The position numbers were made by a program, and so were the translations under genes. Shown here piece by piece: positions 1 to 64,000 of a DNA stretch of 64,000 nt. This stretch comes from Paenibacillus aceti (lineage in GTDB: Bacteria; Bacillota; Bacilli; Paenibacillales; Paenibacillaceae). Positions within the stretch are counted from its first letter, which is position 1. Each line of letters begins with the position of its first letter. The DNA is taken from positions 4,997,878 to 5,061,877 of the forward strand of contig NZ_KZ987724.1 of the NCBI RefSeq assembly GCF_003614185.1, written 5' to 3'. A model generated the notes under the pieces. That model was not told where the DNA came from, searched no databases, and saw only the letters and a program-made list of their open reading frames with translations.

Positions 1-1
1 T

Positions 2-418
2 ATTTCGAGTAAAAGTGTTTTGACGAGATGGATTTCCAAGTATACTAGTGGGGAAGAAATGAAACCTACTCGTAAAGGAAAAGGACTATCTCATATGAAT
101 AAAGGACGTAAAACCACTCTCCAAGAACGTATTGAAATTGCTCAATATACGATCGCTAATGATTTCGATTATCAGAAGTCGATTGAGAAATACAAAGTTT
201 CTTATCAACAGGTGTATGCATGGGTTCGTAAATATCAATCTGGCGGTGAGGATGCGCTTCATGATCATCGGGGACGTAATAAGCCTGTAGAAGAGCTAAA
301 TGATCATGAACGGCTCAAGCTTCGGATCAAAGAACTAGAGGCGCGAAATGAGTACCTGGAAATGGAGAACGCCCTTGCAAAAAAGTTGGCAGAGATCCGG
401 CGACGAAATACACGTTAA
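2..418 (+). CDS. IS3-family transposase OrfA, N-terminus beyond window edge
   Basis: DNA-binding subunit of an IS3-type transposase. The frame is open to the first bases of the window, so a TTG at position 20 is probably not the true start; the first visible residues look like the end of a first helix-turn-helix unit, followed by a second unit (ERIEIAQYTIAN through YAWVRKYQSGG) and a charged leucine-rich coiled coil at the C-terminus that normally drives multimerisation. A slippery heptamer near the 3' end (379-385) allows a -1 shift into orfB, producing the OrfAB fusion that is the active transposase in this family. Unshifted product ends at 418. Confidence 0.85.
   Translation: MSSKSVLTRWISKYTSGEEMKPTRKGKGLSHMNKGRKTTLQERIEIAQYTIANDFDYQKSIEKYKVSYQQVYAWVRKYQSGGEDALHDHRGRNKPVEELNDHERLKLRIKELEARNEYLEMENALAKKLAEIRRRNTR
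379..385 (+). other. Programmed -1 frameshift site (A AAA AAG) between orfA and orfB
   Basis: The heptamer AAAAAAG is in register with orfA codons AAA (380-382) and AAG (383-385). The -1 frame has no stop between 385 and the orfB body at 439, so a slip gives one continuous OrfAB protein. This is the classic IS3/IS150 signal; no downstream stimulatory structure was worked out. Confidence 0.8.
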
Positions 419-438
419 CCTTAGTTCGACATGTAGAC

Positions 439-1293
439 TTGTATCAAGCCATCCAAGAACTGCACTCGGAGAAAGGCTACGCCATCACAAAGCTGTGTAA
501 GCTAGCTGGAGTCGCTAGGTCTGCCTATTATAAATGGCTGAAATGGAAGCCATCCACCAGAGAACTTGAAATGATTTCACTCGCTAAGGAAGTAAAGCTG
601 CGCTATGACAAGAGAAAAGGAGCACTCGGATACCGTCAAATCCGCACCCAATTAAACCGAAAACTCAAGAAAAATTACAACAAAAAGCGTTACTATCGAA
701 TCATGTGTGCTCTTGGATTGAAAGCAGTCATTCGCAGGAAACGACCCAACTATGTGAAAGCTTCAGAAATTCATGTAGCGGAAAATGTAATGAACCGTGA
801 ATTTCAAGCAGATGCTCCTAATATGAAGTGGTGTACCGACGTTACAGAATTGAAGTACGGGAACGGTCGTAAAGCCTATCTGAGTGCTATTCTCGATGTA
901 TACGATAACTCTATCGTCTCATGGGTGTTAAGCCCCTCCAACAACAATAAACTCGTCATGGATACGGTGAAGAAAGCCTACTGTAAGAATTCGGGGGTCA
1001 CTCCACTTCTTCATAGCGATAGAGGCTTCCAATATACCTCACATGAGTATAATTGGCTCCATATAAAATACGGATTTATGAAAAGCATGTCTCGTGTAAG
1101 CCGATGCTTGGACAACCAACCTATTGAACGATTCTGGGGCACTTACAAATCAGAAAGCTATTATCTTACAAAGCACGTTACCTATGAAGACGTCCTCAAA
1201 GACGTTAAGGAATATATTCATTATTACAACAACTATCGCTATACAGAGTGTTTGGATGGCTTGTCACCTAACGAATACCGACGTGCTGCATAA
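439..1293 (+). CDS. IS3-family transposase OrfB, DDE integrase core
   Basis: Catalytic part of the transposase. After an N-terminal HTH_21-like segment (residues about 20-110) the RNase-H-like core shows the acidic triad: D134 in WCTDVTELK, D194 in LHSDRGFQYT and E230 in QPIERFWGTYKSE, with 35 residues between the last two, as expected for D,D(35)E enzymes. The C-terminus ends in the usual YNNYRYTECLDGLSPNEYR. Annotated start is a TTG without a convincing ribosome site; the frame stays open upstream to the slippery site, so translation most likely comes from frameshifting out of orfA. No internal stop is visible, so the element looks potentially active. Confidence 0.93.
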   Translation: MYQAIQELHSEKGYAITKLCKLAGVARSAYYKWLKWKPSTRELEMISLAKEVKLRYDKRKGALGYRQIRTQLNRKLKKNYNKKRYYRIMCALGLKAVIRRKRPNYVKASEIHVAENVMNREFQADAPNMKWCTDVTELKYGNGRKAYLSAILDVYDNSIVSWVLSPSNNNKLVMDTVKKAYCKNSGVTPLLHSDRGFQYTSHEYNWLHIKYGFMKSMSRVSRCLDNQPIERFWGTYKSESYYLTKHVTYEDVLKDVKEYIHYYNNYRYTECLDGLSPNEYRRAA

Positions 1294-1302
1294 TGAACAA
1301 AA

Positions 1303-1327
1303 CTCAGCTCGGTTTAACCGAGCTGAG
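1303..1327 (+). terminator. Hairpin after orfB inside the IS
   Basis: Perfect stem CTCAGCTCGGT with its complement ACCGAGCTGAG around a 3-nt loop, 10 bp after the orfB stop. No immediate T-run follows, but T-rich sequence begins about 15 nt later. Confidence 0.5.
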
Positions 1328-1457
1328 GAATGCAAACTAACTATTTTGTTTTTTACACTGTCTACTTGACAGGGAGCACTTCAGACAAGGATGCGGTCTA
1401 TTTCGATTCGCTAAAACCTTTCATAGCCGACCGCTCTTTAAAGCGGTGAGTGTACAC

Positions 1458-1495
1458 GGAGTCGTGTTATCAGCACGGCTCCTCTTCTATTTTTA
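1458..1495 (+). terminator. Hairpin with T-rich tail between IS3 and next gene
   Basis: Stem GGAGTCGTG (1458-1466) with CACGGCTCC (1474-1482), followed by TCTTCTATTTTTA. A plausible rho-independent terminator that insulates the downstream lipoprotein gene from the IS. The rest of 1379-1583 shows no gene. Confidence 0.5.
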
Positions 1496-1583
1496 TCATA
1501 GCATAGGTAAAATCATACCTCAATGTCTTAAATTCAGAATATGTAAGTTAGACAAATAAACAATACCAAAGGAGGGGACATTT

Positions 1584-1934
1584 GTGAAATTGGGTAAAAT
1601 GTCGTTAGTCTTAATTTGCATAGTCGTAGTAATTTCTGTTCTAACTGCTTGTGGAGCTGATGATATCAAGCACAAAGAAAGTGATAATTGGCGAGTTTCT
1701 TTTCAGCGGAGTACAGGCGCCTGCACTATCGTTTATTTGGGTGAAGAAAACCTTATTGAAAATTTTAGATATGAAGTCATTGGTAATAACATATCTCAAG
1801 AAGGCAAAGCACTAAAAGAACATACCCCTCCATTTAAGATATCTGGAACTGTAACCGATTCGGAGAAGTCTAATGATCCAATAGAATTTAAAATCTTTTG
1901 GAATAATCAAAGTGAAAATGTAGTATTTGAATGA
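1584..1934 (+). CDS. Small predicted lipoprotein, unknown function
   Basis: A 116-residue protein with an N-terminal lipoprotein signal: basic MKLGK, hydrophobic stretch, then the lipobox LTAC with the lipidated cysteine near residue 23. The GTG start is supported by a strong AGGAGGGG site 7 nt upstream. The mature part is short, mildly charged and rich in beta-type patterns (residues 35-116: WRVSFQRSTG, FRYEVIGNN, FKISGTVTDS, IEFKIFWNN), suggesting a small immunoglobulin-like or beta-sandwich domain on the outer face of the membrane. I do not recognise the family. It lies alone between the IS3 copy and a long gene-poor stretch. Confidence 0.75.
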   Translation: MKLGKMSLVLICIVVVISVLTACGADDIKHKESDNWRVSFQRSTGACTIVYLGEENLIENFRYEVIGNNISQEGKALKEHTPPFKISGTVTDSEKSNDPIEFKIFWNNQSENVVFE

Positions 1935-2347
1935 ACAAGTTTGAAATTGAATAGTCGATTTGGCAATAGACATATATTTTTGAATACCTTAGGAGCCTTT
2001 GCTCTGTTAACGCTGTTCAGTGTGATCATATTGTTCAGTTATTGTTTCCAACTGTTGGTTTAGTTTTACTTGGACGATCCATACCGCAATTATTTCAACT
2101 TATTTGAAATAAAAATGATCAATAGCAACATACTATCAGGTCTCGCTATTGATAAGTCTTATTTTTTCATTGTACAAAGGATATTCGAATGTTCATGATA
2201 TATTGTTTGAATTGTGTCTAAAAAGTTATATTAGGAACGTTGGTAGGTTGATAGAAAATTGGCCTCGGTCCTGAACTCTATCGAGGCTATTCGCATTCGT
2301 AGAGGTAGCGTTATTTTATGCCGAATTCCACTAAATATATCAATTAT
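1935..2347. other. Gene-poor AT-rich stretch with two weak hairpins
   Basis: No credible coding frame. Two stem-loops were noticed: ATCAATAGC (2118-2126) with GCTATTGAT (2145-2153) followed by AAGTCTTATTTTTTC, a likely terminator for the lipoprotein gene, and GGCCTCGGT...ATCGAGGCT around 2261-2289. Confidence 0.4.
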
Positions 2348-2376
2348 TTTACATTATTTAGGTAGTTATGTATAAT
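2348..2376 (+). promoter_or_regulatory. Sigma-A-type promoter of the exported PPC-like protein
   Basis: TTTACA (2348-2353), 17-bp spacer, perfect TATAAT (2371-2376). Because transcription would start near 2383, the longer reading frame beginning at 2368 cannot be the real gene start. Confidence 0.7.
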
Positions 2377-2421
2377 AGAGTCGAATCGGCCGGTTCGACT
2401 AAAATGGAGAGGTGGAAGAAA

Positions 2422-2871
2422 ATGAAATCTAAAAGGATATTTTCAGTTGTTTTTGCATTTGTTTTGATGTTCACACTCTCGCAAAGTGCTTTCGCAATTA
2501 GGGGTGAAAATGATACGAGGGAAACAGCTATGTGGGCAGACAACGGTTTTGCGTACAGCTCTTACACGGATCACCCCGATGATGAAGACTGGTTTAAAAT
2601 ATACAACAATGAAAGTTCCAGTAGATTTGTGTTCTTAACACTCGAAAACGACAGGTATATAAACTATGATATCATGGCCTACTACACAAGATCTGACGGA
2701 ACTCCTGCCACCATAGAAGCGGGCGATCAAGGCCAGGGGCAAACAGATTTTTGTGGTTTCTGGATTCAGCCTGGAACAACTGCATATATCAAGGTAAAGG
2801 GACATAACGGAAGCTTTGGCTGGCCGGGATTAGAGACTACTTACAGACTGTTTATTAATTTTCAAAATTGA
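2422..2871 (+). CDS. Exported protein with a pre-peptidase C-terminal (PPC)-like domain
   Basis: A 149-residue protein from the chosen ATG at 2422, which has a GGAGAGGTGG site 7 nt upstream and lies downstream of a clear promoter. Signal peptide: MKSKR, hydrophobic core, cleavage expected after SAFA. The mature part has the order of motifs seen in PPC-type beta-sandwich domains: a DTRETA...G lead, a DHPDDEDWFKI strand, a YDIMAYY strand, an IQPGTTAYIKV strand and a closing YRLFINF strand. Such domains usually sit at the C-terminus of secreted proteases; here it stands alone, so it may act as a free-standing adhesion or inhibitor module. The function is inference; fold assignment is moderately sure. 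Confidence 0.75.
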   Translation: MKSKRIFSVVFAFVLMFTLSQSAFAIRGENDTRETAMWADNGFAYSSYTDHPDDEDWFKIYNNESSSRFVFLTLENDRYINYDIMAYYTRSDGTPATIEAGDQGQGQTDFCGFWIQPGTTAYIKVKGHNGSFGWPGLETTYRLFINFQN

Positions 2872-2888
2872 TACATCTATAAATATGA

Positions 2889-2914
2889 GCACCCTCTATT
2901 TGGGTGCTTTTTCT
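2889..2914 (+). terminator. Rho-independent terminator after the PPC-like gene
   Basis: GCACCC (2889-2894) pairs with GGGTGC (2902-2907) and is followed by TTTTTCTT. Confidence 0.8.
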
Positions 2915-2915
2915 T

Positions 2916-3020
2916 ATGCTTTCCGATCAAGCCCGAGGGCTAACAGCTGGTGAACGCTCTGTATTTTACATGGAACTGGCTTGGGGTTGGCGAGGGAATT
3001 ATAGCGCTACTAATACGTAA
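2916..3020 (+). pseudogene. Possible gene remnant, C-terminal fragment of an unknown protein
   Basis: A 34-codon frame reading MLSDQARGLTAGERSVFYM then ELAWGWRGNYSATNT has protein-like composition but no ribosome site and begins inside the T-tract of the preceding terminator. It looks like the tail of a former gene left upstream of the IS110 insertion. I do not recognise it; it could be chance. Confidence 0.25.
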
Positions 3021-3108
3021 ATGAATAATATATTTAGTGCCGGATACAATATTTTCATCTTAAAAGGAGCCATTCCTGTAATGAATTAATTTGAGGTTTG
3101 AATAAAAA

Positions 3109-3175
3109 GAGCGTCTCCTGTATGCTGGGTTCCGAATGGTCGACATTCATTCCCTAAGTTAGAAGGAGGACGCTC
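3109..3175 (+). promoter_or_regulatory. Leader hairpin that buries the transposase ribosome site
   Basis: GAGCGTC (3109-3115) pairs perfectly with GACGCTC (3169-3175), and TCCT (3116-3119) with AGGA (3164-3167) across one bulged base. The Shine-Dalgarno AAGGAGG (3163-3169) is wholly inside this stem. A smaller hairpin GAATG/CATTC (3134-3148) lies in the loop. This predicts that translation of the transposase is held low. Confidence 0.6.
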
Positions 3176-3178
3176 AAT

Positions 3179-4474
3179 ATGAAGTATAAACAATCTAAGA
3201 AACAGAATCAACGTATTGAACAAATTACCGAAAATACACTGGTTATCGGTGCAGACATCGCCAAAGAAACCCATGTAGCACGCGGGATCGATTTTCGTGG
3301 GATCGAATTGGGAAAAGATTGTGTATTTAAAAACGACCGTTCAGGTTTGTTAAAACTAGTATCGTGGATGAAGGAACTTCAACGGCAACATGCCAAGACT
3401 GACGTCATCTTCGGCATCGAACCAACCGGACACTACTGGTTTACCCTGGCTGAGTTTCTACAGCATGAGGGCATTAAACTAGTTATCGTAAACCCTCATC
3501 ATGTTAGCAAGAGTAAAGAACTTGAAGACAATTCACCAACGAAAAACGACTACAAGGATGCCAAGGTTATTGCAGATCTCGTTCGTAACGGCCATTATTC
3601 GGAGCCCCGGCTTCCAAAGAGCGTTTATGCGGATTTACGCATCCTCATGAATCATCGAGAAAAGGTTATGTTAAACCTGGGTCAAGTCCAAAGACGGATT
3701 CAAAATTGGCTCGACCGGTTCTTTCCTGAATATCAAAACGTGTTTGCTGACTGGGAAGGAAAAGCCTCTCTCATCACGCTTGCAGAATTTCCTACCCCGC
3801 AAGAAATTGTAACACTTGGAGCTTTCACAGTTTTGAAACGGTGGAAACAAGAGGTTAAACGGGCGGTTGGCATGAAGCGAGCAGAGAAACTGGTTCAAGC
3901 AGCTCAGGACTCTATCGGCCTCACAGAGGGTTTAATGGCAGCCAAGATTGAATTGAAGAACTTGCTGGAGCAGCATACTTTGTTTACTCGGCAGATAGAC
4001 GACATCATGAGACAGGTGGTAGAACTGCTTGAACAGATCCCTGGTTCGGAAGAAATGCTAACGGTTCCTGGGGTTGGAGTCGTAACATTGGCTGGATTTC
4101 TGGCCGAGGTAGGCGATCTCAAAGGATATAATCATAGTCAGCAGATTATACGGCTTGCGGGCTTTAATCTAAGGGAGAACAGTTCTGGGAAGAAGAAAGG
4201 GAAGTCCACGATTACCAAACGGGGACGGTCTCGACTTCGAGCTTTACTGTTCCGTGCGATGATGCCCATGGTGGCAAAAAATACAGAATTTAAAGCGCTG
4301 CATCACTATTACACGAAACGAGCCCAGAACCCGCTAAAGAAGAAACAATCTATTGTAGCCTTATGTGGAAAACTCATTCGAGTATTGCATACGTTGGGAA
4401 CAAAACAGATACGCTACAATGCAAATGACGTATTGGGACCGGTACGCCAGTCTCAGCTACAGATGGTTGCTTAA
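3179..4474 (+). CDS. IS110-family transposase (DEDD, RuvC-like)
   Basis: A 431-residue RNA-guided-type recombinase of the IS110 family. N-terminal RuvC-like domain carries the acidic set: D26 in GADIAKETH, E81 in FGIEPTGHYW, and D124/D127 in KNDYKDAKV. A coiled segment (about 200-280) leads to the C-terminal Transposase_20 domain with the helix-hairpin-helix-like TVPGVGVVTLAGFLAEVGD (near 294-312) and the conserved serine region NSSGKKKGKS (near 335-344), which holds the catalytic serine in characterised members. ATG start with AAGGAGG 9 nt upstream. Full length and free of stops, so probably functional. It catalyses excision and insertion using a non-coding RNA made from one element end. Confidence 0.93.
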   Translation: MKYKQSKKQNQRIEQITENTLVIGADIAKETHVARGIDFRGIELGKDCVFKNDRSGLLKLVSWMKELQRQHAKTDVIFGIEPTGHYWFTLAEFLQHEGIKLVIVNPHHVSKSKELEDNSPTKNDYKDAKVIADLVRNGHYSEPRLPKSVYADLRILMNHREKVMLNLGQVQRRIQNWLDRFFPEYQNVFADWEGKASLITLAEFPTPQEIVTLGAFTVLKRWKQEVKRAVGMKRAEKLVQAAQDSIGLTEGLMAAKIELKNLLEQHTLFTRQIDDIMRQVVELLEQIPGSEEMLTVPGVGVVTLAGFLAEVGDLKGYNHSQQIIRLAGFNLRENSSGKKKGKSTITKRGRSRLRALLFRAMMPMVAKNTEFKALHHYYTKRAQNPLKKKQSIVALCGKLIRVLHTLGTKQIRYNANDVLGPVRQSQLQMVA

Positions 4475-4499
4475 TTCAAACATTAACGATTCATCTTGC

Positions 4500-4780
4500 T
4501 TCACAGTGCTTAGACTTCAAACGCGACAAACAGAAGCACGGAGTAGCCGCAGATTTTTCATCATAAGGGCAACGACCCAGTAAAGGAGCAAGAAGCGGCA
4601 TCCACCCCTTGAGAGGTAGAACGAAGGAATGTGAGGGCATAGACCCAGTGTGACATGGGAGGGTAAACCGTCGAGGGAATTGTGGATATCCAAGGTGCGA
4701 TCATAGGTACCATCCACAGATTGGAAAATGTGTTCCAGGCTTTATTCCCGTCACCGGTTCCTCGAGAAAAATATGTCATA
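4500..4780 (+). ncRNA. Candidate guide (bridge/seek) RNA region of the IS110 element
   Basis: About 280 bp without a convincing gene downstream of the transposase, with several stem-loops: TGTGGAT (4681-4687) with ATCCACA (4712-4718) enclosing a 24-nt open loop, and CCCA/TGGG (about 4650-4664). IS110-type elements encode their guide RNA in a non-coding end, and in the IS1111 branch this is the end downstream of the gene. Assignment is by position and foldability only. Confidence 0.45.
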
Positions 4781-4880
4781 ACAGCATGATATCCCCATCT
4801 CTTGAGAACATCGTGTTTGAGATTCTAAGAAAACGTGAGCAAATGAAAGAAAACATTAATTTATAGTGGGAGTGATGAGT

Positions 4881-5398
4881 ATGTTGCATTCGGTTTTCTT
4901 GGCAATAGCATTTCAGTTTGCAGATACCATGGGATTCTCTGGGATTCTCGGTACAGGACAATACAGCAATTAAAAAGCTTGGACAAGGAACGAGCTTCGT
5001 TATATATACACCAACGGTATTTGGAACTGCTACAAATTATGAAATAAAAGTACCTGATCGTGCGACTATTAAAACAGACGAGATTCTTATTAACTATTTT
5101 GATGACCATGATGCATATGTGTTTGGAGCGAGACAATTAAAAAATAATTCGATTATCGAAAAAGAAATAGTACATTTGGATTAAATACAGGAACCCAACA
5201 GTCGAAGAAAATTACTCAGAAGGTTGAAATAAAGTCTCAAGGAGAAAAAGTATCTCTTAACGGAAAAAGTGGTTGGTATATACCCTATGTAGGAGAGCGG
5301 CCTACAGGTGGAATGCTGAAATGGATTGAGGGAGATACATGGAGTTAGATACTTCCAAATTATCCAAAGCTTCATTAATCAAGATTGCTGAATCAATG
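4881..5398 (+). pseudogene. Decayed DUF4367-domain protein gene
   Basis: Three adjoining frames together read as one DUF4367-type C-terminal domain: residues from about 4918 to 5180 (QDNTAIKKLGQGTSF through NNSIIEKEIVH), continuing in another frame from 5175 (FGLNTGTQQSKKITQK, then NGKSGWYIPYVGERP and LKWIEGDTW, stop at 5348), then a third frame from 5339 (ELDTSKLSKASLIKIAESM), the family's usual end. At least two frameshifts break it, and an upstream start at 4881 runs into a stop after 30 codons. DUF4367 domains are usually extracytoplasmic parts of anti-sigma or sporulation-related lipoproteins. Its 3' end runs directly into repeat copy A. Confidence 0.65.
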
Positions 5399-5399
5399 G

Positions 5400-5830
5400 T
5401 GGAAAAACATCATGTTTTTCGTCTAACCTTTTTTGTGGGCAAAGCCACAATCCCAGACGTAGTATTTATTCGCGCCGGCTTCGATCTTTGTACCATCTAT
5501 TAAGCTTGCGTGGCGCAAGAGACAAACACGGTCGGTCAGGACTCTCCACTGATCTAGCGGTCAAAAATGTCCGTTAGAGCATGAAAACAACCACTACGCT
5601 CCTCTAACGGACACTTTTGACCCTTAGAAGCGAAAAATTCCATTTTTCGCGACAATTTCCTTTGTAACGGACATTTATGTCCGTTACAAAGGCGGGGTGA
5701 CACAGAATCAACGCTAACGGACATAAATGTCCGTGTACGAGTGACCCGGCCAGAACAGGGGGATGCACGCATTTTGGGGTACGCAAAAGAGGCGTCTTCA
5801 AGTCGGAAGATCGACTTTTAACACAGCCCC
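5400..5830. repeat. Hairpin-rich dispersed element, copy A (one end missing)
   Basis: About 430 bp matching copies at 36111-36604 (opposite orientation) and 58306-58743. It lacks the outer 45 bp at its left end, where it abuts the DUF4367 pseudogene, and its right terminal repeat is degraded (ACACAGCCCC instead of GAGACAGCCCC). Contains the central 34-nt palindrome at 5659-5692. The right end lies 17 bp from the stop codon of the M16C gene, and its terminal hairpin can terminate that transcript. Confidence 0.85.
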
Positions 5831-5847
5831 CTGTCTTAACATTAGAA

Positions 5848-8800
5848 CTACCTCATGCTATTCAAATCAATGATGCTCTCAAACTTGATGCCTGAATTAT
5901 CGATCATCGTTTGATTGGACTGAATGAAGATCTTTTTCTCTGAGGTCAATTGTTCAAGAGCTGGAGCATAAGACTTCAAATCGTCCAAGGTTGTTGAGAG
6001 GATTTCTTGGCGTTCACGCTTTAGGTCAGCTTTAGAGTACTGCTTATAATACATACTTGCGCCGATTCCTTGTACACCGCCATTTTCTGTACTTGTGTTT
6101 AAATCAAAATCATTCACGGTGGTGATGATGATGTTTTCTAGCTCTAGCTCAGTTAGCTTCGATTCACGCAGAAATTTGCCAAGCCCGTTGAAAACCTGGA
6201 GAGTTGCTGGGATATCCGGAGTTCGAGCAGCATTGAGCAGTACACTATTGTCTTCATTGATTTGCATACTTCCGGCATAAGCGCCTGCATCACGCATCAT
6301 TGGCATCAAATAATAGGTTTCCAAATATTTGGCCAGAACTCTCAACTTACCGGAGTAAGCGATACTGGAATCAGCGAGATTGCCCACCTGCATAACGGTG
6401 GCTACGTTCTCCGAGCGGCTTTGGTCGACAATAGCTAAAGAGTTTGGAACCGCAGGCAACTGAATGGTTGGCTTAGGATATACTTTACTGTTCAACTTAG
6501 CTAGTACCGGCTGCATGGATTCTCTAGCTTGCTTGTAGAAAGAACTACTACCACTTACATCGATGACTAGACCGTTGCGATTGAATACCTTGTCTCGTAT
6601 AGCGGAGATTTTCTCCAAAGCTGCTTTTTGCTTATCTTTACTTGAGTTAACTTCTCGCAGATAGTGTAAATAAGACAAGGAGCCTGAGCCAATAGGGCCG
6701 GAGGCTAAGGTGTTATACCGATTAGCTGCTGATTGACTAGCTATGGCGTAATCGTAAATGAAAGCTTCATCTACCACATTGTAATGTACATTTTGCTCAA
6801 TTCCCTTCAGATAATCCTCCAACTTACCAGAATTGAGAAAGCTTGAATCGTTTACGACCGTATCTAATTGCTCCAAAAGATCTTCAAGTTCAGTTTCTTT
6901 GCCATGAATGATGACATTTAGCGTAGGATGATATTCCGCGTTATTATTATATTTGCCATAGGTAGTGGAGAAGAAGCTAATTCCTTTAATGTTTCGTTGC
7001 TGTAGAACCTGATTATAGATATCGACCAGCAATTTAGCTTCAACCGCCTGTGAAGTCTCTAGGACGGATTGGTCAAATCCTAAGAGAATCGAAAATTCCC
7101 CTTTCATGTCAAAGTTAGTATGTGTATAAACCATTTGATCGATTGTCTCTTTTGTAGCGTCGAAGTTGAGGGAAGACTGTTTGAAATCCTCAAGTTTAAG
7201 TCTAGGGGTGGCTTGTAAGACTTCGGCAGATTCAGGCGTCGTCAACCATTTCTCAAACGCCTCGGATTGCTGCTGAATGGCCGCCAGCTCAGCTTTGCTG
7301 TATTGTTTCTCAGGAGCCTTTTTCTTGGCAGAAGGTTTGTTCTGGCTGTTGTCTCCCGCTATGACCGTACTTTTGTACGGGTTATCAAGGAAATAGCGTT
7401 TGACGATACTTTGCAGATAACTCTGCCCCTCTGGTTTCTTAAATTCGTTATAGTAGGCAGCTTTGTCCAGATAGAGAAGTGGATTATCGGCGTATGTAAA
7501 GCCATCCATTACGTTGGTGATATTACTTAAATCACTGCTATAACTTGAGTATTCATTACTTTGGTCCATCTGGGAAATGAGCTCTTCACGGTTAAAGCCG
7601 TTCCCCGCGAAGCCTCTCAGTGTCTGCATATAATCCGTGATGACTTTCTCCTTCTCAGCAGTCGCTATATCTGGAAAAAGGATTCCTTGTGTAAGTATTC
7701 CTCTTTCATTCCCAATGACGGTCAGCAGACTTGGATAGACTTTCGATACTTTCTCACTCGTTAGACTTGAGATTATGTCCATGGCTGCGACTGCCTTTGG
7801 ATCTTTCATAGAAGGGCCAGAAAATAGCAGACCAACGCCGTATGAATCTGGTTTGTTTTCTCCTGGTAGGGCGGTATAGATTGTTCCTGATGGGATATTA
7901 GGCATGTCGTCAAAGCTGATATCTTCATTAGGCTCAGGCTTGTATTTCGATAGATAAGAATCGAGGGTGCCAAGTGTCCAGTTCAGGTCCTGATTGCCTG
8001 AGAGATAGATTAGCGCATTAGAAGGTTTGTAGAATTGGCGATAGACCTTAAGCACATCTTCATAAGTGAGCTGCTCTAATCCTTCTAACGTGCCGCCACT
8101 CGTAAAACTGAGGGAGGTTCTGCCATAAAGACTGTTATAAAGTTGTTCCATCAGGAATTGACTGGCCTCCCCACCTTTATTCATTCTTCCCTTTATCTCG
8201 TTGTACACGATCCCGTTATATTGAACTTGTCCATTTTTAATTTCTTGGCGTACGCCTTGCTGCAGGAAAATGTTCTTTTCATGTAAAAGCATAGGTTTCA
8301 GTAACGCGTTGATGTATACATCTGCTAGATTCTGAAAATCCCTCTTATTTCTAGTCGTAAAAGGGTACATTGTATAATCATCTGACGTCATAGCATTCAA
8401 CAAGCTGGCCACGGAATTGCCTTTAAGAGAAATTTGAATATTACGCGAGGGGTACTTCTCTGAGCCGCACAGAAGCGCATGCTCCAGTACATGGTTTGCT
8501 CCCTTATCATCTTCAGGCGGTGTCTTGAATCCAATAGAAAAGGACATATCCTCGCTATTATTATCAAAATAGAATACCTGTGCACCTGAACTATGCCTTA
8601 ATAAATACGCGGTTTGTTGTTCATTTAACTGCTGTTTCTTAACAAAAGTAAATCCATATTTGGCTATATCAATTCCTGCAATGTTATGGTCAAAGGTTGG
8701 ACTTAATGGAGTTACTGTCTCAACAACAGCACCAGGTGATCCTTCATTAGATACGGCTGCCAAAACAGAGCTTGAAGCTGACAAGGTTAGGCTGGCTGAT

Positions 8801-8853
8801 AGCAATATAGCGCAACTTCGTTTACTAAAACATGATTTCAGAGTGATCTTCAT
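5848..8853 (-). CDS. Secreted M16C-family zinc metallopeptidase (presequence-protease type)
   Basis: A 1001-residue member of the M16C (PreP/Cym1-like) clan of clamshell proteases that degrade peptides. Unlike the usual cytosolic members it starts with a signal peptide (MKITLKSC, hydrophobic core, cleavage near SSVLAA). The inverted zinc motif HVLEH is at residues 121-125 (H121, E124 catalytic, H125) and the third ligand is E219 in YNEIKGRM. The remaining length supplies four M16-type domains. ATG start with TAGGAG 10 nt upstream. Downstream is repeat copy A; upstream is a non-coding gap, so the gene stands alone. Probable role is breakdown of extracellular peptides at the cell surface; substrate unknown. 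Confidence 0.92.
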   Translation of the reverse strand: MKITLKSCFSKRSCAILLSASLTLSASSSVLAAVSNEGSPGAVVETVTPLSPTFDHNIAGIDIAKYGFTFVKKQQLNEQQTAYLLRHSSGAQVFYFDNNSEDMSFSIGFKTPPEDDKGANHVLEHALLCGSEKYPSRNIQISLKGNSVASLLNAMTSDDYTMYPFTTRNKRDFQNLADVYINALLKPMLLHEKNIFLQQGVRQEIKNGQVQYNGIVYNEIKGRMNKGGEASQFLMEQLYNSLYGRTSLSFTSGGTLEGLEQLTYEDVLKVYRQFYKPSNALIYLSGNQDLNWTLGTLDSYLSKYKPEPNEDISFDDMPNIPSGTIYTALPGENKPDSYGVGLLFSGPSMKDPKAVAAMDIISSLTSEKVSKVYPSLLTVIGNERGILTQGILFPDIATAEKEKVITDYMQTLRGFAGNGFNREELISQMDQSNEYSSYSSDLSNITNVMDGFTYADNPLLYLDKAAYYNEFKKPEGQSYLQSIVKRYFLDNPYKSTVIAGDNSQNKPSAKKKAPEKQYSKAELAAIQQQSEAFEKWLTTPESAEVLQATPRLKLEDFKQSSLNFDATKETIDQMVYTHTNFDMKGEFSILLGFDQSVLETSQAVEAKLLVDIYNQVLQQRNIKGISFFSTTYGKYNNNAEYHPTLNVIIHGKETELEDLLEQLDTVVNDSSFLNSGKLEDYLKGIEQNVHYNVVDEAFIYDYAIASQSAANRYNTLASGPIGSGSLSYLHYLREVNSSKDKQKAALEKISAIRDKVFNRNGLVIDVSGSSSFYKQARESMQPVLAKLNSKVYPKPTIQLPAVPNSLAIVDQSRSENVATVMQVGNLADSSIAYSGKLRVLAKYLETYYLMPMMRDAGAYAGSMQINEDNSVLLNAARTPDIPATLQVFNGLGKFLRESKLTELELENIIITTVNDFDLNTSTENGGVQGIGASMYYKQYSKADLKRERQEILSTTLDDLKSYAPALEQLTSEKKIFIQSNQTMIDNSGIKFESIIDLNSMR

Positions 8854-9055
8854 AGTAAATTCTCCTAACTATTAGATTATGTAAACTTATGAGCGAATAC
8901 TGGTAAGTATAGGTCATAGATTTAAAATATTTAGCAGAAAAAGATTAAGTTTTCCTAAAGTCCATAACCAGTTTTGATGTCAATATGTGAATACACGAAT
9001 ATTAAAAATTAAATGTCTTGATGTTCGATGCTTCCCAATGTTATGCTCTAAAGAG

Positions 9056-9085
9056 CCTCCTACATAGATCTAGGGGGTTTTATTT
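9056..9085 (+). terminator. Hairpin with T-tract upstream of the stalk-protein gene
   Basis: CCTCCTA (9056-9062) pairs with TAGGGGG (9071-9077), followed by TTTTATTT. It has no upstream gene on this strand, so it may act as a leader attenuator or terminate an unseen small RNA. Nothing else was seen in 8876-9172. Confidence 0.5.
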
Positions 9086-9172
9086 CGTGTTTACTCGCGC
9101 GTCCATAAATCTATTAAAACTACGCCTATTATGGGCGACAATTGATATAAGCAGTATTCTAGGAGGTTAAGC

Positions 9173-9701
9173 ATGAGAAAATTTATAGCTGGGGTAATTG
9201 CTGGGGTGCTTCTCTTTGGGCTTGCGTTTGTGTTCACGGATACCGTCAAATCACTAACAGCGGCGGAAACCGGAATCTACAATATTAAGAAAAAGGATGG
9301 CACCCCGGTCTCGGAGGGCGTTGTCATACACGGAACAGTCTACGCACCGGTTCGAGCGATGGCTGATGCGGTCGGTTGTCCATTATCGGTAGAGGGGAAG
9401 ACGATTATCATCGAAGGCTCTGGAAAGCCGCCGATGATTCAGACAATGGCCAGCGCATCGAGCGAGGAGGATCAATTGCTGGCCGAGATTAACAGCTACA
9501 AAGCGAACATTAAGACAATGAAACGTGTGATCGATAAACTAGAAGAAGAGAAGACCAAAGAGGTGAACCCCGGAACGCCTCAAGGACCTGCAAGCGATCC
9601 TTAAGAAGCAATATGAAAACTTAGGGGCAAATCAGGCGAAGGTCAGTGTCCTGGAAGCCAGACTAAAGAAGCTGAAGGAGGAAAGGGCCGCTAATAAATA
9701 G
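9173..9701 (+). pseudogene. Frameshifted copper-amine-oxidase-N-type stalk protein with coiled coil
   Basis: The frame from 9173 gives a membrane-anchored protein: signal/anchor (MRKFIAGVIAGVLLFG), a copper amine oxidase N-like segment (GVVIHGTVYAPVRAMADAVG, residues 48-67) and the start of a coiled coil, then stops at 9604. A continuing coiled coil (TPERLKDLQAILKKQYENL then VLEARLKKLKEE) is present in the next frame up to a stop at 9701. Removing one C from the CCCC run near 9563-9566 restores a single reading frame of about 175 residues. Either a true null mutation or a sequencing error. AGGAGG site and ATG are well placed. Confidence 0.7.
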
Positions 9702-9717
9702 GGAGTGTGGAAGTGTT

Positions 9718-9784
9718 TGCTATAATATAACTTGTACATGGAACAGGCTTAAAAGGGTGGTCGGCTAATCTCCCGGAAGGGAGG
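9718..9784 (+). promoter_or_regulatory. Extended -10 promoter and translation-blocking leader of the toxin gene
   Basis: TGC-TATAAT (9718-9726) is a perfect extended -10. In the leader, CTCCC (9770-9774) pairs with GGGAG (9779-9783) over a GGAA tetraloop, covering the ribosome site GGGAGG (9779-9784). The leader segment GGTGGTCGG (9756-9764) can also pair with CCGCCCACC (9908-9916) just past the stop codon, one mismatch, giving a 5'-3' closed mRNA. Confidence 0.6.
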
Positions 9785-9792
9785 TGATGCCT

Positions 9793-9906
9793 GTGGAGAT
9801 TAAGGACGCATTGACGATAATGATCGGATTTGGCGGGCTAATTATAGCACTGCTGATGCTGATTGTAACGATAGTCGTGGCGATTAATCAAAACGAAAAG
9901 AAATAG
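9793..9906 (+). CDS. Holin-like toxin (Hol-Tox family, type I toxin-like peptide)
   Basis: A 37-residue peptide, too short for routine gene calling: charged start (VEIKDALT), one hydrophobic helix (IMIGFGGLIIALLMLIVTIV) and a polar NQNEKK tail. This is the pattern of the Firmicute putative holin-like toxins related to TxpA/BsrG, which damage the membrane and are silenced by an antisense RNA. GTG at 9793 is preferred because GGGAGG lies 8 nt upstream; the ATG at 9787 is too close. The leader hairpin and 5'-3' pairing support regulation at translation. The antitoxin RNA, expected antisense over the 3' end, was not located. Confidence 0.7.
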   Translation: MEIKDALTIMIGFGGLIIALLMLIVTIVVAINQNEKK

Positions 9907-9999
9907 ACCGCCCACCAGGTAAAATATTTATCATAGCACAAGCTAATTCATACCTCAATCACGGGAGAACTTCAAATAACGTCTTATCCGGGAGGTCTT

Positions 10000-10431
10000 A
10001 TGGTTAAATTTCTGAAGCTGAACGGTCTCAGTACTTTGTATGGTCTGCATTTTGCAATTCAAATCGAACTGCTGATGAACACATACCGACTTGCGAGAGT
10101 AACAGAAATGGATTTGGCGAAGGCGAATACGATGATCGGTTGGACGGTGCTGCTGATATGGATAGCCACATCGTTTCTGATGTATGGGCTGACGAAGGTT
10201 TTATTAGGGAGTCGAAAAATAAAATTCTGGACCTCTGTGCTTTGGATTCCGTATGCTGCAGCTGTTATTTATGCCTTTGGCAGTCTGTTCCCGATCACGG
10301 ATCGAGGGGAGATGCCGTCGCCAGTCATGGGACTTATCTTAATCGGGGCAGCATTTCTGTATCCCTTCTATATTATATTGATCAATATGCTGAGCTTCAT
10401 ACGAAGTGAGGATGTTCCCAAGAGTGGGTAG
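10000..10431 (+). CDS. Four-helix membrane protein, unknown function
   Basis: A 143-residue integral membrane protein with four hydrophobic segments: about residues 8-28, 45-66, 78-98 and 108-130, separated by short basic loops (LLGSRKIKF) and a SEDVPKSG tail. ATG start with GGGAGGTC 6 nt upstream. No catalytic or binding motif is visible and I do not recognise the family. It lies between the toxin gene and the convergent acyl-CoA synthetase, sharing a bidirectional terminator with the latter. Confidence 0.75.
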   Translation: MVKFLKLNGLSTLYGLHFAIQIELLMNTYRLARVTEMDLAKANTMIGWTVLLIWIATSFLMYGLTKVLLGSRKIKFWTSVLWIPYAAAVIYAFGSLFPITDRGEMPSPVMGLILIGAAFLYPFYIILINMLSFIRSEDVPKSG

Positions 10432-10519
10432 CGTTATATGACTGCAATCGCGTTTAGTTGCATATAAGCAGTTATTTTCCTCCCCTTCACCGCCAGTCCA
10501 CCATATAACATATAAAAAA

Positions 10520-10555
10520 GCCCCGTCAGAGCGATCTAATCCTCTCTGACGGGGC
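10520..10555. terminator. Bidirectional terminator between convergent genes
   Basis: Twelve-base-pair stem GCCCCGTCAGAG / CTCTGACGGGGC, A-run on the left (minus-strand T-tract) and TTCTC on the right. It best serves the acyl-CoA synthetase on the minus strand. Confidence 0.85.
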
Positions 10556-10561
10556 TTCTCA

Positions 10562-12151
10562 TTAATTCTGCTCTTCCTCAAGCTTCCGCAGCTCGATTCT
10601 GCGGATCTTGCCGGAGTTGGTCTTCGGAAGATCAGCGATGAACTCGATCTTGCGCGGATACTTATAAGGAGCCGTCAATTGCTTGACATGCTGCTGCAGC
10701 TCTTTGATCAGCTCGTCCGATTCTGTTACGCCGGTCTGCAGGACGATGAAGGCCTTGACGACATGCCCTCGAATCTCATCGGGGCTTGCGACAGCGGCGC
10801 ATTCCTTCACCACCGGATGCTTCATCAGAGCCTCCTCGACTTCAAAAGGACCGATGGTGTAGCCGGAGCTAATAATAATATCGTCGCCGCGTCCTTCAAA
10901 CCAGAAGTAGCCATCGGCATCTTTACTGGCCCGATCCCCGGTAATGAAGTATTGCCCGTGGGTGGCGAGCTCTTTTTTCTCAGGATCCTTATAGTAAGTA
11001 TGGAACAGAGCTGGCATTTCACGGTGTACCGCGATATCGCCTACCTGCCCGGGAGGTGCTACTTGCCCATCCTCATCCACAACTTCCACGAGACCCTCGG
11101 AGATCGCCCGGCCCATCGAGCCGATGCGTACTCCGACATCCCTCAGATTGCCGATCAACAGTGTGCTCTCCGTCTGTCCATATCCATCACGGATCGTTAT
11201 GTTGAATTTCGTCTGGAAGGTGCGGATCACTTCTTCATTCAGAGGCTCGCCGGCAGATACGGCGCTGCGCAGAGAAGCTAGGTCATAATCCTCAACGTCT
11301 GTAGCTTTTGCCATCAGTCTGTATTCGGTAGGCGTGCAGCATAATACATTGATGCGCAGCTCTTGAATCAAGCGCAAGTACTCCTTCGGAACGAAATGGC
11401 CATCATACACGAAGCCGGTCGCGCCATTACCCAATATCGATAAAAAAGGGCTCCAGATCCACTTCTGCCAGCCTGGGGCTGCAGTGGCCCAGACGAAATC
11501 GGACTCCTGAATATTGATCCAAGGGGAGGTGATCCGTAAATGGGCGTAGCCCCAGCCATGGCGATGCACGACGCCCTTCGGCTGCCCTGTCGTGCCGGAG
11601 GTATAGGCCAGGATCGCCATATCATCGCGATGGGTCTGTACAGTCTCAAACTGCAGTGCTTGTCCTTCCATAAGCTGATGTATGTTTAGCCATTCATGCT
11701 GGGTATCATCAGCCTTAGGAAGATCCGACGTGGTGAGTCGGTATTGCAGGGCGGGCAGTTCCTCCTTGATCCGTTCGACCTCTTGGACACCTTCCGGCCA
11801 GACGATGACAGCCTTGGCTTCAGAATGAAGGAGCCGATAAGATATATCCTTAGCTCTTAGCATTTGAGAAGAAGGGATGATGGCGAGGCCCAATTTCAGA
11901 CATGCCAGATAAATCACATAGGCCATAATACTTCTGGGTACCATGACCAGCACCCGGTCTCCTTGGAGCAACCCCAGCTTTTTCAGCGCATGAGCAAGCT
12001 GATTAGCCTTGCCAAGCAGTTGTCCGTAAGTGATCTCATCGCGTTCTCCCGCTTCATTTAAGTATTTCAAGGCGAGCTTGTCCGGATTATGGCGTTCGAA
12101 CTCTGAGGCCATATTATAGAATTCCGGCGCTATCCATTGCTTGTAATCCAT
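10562..12151 (-). CDS. Acyl-CoA synthetase, acetyl/medium-chain AMP-forming type
   Basis: A 529-residue ANL-superfamily enzyme that activates a carboxylic acid with ATP to an acyl-adenylate and then transfers it to CoA. The AMP-binding P-loop YTSGTTGQPKGVVHRHG lies near residues 188-204, the A5 motif DGYGQTES near 320, GDR...GYFWFEGRGDD near 400 and the C-terminal catalytic lysine region PKTNSGKIRR close to the end. Sequence style matches AcsA/YtcI and medium-chain MACS-type synthetases. ATG start, AAAGGAGA 9 nt upstream. Transcribed alone; a 23-bp palindrome overlaps its apparent promoter and may bind a fatty-acid-responsive repressor. Natural substrate cannot be told from sequence. Confidence 0.92.
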   Translation of the reverse strand: MDYKQWIAPEFYNMASEFERHNPDKLALKYLNEAGERDEITYGQLLGKANQLAHALKKLGLLQGDRVLVMVPRSIMAYVIYLACLKLGLAIIPSSQMLRAKDISYRLLHSEAKAVIVWPEGVQEVERIKEELPALQYRLTTSDLPKADDTQHEWLNIHQLMEGQALQFETVQTHRDDMAILAYTSGTTGQPKGVVHRHGWGYAHLRITSPWINIQESDFVWATAAPGWQKWIWSPFLSILGNGATGFVYDGHFVPKEYLRLIQELRINVLCCTPTEYRLMAKATDVEDYDLASLRSAVSAGEPLNEEVIRTFQTKFNITIRDGYGQTESTLLIGNLRDVGVRIGSMGRAISEGLVEVVDEDGQVAPPGQVGDIAVHREMPALFHTYYKDPEKKELATHGQYFITGDRASKDADGYFWFEGRGDDIIISSGYTIGPFEVEEALMKHPVVKECAAVASPDEIRGHVVKAFIVLQTGVTESDELIKELQQHVKQLTAPYKYPRKIEFIADLPKTNSGKIRRIELRKLEEEQN

Positions 12152-12184
12152 CTATACCGTCTCCTTTTGTCGGCGCATCCTCAG

Positions 12185-12207
12185 CTGTTGAACTCATAGT
12201 TCAACAG
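12185..12207 (-). promoter_or_regulatory. Palindromic operator in the acyl-CoA synthetase promoter
   Basis: Perfect arms CTGTTGAAC and GTTCAACAG around TCATA. On the minus strand a TTGAGA box, 17-bp spacer and TATGAG overlap this palindrome, 34 bp upstream of the start codon, as a repressor site would. TetR-type size; the binder is unknown. Confidence 0.5.
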
Positions 12208-12354
12208 TTACTTCATCTCAACGAATATGATGAGGTATTAGTATCAGATGCTAATGGTGCTTATTATACTACAGTATGGACTATGTATGAATTATAAATA
12301 TGAATTGCAATTGAATTTTTATAAAGGAAAAGGTCTGGATTGTATCCTAATGCA

Positions 12355-12382
12355 CAGCCCCTTCAAGGATCTGAAGGGGCTG
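12355..12382 (-). terminator. Strong hairpin downstream of the small basic protein gene
   Basis: CAGCCCCTTCA (12355-12365) pairs with TGAAGGGGCTG (12372-12382). There is no clear T-run on either strand, so termination is inferred from stability and position. Confidence 0.5.
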
Positions 12383-12394
12383 GCAACTATATTA

Positions 12395-12592
12395 TTACCA
12401 GTAGCTTCTGTGGCAATTTTTATGGTGATGACGGCGCCGGCGATGACGAAGCACTCCGTGATCCACAGTAACATGACAGTGTTTGCTCACTTTTGGTACA
12501 AATTTGATCGTAGTCACCTGAGTCTCGACGATTCTCTTGAAGCGGGTTTTTGGTCTTGGCTCACGATGGCAGCATCCTTGTTGATAATACAT
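12395..12592 (-). CDS. Small His/Arg/Cys-rich protein, possible spore coat protein
   Basis: A 65-residue peptide starting at the ATG at 12592, which has an excellent AGGGAGG site 7 nt upstream; the longer frame to 12655 has none. Composition is striking: CC at 7-8, clusters RHRRRRHHHK near 49-58 and a final CHRSYW. A central VETQVTTIKFVPKVSKHCHVTV segment recalls the repeating valine/threonine/histidine pattern of CotD-like inner coat proteins. A CATACAATG stretch upstream partly matches a sigma-K -10 box. Opposite-strand frame 12248-12616 is considered a shadow. Function is inferred from composition only. Confidence 0.5.
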   Translation of the reverse strand: MYYQQGCCHREPRPKTRFKRIVETQVTTIKFVPKVSKHCHVTVDHGVLRHRRRRHHHKNCHRSYW

Positions 12593-12796
12593 TTTTATTC
12601 CTCCCTTCTGTGGTAATGCATTGTATGACGTTGTGATAAGCACGGAAACGTACAAATGACCAAAATGGGGAGGGGCTAACTGAAATGCAGGTATTTGGAG
12701 GGGATAGGTGGGAGAAAATATATAAATATCCCGGCAGTTTAGACGAACCGCCAGGATAGTGTATAATCAGATAGTGGCTTGAAATGAGCCGTATAT

Positions 12797-13873
12797 TCAG
12801 TTAGCATACGTGTAGCTGTCATTCGTCTTTTTTAACAGTTTTTTGAATCCGGGTGAAGCATACAGTTTCTTGTCCTTGGTAATGAATAGCACCTCTGTAT
12901 TGGGGATACTCTCGGCGAATTCCAGGCCTTTCTCTACCCCCATCAGAACAAGCGCGGTGTCCATCGTATCGGCATCGGTTGAACTGTCGGTAATGATTGT
13001 AACACTGCTGATGTTGTTATCAACAGGGTAGCCTGTCTTCGGATTGAGAATGTGCGGATACATTTTGTCATCTTCAATGAAATAACGCTCGTAGATCCCT
13101 GCGGTAACGACGGTCTTGTCATTAACAGGCACGGTACCGATCGGCTTGCCGCGCTGTTGGTCGGGATCCTGGATTCCGATGTTCCAATCCTTGCCGCCGG
13201 GCTTCTGGCCCATGGCATATACATTGCCGCCCAGATCGATAATCGCGCTATCAAAGCCTTGATCTGCCAGATAGTCGTAGACGAGGTCAGCGGCGTAGCC
13301 TTTACCGTAGGAACCAAGGTCGATTTCCATCCCTTTTTCCGTCAGGTACAACTCGTGCTTGGCTTCATTTAGTTCAAGCTTCCGATAGTCGCACAGCTTC
13401 TGCATGGCTGCAATATCTTCGGGGGAAGGCACATGGGCGCCTTCATGGCCTATATTCCATAAGCTGACGAGCCTGCCGATGGTCGGGTCCAACAGGCCCT
13501 CTGAACGCTTGGCATATTCGACAGCATAGGCGACCAGATCGAACGTATCCTTCGACACTTGAACCGGCGCGATTCCAGCATTTGCGTTAACCTTGTAAAT
13601 TTCGCTGTGCTCATTCATTCTGTTGATCTTGTTGTCGATTTGTTTCAGAAGATCTCCGAGCTCGTCGAAATTCTTCTTGGTTGCCCGCTTGTCATAAATT
13701 TTGATATTTACTACAGTATCAAAAATAAAGAAGGTTTCCTTCATAGGATCAAGAGTTTGGGCTTCGCTTTCGGAACTGGGGCTGGCGTTGTTGCCGGAAT
13801 TTCCGCAGCCTGCGAGCAGGGAGCCGACAATGGACATCGTTACCAACAAAATAGCTGCTTTCTTCATATTCAT
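12797..13873 (-). CDS. apbE: ApbE-type FAD:protein FMN transferase (lipoprotein)
   Basis: A 358-residue lipoprotein (lipobox LLAGC, C23) of the ApbE family, which transfers FMN from FAD onto a Ser/Thr of extracytoplasmic flavoproteins. Family marks: FFIFDTVVNI near 47, RSEGLLDPTIGRL near 125, IDLGSYGKGYAAD near 185, IDLGGNVYAMG near 213, HILNPKTGYPV near 285 and the metal-binding TDSSTDADTMDTAL near 303. ATG with AGAGG 8 nt upstream. Divergent from eetA; partner substrate is almost certainly the two-site lipoprotein encoded at 26014-26910. In Listeria the corresponding gene is called fmnB. Confidence 0.95.
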   Translation of the reverse strand: MNMKKAAILLVTMSIVGSLLAGCGNSGNNASPSSESEAQTLDPMKETFFIFDTVVNIKIYDKRATKKNFDELGDLLKQIDNKINRMNEHSEIYKVNANAGIAPVQVSKDTFDLVAYAVEYAKRSEGLLDPTIGRLVSLWNIGHEGAHVPSPEDIAAMQKLCDYRKLELNEAKHELYLTEKGMEIDLGSYGKGYAADLVYDYLADQGFDSAIIDLGGNVYAMGQKPGGKDWNIGIQDPDQQRGKPIGTVPVNDKTVVTAGIYERYFIEDDKMYPHILNPKTGYPVDNNISSVTIITDSSTDADTMDTALVLMGVEKGLEFAESIPNTEVLFITKDKKLYASPGFKKLLKKTNDSYTYAN

Positions 13874-13948
13874 CGGATTAACCTCTTTTCTGCCTGACTT
13901 TTATCGTCCTTGATTGTAGCAGAAATGAAACATTACTAAAAGGACAAG

Positions 13949-14001
13949 TTTTCACAATAAAATCAGTTCCTTTCTTATTTAAAATGATTATTTTGTGAAA
14001 A
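13949..14001. promoter_or_regulatory. Inverted repeat in the apbE-eetA divergent promoter region
   Basis: TTTTCACAATAAAAT (13949-13963) and ATTATTTTGTGAAAA (13987-14001) are near-perfect inverted copies 23 bp apart. Each contains a TTCACAA-type half site like those of Rex or Fnr-class regulators, but oriented outward. Likely regulatory; the binder is unknown. Confidence 0.45.
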
Positions 14002-14020
14002 GATGGAGGATGAGACAATT

Positions 14021-14054
14021 ATCACACTTGTGTGATGAAAGTTACATGTATAAT
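14021..14054 (+). promoter_or_regulatory. eetA promoter with palindromic operator over the -35
   Basis: TATAAT at 14049-14054 with a weak TTGTGT at 14028-14033. The palindrome ATCACAC-TT-GTGTGAT (14021-14036) overlaps the -35. TGTGATGAAAGTTACA (14031-14046) also resembles a CRP/FNR-class site with one arm imperfect. Confidence 0.5.
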
Positions 14055-14106
14055 GAGTTCATCTAAGATTTAGATTATCAAAAAATAAGGAAATAAGGAG
14101 TTGCAC

Positions 14107-14496
14107 ATGAAACGCGGAGATATTCTGCTGATCGGATTAGTCGTCGTTATTGCGTTAGCCTTTATTATTCCACGCTGGTTCGATCGAGATTCAAGTGAAA
14201 AAAATCACAACGAACTTAGAACTGCTAAAATCACGGTAGATGGGAAATTATTTAAAGAGGTAGAACTTACACAAGAAGAACAAACCGTGGAAGTCGAAAA
14301 TGAACACGGGCTTAATATTCTGAAGATTCATGATTACGGGATTGAAATGATTGATGCGGATTGTCCAGATAAAGTATGCCTTTCTTTCGGATTCGTAGAT
14401 CGGACAGGAGGTACAATCATCTGTCTGCCGCACAAGCTTATGGTAGAGATTCAGGGTCCGGCAGAGGAGGATGGTATTGATGCAACAGTTAAATGA
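14107..14496 (+). CDS. eetA: EetA-like membrane protein with NusG domain II
   Basis: A 129-residue protein: one N-terminal membrane helix (ILLIGLVVVIALAFIIP, residues 5-21) and an external NusG-II-type beta domain with the typical cysteine pattern ADCPDKVCLSFGFVDRTGG...ICLPHKL. In Listeria the same domain arrangement is EetA, needed for extracellular electron transfer; its molecular task is not established. ATG at 14107 chosen because AAGGAG ends 6 nt upstream; the TTG two codons earlier is too close. First gene of a nine-gene co-directional run ending with ubiA, and overlaps eetB by 17 bp. Confidence 0.85.
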   Translation: MKRGDILLIGLVVVIALAFIIPRWFDRDSSEKNHNELRTAKITVDGKLFKEVELTQEEQTVEVENEHGLNILKIHDYGIEMIDADCPDKVCLSFGFVDRTGGTIICLPHKLMVEIQGPAEEDGIDATVK

Positions 14497-15025
14497 GCAA
14501 GCTAATATCGCTCTGAAAAGAACAGTTATCGTCGCTATTTTTGCTGCGGTGGCTGTTGTGCTAAGTTTGGTTGAATCTTTGATTCCTCTCAATATGGGGG
14601 TTCCTGGCGCCAAGCTGGGGCTTGCCAATATTATGGTTTTGACCTGTCTTTACTTTTTACGTGCTCGGGATGCTCTGATGATGGTGCTGCTCAAGACTCT
14701 TCTGACAGCCTTTATCTTCGGCACATTTTCGAGCTTTCTGTTCAGTATTATGGGGGCGCTGTTCAGCTTTGTAGCGATGTGGTTCCTGCTGTGGGTCGGC
14801 CGAGACAAGCTTAGCTTTATCGGCATCAGCATCGTCGGCGGGATTGCGCATAATATCGGGCAGTTGACAGCTGCATGTATTTACTTCAACACCTCGAAGA
14901 TATTCTACTATTTGCCGATGCTGCTCATTATGGGCGTACTTACGGGGATCGCGGTAGGGATCGCTGTCAGGTACCTGGTACCCTCCTTATCGAAGCTGTC
15001 CTTGTTCGAAAATTTCCTGGGATAA
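14480..15025 (+). CDS. eetB: EetB-like Gx transporter family membrane protein
   Basis: A 181-residue integral membrane protein of the Gx transporter / 'heptaprenyl diphosphate synthase component I' family, which is related to ECF-transporter S components and is not a prenyl synthase. Five to six hydrophobic helices; signature NMGVPGAKLGLANIMVL after the first helix and GGIAHNIGQL near 117. The ATG at 14480 has GAGGAGG 9 nt upstream and is preferred to 14471. Partner of EetA in the Listeria system; immediately upstream of an ECF energising module, suggesting it may be the substrate-binding subunit of that module here. Confidence 0.85.
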   Translation: MQQLNEQANIALKRTVIVAIFAAVAVVLSLVESLIPLNMGVPGAKLGLANIMVLTCLYFLRARDALMMVLLKTLLTAFIFGTFSSFLFSIMGALFSFVAMWFLLWVGRDKLSFIGISIVGGIAHNIGQLTAACIYFNTSKIFYYLPMLLIMGVLTGIAVGIAVRYLVPSLSKLSLFENFLG

Positions 15026-15095
15026 CAGCAGCTATAACTGGTAAGAGAGGCTTAACAGGCGGTGACTGTATGAGAAGGCGGAGGAGGAGAGAAAA

Positions 15096-15935
15096 ATGAA
15101 AGACACGGTACTGGCATATGAATTGCAGCAGGTGTCCTTTGCTTATCATCCGCAGCAGCAAATTCTCGATAATATCAATCTGCGAATTACGGCGGGCAGC
15201 TGGGTTACCCTGGTCGGCGCTAATGGCAGCGGGAAGTCGACACTCGCCAAATTACTTGGCGGGCTGTTAGCGGCAAATGCCGGCAAGATTTACGTTGAAG
15301 GTACCGAGATGAATCAGGAATCGATTACACATCTTCGGCCGCGGATCGGCATGGTCTTCCAGAACCCAGATAATCAATTTATCGGTGCAACCGTTGAAGA
15401 GGATATCGCCTTCGGTTTGGAAGGGCGCTGCTTGCCCCGAGATGAGATGGTAGAACGAGTGAAGCGCTATGCGGATAAACTGGAGATCGGTCATCTGTTG
15501 TCCAAGCACCCTGCGGAGTTGTCCGGCGGGCAGAAGCAACGGGTGGCCGTTGCTGCGACATTGGCGATGGAGCCGGGCATCGTTATCTTCGACGAAGCCT
15601 CTTCTATGCTGGATGAGAAGGCGCGTGGGGAACTGCAATTGATTATGCGAGAGATGAGCGAGAGTGGCGGATATACGATCATCTCTATTACCCATGATGC
15701 TGAAGAGATATTAGCTTCCGATCGGGCAATCGTCCTGAAGGATGGCGGAGTAGCGGCTGATGTCAGCCCCTTGGAGCTGTTCCGCAATCAAGAGCTGCTG
15801 AGTTCCTGCCGTCTGATCGCCCCGTTCCGGGTGCGTCTGATTCAGGAGTTGAGCAGCCGGGGCATTGAGCTTGATCCTGGCCAAGACATCGAGGAGGTGA
15901 GTGAGCAGCTATGTCGGTACATTTCGAGCAAGTAA
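15096..15935 (+). CDS. ecfA1: Energy-coupling factor transporter ATPase EcfA1
   Basis: A 279-residue ABC ATPase with Walker A GANGSGKST (near 43), Q-loop NPDNQFIGATVEED (characteristic of EcfA1), signature ELSGGQKQR (near 143) and Walker B IVIFDEASSML. The walker-B glutamate is present. Forms a heterodimer with EcfA2 to power vitamin-type uptake by an ECF transporter. AGGAGGAGAG site before the ATG; overlaps ecfA2 by 25 bp. In this setting the cargo is likely a flavin or flavin precursor. Confidence 0.93.
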   Translation: MKDTVLAYELQQVSFAYHPQQQILDNINLRITAGSWVTLVGANGSGKSTLAKLLGGLLAANAGKIYVEGTEMNQESITHLRPRIGMVFQNPDNQFIGATVEEDIAFGLEGRCLPRDEMVERVKRYADKLEIGHLLSKHPAELSGGQKQRVAVAATLAMEPGIVIFDEASSMLDEKARGELQLIMREMSESGGYTIISITHDAEEILASDRAIVLKDGGVAADVSPLELFRNQELLSSCRLIAPFRVRLIQELSSRGIELDPGQDIEEVSEQLCRYISSK

Positions 15936-16810
15936 GCTTCGCTTATGATGATCGCAGCTTATGGAGACACGGCGCGTTGGCCGATGTCAGTCTCTCCATA
16001 ACGCCGGGCAGCTTCGTCGGTATTGCCGGCATAACTGGCTCAGGCAAATCCACGCTGCTCCAGCATCTTAATGGGATTCTGAAGCCTACTGCTGGAAGAG
16101 TGAAAGTGCTAGATTTCACAATAGGAGCAGGGGATAAAGGACCGCTGCGTGAGCTGCGGCGGCGTGTCGGTCTTGTATTTCAATTCCCAGAGCAGCAATT
16201 ATTCGAGGATACCGTAGAGAAGGATCTTTGCTTCGGTCCGCTTAACTTCGGAGTACCTTTGGAGGAAGCAAAGGATCGGGCCAGTCGGGCGCTGGAAATG
16301 CTGGGGCTAGACGATTCATTTCTGCCGCGCAATCCGTTTCATCTTAGCGGTGGGCAGATGCGCAAGGTGGCGATCGCCTCGATCCTGACGATGGAGCCGG
16401 ATATTATCGCGCTGGATGAGCCTACGGCTACGCTTGATCCGCAGAGCCGGGCAGAGCTGCTCCAGCTGCTATCCCGGCTGCAGCGCGAGGAGGGCAAGAC
16501 GGTCATCGTCGTTACGCATCGCATCGAGGAAATGCTGCCGTATGCGGAGTCCTGGATCGTGATGAAGGACGGCACACCGATATTTCAAGGCACGCCCGCT
16601 GAGCTGGTTCGTGAAGAGCGGCATTTATCGGAGGCTGGTCTGGCTCTTCCGGAATGCATTCGGCTTTGGAATCAGCTGGCGATCAAGCTCGGTTTGGAGC
16701 AAGAGGAGCCCTGCTTGAGCGCTGAGGCTATTGCCGAACGGGTAGCTGCTTTATATGAGCATGAGGTTCATCCGCCTACATGGGGAGGAGGAGCTGGCGA
16801 TGCGGGATAA
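15911..16810 (+). CDS. ecfA2: Energy-coupling factor transporter ATPase EcfA2
   Basis: A 299-residue ABC ATPase paired with EcfA1. Walker A GITGSGKST near residue 40, Q-loop FPEQQLFEDTVEKD, signature HLSGGQMRKV near 145, Walker B IIALDEPTATLDP. The C-terminal 60 residues are an accessory segment beyond the nucleotide-binding fold. ATG start with GAGGTGAG just upstream, inside the end of ecfA1; ends by overlapping the start of ecfT. Expected on the cytosolic face of the ECF complex. Confidence 0.93.
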   Translation: MSVHFEQVSFAYDDRSLWRHGALADVSLSITPGSFVGIAGITGSGKSTLLQHLNGILKPTAGRVKVLDFTIGAGDKGPLRELRRRVGLVFQFPEQQLFEDTVEKDLCFGPLNFGVPLEEAKDRASRALEMLGLDDSFLPRNPFHLSGGQMRKVAIASILTMEPDIIALDEPTATLDPQSRAELLQLLSRLQREEGKTVIVVTHRIEEMLPYAESWIVMKDGTPIFQGTPAELVREERHLSEAGLALPECIRLWNQLAIKLGLEQEEPCLSAEAIAERVAALYEHEVHPPTWGGGAGDAG

Positions 16811-17600
16811 GTTGCTATTCGGCCGCTGTATCGACACAGGGTCCCCCATTCACAGACTTGATCCACGAGCCAAAATTACGGGGATGATACTCTATCTCAT
16901 CGCGATTATAGCTGTCGGTTCCTGGCCGATGCTGCTCGTCACTGTGGTTTTTTCCATTGTTTATATGCTGGCGACGCGGATTCCGCTGAAATATTTCGTG
17001 AAGGCCGCCAAGCCGTTATGGGTACTTATGGTTTTTATTTTTGTTGTGCAAAGTCTGACGGTGGAGAGCGGCGAGGTTGTTTTGCAGATTGGCGGCTGGG
17101 CTTTATATGCCGGCGGCTTAAAGAGCGGATTCATCGCGGCGGCCAGAATGGCCTTGCTGGTTTCTTTTACAGCGATTCTTACGTTTACGACGACACCGGG
17201 ATTGCTGAATCAAGGTCTGGACGGCGTGTTGAAGCCGCTGCAGAAGATCGGCATTAAGACGCAGCGCCTGACGCTGATGATGAGCATCGCACTACGCTTC
17301 ATACCAACCATTCTCGACGAGACGCACAAAATACTTAAAGCACAAGCGGCGCGCGGCGCGGATATTAAGGAACTGCCGTGGAAGGAGAAGGGGAAGCTGC
17401 TCCTATCTTTGCTCGTACCGGTGACGGTCAGCGCCTTTCGTCGGGCAGAGGAACTAGTACTGTCGATGGAATCAAGAGGCTATATCGTCGGGGCACCCCG
17501 ATCGGAATATCATTTGCTGACATGGCAGACCAAGGATACCTGGTTTGTACTCAGCTATGTGCTTCTGGTCGCGGTCGTTCTGACATATCGATTCATATAA
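16800..17600 (+). CDS. ecfT: Energy-coupling factor transmembrane protein EcfT
   Basis: A 266-residue membrane scaffold of the ECF transporter. Hydrophobic helices near residues 25-60, 75-95, 105-130 and at the C-terminus; the coupling-helix ARG motifs typical of EcfT are visible as AQAARGADIKELPW and SMESRGYIVG. The true start is the ATG at 16800, with GGAGGAGG 9 nt upstream, rather than 16755. Overlaps ecfA2 by 11 bp and is followed 25 bp later by the U32 gene. Confidence 0.92.
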   Translation: MRDKLLFGRCIDTGSPIHRLDPRAKITGMILYLIAIIAVGSWPMLLVTVVFSIVYMLATRIPLKYFVKAAKPLWVLMVFIFVVQSLTVESGEVVLQIGGWALYAGGLKSGFIAAARMALLVSFTAILTFTTTPGLLNQGLDGVLKPLQKIGIKTQRLTLMMSIALRFIPTILDETHKILKAQAARGADIKELPWKEKGKLLLSLLVPVTVSAFRRAEELVLSMESRGYIVGAPRSEYHLLTWQTKDTWFVLSYVLLVAVVLTYRFI

Positions 17601-17625
17601 AAATACTGGGCTGGAGGGAAACGTC

Positions 17626-19614
17626 ATGGCACGTTATTTTAATGGAAAAGAAGTTGAATTGCTGGCACCGGCAGGCACCTTCGAAATCTTCAAGGAAGTG
17701 ATTCAGGCGAATTGCGATGCGGTCTATTTCGGTGGACCGAGCTTGAACATGCGGCTTATGCGCAAAGGCTATAATTTCACGCGCGAGGAGATCGTGGAGG
17801 CTGCCAAGATGGCTCACTCCTTAGATAAAAAAGTATATATCACCGTCAACAATCTGCTGAACGAGAATGAGCTTGATGAGGCACGGGATTATTTGCAGTT
17901 CCTCGATGGCGCAGGTGTGGATGCCTTGATCGTTCAGGATTTTGCTATTTTAGAGTTAATTAAGGAAATGAATCTGTCGCTTGCCGTCCATTCCTCCGTG
18001 ATGATGAATGTGCATAATGTGGAGATGGTGAAGGCGCTGCAGGAGTTGGGTGTATCGCGAGTGGTTTCTTCCCGGGAGATGGATCTGCAAGAGACCCGTT
18101 ATCTTAAAGCAGTGACAGGGATTGAAATAGAATATTTCGTGCATGGGGATATGTGCTCGGTGCATGGGGCTAACTGTTATTTCAGCTCGATGGTATTCGG
18201 GATGAGCAGCAACCGCGGGAAATGTATGAAGCCGTGCCGCTGGGATTATCGGATCAAGAAGGATGGATATGTCTTCCCGGCCGAGTACCCTCTAGCAGTT
18301 AAGGATATGTACATGTATGAGAATATACCAGAGCTGATCCATGGCGGCATTACCTCCTTTAAAATAGAGGGCCGCATGCGCGATACCGCATTCGTATTGA
18401 TGCTGGTCAATGCTTATGGCGACGCGATTGATCGCTATATCGCCGATCCGGTCGGATTTGAGCGGACGCGCGACTCGAAGCTGCTCTACGAGAACCGCAA
18501 GCGTGATTTTTCCACGGCATACGCCTTCGGACGTCCTGGATTATCGAATATTAATAAGCGCTATGAAGGTACCGGCAAGTTCTATAGCACTGGCAAGGTG
18601 TTCAGTACGCCTACGGCGGAGAGAGAGCTTGGGGAGAAAAGATTGGATGCGATTCGCGACAAGCTCGCTGAAATCCGTAAACCATCTGCGTCCACGGCCG
18701 AGGTGTCGGTACATGTCAACAATGTAGCTCAAGCGAAGGCAGCTTTATCTGCGGGAGCCGATCATATCTATCTGTCGGGTGATGTATTCGAACCGGATCA
18801 TGCATTTACTAAAGAGGAGATCCATGAGCTGGCTGCAGATAAAGGGAAGGCGAAGATCTATCTATGCCTGCCGCGTATGATGAATGAGCTGCAATTCGAG
18901 ATGTATGATGGTCTTTTGTCAGGAGATCGGCTGCCGATCGATGGCATTATGGTCACTAATCTCGGTGCTATTCATAAATTTGCGAATGCTGGATACCCGC
19001 TGATCGGGGATTACAATCTGAATGTCTATAATCGTATTTCGGCGGAATTCTATCATCGGCTCGGCGTAGAACGACTTACCGCTTCGATGGAGCTGCCGCT
19101 GAATGATCTGGCTGCGCTGCTGGATCATACGAACCCGCCTATGGAGGTTATCGTACATGGCTCTCCAGCGTTAATGTATATGGAACATGATTTATATGAA
19201 AATACGGAAATATTCGAGCCGATCGGTGAAGAGGAGAATTATTTCGTAAATAACAGCATTCTCGTGATGAAGACGGATAAAGGGGAGAACCCGGTGTATC
19301 GGGATGTACACGGTCGTTGTCATCTGATGATGGCTAAAGAGCTGTGCTTGATGCCGGTTGTGCGCGAGCTGCTGGAAGCAGGGCTGTCTGTATTGCGTAT
19401 TGAGGGTGCGACCTACAAGCCGGAGCAATTGCAGCAAATTGTGAGCGCCTATAAAGCGGCTATTGCTAACCCTGAGACAGCGGAGCAGACTTACACGGGT
19501 ATGACATCCGTCTATGCAGGCTATACGCTTGGAGCATTGCAGTTCGATGGCGGCGATGTAGGGAAGAGCCTGGGGATGAAGGAAGAGGCTGTCACAACCA
19601 GTATTAAATCGTAA
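17626..19614 (+). CDS. U32-family protein (two-barrel, Fe-S cysteine motif) in the EET operon
   Basis: A 662-residue member of the U32 'peptidase' family. N-terminal barrel starts ELLAPAGTFEIFKEVI and carries the family block IEYFVHGDMCSVHGANCYFSS...GKCMKPCRW (near residues 165-205), whose four cysteines match the Fe-S ligands of hydroxylating U32 proteins; the FKIEGRMRD block follows near 245. A second barrel-like half (NLNVYNRISAEFYHRLGVE near 465) makes it similar in size to RlhA. Known relatives hydroxylate tRNA/rRNA bases or, as UbiU/UbiV, the ubiquinone ring without oxygen. ATG with GGAGGG upstream. Its place between ecfT and quinone genes suggests work on a quinone or cofactor; that is inference. 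Confidence 0.85.
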   Translation: MARYFNGKEVELLAPAGTFEIFKEVIQANCDAVYFGGPSLNMRLMRKGYNFTREEIVEAAKMAHSLDKKVYITVNNLLNENELDEARDYLQFLDGAGVDALIVQDFAILELIKEMNLSLAVHSSVMMNVHNVEMVKALQELGVSRVVSSREMDLQETRYLKAVTGIEIEYFVHGDMCSVHGANCYFSSMVFGMSSNRGKCMKPCRWDYRIKKDGYVFPAEYPLAVKDMYMYENIPELIHGGITSFKIEGRMRDTAFVLMLVNAYGDAIDRYIADPVGFERTRDSKLLYENRKRDFSTAYAFGRPGLSNINKRYEGTGKFYSTGKVFSTPTAERELGEKRLDAIRDKLAEIRKPSASTAEVSVHVNNVAQAKAALSAGADHIYLSGDVFEPDHAFTKEEIHELAADKGKAKIYLCLPRMMNELQFEMYDGLLSGDRLPIDGIMVTNLGAIHKFANAGYPLIGDYNLNVYNRISAEFYHRLGVERLTASMELPLNDLAALLDHTNPPMEVIVHGSPALMYMEHDLYENTEIFEPIGEEENYFVNNSILVMKTDKGENPVYRDVHGRCHLMMAKELCLMPVVRELLEAGLSVLRIEGATYKPEQLQQIVSAYKAAIANPETAEQTYTGMTSVYAGYTLGALQFDGGDVGKSLGMKEEAVTTSIKS

Positions 19615-19677
19615 TGGTAATATAATTCATTTTAACCGGTTTTGTAATAAAAGATTCACACGGAAGGAGCATGAAAG

Positions 19678-20967
19678 ATGCATCAATATATCGGACCTGA
19701 AGGTGTTCTTGAGAAGCGCAGTCAGTATTTCTATCCTTGCACCAGCTATTTCTATCGTAATCCTCCTCAGATCGTTAAGGGCGAGATGCAGTATATGTAC
19801 GGACATGACGGCAAGCGATACACCGATTTCTTCGCCGGTGTCTCTGTCTGTGCCAGCGGTCACTGTAATCCTGACATAGCCAAGCGTACAGCAGAACAGC
19901 TCAAGACTTTACAGCATACCTGTACGCTGTATTTGACACAGCCGAACGTTGATCTGGCTGAGCGTCTGGCTGACGTATTGCCTGGGGAGCTGCGCCGAAC
20001 CTTCTTCGTGAACAGCGGTTCGGAAGCGAATGAAGGCGCGATGCTGCTGGCTCGCTTGCACACTGGACGCAAGGGTTTCATTGCCTTGGAGCAGGGGCTG
20101 CACGGGCGTACTTACTTAACGATGAGCGTGACTGGCCTTACGATGTGGCGGGCTGATCCGCAATTGGCGCAGCCCGGAGCGGAGGATGTAACGTTTATTC
20201 CGCGTCCATATGAATATGGAGTAGATGCAGATGTAGCCGCCCGGCGCTCGATTGACGCTTTGAAGGCCGTCCTAGCTGAGAAGGGGGATTCCATCGCCGC
20301 GATGATCGTTGAACCGATCCAGGGCAATGGCGGAATTATCGTTCCGCCGGACTGGTATTTTCCTGAAGTGAAGGCGCTGCTTGAGCAATATGGCGTACTG
20401 ATGATTGATGATGAAATTCAGACCGGTTTCGGCCGTACCGGAGAGATGTTTGCGATGAGCCGCTGGGGAGTCGTTCCGGATATTATTACGATGGCCAAAG
20501 CACTGGGAAGCGGCATTCCGATCGCGGCCTTTGCTTCGACCGATAAGATTGCGGCCAGCTTCACACGTCCATCTGCCTCCACCTTCGGGGGCAATCCGGT
20601 ATCCTCTGTAACCGGCCTGGCTGTCCTTGATTATATCGAAGCGCATGGAATGGTTGAGCACTCTGCCAAGCTTGGTGAGCAGCTTATGTCAGGGCTGAGA
20701 GAGCTTGCCGAGCGTTACAGGGAAATCTCTGACGTGCGCGGAGCAGGTCTGATGGTGGGAGCTGAGCTATGCGCGGATGATCCGGCGCGCGGAGCAGCTT
20801 TGATTGATGAGGTGCTTGAAGAAATGAAAGACCGCGGATTCATTATTGGCAAGAACGGCGTAGATCGTAATGTGCTGGCTTTCCAGCCGCCGCTTGTCAT
20901 TACAGCACAGGATGTTGAGGAGATGCTTAATGCGCTGCGGTCTTCACTGCAAATTGTAATGAGCTAG
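19678..20967 (+). CDS. Class III PLP-dependent aminotransferase (AGT2-like)
   Basis: A 429-residue fold-type-I aminotransferase. FFVNSGSEANEGAMLLAR (near 103) binds the cofactor phosphate, the acidic pair in MIDDEIQTGFGRTGEM (near 242) contacts the pyridine ring, and the PLP lysine lies in ITMAKALGSGIP (near 275). Overall closest in style to alanine-glyoxylate/aspartate-family aminotransferases; the substrate cannot be read from sequence. ATG with AAGGAG 9 nt upstream. Co-directional between the U32 gene (64 bp) and ubiA (80 bp), so probably co-transcribed with the EET genes, a combination not in the described Listeria set. Confidence 0.9.
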   Translation: MHQYIGPEGVLEKRSQYFYPCTSYFYRNPPQIVKGEMQYMYGHDGKRYTDFFAGVSVCASGHCNPDIAKRTAEQLKTLQHTCTLYLTQPNVDLAERLADVLPGELRRTFFVNSGSEANEGAMLLARLHTGRKGFIALEQGLHGRTYLTMSVTGLTMWRADPQLAQPGAEDVTFIPRPYEYGVDADVAARRSIDALKAVLAEKGDSIAAMIVEPIQGNGGIIVPPDWYFPEVKALLEQYGVLMIDDEIQTGFGRTGEMFAMSRWGVVPDIITMAKALGSGIPIAAFASTDKIAASFTRPSASTFGGNPVSSVTGLAVLDYIEAHGMVEHSAKLGEQLMSGLRELAERYREISDVRGAGLMVGAELCADDPARGAALIDEVLEEMKDRGFIIGKNGVDRNVLAFQPPLVITAQDVEEMLNALRSSLQIVMS

Positions 20968-21046
20968 AGACAATTGAGCTCTAACATTATTCCATGAAAA
21001 AGTTGCATAGTGTGCGTGTTATGGAATAAGAAGGAGAGTGGAATCC

Positions 21047-21919
21047 ATGGAATATGCCAAAAAAATTGGCTCGAAGATCAAGCTATATGGCGAGCTGGTC
21101 ATGTTCTCACACACGTTATTCTCCCTGCCGTTTGCCATCATTTCGATGGTATGGGCGGCAGGAGGGCTCCCTTCCGGGCGTGTCATGCTCTGGGGACTGA
21201 TCGCGTTGATCGCTGCCAGGAATGGAGCAAATGCCTTCAATCGCGTCGTAGACCGTGTATTCGACGAGCAGAATCCGCGGACGGCGCATCGCCATCTGCC
21301 AAGACGGCTGCTCGATGCGAAGGAAGTGCTGATCTTCGTCGTCGTCAATTACGCGATCTTTATTTTTGCCGCGGCGATGCTGAATACACTTTGCTTTATT
21401 TTGTCGCCGGTCGCTATCTTCCTGATCTCATCGTATTCATATACGAAGCGATTCACCTTTCTAAGTCATCTGTATCTGGGCTTCTCGATCGCTTCGGCGC
21501 CGATCGGCGCCTGGTTCGCTGTGACGGGGAAGTTCGCCTTCACACCGTTCATTCTCGGCACGATCGTCATGCTGTGGATCGCCGGCTTCGACATCATCTA
21601 CGGATCGCAGGATATCGATTTCGACCGCAGTCATGGACTATGGTCCATACCGAGCTTCTTCGGACTGAAGAATGGGCTGCGGATCGCCGCAGGCCTCCAT
21701 GCTATTATGGTGCTGCTGCTCGTTGTCTTGATCCCGATCCGTCATTTAAGCTGGCTCTATATACTCGGTATCGTTATCGCAGTAGCCCTGCTGATGGTCG
21801 AGCATAAAATCATCAAGCCATCGAACCGAAAACGGATGAATATCGCATCCTACAACCTAAATCAAGTCATCAGCATGGTCATCCTCTTCTGTACGATGGC
21901 GGACTTCTTCCTGCTGTAG
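21047..21919 (+). CDS. ubiA: UbiA-family prenyltransferase (menaquinone/demethylmenaquinone type)
   Basis: A 290-residue membrane enzyme that attaches a polyprenyl chain to an aromatic ring. First Asp-rich motif NAFNRVVDRVFDEQNPRTAH (near 62-81) and second DIDFDRSHGLWSIP (near 189-202) are intact, and eight to nine hydrophobic helices are visible. Sequence style is that of the UbiA/MqnP group; in the Listeria EET locus the corresponding gene is dmkA, which makes a demethylmenaquinone pool for electron export. The ATG at 21047 (AAGGAG 10 nt upstream) is chosen over a GTG at 21038. Last gene of the eetA run; terminator follows. Confidence 0.9.
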   Translation: MEYAKKIGSKIKLYGELVMFSHTLFSLPFAIISMVWAAGGLPSGRVMLWGLIALIAARNGANAFNRVVDRVFDEQNPRTAHRHLPRRLLDAKEVLIFVVVNYAIFIFAAAMLNTLCFILSPVAIFLISSYSYTKRFTFLSHLYLGFSIASAPIGAWFAVTGKFAFTPFILGTIVMLWIAGFDIIYGSQDIDFDRSHGLWSIPSFFGLKNGLRIAAGLHAIMVLLLVVLIPIRHLSWLYILGIVIAVALLMVEHKIIKPSNRKRMNIASYNLNQVISMVILFCTMADFFLL

Positions 21920-21964
21920 ACGAGTGGGGAGATATCGAAATAGGTTATATGCGGAACCGTATGG

Positions 21965-21996
21965 GCCAAGTCTGCAAAAAGGCAGGCTTGGCTTTT
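21965..21996 (+). terminator. Terminator of the eetA-ubiA run
   Basis: GCCAAGTCTGC (21965-21975) pairs with GCAGGCTTGGC (21982-21992), one G-T pair, A-rich loop, followed by TTTT. The rest of 21997-22160 shows no gene. Confidence 0.85.
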
Positions 21997-22161
21997 GCGC
22001 GTCTAAATCGGGCGTAAACCCCATTCGTGTCACCACAAAAAACTACTAACTCGAGCCGCAAACCCTTTGCGCCCACTGCGAAAATCCCCGTGCAAGGTAA
22101 AAAGATGCAAATATGCAGGCTTTACACACTACGACGGCGACAACGAGCATACTAGAGTAAC

Positions 22162-22217
22162 AAAAAAGCGGCCCCCTCTACAGATACATGAATCTGTTAA
22201 AGGAAGTCCGCCTTTTT
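22162..22217 (-). terminator. Terminator downstream of the polyprenyl synthase gene
   Basis: Outer stem AAAAAAGCGG / CCGCCTTTTTT with an inner CAGAT/ATCTG hairpin (22181-22195). Can act on both strands; placed 10 bp after the minus-strand stop. Confidence 0.75.
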
Positions 22218-22227
22218 TAATTATCGT

Positions 22228-23208
22228 TTACCGATCTCTTCCACTAAAGAAGTCTAGCAGCACACGCAAATCCTTATGTGCAGGATAGGCACTCAATTGA
22301 TCGATGAGGGCTGCGGCCTCGTCCAGATAATGCTTGCTTAGCTGCTCGGTCTTGGCGAGCGCATCGGATTGCTGGATGGCTGCAATGACGGGATCGATCA
22401 GCTGCGACGGAGTGTCTGCCGAAATTGCGCGGATTCGCGGAGCCAGAGGCTCATCCTCGAGCGCAAACAGCACCGGCAGTGTAACCTGGCCATGACGCAA
22501 ATCGCTTCCGGCAGGCTTGCCCAATTTCTCCGAGGACTGCGTGAAATCAAGTATGTCGTCACGAATCTGGAAGGAGATCCCTAGCTTCTCTCCGAAGCTG
22601 TAGAGCAGATCAGCTGTAGCCTCGTCTACGCCAGCGGCGAGTGCGCCGATGCGGAGACAAGAGGCCATGAGCTGGGCCGTCTTATTTTTTGATTTCTCAA
22701 TATATTCCTCAATCGTAACGTCATAATCATACAGATGAGTTAGCTGCTGATATTCCCCGATGCATAGCTGTGTCGTAACTAATGACGACAGATCATAAGC
22801 ATAGCGCTCACGCTCTGCAGAATATGTAGAGATTAGCTCTATGACACGGGCTGACATATAGTTGCCAACATGCAGCGCCTCGTAGACGCCTAGCTTAACG
22901 TGTAGCGCTGGCTGACCACGCCGAAGTGATGAATTATCGATTATATCGTCATGAATTAAAGAAGCGGCATGAATGAATTCAGCCGCTGCTGCCAGCTGCC
23001 AGATCTTGCGTTTATCCTGAGGCTTACCAAAACGGCTGCCGACAATAACCATTAAAGGACGGATGCGTTTGCCGCCCGATTGAATCTGATCGATGATACT
23101 CTTCGCCAGCGTAGAGGAACGCGGAACATCCTTATCGTACTTAACGATATTCTGAATTTCGCGATCTACTGCCCGCAGCGAGATATCTAATGCCTCATCA
23201 AGCTTCAT
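22228..23208 (-). CDS. hepT: Heptaprenyl/polyprenyl diphosphate synthase, catalytic subunit
   Basis: A 326-residue trans-prenyltransferase that extends allylic diphosphates with isopentenyl diphosphate. FQSGGKRIRP-type substrate loop (near 45), first aspartate motif DDIIDNSSLRRGQ (near 91) and second motif DDILDFTQ with GKPAGSDLRHGQVTLP (near 217) are all present. The gene directly upstream encodes a small HepS-like partner, so this is likely the large subunit of a heterodimeric enzyme making the quinone side chain; equivalent to dmkB in the EET locus of Listeria. ATG with AGGAGGGAC upstream. Confidence 0.9.
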   Translation of the reverse strand: MKLDEALDISLRAVDREIQNIVKYDKDVPRSSTLAKSIIDQIQSGGKRIRPLMVIVGSRFGKPQDKRKIWQLAAAAEFIHAASLIHDDIIDNSSLRRGQPALHVKLGVYEALHVGNYMSARVIELISTYSAERERYAYDLSSLVTTQLCIGEYQQLTHLYDYDVTIEEYIEKSKNKTAQLMASCLRIGALAAGVDEATADLLYSFGEKLGISFQIRDDILDFTQSSEKLGKPAGSDLRHGQVTLPVLFALEDEPLAPRIRAISADTPSQLIDPVIAAIQQSDALAKTEQLSKHYLDEAAALIDQLSAYPAHKDLRVLLDFFSGRDR

Positions 23209-23268
23209 GAGAAGGTCCCTCCTCTAATTAAGAGTGTCTTCTTGCTGCACAAGGAGACAACTAGAGAA

Positions 23269-23718
23269 TTATATCGCCTGGATCGCTCTGCTGCAATTCC
23301 CTTCGAACTGAAGGAACCATTCCCAGCCTTCAATCAGCAGCGTATCTTGGGGATTACCCTCTACATGCTTGATTTGAATTCGTTTGACGATCGGGGCCAG
23401 ATGGGTAAGCAGGTCATACTCTTCCCATTTCAGGCATAGTTGCACATACAGACTGTATAGGTAGTCGCCGTTCAGCACCTTGCGGGTGAGTGTTTCCCCA
23501 GTGCAATTATCACAGCACATATGGCTCTGAAGGGCGAGCTTGATTGCGATGTAAATAGACAAGTGACGTTGTTTACGGACAGGGGTCAGATCATATTGAT
23601 CCAGTAGGCTGACCATGGGTAGAACGTCTTCTTGCTGTAGTTTGAGGTGAATGCCAGATTCGGGCGAAATTTCACCCTGCAACAAAAGACAAGCATCTTG
23701 AACGAGCTTTGTTTCCAT
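23269..23718 (-). CDS. HepS-like small subunit of heptaprenyl diphosphate synthase (probable)
   Basis: A 149-residue soluble helical protein. The segment LTRKVLNGDYLYSLYVQLC and the following RIQIKHVEGN resemble the 'VLAGDY...S' core and later helices of HepS-type (HEPPP_synt_1) subunits, although it is shorter than the 250-residue B. subtilis protein. A CCDNC cluster sits near residue 69. ATG at 23718 chosen (AAGGAG 9 nt upstream) over a GTG three codons earlier. Located 60 bp before the catalytic subunit on the same strand, which supports the assignment; sequence alone is only suggestive. Confidence 0.55.
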   Translation of the reverse strand: METKLVQDACLLLQGEISPESGIHLKLQQEDVLPMVSLLDQYDLTPVRKQRHLSIYIAIKLALQSHMCCDNCTGETLTRKVLNGDYLYSLYVQLCLKWEEYDLLTHLAPIVKRIQIKHVEGNPQDTLLIEGWEWFLQFEGNCSRAIQAI

Positions 23719-23740
23719 AGGGCACACTCCTTAAAGAGGT

Positions 23741-23817
23741 AGTTCAAAAAGTTTCATCCAACCTTCTCGGTGCTGAAAAACCTAAGCTGCGATACGGGAA
23801 ATCAGACTTTTTGAACA
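23741..23817. repeat. 77-bp inverted-repeat element upstream of the HepS-like gene
   Basis: Ends AGTTCAAAAAGT (23741-23752) and ACTTTTTGAACA (23806-23817) are inverted copies (11 of 12). The inside is not coding. It sits between the ribosome site and the promoter side of the HepS-like gene, so it would be in the mRNA leader. Looks like a small MITE-type or structured leader element; only one copy is in the window. Confidence 0.5.
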
Positions 23818-24010
23818 CTCACTTAAATAGCAGGTAGGTTTGCAGGGAGCCTGACACCGATTTGGCATATTCCAGCTAAAATTGCGATGGGGAATGATTC
23901 ACTGCAATTCATTATCAAGTAAGTAAGCTAGACACTTGGATAGAAAATTATGCAGGGAAATGCCATGATCAGTTATGGTAATTCTTCGAATTAAAGATAT
24001 GGTAAAAATT

Positions 24011-24041
24011 AGAGTAATGTACGGCAGGCGCACATTACTCT
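24011..24041 (-). terminator. Terminator of the pplA-ndh2 transcript
   Basis: Perfect ten-base stem AGAGTAATGT / ACATTACTCT; on the minus strand it is followed by AATTTTTACC. The 23818-24010 interval otherwise shows no gene. Confidence 0.75.
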
Positions 24042-24079
24042 AATACGAACTATTTGCTAATATATCTTAGTTAGGAAGA

Positions 24080-25966
24080 TCAGTCCGTATATAGATACCA
24101 TCTACGAACAAACGGGATTTTCTTCCATTGTTTCTTAAGCCATGGCAGAACGTAGTAGTCCAGGCCGAACATGCTGCCGGAACCACCGATCAGGGCAACG
24201 CCTGCGGTCATGTACCAGATCATTTCCGTCGAAGCCATGCTGGAGGACCAGATCATAACGCCCAGACCAACCGTAACCGCCGACGATACAGCGGTGAACA
24301 GGCCGAGGATGAGGCAAATGCCGATCCCGATTTCCGCAAATACCATGAAGAATTGGAACACCGTAGCAAGAGCGGTATAACCACCGTCTGAAGTATAGAA
24401 GAAAATGTCCATGGACCATTCAACTATACTCTTGATGAAGCCTGGAACCGGTAATGCGGTTACTGCAGTCGAAGCACTCTCTACAGCAGATGCAGCAGAT
24501 TGAGCATCTACAGTTTGCGTTACTGCGCCAGCTGCCTCACTGGCTGCCGATACAGCGTCGCCAGCTTTCGTAGAAGCAGGGATCAGGAAGATGTTGTTCG
24601 GATCCTTCAGAATCTTAGGCAGCTTGTCGATACCTTCTTCTAGCCATTTGTAGCCTACGAAGATACGCAGCGGCAGCAGCCAGAAATTCGGCGAGCGTTT
24701 CGAGAAATGTCCGCCTACGAAGCTTCTGCGGTTGTTTACATGGAAGAATTCATGCATCATATAAGTCCATACTTTATTGAAGCCACATACCGTGAACAAG
24801 TAATACATATTAATCATATGCTTGAAGAACATAGCCAGGAAGCCGCTAACCATGAACATCTTGTTCGGCATACCGACATTGGCTACCCCGTAGCGGCTAC
24901 CGATACATACCATCGTACCATGGAAGCCTGGTTTATAGGATTTCTTCGGTTTGTTATGAACGTCTGCATAAATGTTATGAGCGATTACCGGAGCGGCTTG
25001 CTCGGCATTCTCAACCATCTGTGGTACAGGACGAGTCTCGCCTTCTGGAATATAGAAGATGTTATCCCCAACGATATATACATTCTCGTGATCTACGCTT
25101 TGAAGTTTGTCGTTGGTGACGATCCGTTTGCGGCCTTCCTGTTTCACATCAAGCTTGCCAACGAGGTCGGAGCCTTCAACCCCTGCGGTCCAGACGATAG
25201 TGTCAGCTTCAAGCTCTTTGTCGCCTAGCACAACGCTGGATGCTTTAACACCGGTGATTTTCGCGCTTGTTACGATATCAACGTTCATCTTCTTCAAGCG
25301 TTTGGCTGCTTTGTCGATCAGCTTATCCGGAAGGATAGGCAGGATCTTCGGAGCCATATCGGCAACAGTAAGCTTAACCTCACTAGGATCGATGAAGAAC
25401 TCCTTGCAGAGCTCATCGCGGAACTCTGCAAGCTCACCAATCAGTTCAACACCCGTAAATCCGGCGCCAACGACGATGAAGGAGAGCATTTTTTGGCGTT
25501 TAGCTGCATTCGTCTCTTTGGCAGCTTCGCTGAACATGCGGCGCACTTGATGCTTCAGACGAACGGCATCTTCATAGGACCACAATGTGAGTGAATGCTC
25601 CTCAGCACCTGGAATGCCGAAGAACGTTGGCTTACAGCCAGTACCGATGACGAGATAGTCGTATTTGTAGGTGTTTTTAGCTGAATGAAGCTGTTTGGCA
25701 TTGAAATCGATGCCATCAATAGAATCAAGTACAACATCGACTTTCTGACCTTGGAAGATTTTCTTAAGTTCAATCTTTACTGAATCTTCTTGTGCACGAT
25801 TTGCTGCAACTTCATGCAATTCCGTCAGCAGGGTGTGATAAGGATTGCGATCGATCAGTTGGATCTCCACATCTTTATCTTTCTTGAACAGTTTGGCAAG
25901 ATGTTTGGATGTCGTAACACCGCCGTAACCGCCGCCAAGAACGACAATTTTCTTCAAAAGGGTCAC
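24080..25966 (-). CDS. ndh2: Type II NADH dehydrogenase with C-terminal membrane (DoxX-like) domain
   Basis: A 628-residue fusion. The first 400 residues are a two-dinucleotide-fold NDH-2: FAD site VVLGGGYGGVTTSKHL (residues 8-23), NADH site FIVVGAGFTGVELIGELAEF (near 163) and the late FAD motif VYIVGDN (near 297). The remaining part has several hydrophobic helices beginning LLPLRIFVGYKWLEEGIDKLP, a DoxX-like lead, with an Ala-rich linker near 470-500. Ordinary NDH-2 has about 400 residues; the 630-residue form with a membrane tail is that of the EET-dedicated Ndh2 of Listeria. Oxidises NADH and reduces the quinone pool. Directly downstream of pplA (47 bp), hence one operon. Confidence 0.93.
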   Translation of the reverse strand: MTLLKKIVVLGGGYGGVTTSKHLAKLFKKDKDVEIQLIDRNPYHTLLTELHEVAANRAQEDSVKIELKKIFQGQKVDVVLDSIDGIDFNAKQLHSAKNTYKYDYLVIGTGCKPTFFGIPGAEEHSLTLWSYEDAVRLKHQVRRMFSEAAKETNAAKRQKMLSFIVVGAGFTGVELIGELAEFRDELCKEFFIDPSEVKLTVADMAPKILPILPDKLIDKAAKRLKKMNVDIVTSAKITGVKASSVVLGDKELEADTIVWTAGVEGSDLVGKLDVKQEGRKRIVTNDKLQSVDHENVYIVGDNIFYIPEGETRPVPQMVENAEQAAPVIAHNIYADVHNKPKKSYKPGFHGTMVCIGSRYGVANVGMPNKMFMVSGFLAMFFKHMINMYYLFTVCGFNKVWTYMMHEFFHVNNRRSFVGGHFSKRSPNFWLLPLRIFVGYKWLEEGIDKLPKILKDPNNIFLIPASTKAGDAVSAASEAAGAVTQTVDAQSAASAVESASTAVTALPVPGFIKSIVEWSMDIFFYTSDGGYTALATVFQFFMVFAEIGIGICLILGLFTAVSSAVTVGLGVMIWSSSMASTEMIWYMTAGVALIGGSGSMFGLDYYVLPWLKKQWKKIPFVRRWYLYTD

Positions 25967-26013
25967 CTTCTTATATTAAGTAATAATCGCACAGGGCGAA
26001 TTGTTGCAGTAAT

Positions 26014-26910
26014 TTATTTGGCTTGATCAAGCGCTTTGATAGCCAAATCATAGTAGGATTGGACAGAGATCGTTACACCAGAGATGGCATCGGTCTTGCC
26101 TTCTTCGTTGAAGCTCAGAGCGGAAGCATCTTGGTTCTCAACGAGGTATTGCTCAGCTGTAGCTGCTTCCTCATGCCATTCAGCCTGGGCTCCGCCAGCT
26201 TTCATGCCGTACTTGCCATCGATGGAAGCTTGTTTCTTGTCCTCGCCAGCTTCATTTACACCGCTGAAGTTAGCTTTTACGATCTTGCCTGCAGCAACGA
26301 CGATGTCTACAGTATCTTTCCAGCCGGATTTACTGAAGCTGTCGCCTTCTGCATGATAGGTTCCGTCTTTGTATGGGCCAACTTCAACTGGGCCTGCATC
26401 AAGAGCAGCTTTGGCCAGGTTAACGAAGTCGCCAACATGGATGGATACACCGGATACAGCGTCAGTCTTGCCTTCATCATTCAGTGTGATGGCTGTAGGG
26501 TCTTGTTTTTCGATCAGGAATTTGTCGAGGGCTTCAGCTTGTTCATGCCATTCCGAAGCAGCGCCGCCAGCCTTCATACCGTACTTGCCTTCTTTGGAAT
26601 AAGTGATCTTGTCGACAGGAGCTTTGTCACTGATGGCATTCCACTCTACATCGGTAATTTTACCGCCGGATACTGTCAGGGTCATGATGGACTGCCAGCC
26701 GGACTCAGCGTCAACTTCACCTTTTGCGAAATATACGCCATCTTTATAAGCGCCTGCTTCTGCATTGGAGCCTGCACTGTTGTTACTGCTGCTGTTATTC
26801 GTAGGTGTGTTGCTTGCTGCGTTGTTCCCGCCATTTTTGCTTGAGCCGCAGCCTGCAAGGAGACCGAGCAACAACACGCTGCTAAGCAAAATAATAGATG
26901 CCTTTTTCAT
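26014..26910 (-). CDS. pplA: PplA-like lipoprotein with two FMN-binding domains
   Basis: A 298-residue surface lipoprotein: lipobox LLAGC (C21), a long Ser/Asn linker (residues 25-52), then two FMN_bind domains of about 120 residues each with the same layout (YKDGVYFAKG / YKDGTYHAEG, YGMKAGGA in both, WHEQAE / WHEEAA). Each ends in an ApbE flavinylation motif: DAVSGVS with Ser156 and DAISGVT with Thr280 as predicted FMN acceptors. This is the extracellular electron carrier of flavin-based EET. Start moved to the ATG at 26910 because GGAGGT lies 9 nt upstream and the signal peptide begins there. Promoter carries a Fnr-type box. Confidence 0.95.
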   Translation of the reverse strand: MKKASIILLSSVLLLGLLAGCGSSKNGGNNAASNTPTNNSSSNNSAGSNAEAGAYKDGVYFAKGEVDAESGWQSIMTLTVSGGKITDVEWNAISDKAPVDKITYSKEGKYGMKAGGAASEWHEQAEALDKFLIEKQDPTAITLNDEGKTDAVSGVSIHVGDFVNLAKAALDAGPVEVGPYKDGTYHAEGDSFSKSGWKDTVDIVVAAGKIVKANFSGVNEAGEDKKQASIDGKYGMKAGGAQAEWHEEAATAEQYLVENQDASALSFNEEGKTDAISGVTISVQSYYDLAIKALDQAK

Positions 26911-27031
26911 AGTAAATGACCTCCAGTTTGTACTTAAAGAATGTATATTAAAATGTTTTGGACATTTTAATAGTGAAGCCTTGGGAGACAAGGTATCTCG
27001 AGCTAGTGAATGTAATCACAAAAGCTCTGTT

Positions 27032-27081
27032 CGATGGAATTTTAGCATATAAACATATACAGCAATGTGAAAAATGTCACT
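27032..27081 (-). promoter_or_regulatory. Fnr-type box and extended -10 promoter of pplA-ndh2
   Basis: TGTGAAAAATGTCACT (27066-27081) matches the Bacillus Fnr consensus TGTGA-N6-TCACT at every fixed base. On the minus strand TGC-TAAAAT is an extended -10 at 27044-27039, which places the start near 27032 and the box centre at about -41.5, the position used for activation. Confidence 0.7.
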
Positions 27082-27147
27082 GGGTGTGTGACATAAAACA
27101 ACACCTTGTCCAAACCAAAATTCAAACATACCGCGGTGTTTCAGTAA

Positions 27148-27161
27148 TGGAAACGATTACT
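27148..27161. promoter_or_regulatory. cre-like site upstream of pplA
   Basis: TGGAAACGATTACT matches the CcpA consensus TGWAANCGNTNWCA at 12 of 14 positions, about 70 bp upstream of the Fnr-type box. Suggestive only. Confidence 0.35.
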
Positions 27162-27262
27162 TTGATTTTAAGTAATTTTTTAATTTATTTTTGAAATATT
27201 TTTAAGGAGATATTTTTTCCCCATTAATATAGTAGCTTTCCGCATTTAAGGTTAAATCATGC

Positions 27263-28705
27263 TTATATAAAAATTTTCTTGATCGCTTCGCGCTGTGATT
27301 TGGGACCGAGCACATATAAAGTATCTCCGGCATGAATTTGAGTATTCCCGCGCGGGGTTACAATCTGTTCTCCACGGATGACCGCCGTGACCAGTGCCTC
27401 ATTTGGCAGCTCAAGCTCCTGCAATTCTTTGCCGACCACACTCATGTCCTGCAGAACATATAAATGATTAATCTCCGATTTCGTCTTGCCAAGAGCGACG
27501 AGTTCAAGCAGGGAATGTTGCGGCCGCTTCGTTGCATCGGTTAAACTGAGCTTCTCAGCCAGAGGAGAGATCGTAGCCCCCTGGATAACAGCGGAGGTCA
27601 ACACGACGAAGAAGACTACATTGAAATACAGCGCCCCATGCGGTAATCCACTCATCAACGGGTAGGTTGCGAGAACAATCGGAACAGCTCCGCGCAGCCC
27701 AGCCCAGGATAGCAGGATTTTCTCTTTGAAGGGGATCCTGGTGAAAAGGGTGCTGATGAACACGCCGATCGGGCGGGAGACGAACATGAGCAGCATGGAT
27801 AGGGCCAATCCCGGCAGTACGATCTTCGGAAGCTGGCTCGGGAATACGAGCAGACCGAGTAAGGTGAACATAGTGATCTGCATGATCCAGCCAAAACCTT
27901 CATTGAACTGCAGAATAGATTGCTGATGAGTGAGGTCGCTGTTCCCGAGCACGAGGGCCATCACATATACCGCAAGAAGTCCGCTGCCGTGAAGCAGGCC
28001 GGTAACCCCGTAAGTGAGAATCGAGAAGGCGATCGCCATGACGGGATAGAGACCCGAAGAGTCAAAATTCATATTATTGATCGTCTTGACCGCAAGCCAG
28101 CCGAATACGAGCCCTAACAACAGCCCCAGCCCCATATCTCGGCAGAAGCTCAGGATCAGCGGCAGCAGCGCATGATCAGGGCGCTGAATCCACTCGATCA
28201 GCGTAACCGTAAGAAAGACAGCCATGGGGTCATTGCTGCCAGACTCCGCTTCAAGCGTAGCAGAGATACGCTCTTTGATATTCTTCCCGCTAAGCACAGA
28301 GAATACGGCAGCCGCATCCGTTGAGCCGACGATCGCACCGAACAGTAGCGCCTCCGCCAAGGATAAATCGAGGATATACATTGCACAGATCCCAATAACG
28401 ACCGTAGTTATAATGACGCCTAGCGTTGCCAGCGACAATGCGGTGGGGATGACGGGCTTGATCGTCTGGAACTTCGTCTGCATCCCGCCTCCTAGCAGAA
28501 TGACGATTAAGGCGAAGGTACCGACCAGTTGCGCCAAAAAAGCATTGTCAAAATAGATGAACCGATTGAGAACCATTCCTGCAGCGATAAAAAATACGAG
28601 TGCCGGCAAGCCAAAACGCGTGGAAAATTTGGTTGCGAATACACCGATAAGCAACAGGCTGGCCAATAGGATCACGATGGAATTCGTCATAGTTGTTGAA
28701 TCCAT
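27263..28705 (-). CDS. NhaP-type potassium/cation:proton antiporter with TrkA-C domain
   Basis: A 480-residue CPA1-family exchanger: about twelve hydrophobic helices (residues 5-385) with the antiporter core signature EAESGSNDPMAV (near 152-163), then a cytosolic TrkA-C regulatory domain (QDMSVVGKELQELELP through GDTLYVLGPKSQRE, residues 405-475). Exchanges K+ or Na+ for H+, helping pH and osmotic balance. ATG start; GGAGGCAGGCT upstream. Single transcription unit as far as visible; its 3' end faces the pplA promoter region on the same strand. Confidence 0.9.
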   Translation of the reverse strand: MDSTTMTNSIVILLASLLLIGVFATKFSTRFGLPALVFFIAAGMVLNRFIYFDNAFLAQLVGTFALIVILLGGGMQTKFQTIKPVIPTALSLATLGVIITTVVIGICAMYILDLSLAEALLFGAIVGSTDAAAVFSVLSGKNIKERISATLEAESGSNDPMAVFLTVTLIEWIQRPDHALLPLILSFCRDMGLGLLLGLVFGWLAVKTINNMNFDSSGLYPVMAIAFSILTYGVTGLLHGSGLLAVYVMALVLGNSDLTHQQSILQFNEGFGWIMQITMFTLLGLLVFPSQLPKIVLPGLALSMLLMFVSRPIGVFISTLFTRIPFKEKILLSWAGLRGAVPIVLATYPLMSGLPHGALYFNVVFFVVLTSAVIQGATISPLAEKLSLTDATKRPQHSLLELVALGKTKSEINHLYVLQDMSVVGKELQELELPNEALVTAVIRGEQIVTPRGNTQIHAGDTLYVLGPKSQREAIKKIFI

Positions 28706-28852
28706 AGCCTGCCTCCAAGTTTAATTTAGTACCTTACTGTATTATTATACAAACGATTTTTTTTATTTGCATACTGTTATGAAATGTTAACCCGTATTTG
28801 CCGATAAATAAGGAAGAAGATGGCAACTACAAGATGGAAGGAATGACATCCC

Positions 28853-30367
28853 TTGACGGTATATAAGACATTCGTCTCTCGTCTTCTGCTTCAGTACGTA
28901 GTAGGTGCTGTGATCGCCATCGTAACTATCGGTGGGTTAATGATATTTATGCCGTTTAGCCTTAGTCAGCAGGAGTGTTATCTCATCATTGGCATCCTGG
29001 CTGTCTCAGTATGTACCATGCTGGTGCTGGAAGCTATTATACTCAAGCGGCAGATCAAGCCGATCAAATTGGCGTTTCTTGAAGGGGTGGATAGCTTCCA
29101 GTCCATGCAGAACGTGTATTTCCGGGCGCATCGGTATCCGGAGCTGGCGGCAAGGCGTATTCTCGGTCCTCATTTATTCGGACTCATGCTGCCTTTGGTC
29201 GGTTTGACGTTGCTGTTTATCCATACCGGCCAACTGTCGATTCCTTATTATTATGTCATGCTGGTGTTCGTTACCGGAGCACTGATCGTCGGGATGCACA
29301 CTTTGATTGAATTTTACCTGACCTATAATTATGTTCGACCGGTTCTGACCGAGTTATGTACCCAGTCCTTCGCACAGTTCGGCAGAGAGCTGTCCCTTGG
29401 CGGCCGCGTATTCATCCCACTGAAGCGCAAATTAAGATGGAGCCTATTCCTGATGGGGGCGATCCCACTGCTGCTATATGGGCTATGCGTTCAGTTCGGG
29501 GTAGAAGGCTGGAATATGGGCCGAATAACCTCTTATTGGTATTGGGCGCTCGGCGTATTGGTGATAGGACTTGGCTACTCATTTATCGGTTCCAGACTGC
29601 TTACACGGGAAATTGTCCTGCCGATTCAGCATTTATATGAACGTATGTCTGATGTGCAAATTGGTCATATGCATACCGGGGCGAGCGATCTATTCTCTGA
29701 TGAGTTCTCTCGATTGGTGTGGGGATTTAACCATATGCTGCGTGGGATCAATGTGCAGAACGCCCGCAACAATCAATTGGTGGAGAGCTATTTCGCCACC
29801 TTGGCGGCTGCCCTGGATGCCAGAGATCCTTATACGGCCGGGCATTCCCTGAGAGTAGCGGATTATGCGGTTCTCATCGGCAGGCTTGCCAAATTGAACG
29901 AGCGGGAGATGAATGAGCTACGTCAGTCAGCACTTCTTCATGATATAGGCAAGATAGGAATTCGTGATTCGGTTCTGTTAAAAGAGGGCAAGCTGACCGA
30001 AGCGGAATGGGAGCAAATCAAGGAACATCCGGTGCTAGGTGAGACGATATTGAAGCAGATTGAGCCGACGAGTTTCATGGCTCCGATTCTGCCCGGAGTC
30101 CGCTCGCATCATGAACGATATGATGGCAAAGGATATCCTGATGGGCTTAAAGGTGAGGAAATCCCGTTATTTGGCCGGATTATCGCGGTTGCGGATGCCT
30201 TCGATGCGATGACCTCCAACCGTCCCTATCGTGCAGGACTGGACCGAAAGACGGCGTTAGCTATTCTGGAGGAAGGCCGGGGAACGCAGTGGGACCCTTA
30301 TTTTGTGGGCTTATTCGTGGAAATGATGAGAAGAACTGAGCTTGATGTAGCAGCGTCTAAAGAATAA
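28853..30367 (+). CDS. Membrane-bound HD-GYP domain protein (probable c-di-GMP phosphodiesterase)
   Basis: A 504-residue protein: six hydrophobic helices in two groups (residues 12-65 and 100-255), a HAMP-like linker near 260-310, then an HD-GYP domain. Metal-binding HD lies in ALLHDIGKIGI (near 362) and the GYP signature in HHERYDGKGYPDGLKGEE (near 420), with the conserved VADAFDAMTSNRPYR after it. This domain hydrolyses cyclic-di-GMP in most characterised proteins. Start is a TTG with GGAAGGA about 10 nt upstream. The 3' end is followed by solo repeat end D. Confidence 0.9.
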   Translation: MTVYKTFVSRLLLQYVVGAVIAIVTIGGLMIFMPFSLSQQECYLIIGILAVSVCTMLVLEAIILKRQIKPIKLAFLEGVDSFQSMQNVYFRAHRYPELAARRILGPHLFGLMLPLVGLTLLFIHTGQLSIPYYYVMLVFVTGALIVGMHTLIEFYLTYNYVRPVLTELCTQSFAQFGRELSLGGRVFIPLKRKLRWSLFLMGAIPLLLYGLCVQFGVEGWNMGRITSYWYWALGVLVIGLGYSFIGSRLLTREIVLPIQHLYERMSDVQIGHMHTGASDLFSDEFSRLVWGFNHMLRGINVQNARNNQLVESYFATLAAALDARDPYTAGHSLRVADYAVLIGRLAKLNEREMNELRQSALLHDIGKIGIRDSVLLKEGKLTEAEWEQIKEHPVLGETILKQIEPTSFMAPILPGVRSHHERYDGKGYPDGLKGEEIPLFGRIIAVADAFDAMTSNRPYRAGLDRKTALAILEEGRGTQWDPYFVGLFVEMMRRTELDVAASKE

Positions 30368-30390
30368 TTTGCGCGAAATAACGGCAATCC

Positions 30391-30467
30391 GAGATGTTCA
30401 CATTTTTGGGCACGCAAAAGGGGCGTCTCAAGTCGGAAGATCGATTTTTGAGACAGCCCCTATTTTT
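30391..30467. repeat. Solo right end (copy D) of the hairpin-rich element, acting as terminator
   Basis: About 75 bp identical in layout to the right ends of copies A, B and C: a GATGTTCAC lead, then GGGGCGTCTCAA pairing with TTGAGACAGCCCC around a GTCG/CGA inner stem. It lies between the convergent HD-GYP and PAP2 genes, 13 bp from the PAP2 stop, with T- or A-rich flanks suitable for termination both ways. Confidence 0.75.
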
Positions 30468-30473
30468 GCAGAG

Positions 30474-31166
30474 CTATAAATTTACGTCCTGATCAGGTCT
30501 CGGCGGCTTGGTTAGTGCAGCGCGGGATGTCGAACCTTGGCGCGCACGCGAGTAGCTGTTCCATACTTTCGTAATAATTATAAATACAATTTCACCTAAA
30601 ATTATGGAGCCCAATGCATCGTAGATTACATGCTGCTTCACCAGCAGGGTCGAGATAATAATTAATACGGCTCCGGCAATGAAGGCGGCTTTGACCGATT
30701 TGCGAATCGTTCTTGCAGCCAGTGCTCCCCTCATAATGACATAGGAGTGCAGGGCGTGAATACTTGGAAAGCAGTTATATGGATTGTCCACCCCGTATAC
30801 ATAATCGAGCAACAGCTTCTTATCCCAGGTGTCAGGAATCACCTCGGGACGTATAACGGTGGTCTGGTAATAGAAGTAAATGAAATAGCAGACAATAAGT
30901 CCGATGTTCATGACGATAATCGTGCGATAATAGGCCGATCTATCCTTGTAACAGAGATAAAGAATCCCGATGATGATATAAGGATACCAGCCGATATAAG
31001 GGATGGCCATCGACGGGATGAGTGGAAGCCAGTCATCGATCGGAGAGGTCAGGACATGGACATTCCGGCCTCCATTATTAAGCAAGCCGTAGAACAGACC
31101 CATCAAGCCTATTGAAGCTGAGAAGCATAATGCACGAAGATAATCTTTGGATAGATACTGCCGCAA
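30474..31166 (-). CDS. PAP2-superfamily membrane phosphatase / inositolphosphotransferase-like
   Basis: A 230-residue membrane protein with about six hydrophobic helices. The PAP2 catalytic residues are visible as CFPSIHALHSYV (near 133) and KQHVIYDALGS (near 194), the forms found in the Aur1/Ipt1-like branch. Such proteins act on lipid or prenyl phosphates at the outer face. The start is set at a TTG (31166) with GAGGTGGT 6 nt upstream; the longer version from 31196 has no ribosome site. Convergent with the HD-GYP gene. Confidence 0.8.
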   Translation of the reverse strand: MRQYLSKDYLRALCFSASIGLMGLFYGLLNNGGRNVHVLTSPIDDWLPLIPSMAIPYIGWYPYIIIGILYLCYKDRSAYYRTIIVMNIGLIVCYFIYFYYQTTVIRPEVIPDTWDKKLLLDYVYGVDNPYNCFPSIHALHSYVIMRGALAARTIRKSVKAAFIAGAVLIIISTLLVKQHVIYDALGSIILGEIVFIIITKVWNSYSRARQGSTSRAALTKPPRPDQDVNL

Positions 31167-31323
31167 GAATACACCACCTCGTAGAAGTTTGTTCAATCGT
31201 CAATCAACGATAGCATTATCATAACAATTTTTGGGCGATGAAGGAAATGAGAGGTTGCGATGAGCATTCATTAGCGGATACAATTAATAGAATTAATGAA
31301 TATTCGCAAAAGGCGGGATTGAA

Positions 31324-31707
31324 ATGGCAAAGCAAGCGATAGCAACAACGGCGGCACCTGGGGCGATCGGGCCTTACTCTCAGGCCGTGCAAGCAGGGGA
31401 GTACATATTTGCCTCCGGGCAGCTTGGGTTGATACCGGAGACGGGCCAGTTGGCAGAGGGGCTTGAGGCGCAGGCGACTCAGTCGCTCCGTAATGTCAGC
31501 GCGATATTGGAGGCGGCGGGCACCGGGCTTGACCAGGTTGTGAAGACAACGGTCTTCCTGAAGGATATGAACGATTTTGCCAAGGTTAATGAAATTTACG
31601 GCTCCTTCTTCGCCGAGCCTTATCCGGCTCGTAGCGCTGTGGAGGTGGCTCGACTGCCCAAGGATGGCCTGGTCGAAATCGAGGTCATCGCTTTGAAGAG
31701 GTCTTAG
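31324..31707 (+). CDS. ridA: RidA family reactive intermediate/imine deaminase
   Basis: A 127-residue YjgF/YER057c/UK114 protein that hydrolyses reactive enamines/imines formed by PLP enzymes. Family blocks: GAIGPYSQAVQAGEYIFASGQLG (residues 13-35, split by a flexible loop), the catalytic arginine in YPARSAVEVARLPKDGLVEIE and the final glutamate of that block. ATG start; the upstream GGCGGG is a modest ribosome site. Stands alone, followed by repeat family 2 and a terminator. Confidence 0.95.
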   Translation: MAKQAIATTAAPGAIGPYSQAVQAGEYIFASGQLGLIPETGQLAEGLEAQATQSLRNVSAILEAAGTGLDQVVKTTVFLKDMNDFAKVNEIYGSFFAEPYPARSAVEVARLPKDGLVEIEVIALKRS

Positions 31708-31744
31708 TAGCACTAAGAGGCATGGGTCGCAATTTATAAAATCG

Positions 31745-31950
31745 CGTAAGTTAGTTGCAGAAATACACTTATTCCCCGGGAAGTTAGCTTGAAATCAGGA
31801 TATAGATGCGGATATACAACTATTCTCTTGCTTAAGCCAGGATTTGAAGGAGAAAACATGTGAGTAGTTGTATAACTGCAGCTATATCTTCTGTTTCGGG
31901 AAGCAAGGGGCAATATAGCTGCATATTAGCATTTATATTCCCCAAACTAT
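31745..31950. repeat. Intergenic repeat family 2, first copy (four units)
   Basis: Four related units built on a core like AAATACAACTATT recur about every 52-58 bp: AAATACACTTATT (31761), ATATACAACTATT (31813), TATAACTGCAGC (31871) and GCATATTAGCATTTAT (31921). The same four units in the same order and spacing occur at 43662-43852. Confidence 0.65.
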
Positions 31951-31952
31951 AG

Positions 31953-31989
31953 AAAACCGTCAGGGCGATCTGCCTTGACGGTTTTCTTA
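31953..31989 (+). terminator. Terminator before the SNF2 gene
   Basis: AAAACCGTCA...GGC pairs with GCC...TGACGGTTTT, ending TTTTCTTAT. Terminates the ridA transcript. Confidence 0.8.
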
Positions 31990-32092
31990 TCCGCTGTACA
32001 AACTTCCATCGAGTTTATATTAGTTTATATTTCGTATAAAATAGTAAGGATGGGTTAATGTTTGGTATTTAAAGAAATGGCGGGAGATCAGC

Positions 32093-35000
32093 ATGAATCA
32101 ACGTCTTTTTGGAATATGGCTGGGAGAGGTTCTGTTCTGTTTCTCCGGTGAGGTGTCGGAGGCGAGAGTAGACGCCTGGACGGCTGCTGTACGGAAGCTC
32201 ACGCTAGAGCCAGGGACGCGGCCGTTTCAGCATGCTGCACTGCGGCTTGCGGAAGTCAGATACCCGGTCTCCGCCGGGTATGGGCGAGCAGGCGCCTCGG
32301 AACGTAAGGGATTGATCGGCAGGACGCTGGAGGGTCTTGCCCTTCCGGTTCAGGATACATGGGAAATGCTGCTGAATTACGATGCGGGGCAGTTGGCCTC
32401 TCAGCAAATTCAGGCAGGTGGAGAGTTCGAATTTTGGAGTAAGGCGGCCCGCTTTGCGCTGGAGCTGATGCTGCGTGGCAGGATTTCGCCGGGCATCAGA
32501 CCGAGACAGATGAGTGGAAGAAGACGCACGGGTCAGGCATCAGCCCAGTCCGTCTGGGTGCCTTCCTTAACCGATACGGAGGATGAGGCCCGCTTCCGGC
32601 AGTTGGCTGAGGCAATGCCGCCGATCTGCCTGGCAGCGGTGCAGCTTGGTACTGGGCAGGAGGAAGGCTCTATTCTGAACCGTCAGATGGGTCTGCTATA
32701 TTCCTTCCTATCGGCCATGATCGATTATGAAGTACGTAGAGGATATGAGCAGCTTGGGCGCGGCTTGAATGCAGCGCGAGCCAGATATAGGAGAGGCTAT
32801 TCTCCAATGGCGGAATTATGGTGGAATGAATTGCTCAGCAGCGGTGACGCCCCTTCCAATCTTCAGGGACCGTTGGCGGAAATCGGCCAGCTCATCGTGG
32901 ATATTACGGAGACTGGCGGCCGGCCTCCGAGCGATCAAGAGGAGGAGCCAGAGGGCAAGAGCATCGGGTCGTTTCGGTTATGCCTGCGGATTGAGCCAGA
33001 GGAGCCTCAGGAGGATGAGGCTAACTTGATAGGCGGGCGGGCTAAGCCATTGCCAGATGCCCCGTTCAAGTCGAAGGGGCAGAGCGAGCAGCTCTGGCGG
33101 CTCTCATTCTGGGCAGAAGGTGTCGAGGACCCGAGAGTGCTGCTGCCTGCAGGCTTGGTGTGGGGCTATCCGCAGCGGGACATGGAGATTCATGAGCGCC
33201 AGTATAAGGATGTGCAGCAGCACTTGCTGCTGCGATTAAGCAAGGCGGCTCATATCGCTCCTGTGATCAAGGAAGCGATGCAGGGACCCTGCCCTGAGTC
33301 GATCATTCTGCATCCTCAACAGATGTATACTTTCTTGAGCAAGTCGGTATCCGCGCTGCGCAAGCAGGGAGTAACGGTACAGATGCCTACGCGCTGGACG
33401 AAGGAAGGACGGCGCCATGTGGGCGTGAAGCTCAAGGCTGCCGGATGGTCCGGGGGAGGAGAAGGGGGATCTACAGTTGATGCCCCGAAGCTGGGTATCG
33501 ACAAATTGATCAGCTTCGAGGCGCAAGCTATTCTGAATGATGCTCCACTGAGCTACGAGGAACTGGTCGAGCTGTCAGCATCGAAATCGTCGCTCGTGCT
33601 GTTCCACGGAGAATGGATCGAGATCGATACGAAGCAAATCAGGCAAGTGCTCAAATTCATGAAGCGCCAAGAGACAGGGACGATGACTTTCCGCGAGCTG
33701 ATGCATTTATCCCTGGATGACGACTTCGATCTTCACGGGATACCGATCGATGCAATAGAAGCCGAAGGGATGCTGTCCATGCTGCTGGCAGGGAACGGGA
33801 GCTATATGGCCGGGCTGGCTGACACGCCCGTTCCGTCTGCCTTGAACGGGACGTTGCGCCCTTATCAGGAGCGAGGCTTCCGCTGGCTTGCCTTGATGCG
33901 TCAGCTGGGCTTCGGCGCGCTACTCGCTGATGATATGGGACTGGGCAAGACGATACAGGTGATCTCGGTGCTGCTGGAGGGGCTTCACTCTGCAGCAGGC
34001 CCAAGCCTCATCGTCTGTCCAACCTCACTGCTCGGGAACTGGCAGCGTGAATTCGCCAGATTCGCGCCGCAGATGCGACTCTATGTTCATCATGGCAGTG
34101 ATCGTCAGCATGGCGAACAGTTCCTTGAAATGTGCCATGAGTATGACATTGTGCTGACGACCTATCAATTGACCGGGCGAGATGCCACGGAAATGAGAGA
34201 GGTGCCCTGGAGCTCCATCGTTCTCGATGAAGCCCAGTATATTAAAAATTTCGGCACGAAGCAGGCACAGAGCGTTATGAAGCTCAGCTCGACTCACAGG
34301 ATTGCGATGACCGGGACCCCCGTAGAGAATCGCCTGAGCGAGCTGTGGTCGATTTTTCATTTTCTGAATCCGGGGTATTTAGGCTCTCATGCCTCTTTCC
34401 GCTCCCGCTTCACGGGTAGTGGTGAACGGCAGAATGCTGAGCTTGAGAAGCTGCGCAAGCTGATAGCGCCCTTCCTGCTGCGTCGCCTCAAGAGTGATCC
34501 GGATATCCGCAAGGATCTGCCGGAGAAGATTGAATTGAAATCCTATTGCAGCTTGACTGCGGAGCAGGCCAGATTGTATCAAGCGGTCACGGACGGACTG
34601 ATGGAGCGTATCTCCAGCAGTGAAGGCATTGCCCGAAAGGGGCTGGTTCTGTCCTCACTGACGAAGCTGAAGCAAATATGCGATCATCCCCGTCTTGCCG
34701 GGACTCGCCTAAGATCGTCGGCGAATGGGGAGCGCTCCGGGAAGCTGGATCGATTGATCGAATTGCTCGATCTTATTATGGATAATAAAGAGGCGGCTTT
34801 GATATTTACGCAGTATGTACAAATGGGTGAGCTGCTGCAAGAGCAATTGTCGGCAAGGTATGGCGGAGTCCCGTTCTTCTTGCACGGCGGCGTTCCGAAG
34901 CATGACCGTGATCAGATGGTGCATGCCTTCCAGGAAGGGCAAGGCTCCCCGCTCTTCGTACTGTCACTGCGAGCGGGCGGCGTAGGTCTGAATCTCACAC

Positions 35001-35266
35001 GGGCCAACCATGTGATTCACTTCGACCGCTGGTGGAATCCAGCGGTGGAGAATCAAGCGACTGACCGCGTGTTCCGTATTGGCCAGCAGAAGAACGTCGA
35101 GGTGCATAAGCTGATCTGCCAAGGAACACTGGAGGAGCGAATCGACGAGCTTATCGAGCGGAAGAAGGCGCTATCGGAGCAGGTTGTCGGCTCCGGCGAG
35201 CATTGGTTAACGGAAATGTCCAATGAAGAGCTGCATCATCTGATCGCCTTGCAGGGCGGATTGTAA
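32093..35266 (+). CDS. SNF2-family DEAD/DEAH-box helicase-like ATPase
   Basis: A 1057-residue protein of the bacterial SNF2/HepA group. A long N-terminal region specific to bacterial SNF2 proteins (residues 1-590) precedes the motor: motif I DDMGLGKT near 613, motif Ia CPTSLLGNW, motif II LDEAQYIKN near 711, motif III TGTPVENRLSELW, motif V SLRAGGVGLNL and motif VI QATDRVFRIGQ. It is a DNA translocase expected to remodel protein-DNA or RNA polymerase complexes. ATG with GGGAGATCAGC upstream. The SWIM-motif gene follows 13 bp later; the same pairing is seen for B. subtilis ywqA-ywqB. Confidence 0.92.
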   Translation: MNQRLFGIWLGEVLFCFSGEVSEARVDAWTAAVRKLTLEPGTRPFQHAALRLAEVRYPVSAGYGRAGASERKGLIGRTLEGLALPVQDTWEMLLNYDAGQLASQQIQAGGEFEFWSKAARFALELMLRGRISPGIRPRQMSGRRRTGQASAQSVWVPSLTDTEDEARFRQLAEAMPPICLAAVQLGTGQEEGSILNRQMGLLYSFLSAMIDYEVRRGYEQLGRGLNAARARYRRGYSPMAELWWNELLSSGDAPSNLQGPLAEIGQLIVDITETGGRPPSDQEEEPEGKSIGSFRLCLRIEPEEPQEDEANLIGGRAKPLPDAPFKSKGQSEQLWRLSFWAEGVEDPRVLLPAGLVWGYPQRDMEIHERQYKDVQQHLLLRLSKAAHIAPVIKEAMQGPCPESIILHPQQMYTFLSKSVSALRKQGVTVQMPTRWTKEGRRHVGVKLKAAGWSGGGEGGSTVDAPKLGIDKLISFEAQAILNDAPLSYEELVELSASKSSLVLFHGEWIEIDTKQIRQVLKFMKRQETGTMTFRELMHLSLDDDFDLHGIPIDAIEAEGMLSMLLAGNGSYMAGLADTPVPSALNGTLRPYQERGFRWLALMRQLGFGALLADDMGLGKTIQVISVLLEGLHSAAGPSLIVCPTSLLGNWQREFARFAPQMRLYVHHGSDRQHGEQFLEMCHEYDIVLTTYQLTGRDATEMREVPWSSIVLDEAQYIKNFGTKQAQSVMKLSSTHRIAMTGTPVENRLSELWSIFHFLNPGYLGSHASFRSRFTGSGERQNAELEKLRKLIAPFLLRRLKSDPDIRKDLPEKIELKSYCSLTAEQARLYQAVTDGLMERISSSEGIARKGLVLSSLTKLKQICDHPRLAGTRLRSSANGERSGKLDRLIELLDLIMDNKEAALIFTQYVQMGELLQEQLSARYGGVPFFLHGGVPKHDRDQMVHAFQEGQGSPLFVLSLRAGGVGLNLTRANHVIHFDRWWNPAVENQATDRVFRIGQQKNVEVHKLICQGTLEERIDELIERKKALSEQVVGSGEHWLTEMSNEELHHLIALQGGL

Positions 35267-35279
35267 GGGAGGGCCTGAA

Positions 35280-36092
35280 ATGGAACATAGCAGTAGAAAT
35301 CCCGCGCTTAGCCAGGTCGAACTGAAGCTGACTGCGGAGGGGCTGCGGGTCACGCTTCCTGCACAGGAAGTCCCAGAGGAGGCGGGGCAGAATCGCCGGG
35401 TCGTTCTGCTACCGCGGCTATTCTTCGACCAGGCCAGGCAGAATCTGCTCGATCGTCTGCAGCAGTTTCCGCTGCAACTCGCAGCTCTTGATGAGGAGGG
35501 GGCTGAGGCGGTCGCCGATCTGCTGCCCCGGCATTTCCGGCAGCTACATTTGAACGAGGAAGCCCGTAAGGACCCTCATGCAGCGATGGTACGCGGCTCT
35601 GTCTGCTCTTGCGGGCAGATGGGCTGCGCTCATATCAGCGAAGCGTTGGAGGGCGTAGAGGCCGCTTGGAGCGCGGTTACAGCTGCGACCCGGCTGGAGT
35701 GGCTAGGCTGGACCGCGGAGACGCTAGTCCATGCCGTACTCGACAGCTGGGCGGCACAAATGCCGATGAGGGATGCCGAGGCTGAGCTGAAGCGGATCGC
35801 CGGGCGTCTCGATACCCCGGCATACAGGAGCAAGCAGGGGGAGCTGAACCTCGCCGAATGGCTGGCGGAAATGGTCCATAACGGCCGCCTCCATCAACCC
35901 GGGCCAGAGCTCCATGATGTGGAGATCAACCTGTCCCAAGCGAAGCTGCAGGTGCAGGCTGATCGTCTGCAGGCTTGGACGAATCTGCTCCCGGGCGTGC
36001 CAGGTGCGGCGCAGGGCCTGTCGCTCATCCTTGAGCAGACAGGCAAGAATGCGGAGCAGCTTGCCAAGCGGTTCAGGGCACAGAAGCCATGA
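35280..36092 (+). CDS. SWIM zinc-finger protein, partner of the SNF2 ATPase
   Basis: A 270-residue protein whose only clear motif is a SWIM-type zinc site, CSCGQMGCAH (near residues 109-118; CxC-x4-CxH). The flanking regions are helical and charged. SWIM proteins often sit next to bacterial SNF2 genes and probably help DNA or protein binding. ATG start preceded by GGGAGGGCC; 13-bp gap from the SNF2 gene indicates one operon. The 3' end is natural-looking, and repeat copy B begins 18 bp after the stop. Confidence 0.75.
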   Translation: MEHSSRNPALSQVELKLTAEGLRVTLPAQEVPEEAGQNRRVVLLPRLFFDQARQNLLDRLQQFPLQLAALDEEGAEAVADLLPRHFRQLHLNEEARKDPHAAMVRGSVCSCGQMGCAHISEALEGVEAAWSAVTAATRLEWLGWTAETLVHAVLDSWAAQMPMRDAEAELKRIAGRLDTPAYRSKQGELNLAEWLAEMVHNGRLHQPGPELHDVEINLSQAKLQVQADRLQAWTNLLPGVPGAAQGLSLILEQTGKNAEQLAKRFRAQKP

Positions 36093-36110
36093 TGAAGTCT
36101 CAAAAAATAT

Positions 36111-36604
36111 ATACGAAGGGGCTGTCTCAAAAGTCGATCTCCCGACTTGAAAGGCGCCTCTTTTGCGTGCCCAAACGTGCCCAAAGATGTGAACAGCCCC
36201 CTGTTTTGGCCGGATCACTCGGACACAGACATAAATGTCCGTTAGCGTTGATTCTGTGACATCCCGCCCTTGTAACGGACATAAATGTCCGTTACAAGGG
36301 AAATTGCCGCGAAAAATGACATTTTGTGCTTCTAAGGGTCAATAATGTCCGTTAGAGGAGCTAAGTTGTCGTTCTCAGGCTCTAACGGACATTTTTGTCC
36401 GCTAGATCAGGGAAGAGTCCTGACCGTTCGGGTTTGTCTCTTGCGCCACGCAATCTTAATAGATGGTACAAGGATCGAAGCCGACGCGAATAAATACGGA
36501 GTTTGGGATTGTGGCTTTGGCCCACAAAAAAAGTTGGACGGAAAACATGACGTTTTTCCGCCTAACTTTTTATTTTAGAGACTTATTGGACAGCCCCTTC
36601 GTAT
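36111..36604. repeat. Hairpin-rich dispersed element, copy B (complete)
   Basis: A 494-bp element bounded by perfect 16-bp inverted repeats ATACGAAGGGGCTGTC (36111-36126) and its complement (36589-36604). It is the most intact copy, inverted relative to copies A and C. Inside are at least five hairpins, including the 34-nt palindrome at 36267-36300, and a 10-bp tandem duplication (TTGGGCACG-type) near 36170-36183. No open frame of note. Lies between the 3' ends of the SWIM gene and the alarmone synthetase gene. Confidence 0.9.
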
Positions 36605-36638
36605 TTTGCGATAAGATCGACCGACTTATCATTTTTTC

Positions 36639-37319
36639 TTACGTGAGTAGATTCGGGTGATCCGTGTGATCCGTGTGAACGGGCTCAGAGCTGCCCATAA
36701 TCTCTTTGCGCAGACCGCACATTTTCTTGTCCAGGGCATCTGCGGCTTTGGCGGCTTCGGTCAGTTCTTCAACGACATGATAAGGCACTTGCTTCTCATA
36801 TTTATAGTATAGGATATGCTCCATGCTGGCCCAGAAATCCATAGCTAGCGTGCGCATTTGGATCTCAACCTTCATCCAGCGCTGTCCCTCCAGCAAGGTG
36901 AGGGGTACGGCGACGATCAGATGCAGGCTCTGATATCCATTCGGCTTCGGATGCTCGATATAATCCTTGATCTCTAATATGGTGATGTCATCTCGTTGCT
37001 TGAGATGATCCAGCAGACTATATATATCCTGGACGAAGGAGAAGACGATACGCATACCAGCGATATCATGGATCTTGTTGACGATATTGTCGATTGTGAC
37101 GTCATATCCTTTGCGCTGCAGCTTGCTCATAATGCTCTTCGGCTCTTTGATACGTGTTTTTATATGTTCGATCGGGCTGTATCCGTTGTCGATCTTCCAT
37201 TCGGTTTGAATTAGCTTGATTTTGTTCTTTAGTTCATCCAGTGCAAGTTGATATAGGATAGGAAGCTTCTTCCACTCTTCAAATTTACGCAGGTCATTCT
37301 CGCCGATTTCCCAATACAA
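36639..37319 (-). CDS. relQ: Small alarmone (p)ppGpp synthetase, RelQ/YjbM type
   Basis: A 226-residue single-domain RelA/SpoT synthetase. Core blocks: YSPIEHIKTRIKEPKSI (near 46), DIAGMRIVFSFVQDIYS (near 87), IKDYIEHPKPNGYQSLHL (near 116, the substrate-binding G-loop side) and VEIQMRTLAMDFWASMEH (near 150). It transfers pyrophosphate from ATP to GDP/GTP. No hydrolase domain. The TTG start has no proper ribosome site; an AGGAG at 37393-37389 lies 9 nt before an in-frame CTG at 37379, so the real protein may carry about 20 extra N-terminal residues (the frame stays open). Confidence 0.88.
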   Translation of the reverse strand: MYWEIGENDLRKFEEWKKLPILYQLALDELKNKIKLIQTEWKIDNGYSPIEHIKTRIKEPKSIMSKLQRKGYDVTIDNIVNKIHDIAGMRIVFSFVQDIYSLLDHLKQRDDITILEIKDYIEHPKPNGYQSLHLIVAVPLTLLEGQRWMKVEIQMRTLAMDFWASMEHILYYKYEKQVPYHVVEELTEAAKAADALDKKMCGLRKEIMGSSEPVHTDHTDHPNLLT

Positions 37320-37556
37320 TTCCTTCAGGTTGAGCTTCTGCAGGACACTGTTACTTTCTTTACTGTTTGGCGTGTTCAGGGCAATCTACTCCTATATTTA
37401 AGATTTCCTTCCCTTTTATTGTAACTTGAATAACTTGTCAAAATCAAAACAAGACTTAGGTACAGTTTTCACCGCGGTTAGAAATCTGTTATGATATTTG
37501 CAGAATTAGCAGGCTGCTTAGTTTTCAGTAAGTAGCGTTGGGGAGGGAACACGATC

Positions 37557-38336
37557 ATGAATTTCTTCAGAAAGATTAAAGATAGCGCGGGCAAAATGAC
37601 CGATCGTGCACAAAATGTTGTGGAAATCGGGCGTTTGAATACGCAAATTTCAAATATTGAACGAGAATTGGGACTGTATTATCAAAAAATGGGCGAGGTA
37701 TTCTATGAGGGGTACCACCTTAAGGATATGTCGGAGGCGGAGAAGGAGATGCTCGAGCTGGCCAAAACCTGCGATCTGCTTGTAGAGGAACGGGATGAGG
37801 TTCGCTTCAAGATCGCCGAGCTGAAGAATGAGAGGCTGTGCGGGGCTTGTGGCAAAAATGTAGCTCAGGACGCACTGTTCTGCCCTTATTGTGGAAGTAA
37901 GCTGGGGAAGCCAGACCGGATTACGAATCGTTCCGTCGATGAGCTGAAGGATCTTCATGTAGAGGAGAGCGCTGTCTCGGATGAGACGAGGATCTATACG
38001 TCGCCGCTTGTGGAGGACCCCGCTCTGAAGGCGGTCCTTGAGAAAGAGGAGGACCCCGAGCTGGAGGAGCGCCGCCAGCTTCAATTGGAGCGCGAGCGTG
38101 AACGGCAGGAGGAATTGGATCGACGGATTCGCACTTGGCAGGAAAATGTAGATCATGTGAAGGCGGATCTCGCATCTAACGATAAGCCCTATACGAAGGA
38201 ACCCAGTACGAGGGAGTCCAGTATGAAGGAGTCTGATAATGAGTCGGGACTGCAGACGGTAAAATGCCAAATCTGCTCCTCTGTACTGGTCAAAGGAACG
38301 AAATGGTGTCCGCATTGTGGCTCAGAACAAATCTGA
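37557..38336 (+). CDS. Coiled-coil protein with two zinc ribbons
   Basis: A 259-residue cytosolic protein. Residues 1-90 are a helical coiled coil (IGRLNTQISNIERELGLYYQ, then a heptad-rich stretch to 92). A first double-cysteine zinc ribbon follows at CGACGKNVAQDALFCPYCG (near 96-114), then a very charged Glu/Arg helix (near 155-200) and a second ribbon CQICSSVLVKGTKWCPHCG at the C-terminus. Resembles general zinc-ribbon adaptor proteins; no enzyme motif. ATG with GGGGAGGG 8 nt upstream. Confidence 0.75.
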   Translation: MNFFRKIKDSAGKMTDRAQNVVEIGRLNTQISNIERELGLYYQKMGEVFYEGYHLKDMSEAEKEMLELAKTCDLLVEERDEVRFKIAELKNERLCGACGKNVAQDALFCPYCGSKLGKPDRITNRSVDELKDLHVEESAVSDETRIYTSPLVEDPALKAVLEKEEDPELEERRQLQLERERERQEELDRRIRTWQENVDHVKADLASNDKPYTKEPSTRESSMKESDNESGLQTVKCQICSSVLVKGTKWCPHCGSEQI

Positions 38337-38389
38337 GCTCCGGGGTCAACCTGAAATATGAAAATATGTCACTAAGTTGTAATAATTGA

Positions 38390-38498
38390 CGTCTTACGAT
38401 CAGATAGGTCCTACGTAATAAGTAGTAAGACGACGGTTTTTCCTTACGGCACGAAATGGTCGGGAAATCTCGGTCATAACCCGTGCCTTTTTCTTTTT
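38390..38498 (+). ncRNA. Candidate structured small RNA or leader with terminator
   Basis: Two stable stems in a 110-nt gene-free stretch: CGTCTTAC (38390-38397) with GTAAGACG (38425-38432), and GGCACG (38448-38453) with CGTGCC (38482-38487) followed by TTTTTCTTTTTC. The second is a terminator. It could be an independent RNA or an attenuator upstream of the gene at 38590. It matches no riboswitch class I recognise. Confidence 0.4.
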
Positions 38499-38589
38499 CT
38501 ATGAATGTGTTCTTAGGCAAGGGGTGAATGGGGCTTATCGGTCAAGGGAATGCTGGAAAGACAAGAGTAAATTAGGGAGATGAGAATTC

Positions 38590-38898
38590 ATGGAGTGCAT
38601 TGTTCACTTTGACGTGCATCATAAGGATGGAGTCAAGCAGCTGAGAGGACTTATTTTTCTACCGGAAGACAAGAAAATTCCATCGGAGAAGGATCTCCTG
38701 CAGATGTTCATGGAGATGGGATATAAACTTAGAATGGATAACCGGGATCGAATGATATTTACACCGACTGAGCCCGGCAGCGGTTATGAATGGATACGTG
38801 TGCGTGAGCTGGATACAGGAGAGAAGACCTATAAGGAGGATGCTGAATTAAAATCGCTCCTTAGCAATCTAATCCCTCAGGATTTCAGACCCATTTAA
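38590..38898 (+). CDS. Small protein of unknown function
   Basis: A 102-residue cytosolic protein with alternating beta/alpha pattern: MECIVHFDVHH strand, helix EKDLLQMFMEMGYKL, strands DRMIFTP and YEWIRVREL, and a short C-terminal helix. No signal peptide or motif. ATG with GGGAGATGAG upstream. I do not recognise the family. Sits between the candidate RNA and the purine riboswitch. Confidence 0.7.
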   Translation: MECIVHFDVHHKDGVKQLRGLIFLPEDKKIPSEKDLLQMFMEMGYKLRMDNRDRMIFTPTEPGSGYEWIRVRELDTGEKTYKEDAELKSLLSNLIPQDFRPI

Positions 38899-38990
38899 CC
38901 TATAATAATTTGAAAATCGCCGTGAAATTTGCAGCTTTTTGAAAAAAATTCACGAAAGGCACGAAATACCTCTTTATTTCCTCGCATGGT

Positions 38991-39019
38991 TTGCGTTATA
39001 CTTCAAACATTGTGTATAA
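38991..39019 (+). promoter_or_regulatory. Sigma-A promoter of the xpt-pbuX operon
   Basis: TTGCGT (38991-38996), 17-bp spacer, perfect TATAAT (39014-39019), placed about 20 bp before the riboswitch. Confidence 0.85.
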
Positions 39020-39038
39020 TGTCGTTTTTTCATAGATT

Positions 39039-39826
<788 letters not shown>

Positions 39827-39900
39827 AGGCTGCGATGCGGCCTGTTATTGAAGCAATATATACTTAATAAGGCAAGCCTGGGGAGGAACTAGTTAAAATC

Positions 39901-41250
39901 ATGGAACAACACCACGAACGCATTTTTCAAAGGAACAGACATCCTTTCAAGACGTTTTCTTTGGGTATTCAGCATGTATTGGCTATGTACGCCGGAGCGG
40001 TTCTTGTACCGTTAATTGTAGGCGGGGCGCTTGATTTTAATCATGAACAATTAACTTATCTGATCTGTATTGATTTGCTGGCTTGTGGTGTAGCGACCTT
40101 GCTGCAGGTCTGGGGCAATCGCATCTTCGGCATCGGATTACCGGTGATGCTGGGCTGCGCCTTCCAGGCTGTATCGCCAATGATCGCGATTGGACAGACG
40201 GAAGGCTTGGGCGTATCCGCCATCTATGGTGCGATTATAGCCTCAGGCTTATTCGTGTTCCTGTTCTCCGGCCTATTCGGCAAGCTGATCGCCTTCTTCC
40301 CTCCGGTCGTTACCGGCTCGGTCGTTACGATCATCGGGGTCACCTTGATCCCGGTCGCTCTGACCGACCTTGGCGGTGGGGATGCAGCAAGCCCGGATTT
40401 CGGCAGCCCGCTTAATCTGGCCCTCGGCTTTGGTGTATTCATCTTTATTATTCTGCTGAATCGGTTTACAAGCGGGTTCCTGCGTTCCATTTCCGTGCTG
40501 GTGGGCTTGATTGCCGGTACTGTGACCGCCGGCTTGGTCGGTGAGATTAACTATACGCCTCTGATGGAAGCGAGCTGGTTCCATATGGTGCAGCCTTTCT
40601 ATTTCGGGCGTCCAACCTTTCACGTATCGGCGATTCTGACCATGATTCTGGTGGCGATCGTCAGTGTTGCTGAATCGACAGGCGTCTTCATGGCCCTGGG
40701 CAAAATCGTGGACAAGGACATCAACTCAGAGGATCTGACCAGAGGCTATCGGGCTGAAGGTCTGGCGATCATGCTCGGCGGTATTTTTAATTCCTTCCCT
40801 TATACCACCTATTCGCAGAACGTCGGATTGATCCAGATGAGCCGAGTAAAAACGCGGGATGTCATCGTCGTAGCCGGCGGCCTCTTGATCCTGATCGGCT
40901 TCGTGCCGAAGATCGCGGCACTGACGCAGCTTGTACCGAGCTCTGTTCTGGGCGGGGCGATGATCGCCTTGTTCGGGATGGTACTCTCCTCCGGTATCCG
41001 TATGCTGGGGGATCAAGTGGACCTGAACCGCCACGAGAACCTGTTGATTATCGCTTGCTCCGTCGGCATGGGCCTTGGCGTGAGCGTAGTGCCGGGTCTC
41101 TTCGAGAGCCTGCCTTCATGGCTGCGCATTCTGGTTGATAACGGCATCGTAGCCGGCAGTGTCACCGCGATTATTATGAATCTGCTGTTTAATGGGCTGA
41201 ATGGGCATAAGCCGAGAACGGCTGCTGCCGAAACAGACCAGGACGTTTAA
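39901..41250 (+). CDS. pbuX: Xanthine permease (NCS2 family)
   Basis: A 449-residue membrane symporter with about twelve to fourteen helices. The NCS2 signature QHVLAMYAGAVLVPLIVGG is at residues 24-42 and the substrate-binding helix blocks VAESTGVFMALG (near 256) and GGIFNSFPYTTYSQNVGL (near 290) are intact. Partner of Xpt in purine salvage and under the same riboswitch. GGGAGGAAC site before the ATG. Confidence 0.95.
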   Translation: MEQHHERIFQRNRHPFKTFSLGIQHVLAMYAGAVLVPLIVGGALDFNHEQLTYLICIDLLACGVATLLQVWGNRIFGIGLPVMLGCAFQAVSPMIAIGQTEGLGVSAIYGAIIASGLFVFLFSGLFGKLIAFFPPVVTGSVVTIIGVTLIPVALTDLGGGDAASPDFGSPLNLALGFGVFIFIILLNRFTSGFLRSISVLVGLIAGTVTAGLVGEINYTPLMEASWFHMVQPFYFGRPTFHVSAILTMILVAIVSVAESTGVFMALGKIVDKDINSEDLTRGYRAEGLAIMLGGIFNSFPYTTYSQNVGLIQMSRVKTRDVIVVAGGLLILIGFVPKIAALTQLVPSSVLGGAMIALFGMVLSSGIRMLGDQVDLNRHENLLIIACSVGMGLGVSVVPGLFESLPSWLRILVDNGIVAGSVTAIIMNLLFNGLNGHKPRTAAAETDQDV

Positions 41251-41264
41251 CTCTAGAACGGGGT

Positions 41265-41603
41265 CTACATCCGGTTCAACTGCCGCTCTGCGAGCTCGCC
41301 GATCCAGGGGAGCTTGAGCCATTTCCCTTGCAGCGCGGTGAACATCAGAATGATCCACAGGAAGACGCCGAGCAGTGTTAGAAGCAGATTGACTACGAGC
41401 CCGATGAACGGTATAAATCCGGTCACGGCGTGGGCGATCATCAGTCCGGCGAACAGCATGACTGATTGCAGGGCATGGAAGAGCACGAACCTGCTTCTGC
41501 GTTCGACGACCAGGAAGATGACGCCGCCGACAAAGGCGAATAAGTAGCAGAGAAAACCAGCTATGTTCTCGTAGAGTCCAGTGGACGATTTGAACGGGGA
41601 CAT
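41265..41603 (-). CDS. DUF4870 membrane protein
   Basis: A 112-residue protein with three hydrophobic helices (residues about 10-34, 42-66 and 70-94) and the DUF4870 marks YLFAFVGGVIFLVVER and RFVLFHALQSV. Function unknown; family members are small cytoplasmic-membrane proteins. ATG with GAAGGTG upstream. Convergent with pbuX, leaving only 14 bp between stops. Confidence 0.85.
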   Translation of the reverse strand: MSPFKSSTGLYENIAGFLCYLFAFVGGVIFLVVERRSRFVLFHALQSVMLFAGLMIAHAVTGFIPFIGLVVNLLLTLLGVFLWIILMFTALQGKWLKLPWIGELAERQLNRM

Positions 41604-41747
41604 AGAATAGGCACCTTCTTTCCCAAGAGCTTGCAGGGAGTGAAGCGGAGAGGGTGATCAGCTTCGTGGGCTGCTTCCGTCTTGACTATCCCTGTCTGTA
41701 AAATGTATGACGAGCCTTGGGTGGACAGAACCTGGTTCGGGTGACTA

Positions 41748-42932
41748 TTACAAATTGAACGAATATTCCTCCTGCCGGGCAGCTGTATTCTGCCAATAAT
41801 CTAATATATCGTTAACGATGAGCTCCGCGGCCTTAGGCCTGCGGAGCTCATTTATTTTACTCCGGATCTCGCCCAGCTTCGCCTCATCGTCCAATAGAGT
41901 TATGACCTGCTCGGTGAGCTGCTTATAGTCATACGCAGTGCGGGCAATGCCCTTTTCTTGCAGGTATTTCGCATTATTACGCTCTTGCCCGGGCACCGGA
42001 CGGTACAGGAACATCGGCAGCCGACATTCCAGCGCTTCAGCCAGGGTAAGTCCGCCGGGCTTGGTAATGATGCAGTCGCTGGCTTTCATCAGGGTGGCAA
42101 TATCGTTGACATAGCCATATAAATATAAATCCGGATGGTCGCCCAGGGCCGCTCTTAGCCCGTTATACAATGCTGAGTTACGGCCGCAGACGGCAATGAC
42201 CTGTATGTTCTCCTCCTGCAGGAGTCGTTCGCAAATATGAATATTGTCCTGCATTACGCCAGCGGCGCCGCTCATCAGCAGAACGGTGCGCTTCCCGGGA
42301 TGGAGCTGTTCTAGCCTTGCCAGCGGGTGAGGCGCCTGCTGAGGAGGTGCGGTGGTCAGCTCAAGCTCAGTCTCGGAGAAGGCAGGCTGGATCGGAATAC
42401 CCGTAACCTGAATATGCGCTGCTGGGATACCGCGCGACTCAATCTGCTGCTTCAACTCTTCGGTAGCGACATAGTAGCGGTCAACATCGGGATGAATCCA
42501 GCGGCCGTGCAAATCGAAATCGGTGATGACATTGAACAAAGGGATAGATTTTCCGGTTCTTTTGAGCAATCTGGGCATGGTAAGCTGTGGGAAGGTATGG
42601 ATGACGATGTCGGGCTCGAACTGGTCGATGATCTGCTGCAGCTTGCGTACGCCGAGAGAATGGAGCAAGGAATGAAGAGGGTCTCCAGGCTGTAATTCCT
42701 TAGTGGAGTTATATAGCCAGCCGTATACCGAAGATAGTGATTTATAGCTGCGCATATATACGAATTTGGTGAATTCATTCAATAAAGGATGGGATTTGGC
42801 CATCAGGTCAAGCAGGACGACCTCATCGACTCCTTTGGCCTGCAAGCAGGCTTCAATAGCTTTGGAGGCGCGATAATGCCCGTCGCCATAGCTGGCAAAG
42901 AGGATGATGATTTTAGGCATTCTTGTGCTCAT
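41748..42932 (-). CDS. MGDG-synthase-type glycosyltransferase (GT28, UgtP-like)
   Basis: A 394-residue enzyme of the diacylglycerol glucosyl/galactosyltransferase group. N-terminal MGDG_synth domain opens with IILFASYGDGHYRASKAI (near 8) and contains HTFPQLTMPRLL (near 112) and VITDFDLHGRWIHP; the C-terminal GT-B half has the nucleotide-sugar site CIITKPGGLTLAEALECRLP (near 287). Builds glycolipids that serve as membrane lipids or lipoteichoic acid anchors. ATG start; ribosome site GGAGGAAA upstream. Single gene. Confidence 0.88.
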   Translation of the reverse strand: MSTRMPKIIILFASYGDGHYRASKAIEACLQAKGVDEVVLLDLMAKSHPLLNEFTKFVYMRSYKSLSSVYGWLYNSTKELQPGDPLHSLLHSLGVRKLQQIIDQFEPDIVIHTFPQLTMPRLLKRTGKSIPLFNVITDFDLHGRWIHPDVDRYYVATEELKQQIESRGIPAAHIQVTGIPIQPAFSETELELTTAPPQQAPHPLARLEQLHPGKRTVLLMSGAAGVMQDNIHICERLLQEENIQVIAVCGRNSALYNGLRAALGDHPDLYLYGYVNDIATLMKASDCIITKPGGLTLAEALECRLPMFLYRPVPGQERNNAKYLQEKGIARTAYDYKQLTEQVITLLDDEAKLGEIRSKINELRRPKAAELIVNDILDYWQNTAARQEEYSFNL

Positions 42933-43079
42933 GGATTATTTCCTCCGATCCAAGATTGGCAAGTTAATCATTTGCTGGGGTTAAGTATATTCTAACTTGA
43001 ACTTACTTTTATATTAACCTGTATTTGTTAAATAAATGAATGATTCATAAAAATAGGTATTTGGAAGAAAGCTGAAACA

Positions 43080-43333
43080 TGAAGCTGAATATGTTACAAT
43101 AGAATAGATAGGAGGTTTTTTCCAAATCATTGCACCGCGTAATGCTAACGGATACTGCAAGACGCTTTTCCACTGTTCTTGATCTAACGAGAGTCTCTTT
43201 GGGGCACACTAATCATAGTGTCAAACGAAAAGGTGGGAGCAAATTTCTGATTTAACTTCATGATTTTACAACCGTGCTTTCAGAGTTCTCAAGATCGGGG
43301 CATTTATTTCAAGCGTTCTGGGAGGGAATTAGT
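43080..43333 (+). other. Gene-free leader region
   Basis: Contains a TACAAT -10-like box near 43093 and a CACACTA/TAGTGT hairpin at about 43206-43223, but no coding frame. Probably the promoter and untranslated leader of the 62-residue gene that follows. Confidence 0.35.
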
Positions 43334-43522
43334 ATGGCTACAAAAGGTCATAATGAAGTGAAGGAAAGCTTGCGGGAGATGACCCGAATATTCAAACCAA
43401 AGGATCCGAAAAAGTTTGTGAAGGAATATGTCAAGAAGTATCGGATAATGGGGGGCTATGAGGAAGAACTAACTCTTATTGTTGAGAATGAGTTGGATAA
43501 ATTGGATTCGTCGGTATCCTGA
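43334..43522 (+). CDS. Small basic protein, unknown function
   Basis: A 62-residue cytosolic peptide from the ATG at 43334, with GGGAGGG 7 nt upstream; the longer frame from 43274 is not needed. Mostly helical and charged (EVKESLREMTRIFKPKDPKK, then VKEYVKKYRIMGGYEEEL). No known motif. A terminator follows. Confidence 0.7.
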   Translation: MATKGHNEVKESLREMTRIFKPKDPKKFVKEYVKKYRIMGGYEEELTLIVENELDKLDSSVS

Positions 43523-43577
43523 TATTACATATCAGGGGAAGTTATATGGCTTTTAATCAGGAATTCCTGAATATAAT

Positions 43578-43610
43578 CGTCCTGGCGGATAATAGCCGGG
43601 GCGTTTTTTT
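43578..43610 (+). terminator. Terminator after the 62-residue gene
   Basis: CGTCCTGGC (43578-43586) pairs with GCCGGGGCG (43595-43603), followed by seven T. Confidence 0.85.
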
Positions 43611-43661
43611 CTTCTATTCCAGGGGGGAGTTGGATCTCCACTTCATCCTTTATTGAGCGAT

Positions 43662-43852
43662 AGCTGCTGAAATACACTTATTTCTGGGAACAGGAAGTGA
43701 AACTAGAAAATAACTGTGTAAATACAACTATTTTCCGATAGACGCCTCAATTTAGAGAAAATCTGTGCGAATAGATGTATAAATACAGTTAAATCCTCTA
43801 TAGAGGGCATAAGCTATCAATATAGCTGTATATTTGCACTTATTATCTGGTT
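43662..43852. repeat. Intergenic repeat family 2, second copy (four units)
   Basis: Units AAATACACTTATT (43670), AAATACAACTATT (43720), AAATACAGTTAAAT (43781) and GTATATTTGCACTTATT (about 43828) recur every 50-61 bp, matching the copy at 31745-31950 in order and spacing. Overlaps only the spurious N-terminal extension of map. Confidence 0.65.
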
Positions 43853-43965
43853 TCCGTCAATGGGACGGGGAACGTAATGTAAAAGTAGTGTTTTCTATGG
43901 CTGGCTTGTACAGCTTCATATTTAAAATATTTCGAATTTATTCGGCAGAAAGGAAGTGCCTTGGT

Positions 43966-44715
43966 GTGAAGGTGAGCTTGAAATCGAAGGAGGAAATTGC
44001 AAAGATCAGGGAGGCAGGGGAGATTCTCGCTGATTGTCGTGCGAAAGCTGCTGAATTGATCGCTCCTGGAATTACGACTATGGAGATCGATGCTTTTGTG
44101 GAGAAATATCTCGCCGAGAGGGGGGCTACGCCGGAGCAGAAAGGGTATCGGGGCTTCCCCTTTGCTACCTGTGCTTCGGTGAATGAGGTGGTATGCCACG
44201 GGTTCCCGAACCATACCAAGCTGAAGGAGGGCGATATTCTCACGATCGATCTGGTTGTGAATAAGAAGGGCTGGCTGGCTGATTCGGCCTGGACATTCCC
44301 GGTTGGAGCGATAAGCGAAGAGGCGAAGCGGCTGATGAAGGTAACTGAGCAGGCTCTCTATGCGGGGATCGAGCAGGCGGTACCAGGGAACCGGATCGGG
44401 GATATCGGATACGCAGTTGGACGCTGTGCCGATAAGGCTGGAATGGGGATCGTGAAAGCGCTGATCGGACACGGGATCGGACGTAAGATGCATGAAGCGC
44501 CGGATGTGCCGAATTTCGGTCGGCCGCATAGTGGAATGATCATCAAGACCGGCATGGTGTTCACGATCGAGCCGATATTTACGCTCGGCGATAGCGGGGC
44601 GGTACTATGGGATGATGATGGCTGGACGATCCGCTCGGCGGATGGTACCTTGGGAGCCCACTTTGAACATACTTTGGCAGTTCTGGAAGATGGGCCAGTT
44701 ATTTTAACGAAATAA
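43966..44715 (+). CDS. map: Type I methionine aminopeptidase
   Basis: A 249-residue enzyme removing initiator methionine. Metal ligands: two aspartates in LTIDLVVNKKGWLADSAWTF (near 95-107), histidine in ALIGHGIGRKMHEAP (near 167), and glutamates in FTIEPIF and AHFEHTLAV. Start set at GTG 43966 with AGGAAG 9 nt upstream; the longer frame to 43834 overlaps repeat family 2 and would be far longer than the usual 250 residues. A duplicate of the ribosomal-cluster map is typical of Bacillota; here it is a single gene followed by a terminator. Confidence 0.95.
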   Translation: MKVSLKSKEEIAKIREAGEILADCRAKAAELIAPGITTMEIDAFVEKYLAERGATPEQKGYRGFPFATCASVNEVVCHGFPNHTKLKEGDILTIDLVVNKKGWLADSAWTFPVGAISEEAKRLMKVTEQALYAGIEQAVPGNRIGDIGYAVGRCADKAGMGIVKALIGHGIGRKMHEAPDVPNFGRPHSGMIIKTGMVFTIEPIFTLGDSGAVLWDDDGWTIRSADGTLGAHFEHTLAVLEDGPVILTK

Positions 44716-44736
44716 GAATTGCTGGAATTTGCGAAA

Positions 44737-44760
44737 AGAGAGCGAAAGCTCTCTTTTTTA
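44737..44760 (+). terminator. Terminator of map
   Basis: AGAGAGC (44737-44743), GAAA loop, GCTCTCT then TTTTT. Confidence 0.9.
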
Positions 44761-44884
44761 ATACAATTTTCAAACAATGTTAAATGAAATGTCAAATATG
44801 TCGAAATTGTATCAGAGCGGTTAATGGGTGTGTTGTAGCTTGCTGGGAACAAGTTGATCCGGTTCGTTCCGTCGCCTGTAAACG

Positions 44885-44979
44885 TTGACAAACATTGATA
44901 CAATGCGTATTTTATAAATTTTGAACATTTTGTGAACTACCCCCGATTCATTGACAAAAGATGGGTTCAATCATATATT
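44885..44979 (+). promoter_or_regulatory. Tandem promoters of the caa3 oxidase operon
   Basis: P1: TTGACA (44885-44890), 17 bp, TATTTT (44908-44913). P2: TTGACA (44951-44956), 17 bp, TATATT (44974-44979). Between them TTTTGTGAAC resembles a ResD-type half site. About 125 bp of untranslated leader lies between P2 and ctaC. Confidence 0.75.
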
Positions 44980-45104
44980 TAATAGGTGATTGTTATAATT
45001 GACAATGGTATGTGGTTGTGCTAGGTATTAGGACTTATTTGCTAGAAATGCAACATCTTTGTACTTGTACATATTGGGAGAAAACGTAAAGTGGGGTAGA
45101 TCAA

Positions 45105-46166
45105 ATGATGAAACCTGGAAAGGCTTTAAAACGGCTTATTCCCCTGTTCTTCGGTATTTCGCTCTTGCTCTCCGGATGTGGCCGGGAGGATCTGTCTGCA
45201 CTTAGGCCGCAAGGGCCGGTTGCGGAGGGGCAGCTCGGTCTGATTAAGCTGGCGATTTCTATCATGGTCGGCGTTATGATCGTCGTCTTTGGCATCGCCG
45301 CCTATGTCATCATCAGATATCGTCGTAAGCCGGGACAGAACGGTATCCCTAAGCAAGTGGAAGGGAGCCTGAAGCTGGAGATTATCTGGACGGCCATACC
45401 TCTATTACTGGTATTGATCCTGGGGATTGCCACGGTTCAGAAGGTATTCGCCTTCGGGGAGGATTACTCTCAGGATAAGAATGCGGTAAGAGTCGATGTA
45501 ACCTCCCATTTGTTCTGGTGGGAATTCAGCTATCCGGATTACGGGGTGACGACAGCCCAGGACATGATTATTCCAGCTGGCAAGAAGATTGCTCTGAAAT
45601 TAAGAACGGCTGACGTGCTCCACTCCTTCTGGGTACCTGCTCTTGCTGGTAAGACGGATACGAATACGGACGGAACGGTGAACAAGGCCTGGATCGAAGC
45701 GAGCAAGGAAGGCGTATACCTGGGGAAATGCGCTGAGCTCTGCGGACCGTCTCACGCATTTATGGAATTCAAGGTGAAGGCGGTCAGTGAGGAATCATTT
45801 AATAAGTGGATCGAGGAGATGAAGGCTCCGGCTGTACTACCTGAGGACCCTGCCGTTGCCGAAGTATTCAGGAATCAGTGCCTGACTTGTCATGCGGTCG
45901 GCGATCAAGGCGGACCTATAGCGCCGAACCTGACCGGGATTGGAAGTAGGGAGACGATCGCCAGTATTTTGCTGAATGAAGAGGGGGTCGGCAAACCTGG
46001 AGATGACAGGAAGCCGATCAAGGACAATCTGGTCGAATGGATGAAGGACCCGCAAGCCGTGAAGCCGGGCAATACGATGCCTTCGCCTAAGGAAGACTTG
46101 GGACTGACGGATGATCAGATCGAAGCGATCGCCCAGTATCTGGCGGATTATAAATTATCTTATTGA
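45105..46166 (+). CDS. ctaC: Cytochrome c oxidase subunit II with fused cytochrome c (caa3 type)
   Basis: A 353-residue membrane lipoprotein. Lipobox LLSGC near residue 25, two helices (about 45-70 and 90-110), then the CuA domain with GKCAELCGPSHAFMEF (near 206) and the upstream HSFWVPALAGK. The C-terminal cytochrome c domain has the haem motif CLTCHAVG (near 259) and a methionine ligand in GNTMPSP. Receives electrons from cytochrome c or menaquinol chain and passes them to subunit I. ATG start (45105 or 45108). First gene of ctaCDEF. Confidence 0.97.
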   Translation: MMKPGKALKRLIPLFFGISLLLSGCGREDLSALRPQGPVAEGQLGLIKLAISIMVGVMIVVFGIAAYVIIRYRRKPGQNGIPKQVEGSLKLEIIWTAIPLLLVLILGIATVQKVFAFGEDYSQDKNAVRVDVTSHLFWWEFSYPDYGVTTAQDMIIPAGKKIALKLRTADVLHSFWVPALAGKTDTNTDGTVNKAWIEASKEGVYLGKCAELCGPSHAFMEFKVKAVSEESFNKWIEEMKAPAVLPEDPAVAEVFRNQCLTCHAVGDQGGPIAPNLTGIGSRETIASILLNEEGVGKPGDDRKPIKDNLVEWMKDPQAVKPGNTMPSPKEDLGLTDDQIEAIAQYLADYKLSY

Positions 46167-46230
46167 TCTAGCGCCTCTTCAGGCATGAACGGCAATTCTA
46201 AGGCAAAGGAACTTAAAGGGGGTACAAACC

Positions 46231-48120
46231 TTGGCTCACGCTCATTCTGTTAAGCGGTACAAGGGATTGATGGACTGGTTAACTACAGTCGATCACAAGA
46301 AAATCGCTGTTCTGTATTTGATCGCAGGTGCTTTCTTCTTTGGAATAGGTGGGATAGAAGCGCTGCTGATCCGGATACAGCTCTACAAACCGATGAATAA
46401 CTTTGTGACGGCGCAGCAGTTCAATGAATTGATTACGATGCACGGGACGACGATGATTTTCCTCGGGGTTATGCCAGTCATCTTCGCGTTGATGAATGCG
46501 GTGATTCCGCTGCAGATCGGTGCGCGCGACGTAGCGTTCCCGTTCCTTAACTCACTCGGCTTCTGGACCTTTCTGTTCGGTGGCTTGCTGCTCAATCTTA
46601 GCTGGTTTATAGGCGGCGCTCCGGATGTGGGCTGGACCGCATATACTCCACTGTCTTCGACGACCTATAGCTTGACGCACGGCGTTGATTTCTACACCAT
46701 CGGCCTGCAGATCGCCGGTCTCGGTACATTGATCGGGGGGATCAACTTCCTCGCCACCATCATTACGATGCGTGCGCCGGGGATGACGTATATGCGGATG
46801 CCACTGTTCACCTGGACGACGTTCGTCACCTCAGCGATGATCCTGTTCGCCTTCCCGGCGGTAACCGTAGGTCTCGTACTGCTGACCTTTGACCGCATCC
46901 TGGGAGCGAATTTCTTCGATGTCGGTGCTGGCGGTAACCCGGTGCTATGGCAGCATATCTTCTGGATCTTCGGACATCCCGAAGTATATATTCTGATTCT
47001 GCCGGCTTTCGGTATCATATCCGAGGTCGTGAGTACATTCTCGCGCAAGCGTCTGTTCGGTTACAGCTCGATGGTATTCGCCACGATCCTGATCGCCTTC
47101 CTCGGCTTCATGGTCTGGGCTCACCATATGTTCACCACCGGACTTGGGCCGGTGGCCAACGCGTTGTTCTCGATTGCGACGATGCTAATTGCCGTTCCGA
47201 CCGGGATCAAGATCTTCAACTGGCTGTTTACGATGTGGGGCGGTCAGATTCGCTTTACCACGGCGAACCTGTTCGCCGTTGGATTTATTCCAACCTTCGT
47301 TATGGGCGGTGTCACCGGCGTCATGCTGGCTTCGGCCCCGGCGGACTATCAATATCATGATACTTACTTCGTCGTCGCTCACTTCCACTATGTTATCGTG
47401 GGAGGGCTCGTCTTGGGCTTGTTCGCAGGGCTTCACTATTGGTGGCCGAAGATGTTCGGACGGTTGCTTAACGAGAAGCTGGGCAAGCTGGAATTCTGGA
47501 CCTTTATTATCGGTTTCCAAATGACTTTCTTCGTTCAGCATTTCCTTGGATTGATCGGCATGCAGCGCCGCGTATTTACCTATTTGCCGAACCAGGGCTT
47601 TGATCTGATGAACCTGATCAGTACGATCGGTGCCTTCCTTATGGGCGTCGGGGTTATTGTACTCCTGATCAATATCGGAATTACTGCGCGCAAGCCGAAG
47701 GGTGTCGCGAATGATCCGTGGGAAGATGGGCGTACGCTGGAGTGGACGATCTCTTCGCCTCCGCCGGAATATAACTTCAAGCAAATTCCGCTCGTTCGTG
47801 GGCTGGATGCTTTCTGGAAAGAGAAGATGGCGGGCAATAAGGAGATGACCCCGGCTGAGCCGGTCGGTTCGATCCATATGCCGTCGCCGACGATTCTACC
47901 GTTCATCATGTCGGTCGGACTGTTCATCGCCGGTCTCGGGTTTATGTTCACGAGCGATGATTTCGGGAATAGCTTCATGAACTTTATTTTTAATAATTAT
48001 ATTGTTACAGGCCTCGGCCTTGCGATTACGCTCGGAAGTATGCTGGTGCGTTCGCTCTATGATGATCACGGCTGGCATATCGAACCATCTGAATTGAATG
48101 AGAAGGGGGTAAAGGCATGA
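46231..48120 (+). CDS. ctaD: Cytochrome c oxidase subunit I
   Basis: A 629-residue catalytic subunit with twelve or more helices. Haem and copper ligands sit in the conserved blocks LITMHGTTMIF, WQHIFWIFGHPEVYILILPAFG (split view: HPEVY holds the His-Tyr cross-link pair), WAHHMFTTG and YHDTYFVVAHFHYV. Reduces oxygen to water and pumps protons. TTG start with AAAGGGGG 8 nt upstream. Overlaps ctaE by 4 bp. Confidence 0.98.
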   Translation: MAHAHSVKRYKGLMDWLTTVDHKKIAVLYLIAGAFFFGIGGIEALLIRIQLYKPMNNFVTAQQFNELITMHGTTMIFLGVMPVIFALMNAVIPLQIGARDVAFPFLNSLGFWTFLFGGLLLNLSWFIGGAPDVGWTAYTPLSSTTYSLTHGVDFYTIGLQIAGLGTLIGGINFLATIITMRAPGMTYMRMPLFTWTTFVTSAMILFAFPAVTVGLVLLTFDRILGANFFDVGAGGNPVLWQHIFWIFGHPEVYILILPAFGIISEVVSTFSRKRLFGYSSMVFATILIAFLGFMVWAHHMFTTGLGPVANALFSIATMLIAVPTGIKIFNWLFTMWGGQIRFTTANLFAVGFIPTFVMGGVTGVMLASAPADYQYHDTYFVVAHFHYVIVGGLVLGLFAGLHYWWPKMFGRLLNEKLGKLEFWTFIIGFQMTFFVQHFLGLIGMQRRVFTYLPNQGFDLMNLISTIGAFLMGVGVIVLLINIGITARKPKGVANDPWEDGRTLEWTISSPPPEYNFKQIPLVRGLDAFWKEKMAGNKEMTPAEPVGSIHMPSPTILPFIMSVGLFIAGLGFMFTSDDFGNSFMNFIFNNYIVTGLGLAITLGSMLVRSLYDDHGWHIEPSELNEKGVKA

Positions 48121-48743
48121 CGACACCTCACCCAGAGCAAGCTTCCGGTGTCCTTCCTCATGAACTGGAGAAGGCTACGCAAGAAGGCCGCAATAAAGTG
48201 ATTGGCTTCTGGCTCTTCCTGGGCGGAGAAGCTGTATTGTTCGGCACGCTGTTCGCAACCTTCCTTACGCTTCGGAATCAGGTGGCAGATGGCCCGTCGG
48301 CCAGTGAATTATTCAGTCTGCCGATGATTGGTGTTACCACTTTAATCCTGCTAGTAAGCAGCTTGACGAGTGTATTCGCTGTACAGGCGATGCATCGCGG
48401 TGATCGCAATGTTCTCGCCCGATGGCTCGGAATTACCGTCTTGCTGGGACTCGCATTTCTGGTGCTAGAGATTTATGAGTTCTACGAGTATATGGTACAT
48501 GAAAATTACAGCATGACGACAAGTGCATTCAGTTCCGCTTTCTATACGCTAGTGGGTTTTCACGGAGCGCACGTCTTGTTCGGAATCCTGTGGATTTCGA
48601 TCCTGATCGGACAGCTATTCAAAAAAGGGCTGAACGTAGTTACCGCTCCGAAGATTTACGTATCAGCGATGTATTGGCATTTTATCGACGTCGTGTGGGT
48701 ATTCATCTTCACCGTAGTATACCTGCTTGGAAAGGTGGTATGA
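48117..48743 (+). CDS. ctaE: Cytochrome c oxidase subunit III
   Basis: A 208-residue membrane subunit with five helices and the family blocks IGFWLFLGGEAVLFGTLFAT (residues 25-44) and GFHGAHVLFGILW / YWHFIDVVWVFIFTVVYLLG. Stabilises subunit I and its proton path. Starts within the end of ctaD (ATGA overlap), so translation is coupled. Confidence 0.97.
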   Translation: MTTPHPEQASGVLPHELEKATQEGRNKVIGFWLFLGGEAVLFGTLFATFLTLRNQVADGPSASELFSLPMIGVTTLILLVSSLTSVFAVQAMHRGDRNVLARWLGITVLLGLAFLVLEIYEFYEYMVHENYSMTTSAFSSAFYTLVGFHGAHVLFGILWISILIGQLFKKGLNVVTAPKIYVSAMYWHFIDVVWVFIFTVVYLLGKVV

Positions 48744-48747
48744 TGGC

Positions 48748-49068
48748 ATGACGATTCAAGATTCGGATAGCGGCACCACGATTAAGCGACGGCACCGCCA
48801 GGAAGGACCGCAGAAGCACGTCATCGCTTTTATTTTTTCCATCGTTCTGACGATGATTGCCTTCGCTTCGGTATTAGCGGGCGGAGTCAATATCGCTTTT
48901 ACTGTAATGCTGCTGCTGGTCATGGCCGTGCTTCAGGTGCTCGTGCAGCTCGGTTACTGGATGCATCTTAAGGATAAGGGGCATATGATCCCGATTTTGT
49001 TCATGGCTGGCGGATTCTTTGTGGCAAGTTTGTCAATTATCGCCGCACTATACTGGATGTGGTGGTAG
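48748..49068 (+). CDS. ctaF: Cytochrome c oxidase subunit IV (CtaF type)
   Basis: A 106-residue subunit with three hydrophobic helices (about residues 22-42, 48-68 and 78-104) and the GYWMHLKDKGHMIPILFM block. The ATG at 48748 has AAAGGTGG 9 nt upstream and is preferred to a frame starting inside ctaE. Last structural gene of the oxidase, followed by a terminator. Confidence 0.93.
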   Translation: MTIQDSDSGTTIKRRHRQEGPQKHVIAFIFSIVLTMIAFASVLAGGVNIAFTVMLLLVMAVLQVLVQLGYWMHLKDKGHMIPILFMAGGFFVASLSIIAALYWMWW

Positions 49069-49078
49069 GAAATATAGG

Positions 49079-49106
49079 AGAGGGCTTGATTCCAAGCCCT
49101 CTTTTT
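49079..49106 (+). terminator. Terminator of ctaCDEF
   Basis: AGAGGGCTTG (49079-49088) pairs with CAAGCCCTCT (49093-49102), followed by TTTTT (A at the left end also suits read-through reduction). Confidence 0.9.
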
Positions 49107-49135
49107 ATGTATAAATATTAAAGGGAGTATGATAT

Positions 49136-49249
49136 ATGTCATACATAGGAAATGGAAATGAGGATCGCCTGGACGACAGGCTTGTTAAAGTAAATGTTCA
49201 TCATATAGTCAGAATCGAAGTCTCCGGGAAGGAGGGGTTCATGTGCTAG
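49136..49249 (+). CDS. Possible leader peptide overlapping ctaG
   Basis: A 37-codon frame, MSYIGNGNEDRLDDRLVKV followed by NVHHIVRIEVSGKEGFMC, begins with an ATG 8 nt after AAAGGGAG and ends at a TAG that overlaps the ctaG start region (GTG 49243). The arrangement would couple translation. It starts inside a GTATGA/TCATAC palindrome (49127-49144). Coding status rests only on the ribosome site and overlap. Confidence 0.35.
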   Translation: MSYIGNGNEDRLDDRLVKVNVHHIVRIEVSGKEGFMC

Positions 49250-50172
49250 GGTTAGAATATTTTACATTTACACAGGTGTGGAGCCCGGTGGTGTTGTCGC
49301 TTGTCCTGCTTACTGTGGCGGGTTATTTCATCTTGACGGGGCCGCTTAGTGACAAGTATGGGCAAGGAGAGAAGGTGTCCCTCAATCGGAAGCTGTTATT
49401 CCTGTTAGGACTTGCATTACTCTATATGGCTCAAGGCGGGCCGGTTGAACTGCTCGGTCATATTATGTTCAGCTTTCATATGATCAGTATGGCGCTCTCG
49501 TACTTGCTGGCACCTCCGCTATTGATGCTCGGCATCCCGACCTGGGTGTGGAGAGCGATGGTGGCTTTGCTCCGCAGGAGTCCGCTGCGCAGACTCAAAT
49601 TTCTGATTCATCCCGTTGTGGCGGCGCTTGTGTTCAACGGTTTATTCTCTTTCTATCATATTCCCGTTGTTCACGATTACGTCATGCTTCATTTTGGCGT
49701 GCATCGCTTGTATTATATCGTCTTGTTCATCGCGGCAGCGCTGATGTGGTGGACATTAGTCAATCCTTTGCCGGATATGTCGGCAGGGAAGGGTGTCAAG
49801 AAAGTCGGTTTTATTTTTCTCAATATGGTGCTGCTCACCCCGGCGTGCGGATTAATTATGTTCGCTAAGGACCCGATGTATGCGACCTATAGCGATCCGA
49901 TCGTGTGGTCTAGAGCGATGGGGTATTGCATCCCGGGCGATACATCGATGCTGCTGACCCAGTTCGGAGGTCCGGAGTTCTTCGGCTATCTGGAGCCGGT
50001 GGTCGATCAGCAGGTGGGCGGGATTCTAATGAAGTTCATTCAGGAGATTATCTTCGCTTCGATGCTGGCTTTTGTGTTCTATCATTGGTACAGACAAGAG
50101 AATCGTGGAGAGGATGACGAGGAAATCCTGAAGGAGACCTATGCTTCCTCAAGTGAGCTGAAGCAAATATAA
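49243..50172 (+). CDS. ctaG: CtaG-type cytochrome c oxidase assembly factor
   Basis: A 309-residue membrane protein with about seven helices, of the caa3_CtaG family needed for formation of active caa3 oxidase, probably in copper delivery. Family blocks: GHIMFSFHMISMALSYLLAP near 72-91, FYHIPVVHDYVM near 134, and a MKFIQEIIFASMLAFVFYHW near the end. GTG start with AAGGAGGGG 5-8 nt upstream. Followed 30 bp later by the DUF420 gene. Confidence 0.93.
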   Translation: MLGLEYFTFTQVWSPVVLSLVLLTVAGYFILTGPLSDKYGQGEKVSLNRKLLFLLGLALLYMAQGGPVELLGHIMFSFHMISMALSYLLAPPLLMLGIPTWVWRAMVALLRRSPLRRLKFLIHPVVAALVFNGLFSFYHIPVVHDYVMLHFGVHRLYYIVLFIAAALMWWTLVNPLPDMSAGKGVKKVGFIFLNMVLLTPACGLIMFAKDPMYATYSDPIVWSRAMGYCIPGDTSMLLTQFGGPEFFGYLEPVVDQQVGGILMKFIQEIIFASMLAFVFYHWYRQENRGEDDEEILKETYASSSELKQI

Positions 50173-50201
50173 GTGGAATGAAAGCAGGAGGATGGATAGT
50201 C

Positions 50202-50666
50202 ATGGACGTTTTCACATTATTTCCGACGATCAGTACAACGTTCATCGTTATTAGCGCCGTACTGGTTGCTATCGGCTGGGCCTTGATTATTAAGGGGAAG
50301 CGCGGAGCACACAAGAAGACGATGATTGCGGCAGCTGTCGCGGCATTGCTATTTTTTATCGTTTATATGTCACGAACGGTATTTATCGGCAACACTTCAT
50401 GGGGAGGACCGGATAATCTGAAGGTGTACTACCATATCTTCCTAGTCTTCCATATCGTTCTCGCTACCGTGGCTGCAGTATTCGGGATTACGACATTGGT
50501 GCTCGGGTTCAAGGAGAAGTATGCCAAGCATCGCAAATGGGGCCGCACGACGTCGGTCATCTGGTTCTTCACAGCAATTACCGGAGTAGCGGTGTATGTG
50601 CTGCTGTACATCATGTACCCAGGCGGACATACGAAGCCGGTATGGGAAGTTATATTGGGCGCTTGA
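50202..50666 (+). CDS. DUF420 membrane protein (YozB-like)
   Basis: A 154-residue protein with four helices (residues about 8-30, 41-60, 78-102 and 120-145) and DUF420 marks: GKRGAHKKTMIAAAVAALLF, YMSRTVFIGNTSWGG and YHIFLVFHIVLATVAAV. Family members are linked to cytochrome oxidase assembly by gene neighbourhood, as here after ctaG. Start moved to ATG 50202 because AGGAGG lies 11 nt upstream; the ATG at 50178 precedes that site. Confidence 0.88.
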   Translation: MDVFTLFPTISTTFIVISAVLVAIGWALIIKGKRGAHKKTMIAAAVAALLFFIVYMSRTVFIGNTSWGGPDNLKVYYHIFLVFHIVLATVAAVFGITTLVLGFKEKYAKHRKWGRTTSVIWFFTAITGVAVYVLLYIMYPGGHTKPVWEVILGA

Positions 50667-50694
50667 TCTGGCATAGATTAGAGCGTAATGTGCG

Positions 50695-50724
50695 AAAGCC
50701 AACCTGAGTAGGGTTGGCTTTTTT
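50695..50724 (+). terminator. Terminator of ctaG-DUF420
   Basis: AAGCCAACC pairs with GGGTTGGCTT around TGAGTA, followed by TTTT. Confidence 0.9.
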
Positions 50725-50820
50725 GGTATGCGCCGCTATCATTGCGGAATTCCTGCATATTTGCAGGCTTTGGCGGAACCTGGGCATCAACAGTGAATTG
50801 TAGCTTACTCTAACGTGCGG

Positions 50821-50965
50821 CTAACGAAACGTGGTATCGTTATATTGCCTCAATAGCTGCCTCAAGCCTCGTTTTAGCTCAAATAGCGATATGGTGTTTC
50901 CTTAGATGCAAATTGTCCCTGTTTTCGAGTAAATAGCGCTCTGTAGTTTCCTTAGAAGTGGGAGC
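50821..50965. repeat. Intergenic repeat family 3, tandem 50-bp units
   Basis: Two units begin with GTTTTnGnnnAAATAGCG at 50871 and 50921, exactly 50 bp apart, and both contain GTTTCCTTAGA. A more diverged segment at 50821 is in the same phase. The whole gap 50725-51146 has no gene. Confidence 0.6.
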
Positions 50966-51014
50966 AACTGGATTCCCAAAATAATTGGAATATATAGGTT
51001 GACGACGAAATAAG

Positions 51015-51080
51015 CACAGTATATACTGTGTATAAAGATATAAACAGTAAGCACAGTGATTATAAACAGTGAACATAAAA
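51015..51080 (+). promoter_or_regulatory. Operator cluster of the GntR-ABC module
   Basis: Perfect palindrome CACAGTATATACTGTG (51015-51030), followed by more ACAGT half sites in AAACAGTAAGCACAGTG and AAACAGTGAAC up to 51080. Such repeated sites upstream of an operon with its own YtrA-type GntR gene suggest autoregulation. Confidence 0.55.
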
Positions 51081-51149
51081 TGTCTGCAGCATAAATAGAG
51101 TCACAGATTAATAAATGCTTGGTTACATAGGAGAGAGATAGGAAGGGTG

Positions 51150-51881
51150 ATGGAGTTGAAGGGTTGGAAGGATGCCTGGGTTATTTTTAAAAGAGATTTA
51201 TGTGTAGACCGATTTTATTTGCTCTGGAACGTGATGTTCATGCTATATTTCGGCGTGATGTTCAGCACGATGCTGTATTCTGTCTCCAGGGACGAGGGAG
51301 TATTTCATCCGCTGGCCGATTGCCTGATGCTGGTGTTGATGCCAATCGTCGGATTCTACTTCTCACGCCGCTCCTTCAGTTACTTAAGGGAGAATTCATA
51401 TACGCAGATGTTGTGGTATTATCGCATCCTGCCGATTCCGAGCAGGACGATTATGAAGAGCAGGCATTTGCAGCTGATTACATCGACCATTTTTAATGGC
51501 TTTATCTTTTTTGGAACGATTTTCTTGATTCATTGGATATGGAAATTAGATATGAATATGGGGATTGTTCAATTTATAGCTTTTGCCGTCACTTGGCTCG
51601 GATACACCCTGTGCATTAATGGACTCTACATATATATGGAACTTTTGAAAAAAGGCAAGGTGTATTTTTGGTTAAGTATGATTCTGATGCTTGGCACGGT
51701 AGTCGTGTCTGTAGCCATCTCTATCTTCAATGGCAGTCTGGTGAGATATACGATCGATCTTTCTGTTCGATATTCGCTGCTGTCTCCGCTGATGTGGGGC
51801 TCTCTCCTAATAGGATTTGTGATGCTGTACTTGATGGGGATCTTAACCGTGCGGAAGTTGAATGATCGTGATTTGATCTGA
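51150..51881 (+). CDS. ABC-2-type membrane subunit
   Basis: A 243-residue integral membrane protein with about six helices (residues 20-40, 55-75, 105-130, 140-165, 175-195, 210-235) and an amphipathic N-terminus (GWKDAWVIFKRDLCVDRFY). It is followed by a GntR regulator and an ABC ATPase on the same strand, the YtrABC-like arrangement in which an antibiotic- or lipid-related exporter is controlled by its own repressor. GGAAGGG lies next to the start; ATG 51150 is preferred to the GTG at 51147. Substrate unknown. Confidence 0.75.
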   Translation: MELKGWKDAWVIFKRDLCVDRFYLLWNVMFMLYFGVMFSTMLYSVSRDEGVFHPLADCLMLVLMPIVGFYFSRRSFSYLRENSYTQMLWYYRILPIPSRTIMKSRHLQLITSTIFNGFIFFGTIFLIHWIWKLDMNMGIVQFIAFAVTWLGYTLCINGLYIYMELLKKGKVYFWLSMILMLGTVVVSVAISIFNGSLVRYTIDLSVRYSLLSPLMWGSLLIGFVMLYLMGILTVRKLNDRDLI

Positions 51882-51921
51882 TGGATGAGCAGCGATATAG
51901 AGAGCGGAGGTGAAGGGAAAG

Positions 51922-52332
51922 GTGTGGATTCCGATTCAAATTGATGATCAGAGCGCAGAGCCTTTGTACTATCAGATTGAAACACAGCTTAAATCTTTAA
52001 TAGTCAGCGGGCAGATCGAAGAAGGGACGCTGCTGCCGTCTATCCGTGAACTTGCCGCAAGCCTTAGCTGCAGTGTCATAACGATCAGACGGGTATATCA
52101 GGATCTAGAGAATGAAGGGCTATTAAGAACCAAGCAGGGAACGGGCACCTTTGTCGCCAAGGTCGGAACCGGAGAGCGGGATGAGTATCGGAGAACGGTC
52201 GTTCAGACAGCAGTTGAGACGGCGGTCGATACCGGCATTTCCGTACAGTATGGAGAAGAAGAGCTGAAGCAGCTTTTTCTAAAAATATTAAAGCAGAAAT
52301 ACGATAAGAAAAGCGGGAGGGACAGAGAGTGA
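51922..52332 (+). CDS. GntR-family transcriptional regulator, YtrA subfamily
   Basis: A 136-residue repressor. N-terminal winged helix: PLYYQIETQLKSLIVSGQI, LLPSIRELAASLSCSVITIR, VYQDLENEGLLRTKQGTGTF (residues 15-80), then a short C-terminal helical extension typical of the YtrA group, too small for a ligand-binding domain. GTG 51922 has GGAGGTG about 10 nt upstream; the GTG at 51910 overlaps the ribosome site. Its stop overlaps the start of the ATPase gene. Likely binds the ACAGT repeats at 51015-51080. Confidence 0.9.
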   Translation: MWIPIQIDDQSAEPLYYQIETQLKSLIVSGQIEEGTLLPSIRELAASLSCSVITIRRVYQDLENEGLLRTKQGTGTFVAKVGTGERDEYRRTVVQTAVETAVDTGISVQYGEEELKQLFLKILKQKYDKKSGRDRE

Positions 52333-53234
52333 CGGAAGGCATGGCGATTGAATTCAAAGGAGCAGTGAAGCATAGGCGCAGACATTCGATCGGACCGATT
52401 GACCTTAAAATCCCGCAAGGCTACATCATCGCCCTGGTCGGGTCCAATGGCTCCGGGAAAAGCACGATGCTAAGCATGATGATGCGTACGATTAAGCCGG
52501 ATCGAGGGGAGATCCACTGGTATGGCGAGTCGTTCAGCGGCGAGCTGCCTCTGGAATTAAGACAGAGTATTGGCTATGTGCCCGAGGGGCCGATTGCAGA
52601 AGAGAACGGGATGACGGCGGATGCTATCGCCAAGTTCCGCGCGCATTGGTGCCCAAGCTGGGATGAGGCAAGGTTCAACGGGCTGATAGAGCAGTTTCAC
52701 GTTCCGCGTAACGAACGGCTTAACCGGATGTCCAAAGGGGAGAGGCGTAAGCTTGAAATTTCCACTGTGCTGGCAGCCAGACCGAGACTGATGCTGCTTG
52801 ACGAGCCGTCCTCAGGACTGGACCCATTCGCTTGGGGTGATATGATCGACGAGCTGCAGGCTTATATGGAGAATGAAGATGTGACGATTATATTATCGAC
52901 TCATATCGTAGATGAGGTTAAGAGATTAGCAGATTACATCGTACTGGTGGATGAAGGCCGGGTTCTTGGCATGGTGGAGAAGGATTCGCTCTACGGTACC
53001 TGGAAGGAACTGTGGGTCCAAGGGGCGCTGGAGGGACTGAGTCAGGTCAAGGAAGTAGTCAAATGTGAGCCGGACGGACCGCATTTGATGCGGATCATCG
53101 TGCGGGATAACGCACAGTGGAATCAATACCTGACGGCCACAGGGATGCAGATTATGAAATCCCATTCCCTTGAGCTGGAAGAGATCTTGCGGCTGTGGAT
53201 CAAAGGATATGAGCCTGAGGAGTTGTTAGTATAG
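52329..53234 (+). CDS. ABC transporter ATPase of the GntR-linked module
   Basis: A 301-residue ABC ATPase. Walker A VGSNGSGKSTML near 40, signature RMSKGERRKLE near 137 (SKGER instead of the usual SGGQ), Walker B LMLLDEPSSGLDP near 157 and H-loop LSTHIVDEVKR. GTG start overlapping the GntR stop by 4 bp, so translation is coupled. Works with the ABC-2 subunit encoded upstream. A second ABC pair begins 67 bp later. Confidence 0.9.
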   Translation: MTEGMAIEFKGAVKHRRRHSIGPIDLKIPQGYIIALVGSNGSGKSTMLSMMMRTIKPDRGEIHWYGESFSGELPLELRQSIGYVPEGPIAEENGMTADAIAKFRAHWCPSWDEARFNGLIEQFHVPRNERLNRMSKGERRKLEISTVLAARPRLMLLDEPSSGLDPFAWGDMIDELQAYMENEDVTIILSTHIVDEVKRLADYIVLVDEGRVLGMVEKDSLYGTWKELWVQGALEGLSQVKEVVKCEPDGPHLMRIIVRDNAQWNQYLTATGMQIMKSHSLELEEILRLWIKGYEPEELLV

Positions 53235-53301
53235 CTGATGCACGCTCATATGTTTTTCACATAGATTATCAAATTTTCATTGAAGTGGGGGATAACGAAA
53301 G

Positions 53302-54207
53302 ATGGTAACACCTTTAATGCTTGACAAGGTTATGAAGCAATTCGGTGAGAAAACCGCGGTTAATGAAATCTCATTACAGGTAGAAGCTGGAGAAATTTAC
53401 GGTCTGCTCGGTGCCAACGGGGCGGGTAAGACGACGACGATGCGGATGGTGCTCGGCTTGATCTATCCTGATGATGGCCGGATTCTGTATCATGGGAAGC
53501 CCTTCAGTAAGGAATTGCAGGGGGGCATGGGATATCTGCCGGAGGAGCGCGGATTATATCCTAAAGTGAAGGTCTCCGATCAAATTAAATATTTGGCCAA
53601 ATTGCGTGGGATGACGGAAGCCGAGGCTGAGAAAAGCTTGCGCTACTGGCTGGATCGGTTCGAGGTTCCGGAGTATTACGATAAGCGTATCGAGGAACTA
53701 TCCAAGGGGAATCAGCAGAAAATGGGCTTCATCGCTGCTGTTGTGCATAAACCGAAGATTTTGATTCTGGACGAAGCCTTTAGTGGCCTGGACCCTGTGA
53801 ACGTAGAACTGCTTAAAGCGACGGTAAAAGAACTGCGCGACGAAGGTACCAGCATTCTGTTCTCCACCCACCGGATGGAGCATGTGGAAGAATTATGCCG
53901 GAACATTACGATTCTCGATCGCTCCAATACGGTGCTGCAGGGTAATCTGCGGGACATTAAGAAGCGTTATCCGCGTGAGGAGATTCTTCTCTATACGACG
54001 GGTGAAGTGAATGGCCTGGAGCTGCTGGACGGCGTTGAACGGGTGGAACGGAAGGAACGGGGCTATTCGATCCGGATTTCCGATGTCGCAGTGGCGAAAT
54101 CGATCCTGCGCAAGGCGATGGATGAGAGTGAAGTGGAGCATTTCGAGATTAAGGAGCCGACATTGAATCAAATCTTCATTAGAGAGGTTGGTGAGGTCCA
54201 TGAATAA
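53302..54207 (+). CDS. ABC transporter ATPase, YhaQ/NatA-like
   Basis: A 301-residue ATPase with Walker A LGANGAGKTTTM near 35, signature ELSKGNQQKMGF near 132, Walker B ILILDEAFSGLDP near 152 and a C-terminal DUF4162-type domain (about 215-295) common in this exporter group. Works with the permease that follows; size and domain layout match B. subtilis YhaQ. GGGGGATAACGA before the ATG. Export of sodium or a drug is typical for the family but not provable here. Confidence 0.9.
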   Translation: MVTPLMLDKVMKQFGEKTAVNEISLQVEAGEIYGLLGANGAGKTTTMRMVLGLIYPDDGRILYHGKPFSKELQGGMGYLPEERGLYPKVKVSDQIKYLAKLRGMTEAEAEKSLRYWLDRFEVPEYYDKRIEELSKGNQQKMGFIAAVVHKPKILILDEAFSGLDPVNVELLKATVKELRDEGTSILFSTHRMEHVEELCRNITILDRSNTVLQGNLRDIKKRYPREEILLYTTGEVNGLELLDGVERVERKERGYSIRISDVAVAKSILRKAMDESEVEHFEIKEPTLNQIFIREVGEVHE

Positions 54208-55477
54208 GCTTAGTAACGTGATCGGCTTTACGTTTAAGAATAAAGTCAAGACGAAATCTTTTCTGATAACAACTCTGGTATTGGCGCTGCTATTGACGAT
54301 CGGCATTCATGTTCCGTATTTCATCGATAAATTCTCGGGTCAGGAGAGCGGCCCGGTGAGTATCGGACTCGTCTATTCCGATTACCCTGAGCTTGCGAAC
54401 TCGCTTGAGAAGCATCATGGCAAGCTAGCTGTATCCGGCTTGAAGCTGACCAAGTATGAGCAGACGGACGGGCAATTGGCTAAGGATCTGGAGTCCGGGA
54501 AGATCGCGGGTTATCTCCAGTTCGTGAAGGCGAATGAAGAGAGTTTCCCGGAAGTGGATTATATCTCTAAAAAAGACAGCATCAAAGGCGAAGTTCAGAC
54601 TGAACTACAGGCCGCGCTGCAAAGTGTGAAGACGGAATTTATCACCAAAGGCTCGCTGACCGATGCCCAAGTGGCTGAATTGAACGCTCCAGTGGCCATA
54701 AATGTACAAAAACTGTCCGCGCAGGACGGGGCTGAAGCCAGTAAGGACGATAACGACTTCTCGCCAGTGGACTTCGCTGTGATGTACGCCCTTATTATTC
54801 TTTTGTTCATGACGATTATGATGACGGGCAATATGATCGCTGCTGAGGTAACCGCTGAGAAGAGCTCGCGGATTATGGAAATTCTGATTACGAGCACATC
54901 TCCGTTGACCCAAATGTTCGGTAAAATTATCGGGATGTTCCTGATCGGCCTATTGCAGATCTTCATTTTCGTCGGAGTTGTGGTCATCAACCTGTCGCTG
55001 CCATACAATCAGGAATCCTTGAAGGGATATTCCCTGGATTTCTCACAAATGGACCCAGCGGTACTGATCCTTGGTCTCGTATACTTCATCCTGGGTTACT
55101 TCCTGTATGCGACTTTGTTCGCTGCTGTCGGTTCGCTGGTGAGCCGGACGGAGGAGTTGGGTCAAGCAGTTATGCCGATTACGATGCTCTCGCTGGCTGC
55201 TTTCTATATCGGAAGCTTCAGCATGAGTGCGCCGGATTCGATTTTAATGAAAGTAAGTAACTACGTCCCGTTCTTCTCACCGATTACGATGATCGTGCGG
55301 ATGGGGATTGGGACGCCGAAGAGCTGGGAGATTATCATTTCTATTGTAGTGCTGCTCATTTCTATCTATGTTTTTGGCTGGCTGTCTGCGAAGATCTACC
55401 GCACAGGCGTGCTGCTCTATGGCAAGCGCCCTACGTTCAAGGAACTGCGTAAAGCGATGAAGGCTTACAAGATTTAG
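54200..55477 (+). CDS. ABC transporter permease, YhaP/NatB-like
   Basis: A 425-residue permease: one N-terminal helix (residues 20-40), a large external loop (45-190), then five to six helices (about 195-400), the ABC2_membrane_3 arrangement. Marks: VTAEKSSRIMEILITSTSPL (near 221) and QAVMPITMLSLAAFYIG (near 325). The ATG at 54200 is chosen because GTGAGG lies just upstream; it overlaps the ATPase gene by 8 bp, so the pair is translationally coupled. Confidence 0.9.
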   Translation: MNKLSNVIGFTFKNKVKTKSFLITTLVLALLLTIGIHVPYFIDKFSGQESGPVSIGLVYSDYPELANSLEKHHGKLAVSGLKLTKYEQTDGQLAKDLESGKIAGYLQFVKANEESFPEVDYISKKDSIKGEVQTELQAALQSVKTEFITKGSLTDAQVAELNAPVAINVQKLSAQDGAEASKDDNDFSPVDFAVMYALIILLFMTIMMTGNMIAAEVTAEKSSRIMEILITSTSPLTQMFGKIIGMFLIGLLQIFIFVGVVVINLSLPYNQESLKGYSLDFSQMDPAVLILGLVYFILGYFLYATLFAAVGSLVSRTEELGQAVMPITMLSLAAFYIGSFSMSAPDSILMKVSNYVPFFSPITMIVRMGIGTPKSWEIIISIVVLLISIYVFGWLSAKIYRTGVLLYGKRPTFKELRKAMKAYKI

Positions 55478-55523
55478 CAGAAGGCTCAAAGCTAATAAAA
55501 ATCTAGACTAGGGAGAATTAAAC

Positions 55524-56741
55524 ATGAAAAACTGGAAACGAGTGCTCTTATCAACTATTATCTCGGTGGGACTTATAGCTACGGCAGCGCCTGCCATGGC
55601 CGCCCCGCAGCAGACGGGAGTCAAGGTAAATGATCAAGTCGTTCAATACACTGGAGGCGAGCCGATCATCGATAGAGGGACGACATATGTCCCCTTGAGA
55701 ACAACGCTTCAAGCAATGGATGCAAAGCTTACGGAGGCGTCCGATGACACGATTCATGCGGTAGTGAACGGCAAATCAATTACGCTAAAAGGCAAGCTCA
55801 AACGAATCAATGGCGTGACTTATGCACCCATTCGGATCGTTGGCGATGCTGTAGGATATGAGGTTCGCTGGGACGCCAAAACGCGCACGGTTTTGCTGGT
55901 TTCCGAAGCGGTAGAATCCGCTGCGAATGGCGGCCGTGGATTCATGTGGGAAGTAGAGAACAACGGGAATACAGTGTATTTAGTAGGTTCCATGCATATT
56001 GCCGATGACAGCTTCTACCCGCTGCGTTCGGAGCTTGAAGAAGCATTTGCGGAGGCTGACTATCTCGGTGTGGAGATTGATCTTAGCAAAGCGGCCGATG
56101 AGGCGCAACAAAAATTGATTATGGATTTGGGTATGTATCAGGATGGAACAACACTGAAGGATCATGTGTCCAGCGAGACTTATGCCAAGGTTGGCAAAAT
56201 TCTGGAACAGAGCGGCATGAAGCCCGATACTTTGGATGCATTCAAACCTTGGGTAGTGGGGACCACGATCAATAGTCTGAAATCGGTTAAGGCCGGGTAT
56301 AAGGCGGCTGAAGGGATCGATCTGTATTTCATCCAGAAAGCTATCGAGCGTAAAATTCCTGTGCTGGAGCTGGAGTCTTATGAATCACAGTTAGGGATGT
56401 TCAACGGTTTCTCCAAGGAATTGCAGGAGAAGAGTCTCAACGATATCCTGGACAACTTTGACGTGCTGGATGACACCGTAGATAAAATGGCTGAAATGTG
56501 GAAAACGGGCAATGACGAACAGCTTCTGGAGCTCACCAACAGCATAGCTGCCGAGGGCGGAGAATACAATAAAGCGATGCTGATCGACAGAAACATCAAA
56601 ATGGCTGATAAAATCGATGGATACCTGAAAAGCGGCAAAAAAGAGGAGTATTTCATCGTAGTCGGCGCAGCCCACTATCTCGGCGAGCACGGAATCGTTA
56701 AGTTACTTGAGGATAAAGGATACAAGGTTGTTCGGAAATAG
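55524..56741 (+). CDS. Secreted TraB/GumN-type protein with copper amine oxidase N-like domain
   Basis: A 405-residue exported protein. Signal peptide ends at APAMA (near 28). Residues 35-130 form a copper amine oxidase N-like stalk (GTTYVPLRTTLQAM, GVTYAPIRIVGDAVG). From 135 a TraB/GumN domain: FMWEVENNGNTVYLVGSMH with the GSMH motif (near 155), FAEADYLGVEID, and the closing VVGAAHYLGEHGIVKLLEDK. TraB-type proteins are thought to be metal-dependent peptidases of the Tiki group. ATG, GGGAGAATTAA upstream. Paralogue of the next gene. Confidence 0.88.
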   Translation: MKNWKRVLLSTIISVGLIATAAPAMAAPQQTGVKVNDQVVQYTGGEPIIDRGTTYVPLRTTLQAMDAKLTEASDDTIHAVVNGKSITLKGKLKRINGVTYAPIRIVGDAVGYEVRWDAKTRTVLLVSEAVESAANGGRGFMWEVENNGNTVYLVGSMHIADDSFYPLRSELEEAFAEADYLGVEIDLSKAADEAQQKLIMDLGMYQDGTTLKDHVSSETYAKVGKILEQSGMKPDTLDAFKPWVVGTTINSLKSVKAGYKAAEGIDLYFIQKAIERKIPVLELESYESQLGMFNGFSKELQEKSLNDILDNFDVLDDTVDKMAEMWKTGNDEQLLELTNSIAAEGGEYNKAMLIDRNIKMADKIDGYLKSGKKEEYFIVVGAAHYLGEHGIVKLLEDKGYKVVRK

Positions 56742-56893
56742 AATAGTTCTGTAAAGGCTGTTTCTTATAATAGCTTCAGATGAAGAGGTAGATAATTTGT
56801 ATCTTGAGGTGTTATATCTCATTTGGATATAATTTCGGCGCTTTTTGTCTTAATTATAGTGGTTACTCACAATAAAAACTGGAGGCATATTCT

Positions 56894-58288
56894 ATGATTA
56901 ACAACAAGCTATGGGGGAAGTGGAGCCGCCTAGCGGCAACTGTACTACTAGGGGCTACGGCGCTTTTCGGGGGGACTGATCTAACTGTAAGGGCAGAGCA
57001 AGCCCAAGCCCAGACCCCGGCACCGATAATTAGCAATTGGTCTGTTCCTACCCTTCATGAGGGAGAGAAATATGGAATATTCCCGATCAGTTGGTACTAT
57101 GACGGTATCTTTCAGCAACCGATTGACCAAGCTAAGCTAAGCATGTTGCTTGAGGGGACTGCTGCCAAGCTGGATCAGCTTGGTTACAATAAGAAGGATT
57201 CAACGATGCCCTTGGTGGCTGTGGATAGCAAAGTGATCACTAGAGATACAGTTCTGCAATCTCTGCACGGCTTATTAGCTCGTTATGAGCTGCCGAAGGC
57301 ATTCGGACTTGATTCCGTTGCTCCGGTGGACTATCTTCAGCAGAAGGGGATTGTGACAGGTACGAAGAGCGGCCTTGAGCTCGATCGTCCTTGTACCGTT
57401 GAGCAGGCAACCGTGCTTGCTTCCAGATTAGTAGAATTTAGCTATGACACCGCCGAACAAGGCGCGAAGGGCGTTTTCTGGAAAGTAACCCATAACGACA
57501 ACACTATGTATCTGCTGGGCTCCATTCACCTTGGCATCTCTGAGATGTATCCGTTGGAGAAGAAAGTCAGAGATGCATTTGATGCTGCGGATGATCTATG
57601 GGTAGAGGTCGATACGTTATCTTCGGATATGAGCTACCTTATCGAGCAAATGAGCTATACAGATGGGACGAAGCTTCAAGACCATATCTCAAAAGAAACT
57701 TATGAGAAGCTGCAAAAAGTGCTAGCGAAGATGGAAATGCCGGAGCAGACATTTGATAGCTCCAAGCCAATTGCAGTTACCACTAACTTATCTACATTGG
57801 CTCTGTTCGAGCAGCCTGAGCAAATCGCCATGGCGTCGTTAACCGGAATTGATCAATATTTTCTTACCAAGGCCAAATTGACAGGTAAACCGATTCACGA
57901 GCTGGAAAGCGTGGAGCTTCAATCCGATGTCTTCACTTCCGTCAGTCCCGAAGCCCAAGAGGAAGGGTTGAATGCAATGCTGGATCAACTGCTTGGAGAT
58001 GGGAACAAGGAAATCGCCAAGGCCTTCAAGCAGATGCAGCTGGATTGGGCGAAAGGCGATAAAGATGCGGTTGGCGAATGGCTCACTCAAGGTTTGACCG
58101 AAGGCGAGTTCAACAGCAACCTGGTCGGTGAACGGGACACCAATATGGCCAAGAAGCTGGCTGAGGTCCTGGAGCAGGATGGGAAAAGAACTTCCTTCGT
58201 TGTCGTCGGCTCCGCCCACTATGTTATGAAGGGCATGGTCATCGATCAGCTGAAGGAAAAAGGTTATGATGTGCAACTAGTGAAATAA
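56894..58288 (+). CDS. Secreted TraB/GumN-type protein, paralogue of the preceding gene
   Basis: A 464-residue exported protein: signal peptide to about residue 33, an N-terminal helical region (40-185) that replaces the copper amine oxidase-like stalk of its neighbour and looks like paired SLH-type repeats, then the TraB/GumN domain from 190 (FWKVTHNDNTMYLLGSIHLG, with GSIH, and a final VVVGSAHYVMKGMVIDQLKE). ATG with GGAGGC 11 nt upstream. Its own promoter gap of 152 bp separates it from the first copy. Repeat copy C begins 17 bp after the stop. Confidence 0.88.
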   Translation: MINNKLWGKWSRLAATVLLGATALFGGTDLTVRAEQAQAQTPAPIISNWSVPTLHEGEKYGIFPISWYYDGIFQQPIDQAKLSMLLEGTAAKLDQLGYNKKDSTMPLVAVDSKVITRDTVLQSLHGLLARYELPKAFGLDSVAPVDYLQQKGIVTGTKSGLELDRPCTVEQATVLASRLVEFSYDTAEQGAKGVFWKVTHNDNTMYLLGSIHLGISEMYPLEKKVRDAFDAADDLWVEVDTLSSDMSYLIEQMSYTDGTKLQDHISKETYEKLQKVLAKMEMPEQTFDSSKPIAVTTNLSTLALFEQPEQIAMASLTGIDQYFLTKAKLTGKPIHELESVELQSDVFTSVSPEAQEEGLNAMLDQLLGDGNKEIAKAFKQMQLDWAKGDKDAVGEWLTQGLTEGEFNSNLVGERDTNMAKKLAEVLEQDGKRTSFVVVGSAHYVMKGMVIDQLKEKGYDVQLVK

Positions 58289-58305
58289 ACCGGATTTACT
58301 ATAAG

Positions 58306-58743
58306 GGGGCTGTCCAATAAGCCTCAAAAATAAAAAGTTGGGCGGAGAAACGTCATGTTTTCCGTCCAACTTTTTTGTGGGCCAAAGTCACAATCCCAAA
58401 CTCAGTGTGAACCTTCTCTAGCCCCCGCAAGGAGAACCAACAGAACGAGCCAGATTTTCCACTGACAAGCGGTCAAAAATGACCGTTAGAGCATGAAAAC
58501 AACAACTAAGCTCTTCTAACGGACACTTTTGACCTTTAGAAGCGAAAAATGCAATTTTTCGCGGCTATTGCCCTTGTAATGGACATAATTGTCCATTACA
58601 AGGGCAGGATGCCACCAGATTAACGCTAGCGGACAATTATGACCGTTAGCGTTAATCCGGCTAGAATAGGGGGATGTTCACATTTTAGGACACGCAAAAG
58701 GGGCGTCTCTCAAGTCGGAAGATCGACTTTTGAGACAGCCCTT
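58306..58743. repeat. Hairpin-rich dispersed element, copy C
   Basis: A 438-bp copy with terminal GGGGCTGTC and GACAGCCC. Contains a strong hairpin with T-tract near the left end (GTTGGGCGG...CCGTCCAAC, 58336-58369), a central palindrome at 58571-58604 and a further one at 58620-58653. Compared with copies A and B it has compensating changes in the stems. It lies between the second TraB gene and the DUF3829 gene. Confidence 0.88.
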
Positions 58744-58896
58744 GTTTGTTTATCTAAACTATACTCCGTCCGACATCTGACCGATATAAGTAAAAGTACG
58801 AAAAAGAAGCGTCAATTTCATCATGCAGCATGCAGGGAGCAAGGGCGAATCATCGGTGAAATTGGCCTGGAATTTATTCAAAAGGGAGAGGAAGCA

Positions 58897-59916
58897 ATGA
58901 AGAAAGTTGTAAGTAGTTTTCTGTGTATTATCCTGATCGCCATAGCGACAACGGCATGCAGCCTGCCGACAGCGGAAGATCTTAAGGGGTCTACCGGTGC
59001 AAGCCAAGCGAATGAGCAGCAGAATACGAACAAGTATAATGCATACATCGAACTGGCCAACCAGATCAACGGTGGGATGTATGGCAGTGTGTTCAACAAT
59101 TATGTGAGCAAGTTCGGCGTGGAAGAGGAAATTTACATTGATGACAAATTTGACGGGTTCGGTACAACGCCGTTCATTCCAAGTATACTCGAGCATGTCG
59201 AGGGAATAGCGAAATATGCCTCGGCTGAGCCTTCTTATGGCGCGACGGATGAGAGAATACAAGAGTTAATCCCGATTATCACTGATTTGATGAAGACGAA
59301 TAATGAAATTGAAAGCTACTATACCGCGAAAACCTATGTCGATGACCATTTTGAAAAAGGACGCGAACTACATAAGCGCTTTATCTCGCTGTTTGAGAAA
59401 TACATAGAGGTAGGGATGCAATTTAACGAAGATTTCTCAGAGATCACGTGGGAGCGTAAATATGCGGATGCAGAGCAGTTGAAGGAAGGAGATATGCTGA
59501 TACGCTACTATGCGTTGAGAAGCGTATTGGGAGCGCAGGAGATTCAGGAGGCGTTCTACTATAGCGGGGTCGGCGACGATAATATTCTGGACTTCGATGT
59601 TAAGAAATATGAAGAGCTGTATCAAACGTTATCCGAGGATATTGAGCATTATTTTGAACACGCCAAGGATGGGGAGCGTAGGAAGAAAGAAGCGTGGCCA
59701 GGACTGGCCATCTTCAAGACAAGTCTGGAGGGCGCAAAGGTGACGGCCACCGATATACTCACTATTTTGCGGGAACAGAATCCAGACATCAACAGCGAGA
59801 CCAAAGGCAAAGTGACGACGGGCGGACGTAATGCGATTCTGACAGATTTCGACCGTAAGGTCTCCTTCCTCGTGGATGCATACAATACGAGCATTAATGT
59901 AACGGTAGCGGAATAA
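58897..59916 (+). CDS. DUF3829 lipoprotein
   Basis: A 339-residue lipoprotein (lipobox ATTAC, cysteine near residue 21) with a helical DUF3829 body: NKYNAYIELANQINGGM near 45, a middle EKGRELHKRFISLFEKY helix, MLIRYYALRSVLGAQEI near 205 and a final AYNTSINVTV. Function unknown; family members are extracytoplasmic. The ATG at 58897 has GGGAGAGGAAGC upstream; a longer frame from 58639 runs through repeat copy C and is rejected. A broken paralogue follows immediately. Confidence 0.85.
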   Translation: MKKVVSSFLCIILIAIATTACSLPTAEDLKGSTGASQANEQQNTNKYNAYIELANQINGGMYGSVFNNYVSKFGVEEEIYIDDKFDGFGTTPFIPSILEHVEGIAKYASAEPSYGATDERIQELIPIITDLMKTNNEIESYYTAKTYVDDHFEKGRELHKRFISLFEKYIEVGMQFNEDFSEITWERKYADAEQLKEGDMLIRYYALRSVLGAQEIQEAFYYSGVGDDNILDFDVKKYEELYQTLSEDIEHYFEHAKDGERRKKEAWPGLAIFKTSLEGAKVTATDILTILREQNPDINSETKGKVTTGGRNAILTDFDRKVSFLVDAYNTSINVTVAE

Positions 59917-59920
59917 TCCG

Positions 59921-60521
59921 ATGAGAAGCGTGAGAGTAAGATGGGACATTGTCATATTACTATGCCTCCTGGCTGTACTGCTCTCATCCTGCCAGTTGCC
60001 ACAGAAACTGGCGAAGCTTGCCCGGCCGGTAAGAACAATAACTGAGTCGTCAATCGCCACACCGGAACCTTCCGGAATGGAAGCGACGATGAAGAAATTT
60101 CAAGGCTCGGGATCAGATGATCCGATTCCATGCGCTTAGAGCGATAATGGCTGCCGAAGCGATGGAGGAAGAACTGATCCGGCAGGATGTGACGTTGGAG
60201 ACATTGAACGAGCTTGATGTCGCGTCCTACCGCGTTATGTACGATCAGCTTACCAAGGAAGTAGCTGAGTATATTGCTGTAGCTGACGACCCGACGCGGG
60301 TAGAGGGGGAAGAACTGGGTAGCTATAATTTGTATGGCAACATGCTGAAGCAGAAGATTATGCTGGTGAAGGCCTCTGCCACCGATTTGCTGCAGCGAGT
60401 GGAGCAATCGCGGACGTTCAATGAGTACAACAAGGACGGTACGCCTAAGGATTATAAGCAGAAGCTGCAAGAGGCAGTCTTGGAGTATTATGCGTTTGTG
60501 ACGGGCTCTGATCCCGGGTAA
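59921..60521 (+). pseudogene. Broken DUF3829 lipoprotein paralogue (internal deletion and frameshift)
   Basis: Starts as a lipoprotein (MRSVRVRWDIVILLCLLAVL, lipobox LSSC) and stops at 60139, while the adjacent frame from 60117 (MIRFHALRAIMAAEAMEEEL onward, to 60521) matches the C-terminal half of the preceding gene (MLIRYYALRSVLGAQEIQEA). The middle of the protein, about 150 residues in the intact copy, is missing and the two pieces are out of frame at about 60110-60120. It is a decayed tandem duplicate. Confidence 0.8.
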
Positions 60522-60573
60522 AGCTTGATTATCCATAGGAAGATTGAGGATTGAATAATCGCTTACATTTCTG

Positions 60574-60588
60574 TGTAAAACGTTTACA
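60574..60588. promoter_or_regulatory. cre-like site before the DUF4091 gene
   Basis: TGTAAAACGTTTACA resembles the CcpA consensus, with one extra A in the left arm. It lies 79 bp upstream of the start codon. A small CTCGG/CCGAG hairpin follows at about 60592-60604. Confidence 0.45.
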
Positions 60589-60666
60589 AGGCTCGGACCT
60601 CCGAGTAAGATTAGTGGTGACTGTAGATTTGCAAAATATTAATTTACTGGAGGCTATCCGAATATC

Positions 60667-62343
60667 ATGAACCTCAAGGTCAAGAAACTATCTTCTCTGG
60701 AAAAATTATTCCTTCATGAAGAACCGGTTGAAGCTTGTAGTCTGGTCGAGTCTGTGCTGCGTGGTGAGAAATATTCTTTCCAGATTGCCTATTACATAGA
60801 TCCGGAGGAGGTCGCCGTTGCCCAGTATCTTCGAGTTGAAGCATCTGCTGCTCCTGGTATGAAGGTGAAGCTTAGCTCTGTGGGAGTCGTGCCATCTGAG
60901 ATGCCGACGTATCCGAAGACGGATGATGACTATTTGACGAAGCGGCCGGGATTATTCCCCGATCCGCTGCTAGAGCTGGTAGACGGTAATATCAAGCTGC
61001 TGCCGGGACAATGGCGCAGTATCTGGGTGGAGGCCGAGTTCGCGGAGGAGGCCAGGATTCAGGATGGAACGGTGACGATCCGTTTCCTTCATGAGGATGG
61101 GATGGAGTTAGCCGAGGTTCATCATGAGATTCATTTGATCGATCGTGTGCTTCCGAAGCAGACGCTGATCCATACAGGCTGGTTCCATTATGATTGTCTG
61201 AGCACGCACTATGGAGTTGAGCCCTTGAGCGAGCAGCACTGGACGCTGATCGAGCGCTATATGAAGATGGCAACAGAGTATGGCATGAATATGATCTTGA
61301 CGCCGCTGTTCACGCCGCCACTGGATACGAAGATAGGTGGCGATAGACCGACGGTTCAGCTTGTTCAGGTAAGTGTGGATGATGAGGGGCGCTATTCCTT
61401 TGATTTTCAGAGATTGAGAAGATTTGTTGATATGGCCTTGCGGGTTGGCATGGAATATTTCGAGATGTCTCATTTATTTACACAATGGGGAGCGACGGCG
61501 GCTCCGAAGATCATGGCCGAGGTTGCCGGGGAAGAGAAGGCCATCTTCGGCTGGGAGACCGATGCCAGCGGGGAAGAATACCGCAAGTTTCTGGATACAC
61601 TGCTGCCACAGCTAACCTCTGCTCTTGAAGAGTGGGGGATTAAGGAACGTTGTTATTTCCATATATCAGATGAACCGAATCTGGAGCAATTGGATAGCTA
61701 TCGGCGAGCTTGCGAGATTATGAAGCCGCATTTACAGGGCTACAAGATGCTGGACGCACTCTCTGATTATGAATTCTATGAGAGTGGCCTGATTAAGAAT
61801 CCGATTCCGTCCAATGATCATATCGAGCCATTCCTTGCGGCCAAGGTACCGAATCTGTGGACTTATTATTGCTGTGCCCAGCATATTAAGGTGAGCAACC
61901 GCTTCATGTCGATGCCGAGCCGACGCAATCGAATTATTGCCACCCAGCTCTATAAATATGATATCGCTGGCTTCCTGCATTGGGGATACAACTTCTGGTA
62001 TACCCAGTTCTCGATTCAAGCGATCGACCCATATGCCGTAACCGATGCCGGCTGCGCGTTCCCTTCCGGTGATGCCTTCCTGGTGTATCCGGGACGGGAT
62101 GGCAGCCCGGTAGCTTCGATCCGGCTGGAAGTGTTCCGCGAAGCGCTGTATGATCTGCGGGCGATGAAGCTGCTGGAGAGCCTGACCTCCAAGGAGTTCG
62201 TGATGAGCATTATTGAAGAGGGGACCGACGAGCCGATCACTTTCTCCGAATATCCGCGTAATGAGCAATACATCGTCGATATGCGCAACCGGATTAATCG
62301 CGAAATTGAGGAGAGACTTGGCACGGCGGCTTCAATCATGTAG
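60667..62343 (+). CDS. DUF4091-domain protein, glycoside-hydrolase-like
   Basis: A 558-residue cytosolic protein. A beta-sandwich-like N-terminal region (residues 1-165) precedes a barrel-type catalytic-looking part (170-460) with FHISDEPN (near 337) and EYFEMSHLFTQWGA (near 265) as the acidic strand ends, and the DUF4091 segment with QLYKYDIAGFLHWGYNFWY (near 417) and VYPGRDG...SIRLEVFREALYDLRAM at the C-terminus. DUF4091 proteins are linked to carbohydrate breakdown. No signal peptide. GGAGG lies about 13 nt before the ATG. The cre-like site upstream fits catabolite control. Confidence 0.85.
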   Translation: MNLKVKKLSSLEKLFLHEEPVEACSLVESVLRGEKYSFQIAYYIDPEEVAVAQYLRVEASAAPGMKVKLSSVGVVPSEMPTYPKTDDDYLTKRPGLFPDPLLELVDGNIKLLPGQWRSIWVEAEFAEEARIQDGTVTIRFLHEDGMELAEVHHEIHLIDRVLPKQTLIHTGWFHYDCLSTHYGVEPLSEQHWTLIERYMKMATEYGMNMILTPLFTPPLDTKIGGDRPTVQLVQVSVDDEGRYSFDFQRLRRFVDMALRVGMEYFEMSHLFTQWGATAAPKIMAEVAGEEKAIFGWETDASGEEYRKFLDTLLPQLTSALEEWGIKERCYFHISDEPNLEQLDSYRRACEIMKPHLQGYKMLDALSDYEFYESGLIKNPIPSNDHIEPFLAAKVPNLWTYYCCAQHIKVSNRFMSMPSRRNRIIATQLYKYDIAGFLHWGYNFWYTQFSIQAIDPYAVTDAGCAFPSGDAFLVYPGRDGSPVASIRLEVFREALYDLRAMKLLESLTSKEFVMSIIEEGTDEPITFSEYPRNEQYIVDMRNRINREIEERLGTAASIM

Positions 62344-62363
62344 TATCGGGTTGAGGTGAGAAT

Positions 62364-62855
62364 TTGGTGGAGAGTAAACAGAGAATAGGAGTTCTATTCG
62401 TGTGTCTTGGCAACATATGTCGTTCGCCAATGGCAGAAGCCGTATTTCGGCATATGGTTGCAGCGGAGGGATTAACCGATCGCTTCCTGATCGACTCTGC
62501 GGGCACAGGCGACTGGCATATCGGCAAGCCGCCGCATCATGGAACGAGAGCAATCCTCGACCAGTACGGCATTTCTTATGAAGGGTTGAAGGCCAGACAG
62601 GTCGCGGCTGAGGATTTCGCTAGCTTCGATTATATTGTCGCGATGGATGTCCAGAATGAGAAGAATCTGCAGCGGCTGGCGCAGAGCACGAAGGCGCAAA
62701 TCATTAAGCTGCTCGATCTGGTCCCGGATACCATGGATACAGAAGTACCTGATCCTTATTACACAGGTAACTTCGAGGAAGTGTATGAGCTGATTGGCAA
62801 GGGCTGCCGCGCTTTGCTGAAGCATATTCGCCAGGAAGCCAAACTGAATCATTAG
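62364..62855 (+). CDS. Low-molecular-weight protein-tyrosine phosphatase
   Basis: A 163-residue phosphatase. P-loop VCLGNICRSPMAEA (near 13-26) has the catalytic cysteine and arginine of the CX5RS motif; DSAGTGDWHIGKPPH (near 46) and the general-acid aspartate in VPDPYYTG (near 130) are intact. Dephosphorylates tyrosine or, in Bacillota, also arginine residues. Start is a TTG (62364) or GTG (62367) with GAGGTGAG upstream. Follows the DUF4091 gene after 20 bp, likely co-transcribed. Confidence 0.93.
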   Translation: MVESKQRIGVLFVCLGNICRSPMAEAVFRHMVAAEGLTDRFLIDSAGTGDWHIGKPPHHGTRAILDQYGISYEGLKARQVAAEDFASFDYIVAMDVQNEKNLQRLAQSTKAQIIKLLDLVPDTMDTEVPDPYYTGNFEEVYELIGKGCRALLKHIRQEAKLNH

Positions 62856-63002
62856 GCTTGATCTTAGTCGCCCCCATCCTTAGGTGTGAAGCCGCCGGAT
62901 GGGGGCGTATTGCATTTTGGCGTTTTCACGTTATTGAAACTTTATCTGACTCTTAACCGTTAACTTGATATCAGATAAATTTGAATAGTTAGGAGACATG
63001 TT

Positions 63003-64000
63003 ATGAATCCGGAATCATCCTTGCCTAGCCGTTCCTCGGTCAGGAGGGGAGAGACAGGGAAGAAGCGGAAAAGCTCGCCAGCGCGTAAACCTTCCAAGAA
63101 GAAGCCGAAGCGCAAGAGATCAGGATTCTTCCGGACGGTTGCCAGACTGCTTATGGTCATGATTGTGCTGGCCGGGTTGTGCGAGATATGGATGTTTTTT
63201 ACCCCTTCAGGCAATAGAGTGCTCTATTTGATGGCAGATACATTGATTACAACCCAGCATCGGCACTGGGCGAAATATTTGATCGGACAAGCTGAGCTAG
63301 ATCGAAGAGTTGCTGCGTATCAGAGGCAGTTCGAGGAAATGGGTGAAGAGAAGGATACGCATACGATCACGCTTCCGCCTGAGACCGGGGATGCAGATGC
63401 AGCAGAGCAGGAAGAGGAGAAGCCCAAGCCGTTGATTGAGATCGAGCAGATCTCAGGTAAAGGGTATCGCGGTTATGTGCTCACGGTAAATGATCCGACG
63501 AAGATTAGACTCGGTGTCCCAGGCAAGCGCGGCAAGGGCGAGAAGGTGTCGAGCATGGTAGCGAGAACTGGAGCGGTCGCGGGTGTTAACGGAGGAGGCT
63601 TCGCTGATCCGAACTGGAAAGGGAACGGTTTCAAGCCGATCGGCGTTGTCATCTCGCAAGGGAAGCTCTATTACAACGGGATCGGTTCCAAGAAGTCGAC
63701 GCAGATCGTAGGGATCGATAAACAGGGGAAGATGATCGCCGGGAAGTATACGCTGAATGAACTGAAAGAGCTGGGCATTCAGGAGGCGGTTACGTTCCAG
63801 CCGCGGATGATCGTGAACGGCAAGGGGCAAATCAAGAGCCAGAAGGAAGGCTGGGGCATCGCGCCGCGGTCGGCGATGGGACAGCGGGAGGACGGTGCGA
63901 TTCTGTTCGTCATCATCGATGGACGGCAGCCTGGCTATAGTACCGGCGCAAGCCTCTATGATGTTCAGCAGGTGATGCTAGAGCATGGCGCTGTGATTGC
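63003..64000 (+). CDS. NAGPA-type phosphodiester glycosidase family protein (3' end outside window)
   Basis: The frame from ATG 63003 (GGAG 7 nt upstream) stays open to the window end, 332 residues visible. Very basic N-terminal tail (KKRKSSPARKPSKKKPKRKR near 20-39), one membrane helix (VARLLMVMIVLAGLCEIWMF, near 46-65), an acidic linker (near 125-145) and the NAGPA domain: GAVAGVNGGGFADPNWKG (near 192), APRSAMGQREDGAILFVIIDGR (near 285-306) and STGASLYDVQQVMLEHGAV. Family members act on surface polysaccharides. Truncation is only by the window edge. Confidence 0.88.
   Translation, partial: MNPESSLPSRSSVRRGETGKKRKSSPARKPSKKKPKRKRSGFFRTVARLLMVMIVLAGLCEIWMFFTPSGNRVLYLMADTLITTQHRHWAKYLIGQAELDRRVAAYQRQFEEMGEEKDTHTITLPPETGDADAAEQEEEKPKPLIEIEQISGKGYRGYVLTVNDPTKIRLGVPGKRGKGEKVSSMVARTGAVAGVNGGGFADPNWKGNGFKPIGVVISQGKLYYNGIGSKKSTQIVGIDKQGKMIAGKYTLNELKELGIQEAVTFQPRMIVNGKGQIKSQKEGWGIAPRSAMGQREDGAILFVIIDGRQPGYSTGASLYDVQQVMLEHGAVI

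What the first reader, a model, noticed from the sequence alone, without database searches (positions are those of the whole stretch)
36111..36604. Dispersed 430-495 bp hairpin-rich element with terminal inverted repeats, always just past a stop codon
Three full-length or near full-length copies (5400-5830, 36111-36604, 58306-58743) and one solo end (30391-30467) share a layout: terminal GGGGCTGTC...GACAGCCC repeats (16 bp perfect in copy B), a string of at least five hairpins and no coding capacity. The distances to the nearest stop codon are 17, 18, 17 and 13 bp, and the terminal hairpins read as rho-independent terminators in either orientation. This suggests a non-autonomous mobile element that settles at gene ends, or a structured cassette used as terminator. 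I do not recognise it as a named family.
Basis: seen in the sequence. Interest (0 to 1): 0.75.

Follow-up and report, generated by a model that had tools for sequence, protein, structure and literature searches.

The report
Mobile element that swaps gene terminators
In this bacterium at least 40 copies of a small element, some still carrying scraps of an IS1182 transposase gene, sit mostly just after gene ends; where sites could be compared, related species have a predicted transcription stop signal there, which each copy likely replaced and is predicted to stand in for.

Summary
The element is composite: a GGGGCTGTC... hairpin with a T-run at the left, four palindromes spaced 50/60/50, and, where kept, the 3' end of an IS1182-family insertion sequence with transposase scraps. 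No intact IS1182 transposase was found in the genome. No target-site duplication in 17 of 17 testable copies. At 12 of 12 loci with conserved neighbours and an element-free relative, the relative has a predicted intrinsic terminator; with the element cut out the home genome has one at 2 of the 12; ordinary gene ends in the window score 9 of 30. The two flanks of a copy are complementary beyond chance (P about 0.0005), as if the base of a target stem were left behind. This matches the 'inverted repeat-replacing' transposition of IS1272, also IS1182 family (PMC5678879, PMC4923244). 'Always' past a stop codon is too strong: 26 of 40 lie within 30 bp of an incoming stop, 0 of 34 between divergent genes. 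Verdict: a non-autonomous IS1182 derivative that likely swaps a host terminator for its own; new variant of a known kind.

The parts
36118..36597 (+). Copy B of the element, terminal repeat to terminal repeat (480 bp)
36111..36117 (+). ATACGAA, left flank complementary to the right flank; read as residual base of the replaced target stem
   Evidence: inference
36598..36604 (+). TTCGTAT, right flank, complement of 36111-36117, followed by TTTG
   Evidence: inference
36118..36164 (+). Left-end hairpin GGGGCTGTCTCAAAAGTCG...GGCGCC plus T-run; terminator-like for the upstream gene
   Evidence: (-15.1 kcal/mol); not picked up by the stricter scan
36223..36244 (+). Palindrome P1 of the four-palindrome array
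36273..36294 (+). Palindrome P2 (perfect)
36333..36354 (+). Palindrome P3
36383..36404 (+). Palindrome P4
36456..36506 (+). Remnant of IS1182 transposase coding sequence (LIDGTRIEADANKYG)
   Evidence: tblastn 6e-4
36487..36600 (+). Remnant of IS1182 transposase C-terminus (TEFGIVALAH) joined to the IS 3' end
   Evidence: tblastn 1.4e-5; DNA 82.9% over 76 bp to the G004 IS at 36523-36598
36537..36562 (-). Right-end hairpin with T-rich sequence on both sides; terminator-like on both strands
35280..36092 (+). Upstream gene ending 18 bp before 36111
36639..37319 (-). Convergent downstream gene; 90.8 and 88.7% identical protein beside the empty site in G008 and G003
5400..5830 (-). Copy A, right terminal repeat lost; left end 17 bp from the stop of the 5848-8853 minus-strand gene
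58306..58742 (-). Copy C, both ends present; 17 bp after the stop at 58288
30391..30467 (-). Solo left end between convergent genes 28853-30367 and 30474-31196

Best explanation
The element is a family of at least 40 non-autonomous copies whose right end, where kept, comes from an IS1182-family insertion sequence; they likely moved by cutting out the stem-loop of a host intrinsic terminator and taking its place, and their own hairpin ends are predicted to act as the new terminator. Shown: copy number, IS1182 transposase scraps and IS 3' end, no target duplication, a terminator-like hairpin at the orthologous empty site in sister species and its absence from the home flanks, complementarity of the two flanks. 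Inferred: that an IS1182 transposase acting in trans moved them, that loss of the old terminator and insertion were one event, and that the ends terminate transcription in the cell. The four-palindrome array in the middle looks like a separate, older module of unknown role.
For: IS origin: 76 bp at the right end match the 3' end of an IS1182 element in G004 (82.9%), with shorter matches to the one in G021; the G021 transposase scores 417 bits on NF033551 transpos_IS1182, cut-off 270. Scraps of that transposase are found in 13 of 40 copies at E <= 0.01. No TSD of 3 bp or more in 17 of 17 copies. Empty sites: copies B and C and the flanks of 26 further copies were searched in relatives; 31 ortholog regions of 18 own loci were scored: 26 of 31 have a terminator within 200 nt of the stop, against 54 of 310 shuffles; own flanks with the element cut out 2 of 18, own sequence with the element 12 of 18. 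Leaving out the two L066 regions, which hold relatives of the element, 24 of 29. Restricted to loci whose far-side gene is also conserved and whose ortholog has no element: 12 of 12 loci, against 9 of 30 ordinary gene ends in the window, Fisher P 5e-5. Best junction: the L013 ortholog in G008 reads CATACCAACATATGCAAATGCTCCCCGGTTTATGGGGAGCATTCATTTT, own reads CATACCAACATATGCAGAT[GGGGCTGTC...GACAGCCCC]ATTTTT. Flank complementarity: summed run 30 against mean 12.8 in mispaired copies, n=17, P 0.0005. Precedent: IS1272.
Against: 25 of 40 copies do not reach the IS right end of copy B (some of them still end in a GACAGCCCC-like repeat), and in G008 and G003 the element goes without it, so how those moved is not explained. 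9 of 17 testable copies show 0 or 1 bp of residual stem, and some longer runs are A/T only, such as L064. 5 of 31 ortholog regions gave no terminator (L014 in G008, L029 twice, L030 twice; for L030 in G008 my start rule cut into a visible hairpin). In relatives the hairpin can lie well after the stop (49 to 94 nt at L011, L022, L025), while at home the element is 15-20 nt after it, so position is not always kept. The relatives are diverged, so 'insertion beside the terminator, then decay of the old one' is not fully excluded. Own copies pass the terminator rule at 8 of the 12 syntenic loci, not all. No intact transposase is left to test in this genome.
Confidence: 0.78

Rival explanations
1. 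The element inserted at random and survived only at convergent or downstream gene ends, where insertions do little harm; old terminators then decayed because the element's hairpins made them redundant.
For: No copy of 34 lies between divergent genes and 18 of 34 are convergent. Pneumococcal repeats and IS elements are enriched between convergent genes and are read that way (PMC3049150, passages).
Against: Predicts traces of the old hairpin beside the element; cut-out flanks hold one at only 2 of 18 loci. Does not predict that the two flanks of one copy pair with each other nor the junction at the stem base at L013.
Confidence: 0.15
2. Two things joined: an old palindrome repeat with a terminator hairpin (as in G008 and G003) that later received IS1182 insertions at its right edge, the palindromes themselves being hairpin targets.
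For: The left hairpin plus palindromes exists without the IS end in G008 and G003, in a shortened form in Paenibacillus sp. GM2 (L245), and 25 of 40 own copies do not reach the IS end; several different right joints exist.
Against: The left end itself carries the GGGGCTGTC repeat that pairs with the IS right end, and 14 copies have both ends. This rival concerns the origin of the composite and is compatible with its later movement as one unit, so it overlaps the best explanation.
Confidence: 0.45
3. A conserved structured RNA or riboregulator in 3' untranslated regions, not a mobile element.
For: Strong folding (z -11.3); some copies are at the same place in other species (L068/L082/L083, L066/L171).
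Against: Palindrome arms do not covary: column pair 7/16 is unpaired in 21 of 28 rows, and no covariation measure stands out from the shuffles. No Rfam match at the gathering score. Copies at 12 syntenic loci are absent from sister species.
Confidence: 0.07

Closest known systems
IS1272 / TnSha1 (IS1182 family), inverted repeat-replacing transposition
   Same: Family of the transposase remnant; targets hairpins, five of seven sequenced targets supported as terminators by RNA-seq data; no target duplication; loss of target stem-loop (PMC4923244, passages; PMC5678879, abstract, passages and section 22).
   Different: IS1272 is autonomous with an intact transposase; here the copies are non-autonomous, at least 40, and appear to supply a terminator themselves. 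Hosts differ.
MITEPye1 of Paracoccus yeei (IS1182-type MITE)
   Same: Short non-autonomous element with IS1182-like terminal repeats, mostly intergenic, folds into long stem-loops (PMC11578231, passages).
   Different: MITEPye1 is reported with direct repeats and 1-3 chromosomal copies; this one has no TSD and at least 40 loci, and carries transposase scraps and a palindrome array.
SPRITE repeats of Streptococcus pneumoniae
   Same: Dispersed terminator-like repeat close to 3' ends of genes, enriched between convergent genes (PMC3049150, passages).
   Different: SPRITE is an AT-rich repeat with an 18-bp duplex; the paper could find no comparable empty site. Here the IS family of one end and empty sites are known.
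BIME / REP mosaics (recalled, not from a call)
   Same: Arrays of imperfect palindromes with fixed spacings after genes.
   Different: No link to a Y1 transposase: the one found here, 14 places, has no match in G008, G003, G026 or G025, of which the first three carry the 50/60-type array.

Membership tests
IS1182-derived MITE | Terminal repeats shared with an IS1182 element | tested here: met
   76 bp at the right end 82.9% identical to the G004 IS end; both ends of the G021 IS begin GGGGCTGTCC. The left end shares the repeat and hairpin layout, but no BLAST-listed stretch.
IS1182-derived MITE | No functional transposase; internal deletion of the parent | tested here: met
   Transposase scraps around residues 199-216 and from 534-567 onward of the 623-aa G021 frame, in 13 of 40 copies
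IS1182-derived MITE | Multiple dispersed copies with shared ends | tested here: met
   At least 40 loci; 34 left ends, 15 right ends, 14 both of 40
IS1182-derived MITE | Cognate transposase in the same genome (usual, not defining) | tested here: not met
   Only fragments in G000 (one 526-aa query)
IR-replacing transposition (IS1272 type) | No target-site duplication | tested here: met
   0 of 17 copies with 3 bp or more
IR-replacing transposition (IS1272 type) | Target is an inverted repeat lost on insertion | tested here: met
   Terminator-like hairpin in relatives at 12 of 12 syntenic loci, in own cut-out flanks at 2 of 12; over all, 26 of 31 regions and 2 of 18 loci
IR-replacing transposition (IS1272 type) | Blunt cuts in the stem, leaving complementary flanks | tested here: met
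   P 0.0005, n=17, statistical only; junction at the stem base seen at L013
IR-replacing transposition (IS1272 type) | Observed before and after in near-identical strains | not testable with these tools
   One genome per species is held
Intrinsic terminator | GC-rich hairpin followed by a U-tract | tested here: met
   12 of 18 own loci read from the gene side by my rule. The scan tool found the right hairpin of copy B on both strands but not its left one, and neither the ends of copy C nor the solo end; copy A was not scanned
Intrinsic terminator | Transcripts end there | not testable with these tools
   No RNA data
Canonical TSD-making MITE | Target-site duplication | tested here: not met
REP/RAYT system | Y1 transposase in the genomes that carry the palindromes | tested here: not met
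   PF01797 matches in G000 only, none in G008, G003, G026, G025

The most novel reading that the evidence does not exclude
A class of mobile terminators: a dead-IS derivative that spreads by exchanging a host terminator stem-loop for its own double-ended terminator, so each jump is nearly neutral for the host. Inside it rides a four-palindrome array with a fixed 50/60/50 spacing that recurs in another family of the order (50/61/50) and looks like paired protein-binding half-sites (AACGGWCA) rather than RNA stems.
Probability: 0.5. Interest if true: 0.75.

Novelty: new variant of a known kind. Interest (0 to 1): 0.62.

Why it matters
If true, it gives a mechanism for a known pattern, dispersed terminator-like repeats close to gene ends (for example SPRITE), and shows how a transposon family can spread at almost no cost by replacing one terminator with another. 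It makes terminator turnover in evolution testable: sites, ends and the transposase family are named. The IS1182 insertion mode is known from staphylococci; here the same signature is seen in non-autonomous copies, at least 40 loci, of another lineage.

Tried and rejected
Rejected: a known RNA family (Rfam gathering scores, only a purine riboswitch at 39022-39122). Rejected: RNA hairpins kept by selection in the palindromes (no covariation above shuffles). Rejected: a Y1/RAYT link of the palindromes. Looked for an IS1182 with the palindromes in the 5 IS loci examined (L116, L117, L318, L319, L320): no palindrome core and no match of the palindrome model at E <= 1; other IS copies were not examined. 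The scan of genome contigs for the 19-base left end gave 68 stretches in many phyla, so the 19-mer alone is not specific; a regex found no palindrome in any of the 68 and a transposase match only in L249, but that regex was too strict: the model search of 8 of the 68 shows a weak palindrome (E 0.023) in L245, Paenibacillus sp. GM2, right after the left hairpin. A script with fuzzy matching timed out and was redone. A first automatic flank test missed L001 and L002 through too narrow a scan (P 0.009) and was rerun; a hand-picked version gave P 0.00025. In one search the right end of L023 looks like a chance match beyond the element, kept in the count. Of the 35 matches listed, 28 were used and 7 dropped (2 second-place matches of the L005 flank, 5 short ones or ones without a locus); 12 of the 40 copies were not flank-searched. 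Literature: 8 searches (IS1182 with terminator and stem-loop, Paenibacillus with MITE, IS1272, IS1182 with MITE, REP with Paenibacillus, terminator-replacing wording, IS1182 with palindromic, MITE with rho-independent and stop codon) showed no paper on this element among the titles and abstracts listed; searches list 12 of 24 and 10 of 13; most subscription journals are not held.

Full report
What was checked. The three copies and the solo end are in the window at the stated places. The palindrome TAACGGACANNNNTGTCCGTTA has 11 matches with up to 3 mismatches in the window and a mean of 0 in 100 shuffles. Copy B folds 11 standard deviations below its shuffles. The window lies in a 5.6-Mb genome (G000), which holds at least 40 loci of the element (78 pieces merged by me; 40 of 60 candidate places were scored).

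Anatomy. Three modules. (1) A left-end hairpin, GGGGCTGTCTCAAAAGTCG...CGACTTGGAGACGCCCC followed by TTTTG; aligned over 48 sequences of three species its 11 consensus pairs are standard in 44 to 47 of 48 rows each, with a few two-sided changes. (2) Four palindromes P1-P4 spaced 50/60/50. (3) A right end of variable make-up; in 15 of 40 copies it matches copy B to its end. That right end is the 3' end of an IS1182-family element: 76 bp at 82.9% identity to the element in G004, and shorter matches to the one in G021. Before it, in 13 of 40 copies at E <= 0.01, lie pieces of transposase coding sequence, such as LIDGTRIEADANKY and SFRRFSLRGLEKVHTEFGIVALAH, with the intervening and following parts missing. 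The G021 transposase (526-aa stretch used) is IS1182 by NCBIfam NF033551, 417 bits against a cut-off of 270, and has Pfam DDE_Tnp_1_6. Different copies have different joints between modules 2 and 3 (read from the sequences). No intact IS1182 transposase is found in G000, only fragments; among 41 genomes of the genus 7 have a match at E <= 1e-60 and only G021 has a full-length close one, while G018 and G022 have near full-length ones at 47-48%. The copies are old: best pair 96.8% identical over 283 bp, median of 640 pairs 85.4%.

Where it sits. With a home-made gene caller, 34 of 40 copies have both neighbours called: 18 convergent, 16 tandem, 0 divergent; intergenic regions of at least 60 bp in the window, element-bearing ones included, give 5, 24 and 6 of 35 (Fisher P 0.0009 for convergent, 0.025 for divergent). 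Twenty-six of 40 have a stop codon reading towards them within 30 bp of the edge of the BLAST match (counted from the rows); the other 14 are farther away, overlap a called gene or have no called gene there.

What was there before. Copies B and C and the flanks of 26 other copies were searched in relatives; 12 of the 40 copies were not. Regions were found in G008 and/or G003 for 18 own loci including B and C; 28 of the 35 matches plus three regions for B and C make the 31 regions scored. At copy B both relatives have a hairpin AACAGCTGCAGGGAGC...GCCCCTTGCAGCTGTT followed by Ts, and no element; at copy C G008 has AACACCGCGTGC...GCACGCGGTGTT followed by Ts (there the far gene was found by search and the near gene recognised by eye). 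Over all, 26 of 31 regions have a terminator by one fixed rule (single hairpin of -9 kcal/mol or better, 5 Ts in 7, within 200 nt of the stop), shuffles of the same regions 54 of 310, own flanks joined without the element 2 of 18, own sequence with the element 12 of 18. The rule misses hairpins with a shorter T-run, such as L013 and L061 at home. Sites were then checked for conservation of the gene on the far side and absence of element-like sequence: 12 own loci qualify (L001, L005, L006, L008, L011, L013, L021, L022, L023, L024, L025, L064), and in 12 of 12 a syntenic relative has the terminator; own cut-out flanks have one at 2 of these 12 (L005, L064), own sequence with the element at 8 of 12. 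Other gene ends in the window that are not inside operons have one in 9 of 30. Loci that did not fit: L014 (one of two relatives without), L029 (both without), L030 (both without by the rule, though hairpins are visible, and in G008 my start rule cut into it). L066 is occupied in G008 by an old relative of the element, and by the left hairpin alone in G003; without these two regions the count is 24 of 29.

Junctions. At L013 the own sequence follows the relative through CATACCAACATATGCA and into the base of the hairpin, then has the element, then a T-run. If the cuts lie in the stem, the two flanks of one copy should pair with each other. Summed Watson-Crick runs are 30 in 17 copies, against 12.8 on average when left and right flanks are mispaired (P 0.0005); with perfect right ends only, 18 against 5.9 in 10 copies (P 0.0017). 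The effect is uneven: 9 of 17 copies have a run of 0 or 1. The 16-bp repeat of copy B is the longest case. There is no duplication of 3 bp or more in 17 of 17.

Mechanism. For IS1272, an IS1182-family element of staphylococci, two groups report targeting of hairpins, with loss of part or all of the stem-loop and no duplication; in one, five of seven sequenced targets were supported as terminators by RNA-seq data (PMC4923244, passages; PMC5678879, abstract, passages and section 22). The element here shows the same signatures. I therefore read it as a non-autonomous IS1182 derivative that took the place of terminators and, since its ends are themselves hairpins with T-runs, kept the function. 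The step 'moved by an IS1182 transposase' is inferred from the shared ends and scraps; the step 'terminates in the cell' is predicted from sequence only. A sign that such ends can be kept: an IS1182 3' end with its hairpin sits after the same gene (379-aa frame, recognised by eye as mnmA-like) in G001, G005, G012 and G023. Not all MITEs carry terminators: for MITEAba12 none was predicted (PMC6382973, passages).

The palindromes. They are a separate puzzle. The arms are conserved as half-sites AACGGWCA; the position W does not pair with its partner in 21 of 28 rows of the first palindrome (10 of 28 in the second), and covariation does not exceed shuffles, so I do not see an RNA stem under selection. 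Arrays with the same order and 50/61/50 spacing occur in G026 of another family, and a tandem 50/61 array without the element ends lies at C1:3757 kb of the home genome. A model of the pair finds 6 of 198 genomes of the order at E <= 1e-6, in four genera (run with stricter filters that lose weak matches; G003 and G008, positive, are not among the six, and the output does not show whether they were drawn). In G003 and G008 the left hairpin and palindromes occur without the IS end; some are at the same place as own copies (L068, L082, L083), so this part is older than the split of these species. A shortened form, left hairpin plus one palindrome, is in Paenibacillus sp. GM2 (L245). Whether the array was captured by an IS1182 element, or IS1182 elements inserted into it, is open.

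Novelty. The kind (MITE; IR-replacing IS1182 transposition; terminator-like repeats at gene ends) is known in parts; the combination at this scale, with empty sites, is what is new to me. The listings show no paper on it; that is not proof that none exists.

Noticed in passing
39022-39122: Purine riboswitch aptamer, 74.5 bits, the only Rfam match in the window at the gathering score.
   Followed up: no
L078 (G000:C1:3755500-3759500), about 1680-2084: Tandem array of the same palindromes with alternating 50/61 spacing, without the element's ends.
   Followed up: partly
L272-L282 (G026); L302 (G034); L303 (G181); L304 (G217): Palindrome pairs in other families of the order; in most of the G026 loci read, four palindromes spaced 50/61/50.
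   Followed up: partly
L283-L291 (G025): A different palindrome AACGGGCA....TGCCCGTT, in 7 of the 9 loci in units of 103-107 bp.
   Followed up: no
G000, 14 places, e.g. L292-L299: Fourteen equally scoring Y1 transposase genes (157-aa frames), no match in four relatives searched: perhaps a recent IS200-like expansion.
   Followed up: no
L086, L087, L088, L095: An IS1182 3' remnant with its hairpin is kept after the same gene in four species, a likely adopted terminator.
   Followed up: partly
L322, L324, L328, L329, L331, L333 (G039): Seven matches to the middle of the IS1182 transposase (about residues 217-326), perhaps another internal-deletion family.
   Followed up: no
L071, L072, L073 (G000): The same left-hairpin sequence with a T-run but without the TAACGGACA palindromes.
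   Followed up: no
L245 minus strand, about 3910-3750 (Paenibacillus sp. GM2), compared with L093 and L101 (G008): Left hairpin directly followed by one palindrome, and beyond it a stretch (ATTCCTGCGCCTCATGT...GGGGAGAA) that by eye looks shared with the sequence after P4 in G008, so the older element may have its own right part.
   Followed up: no
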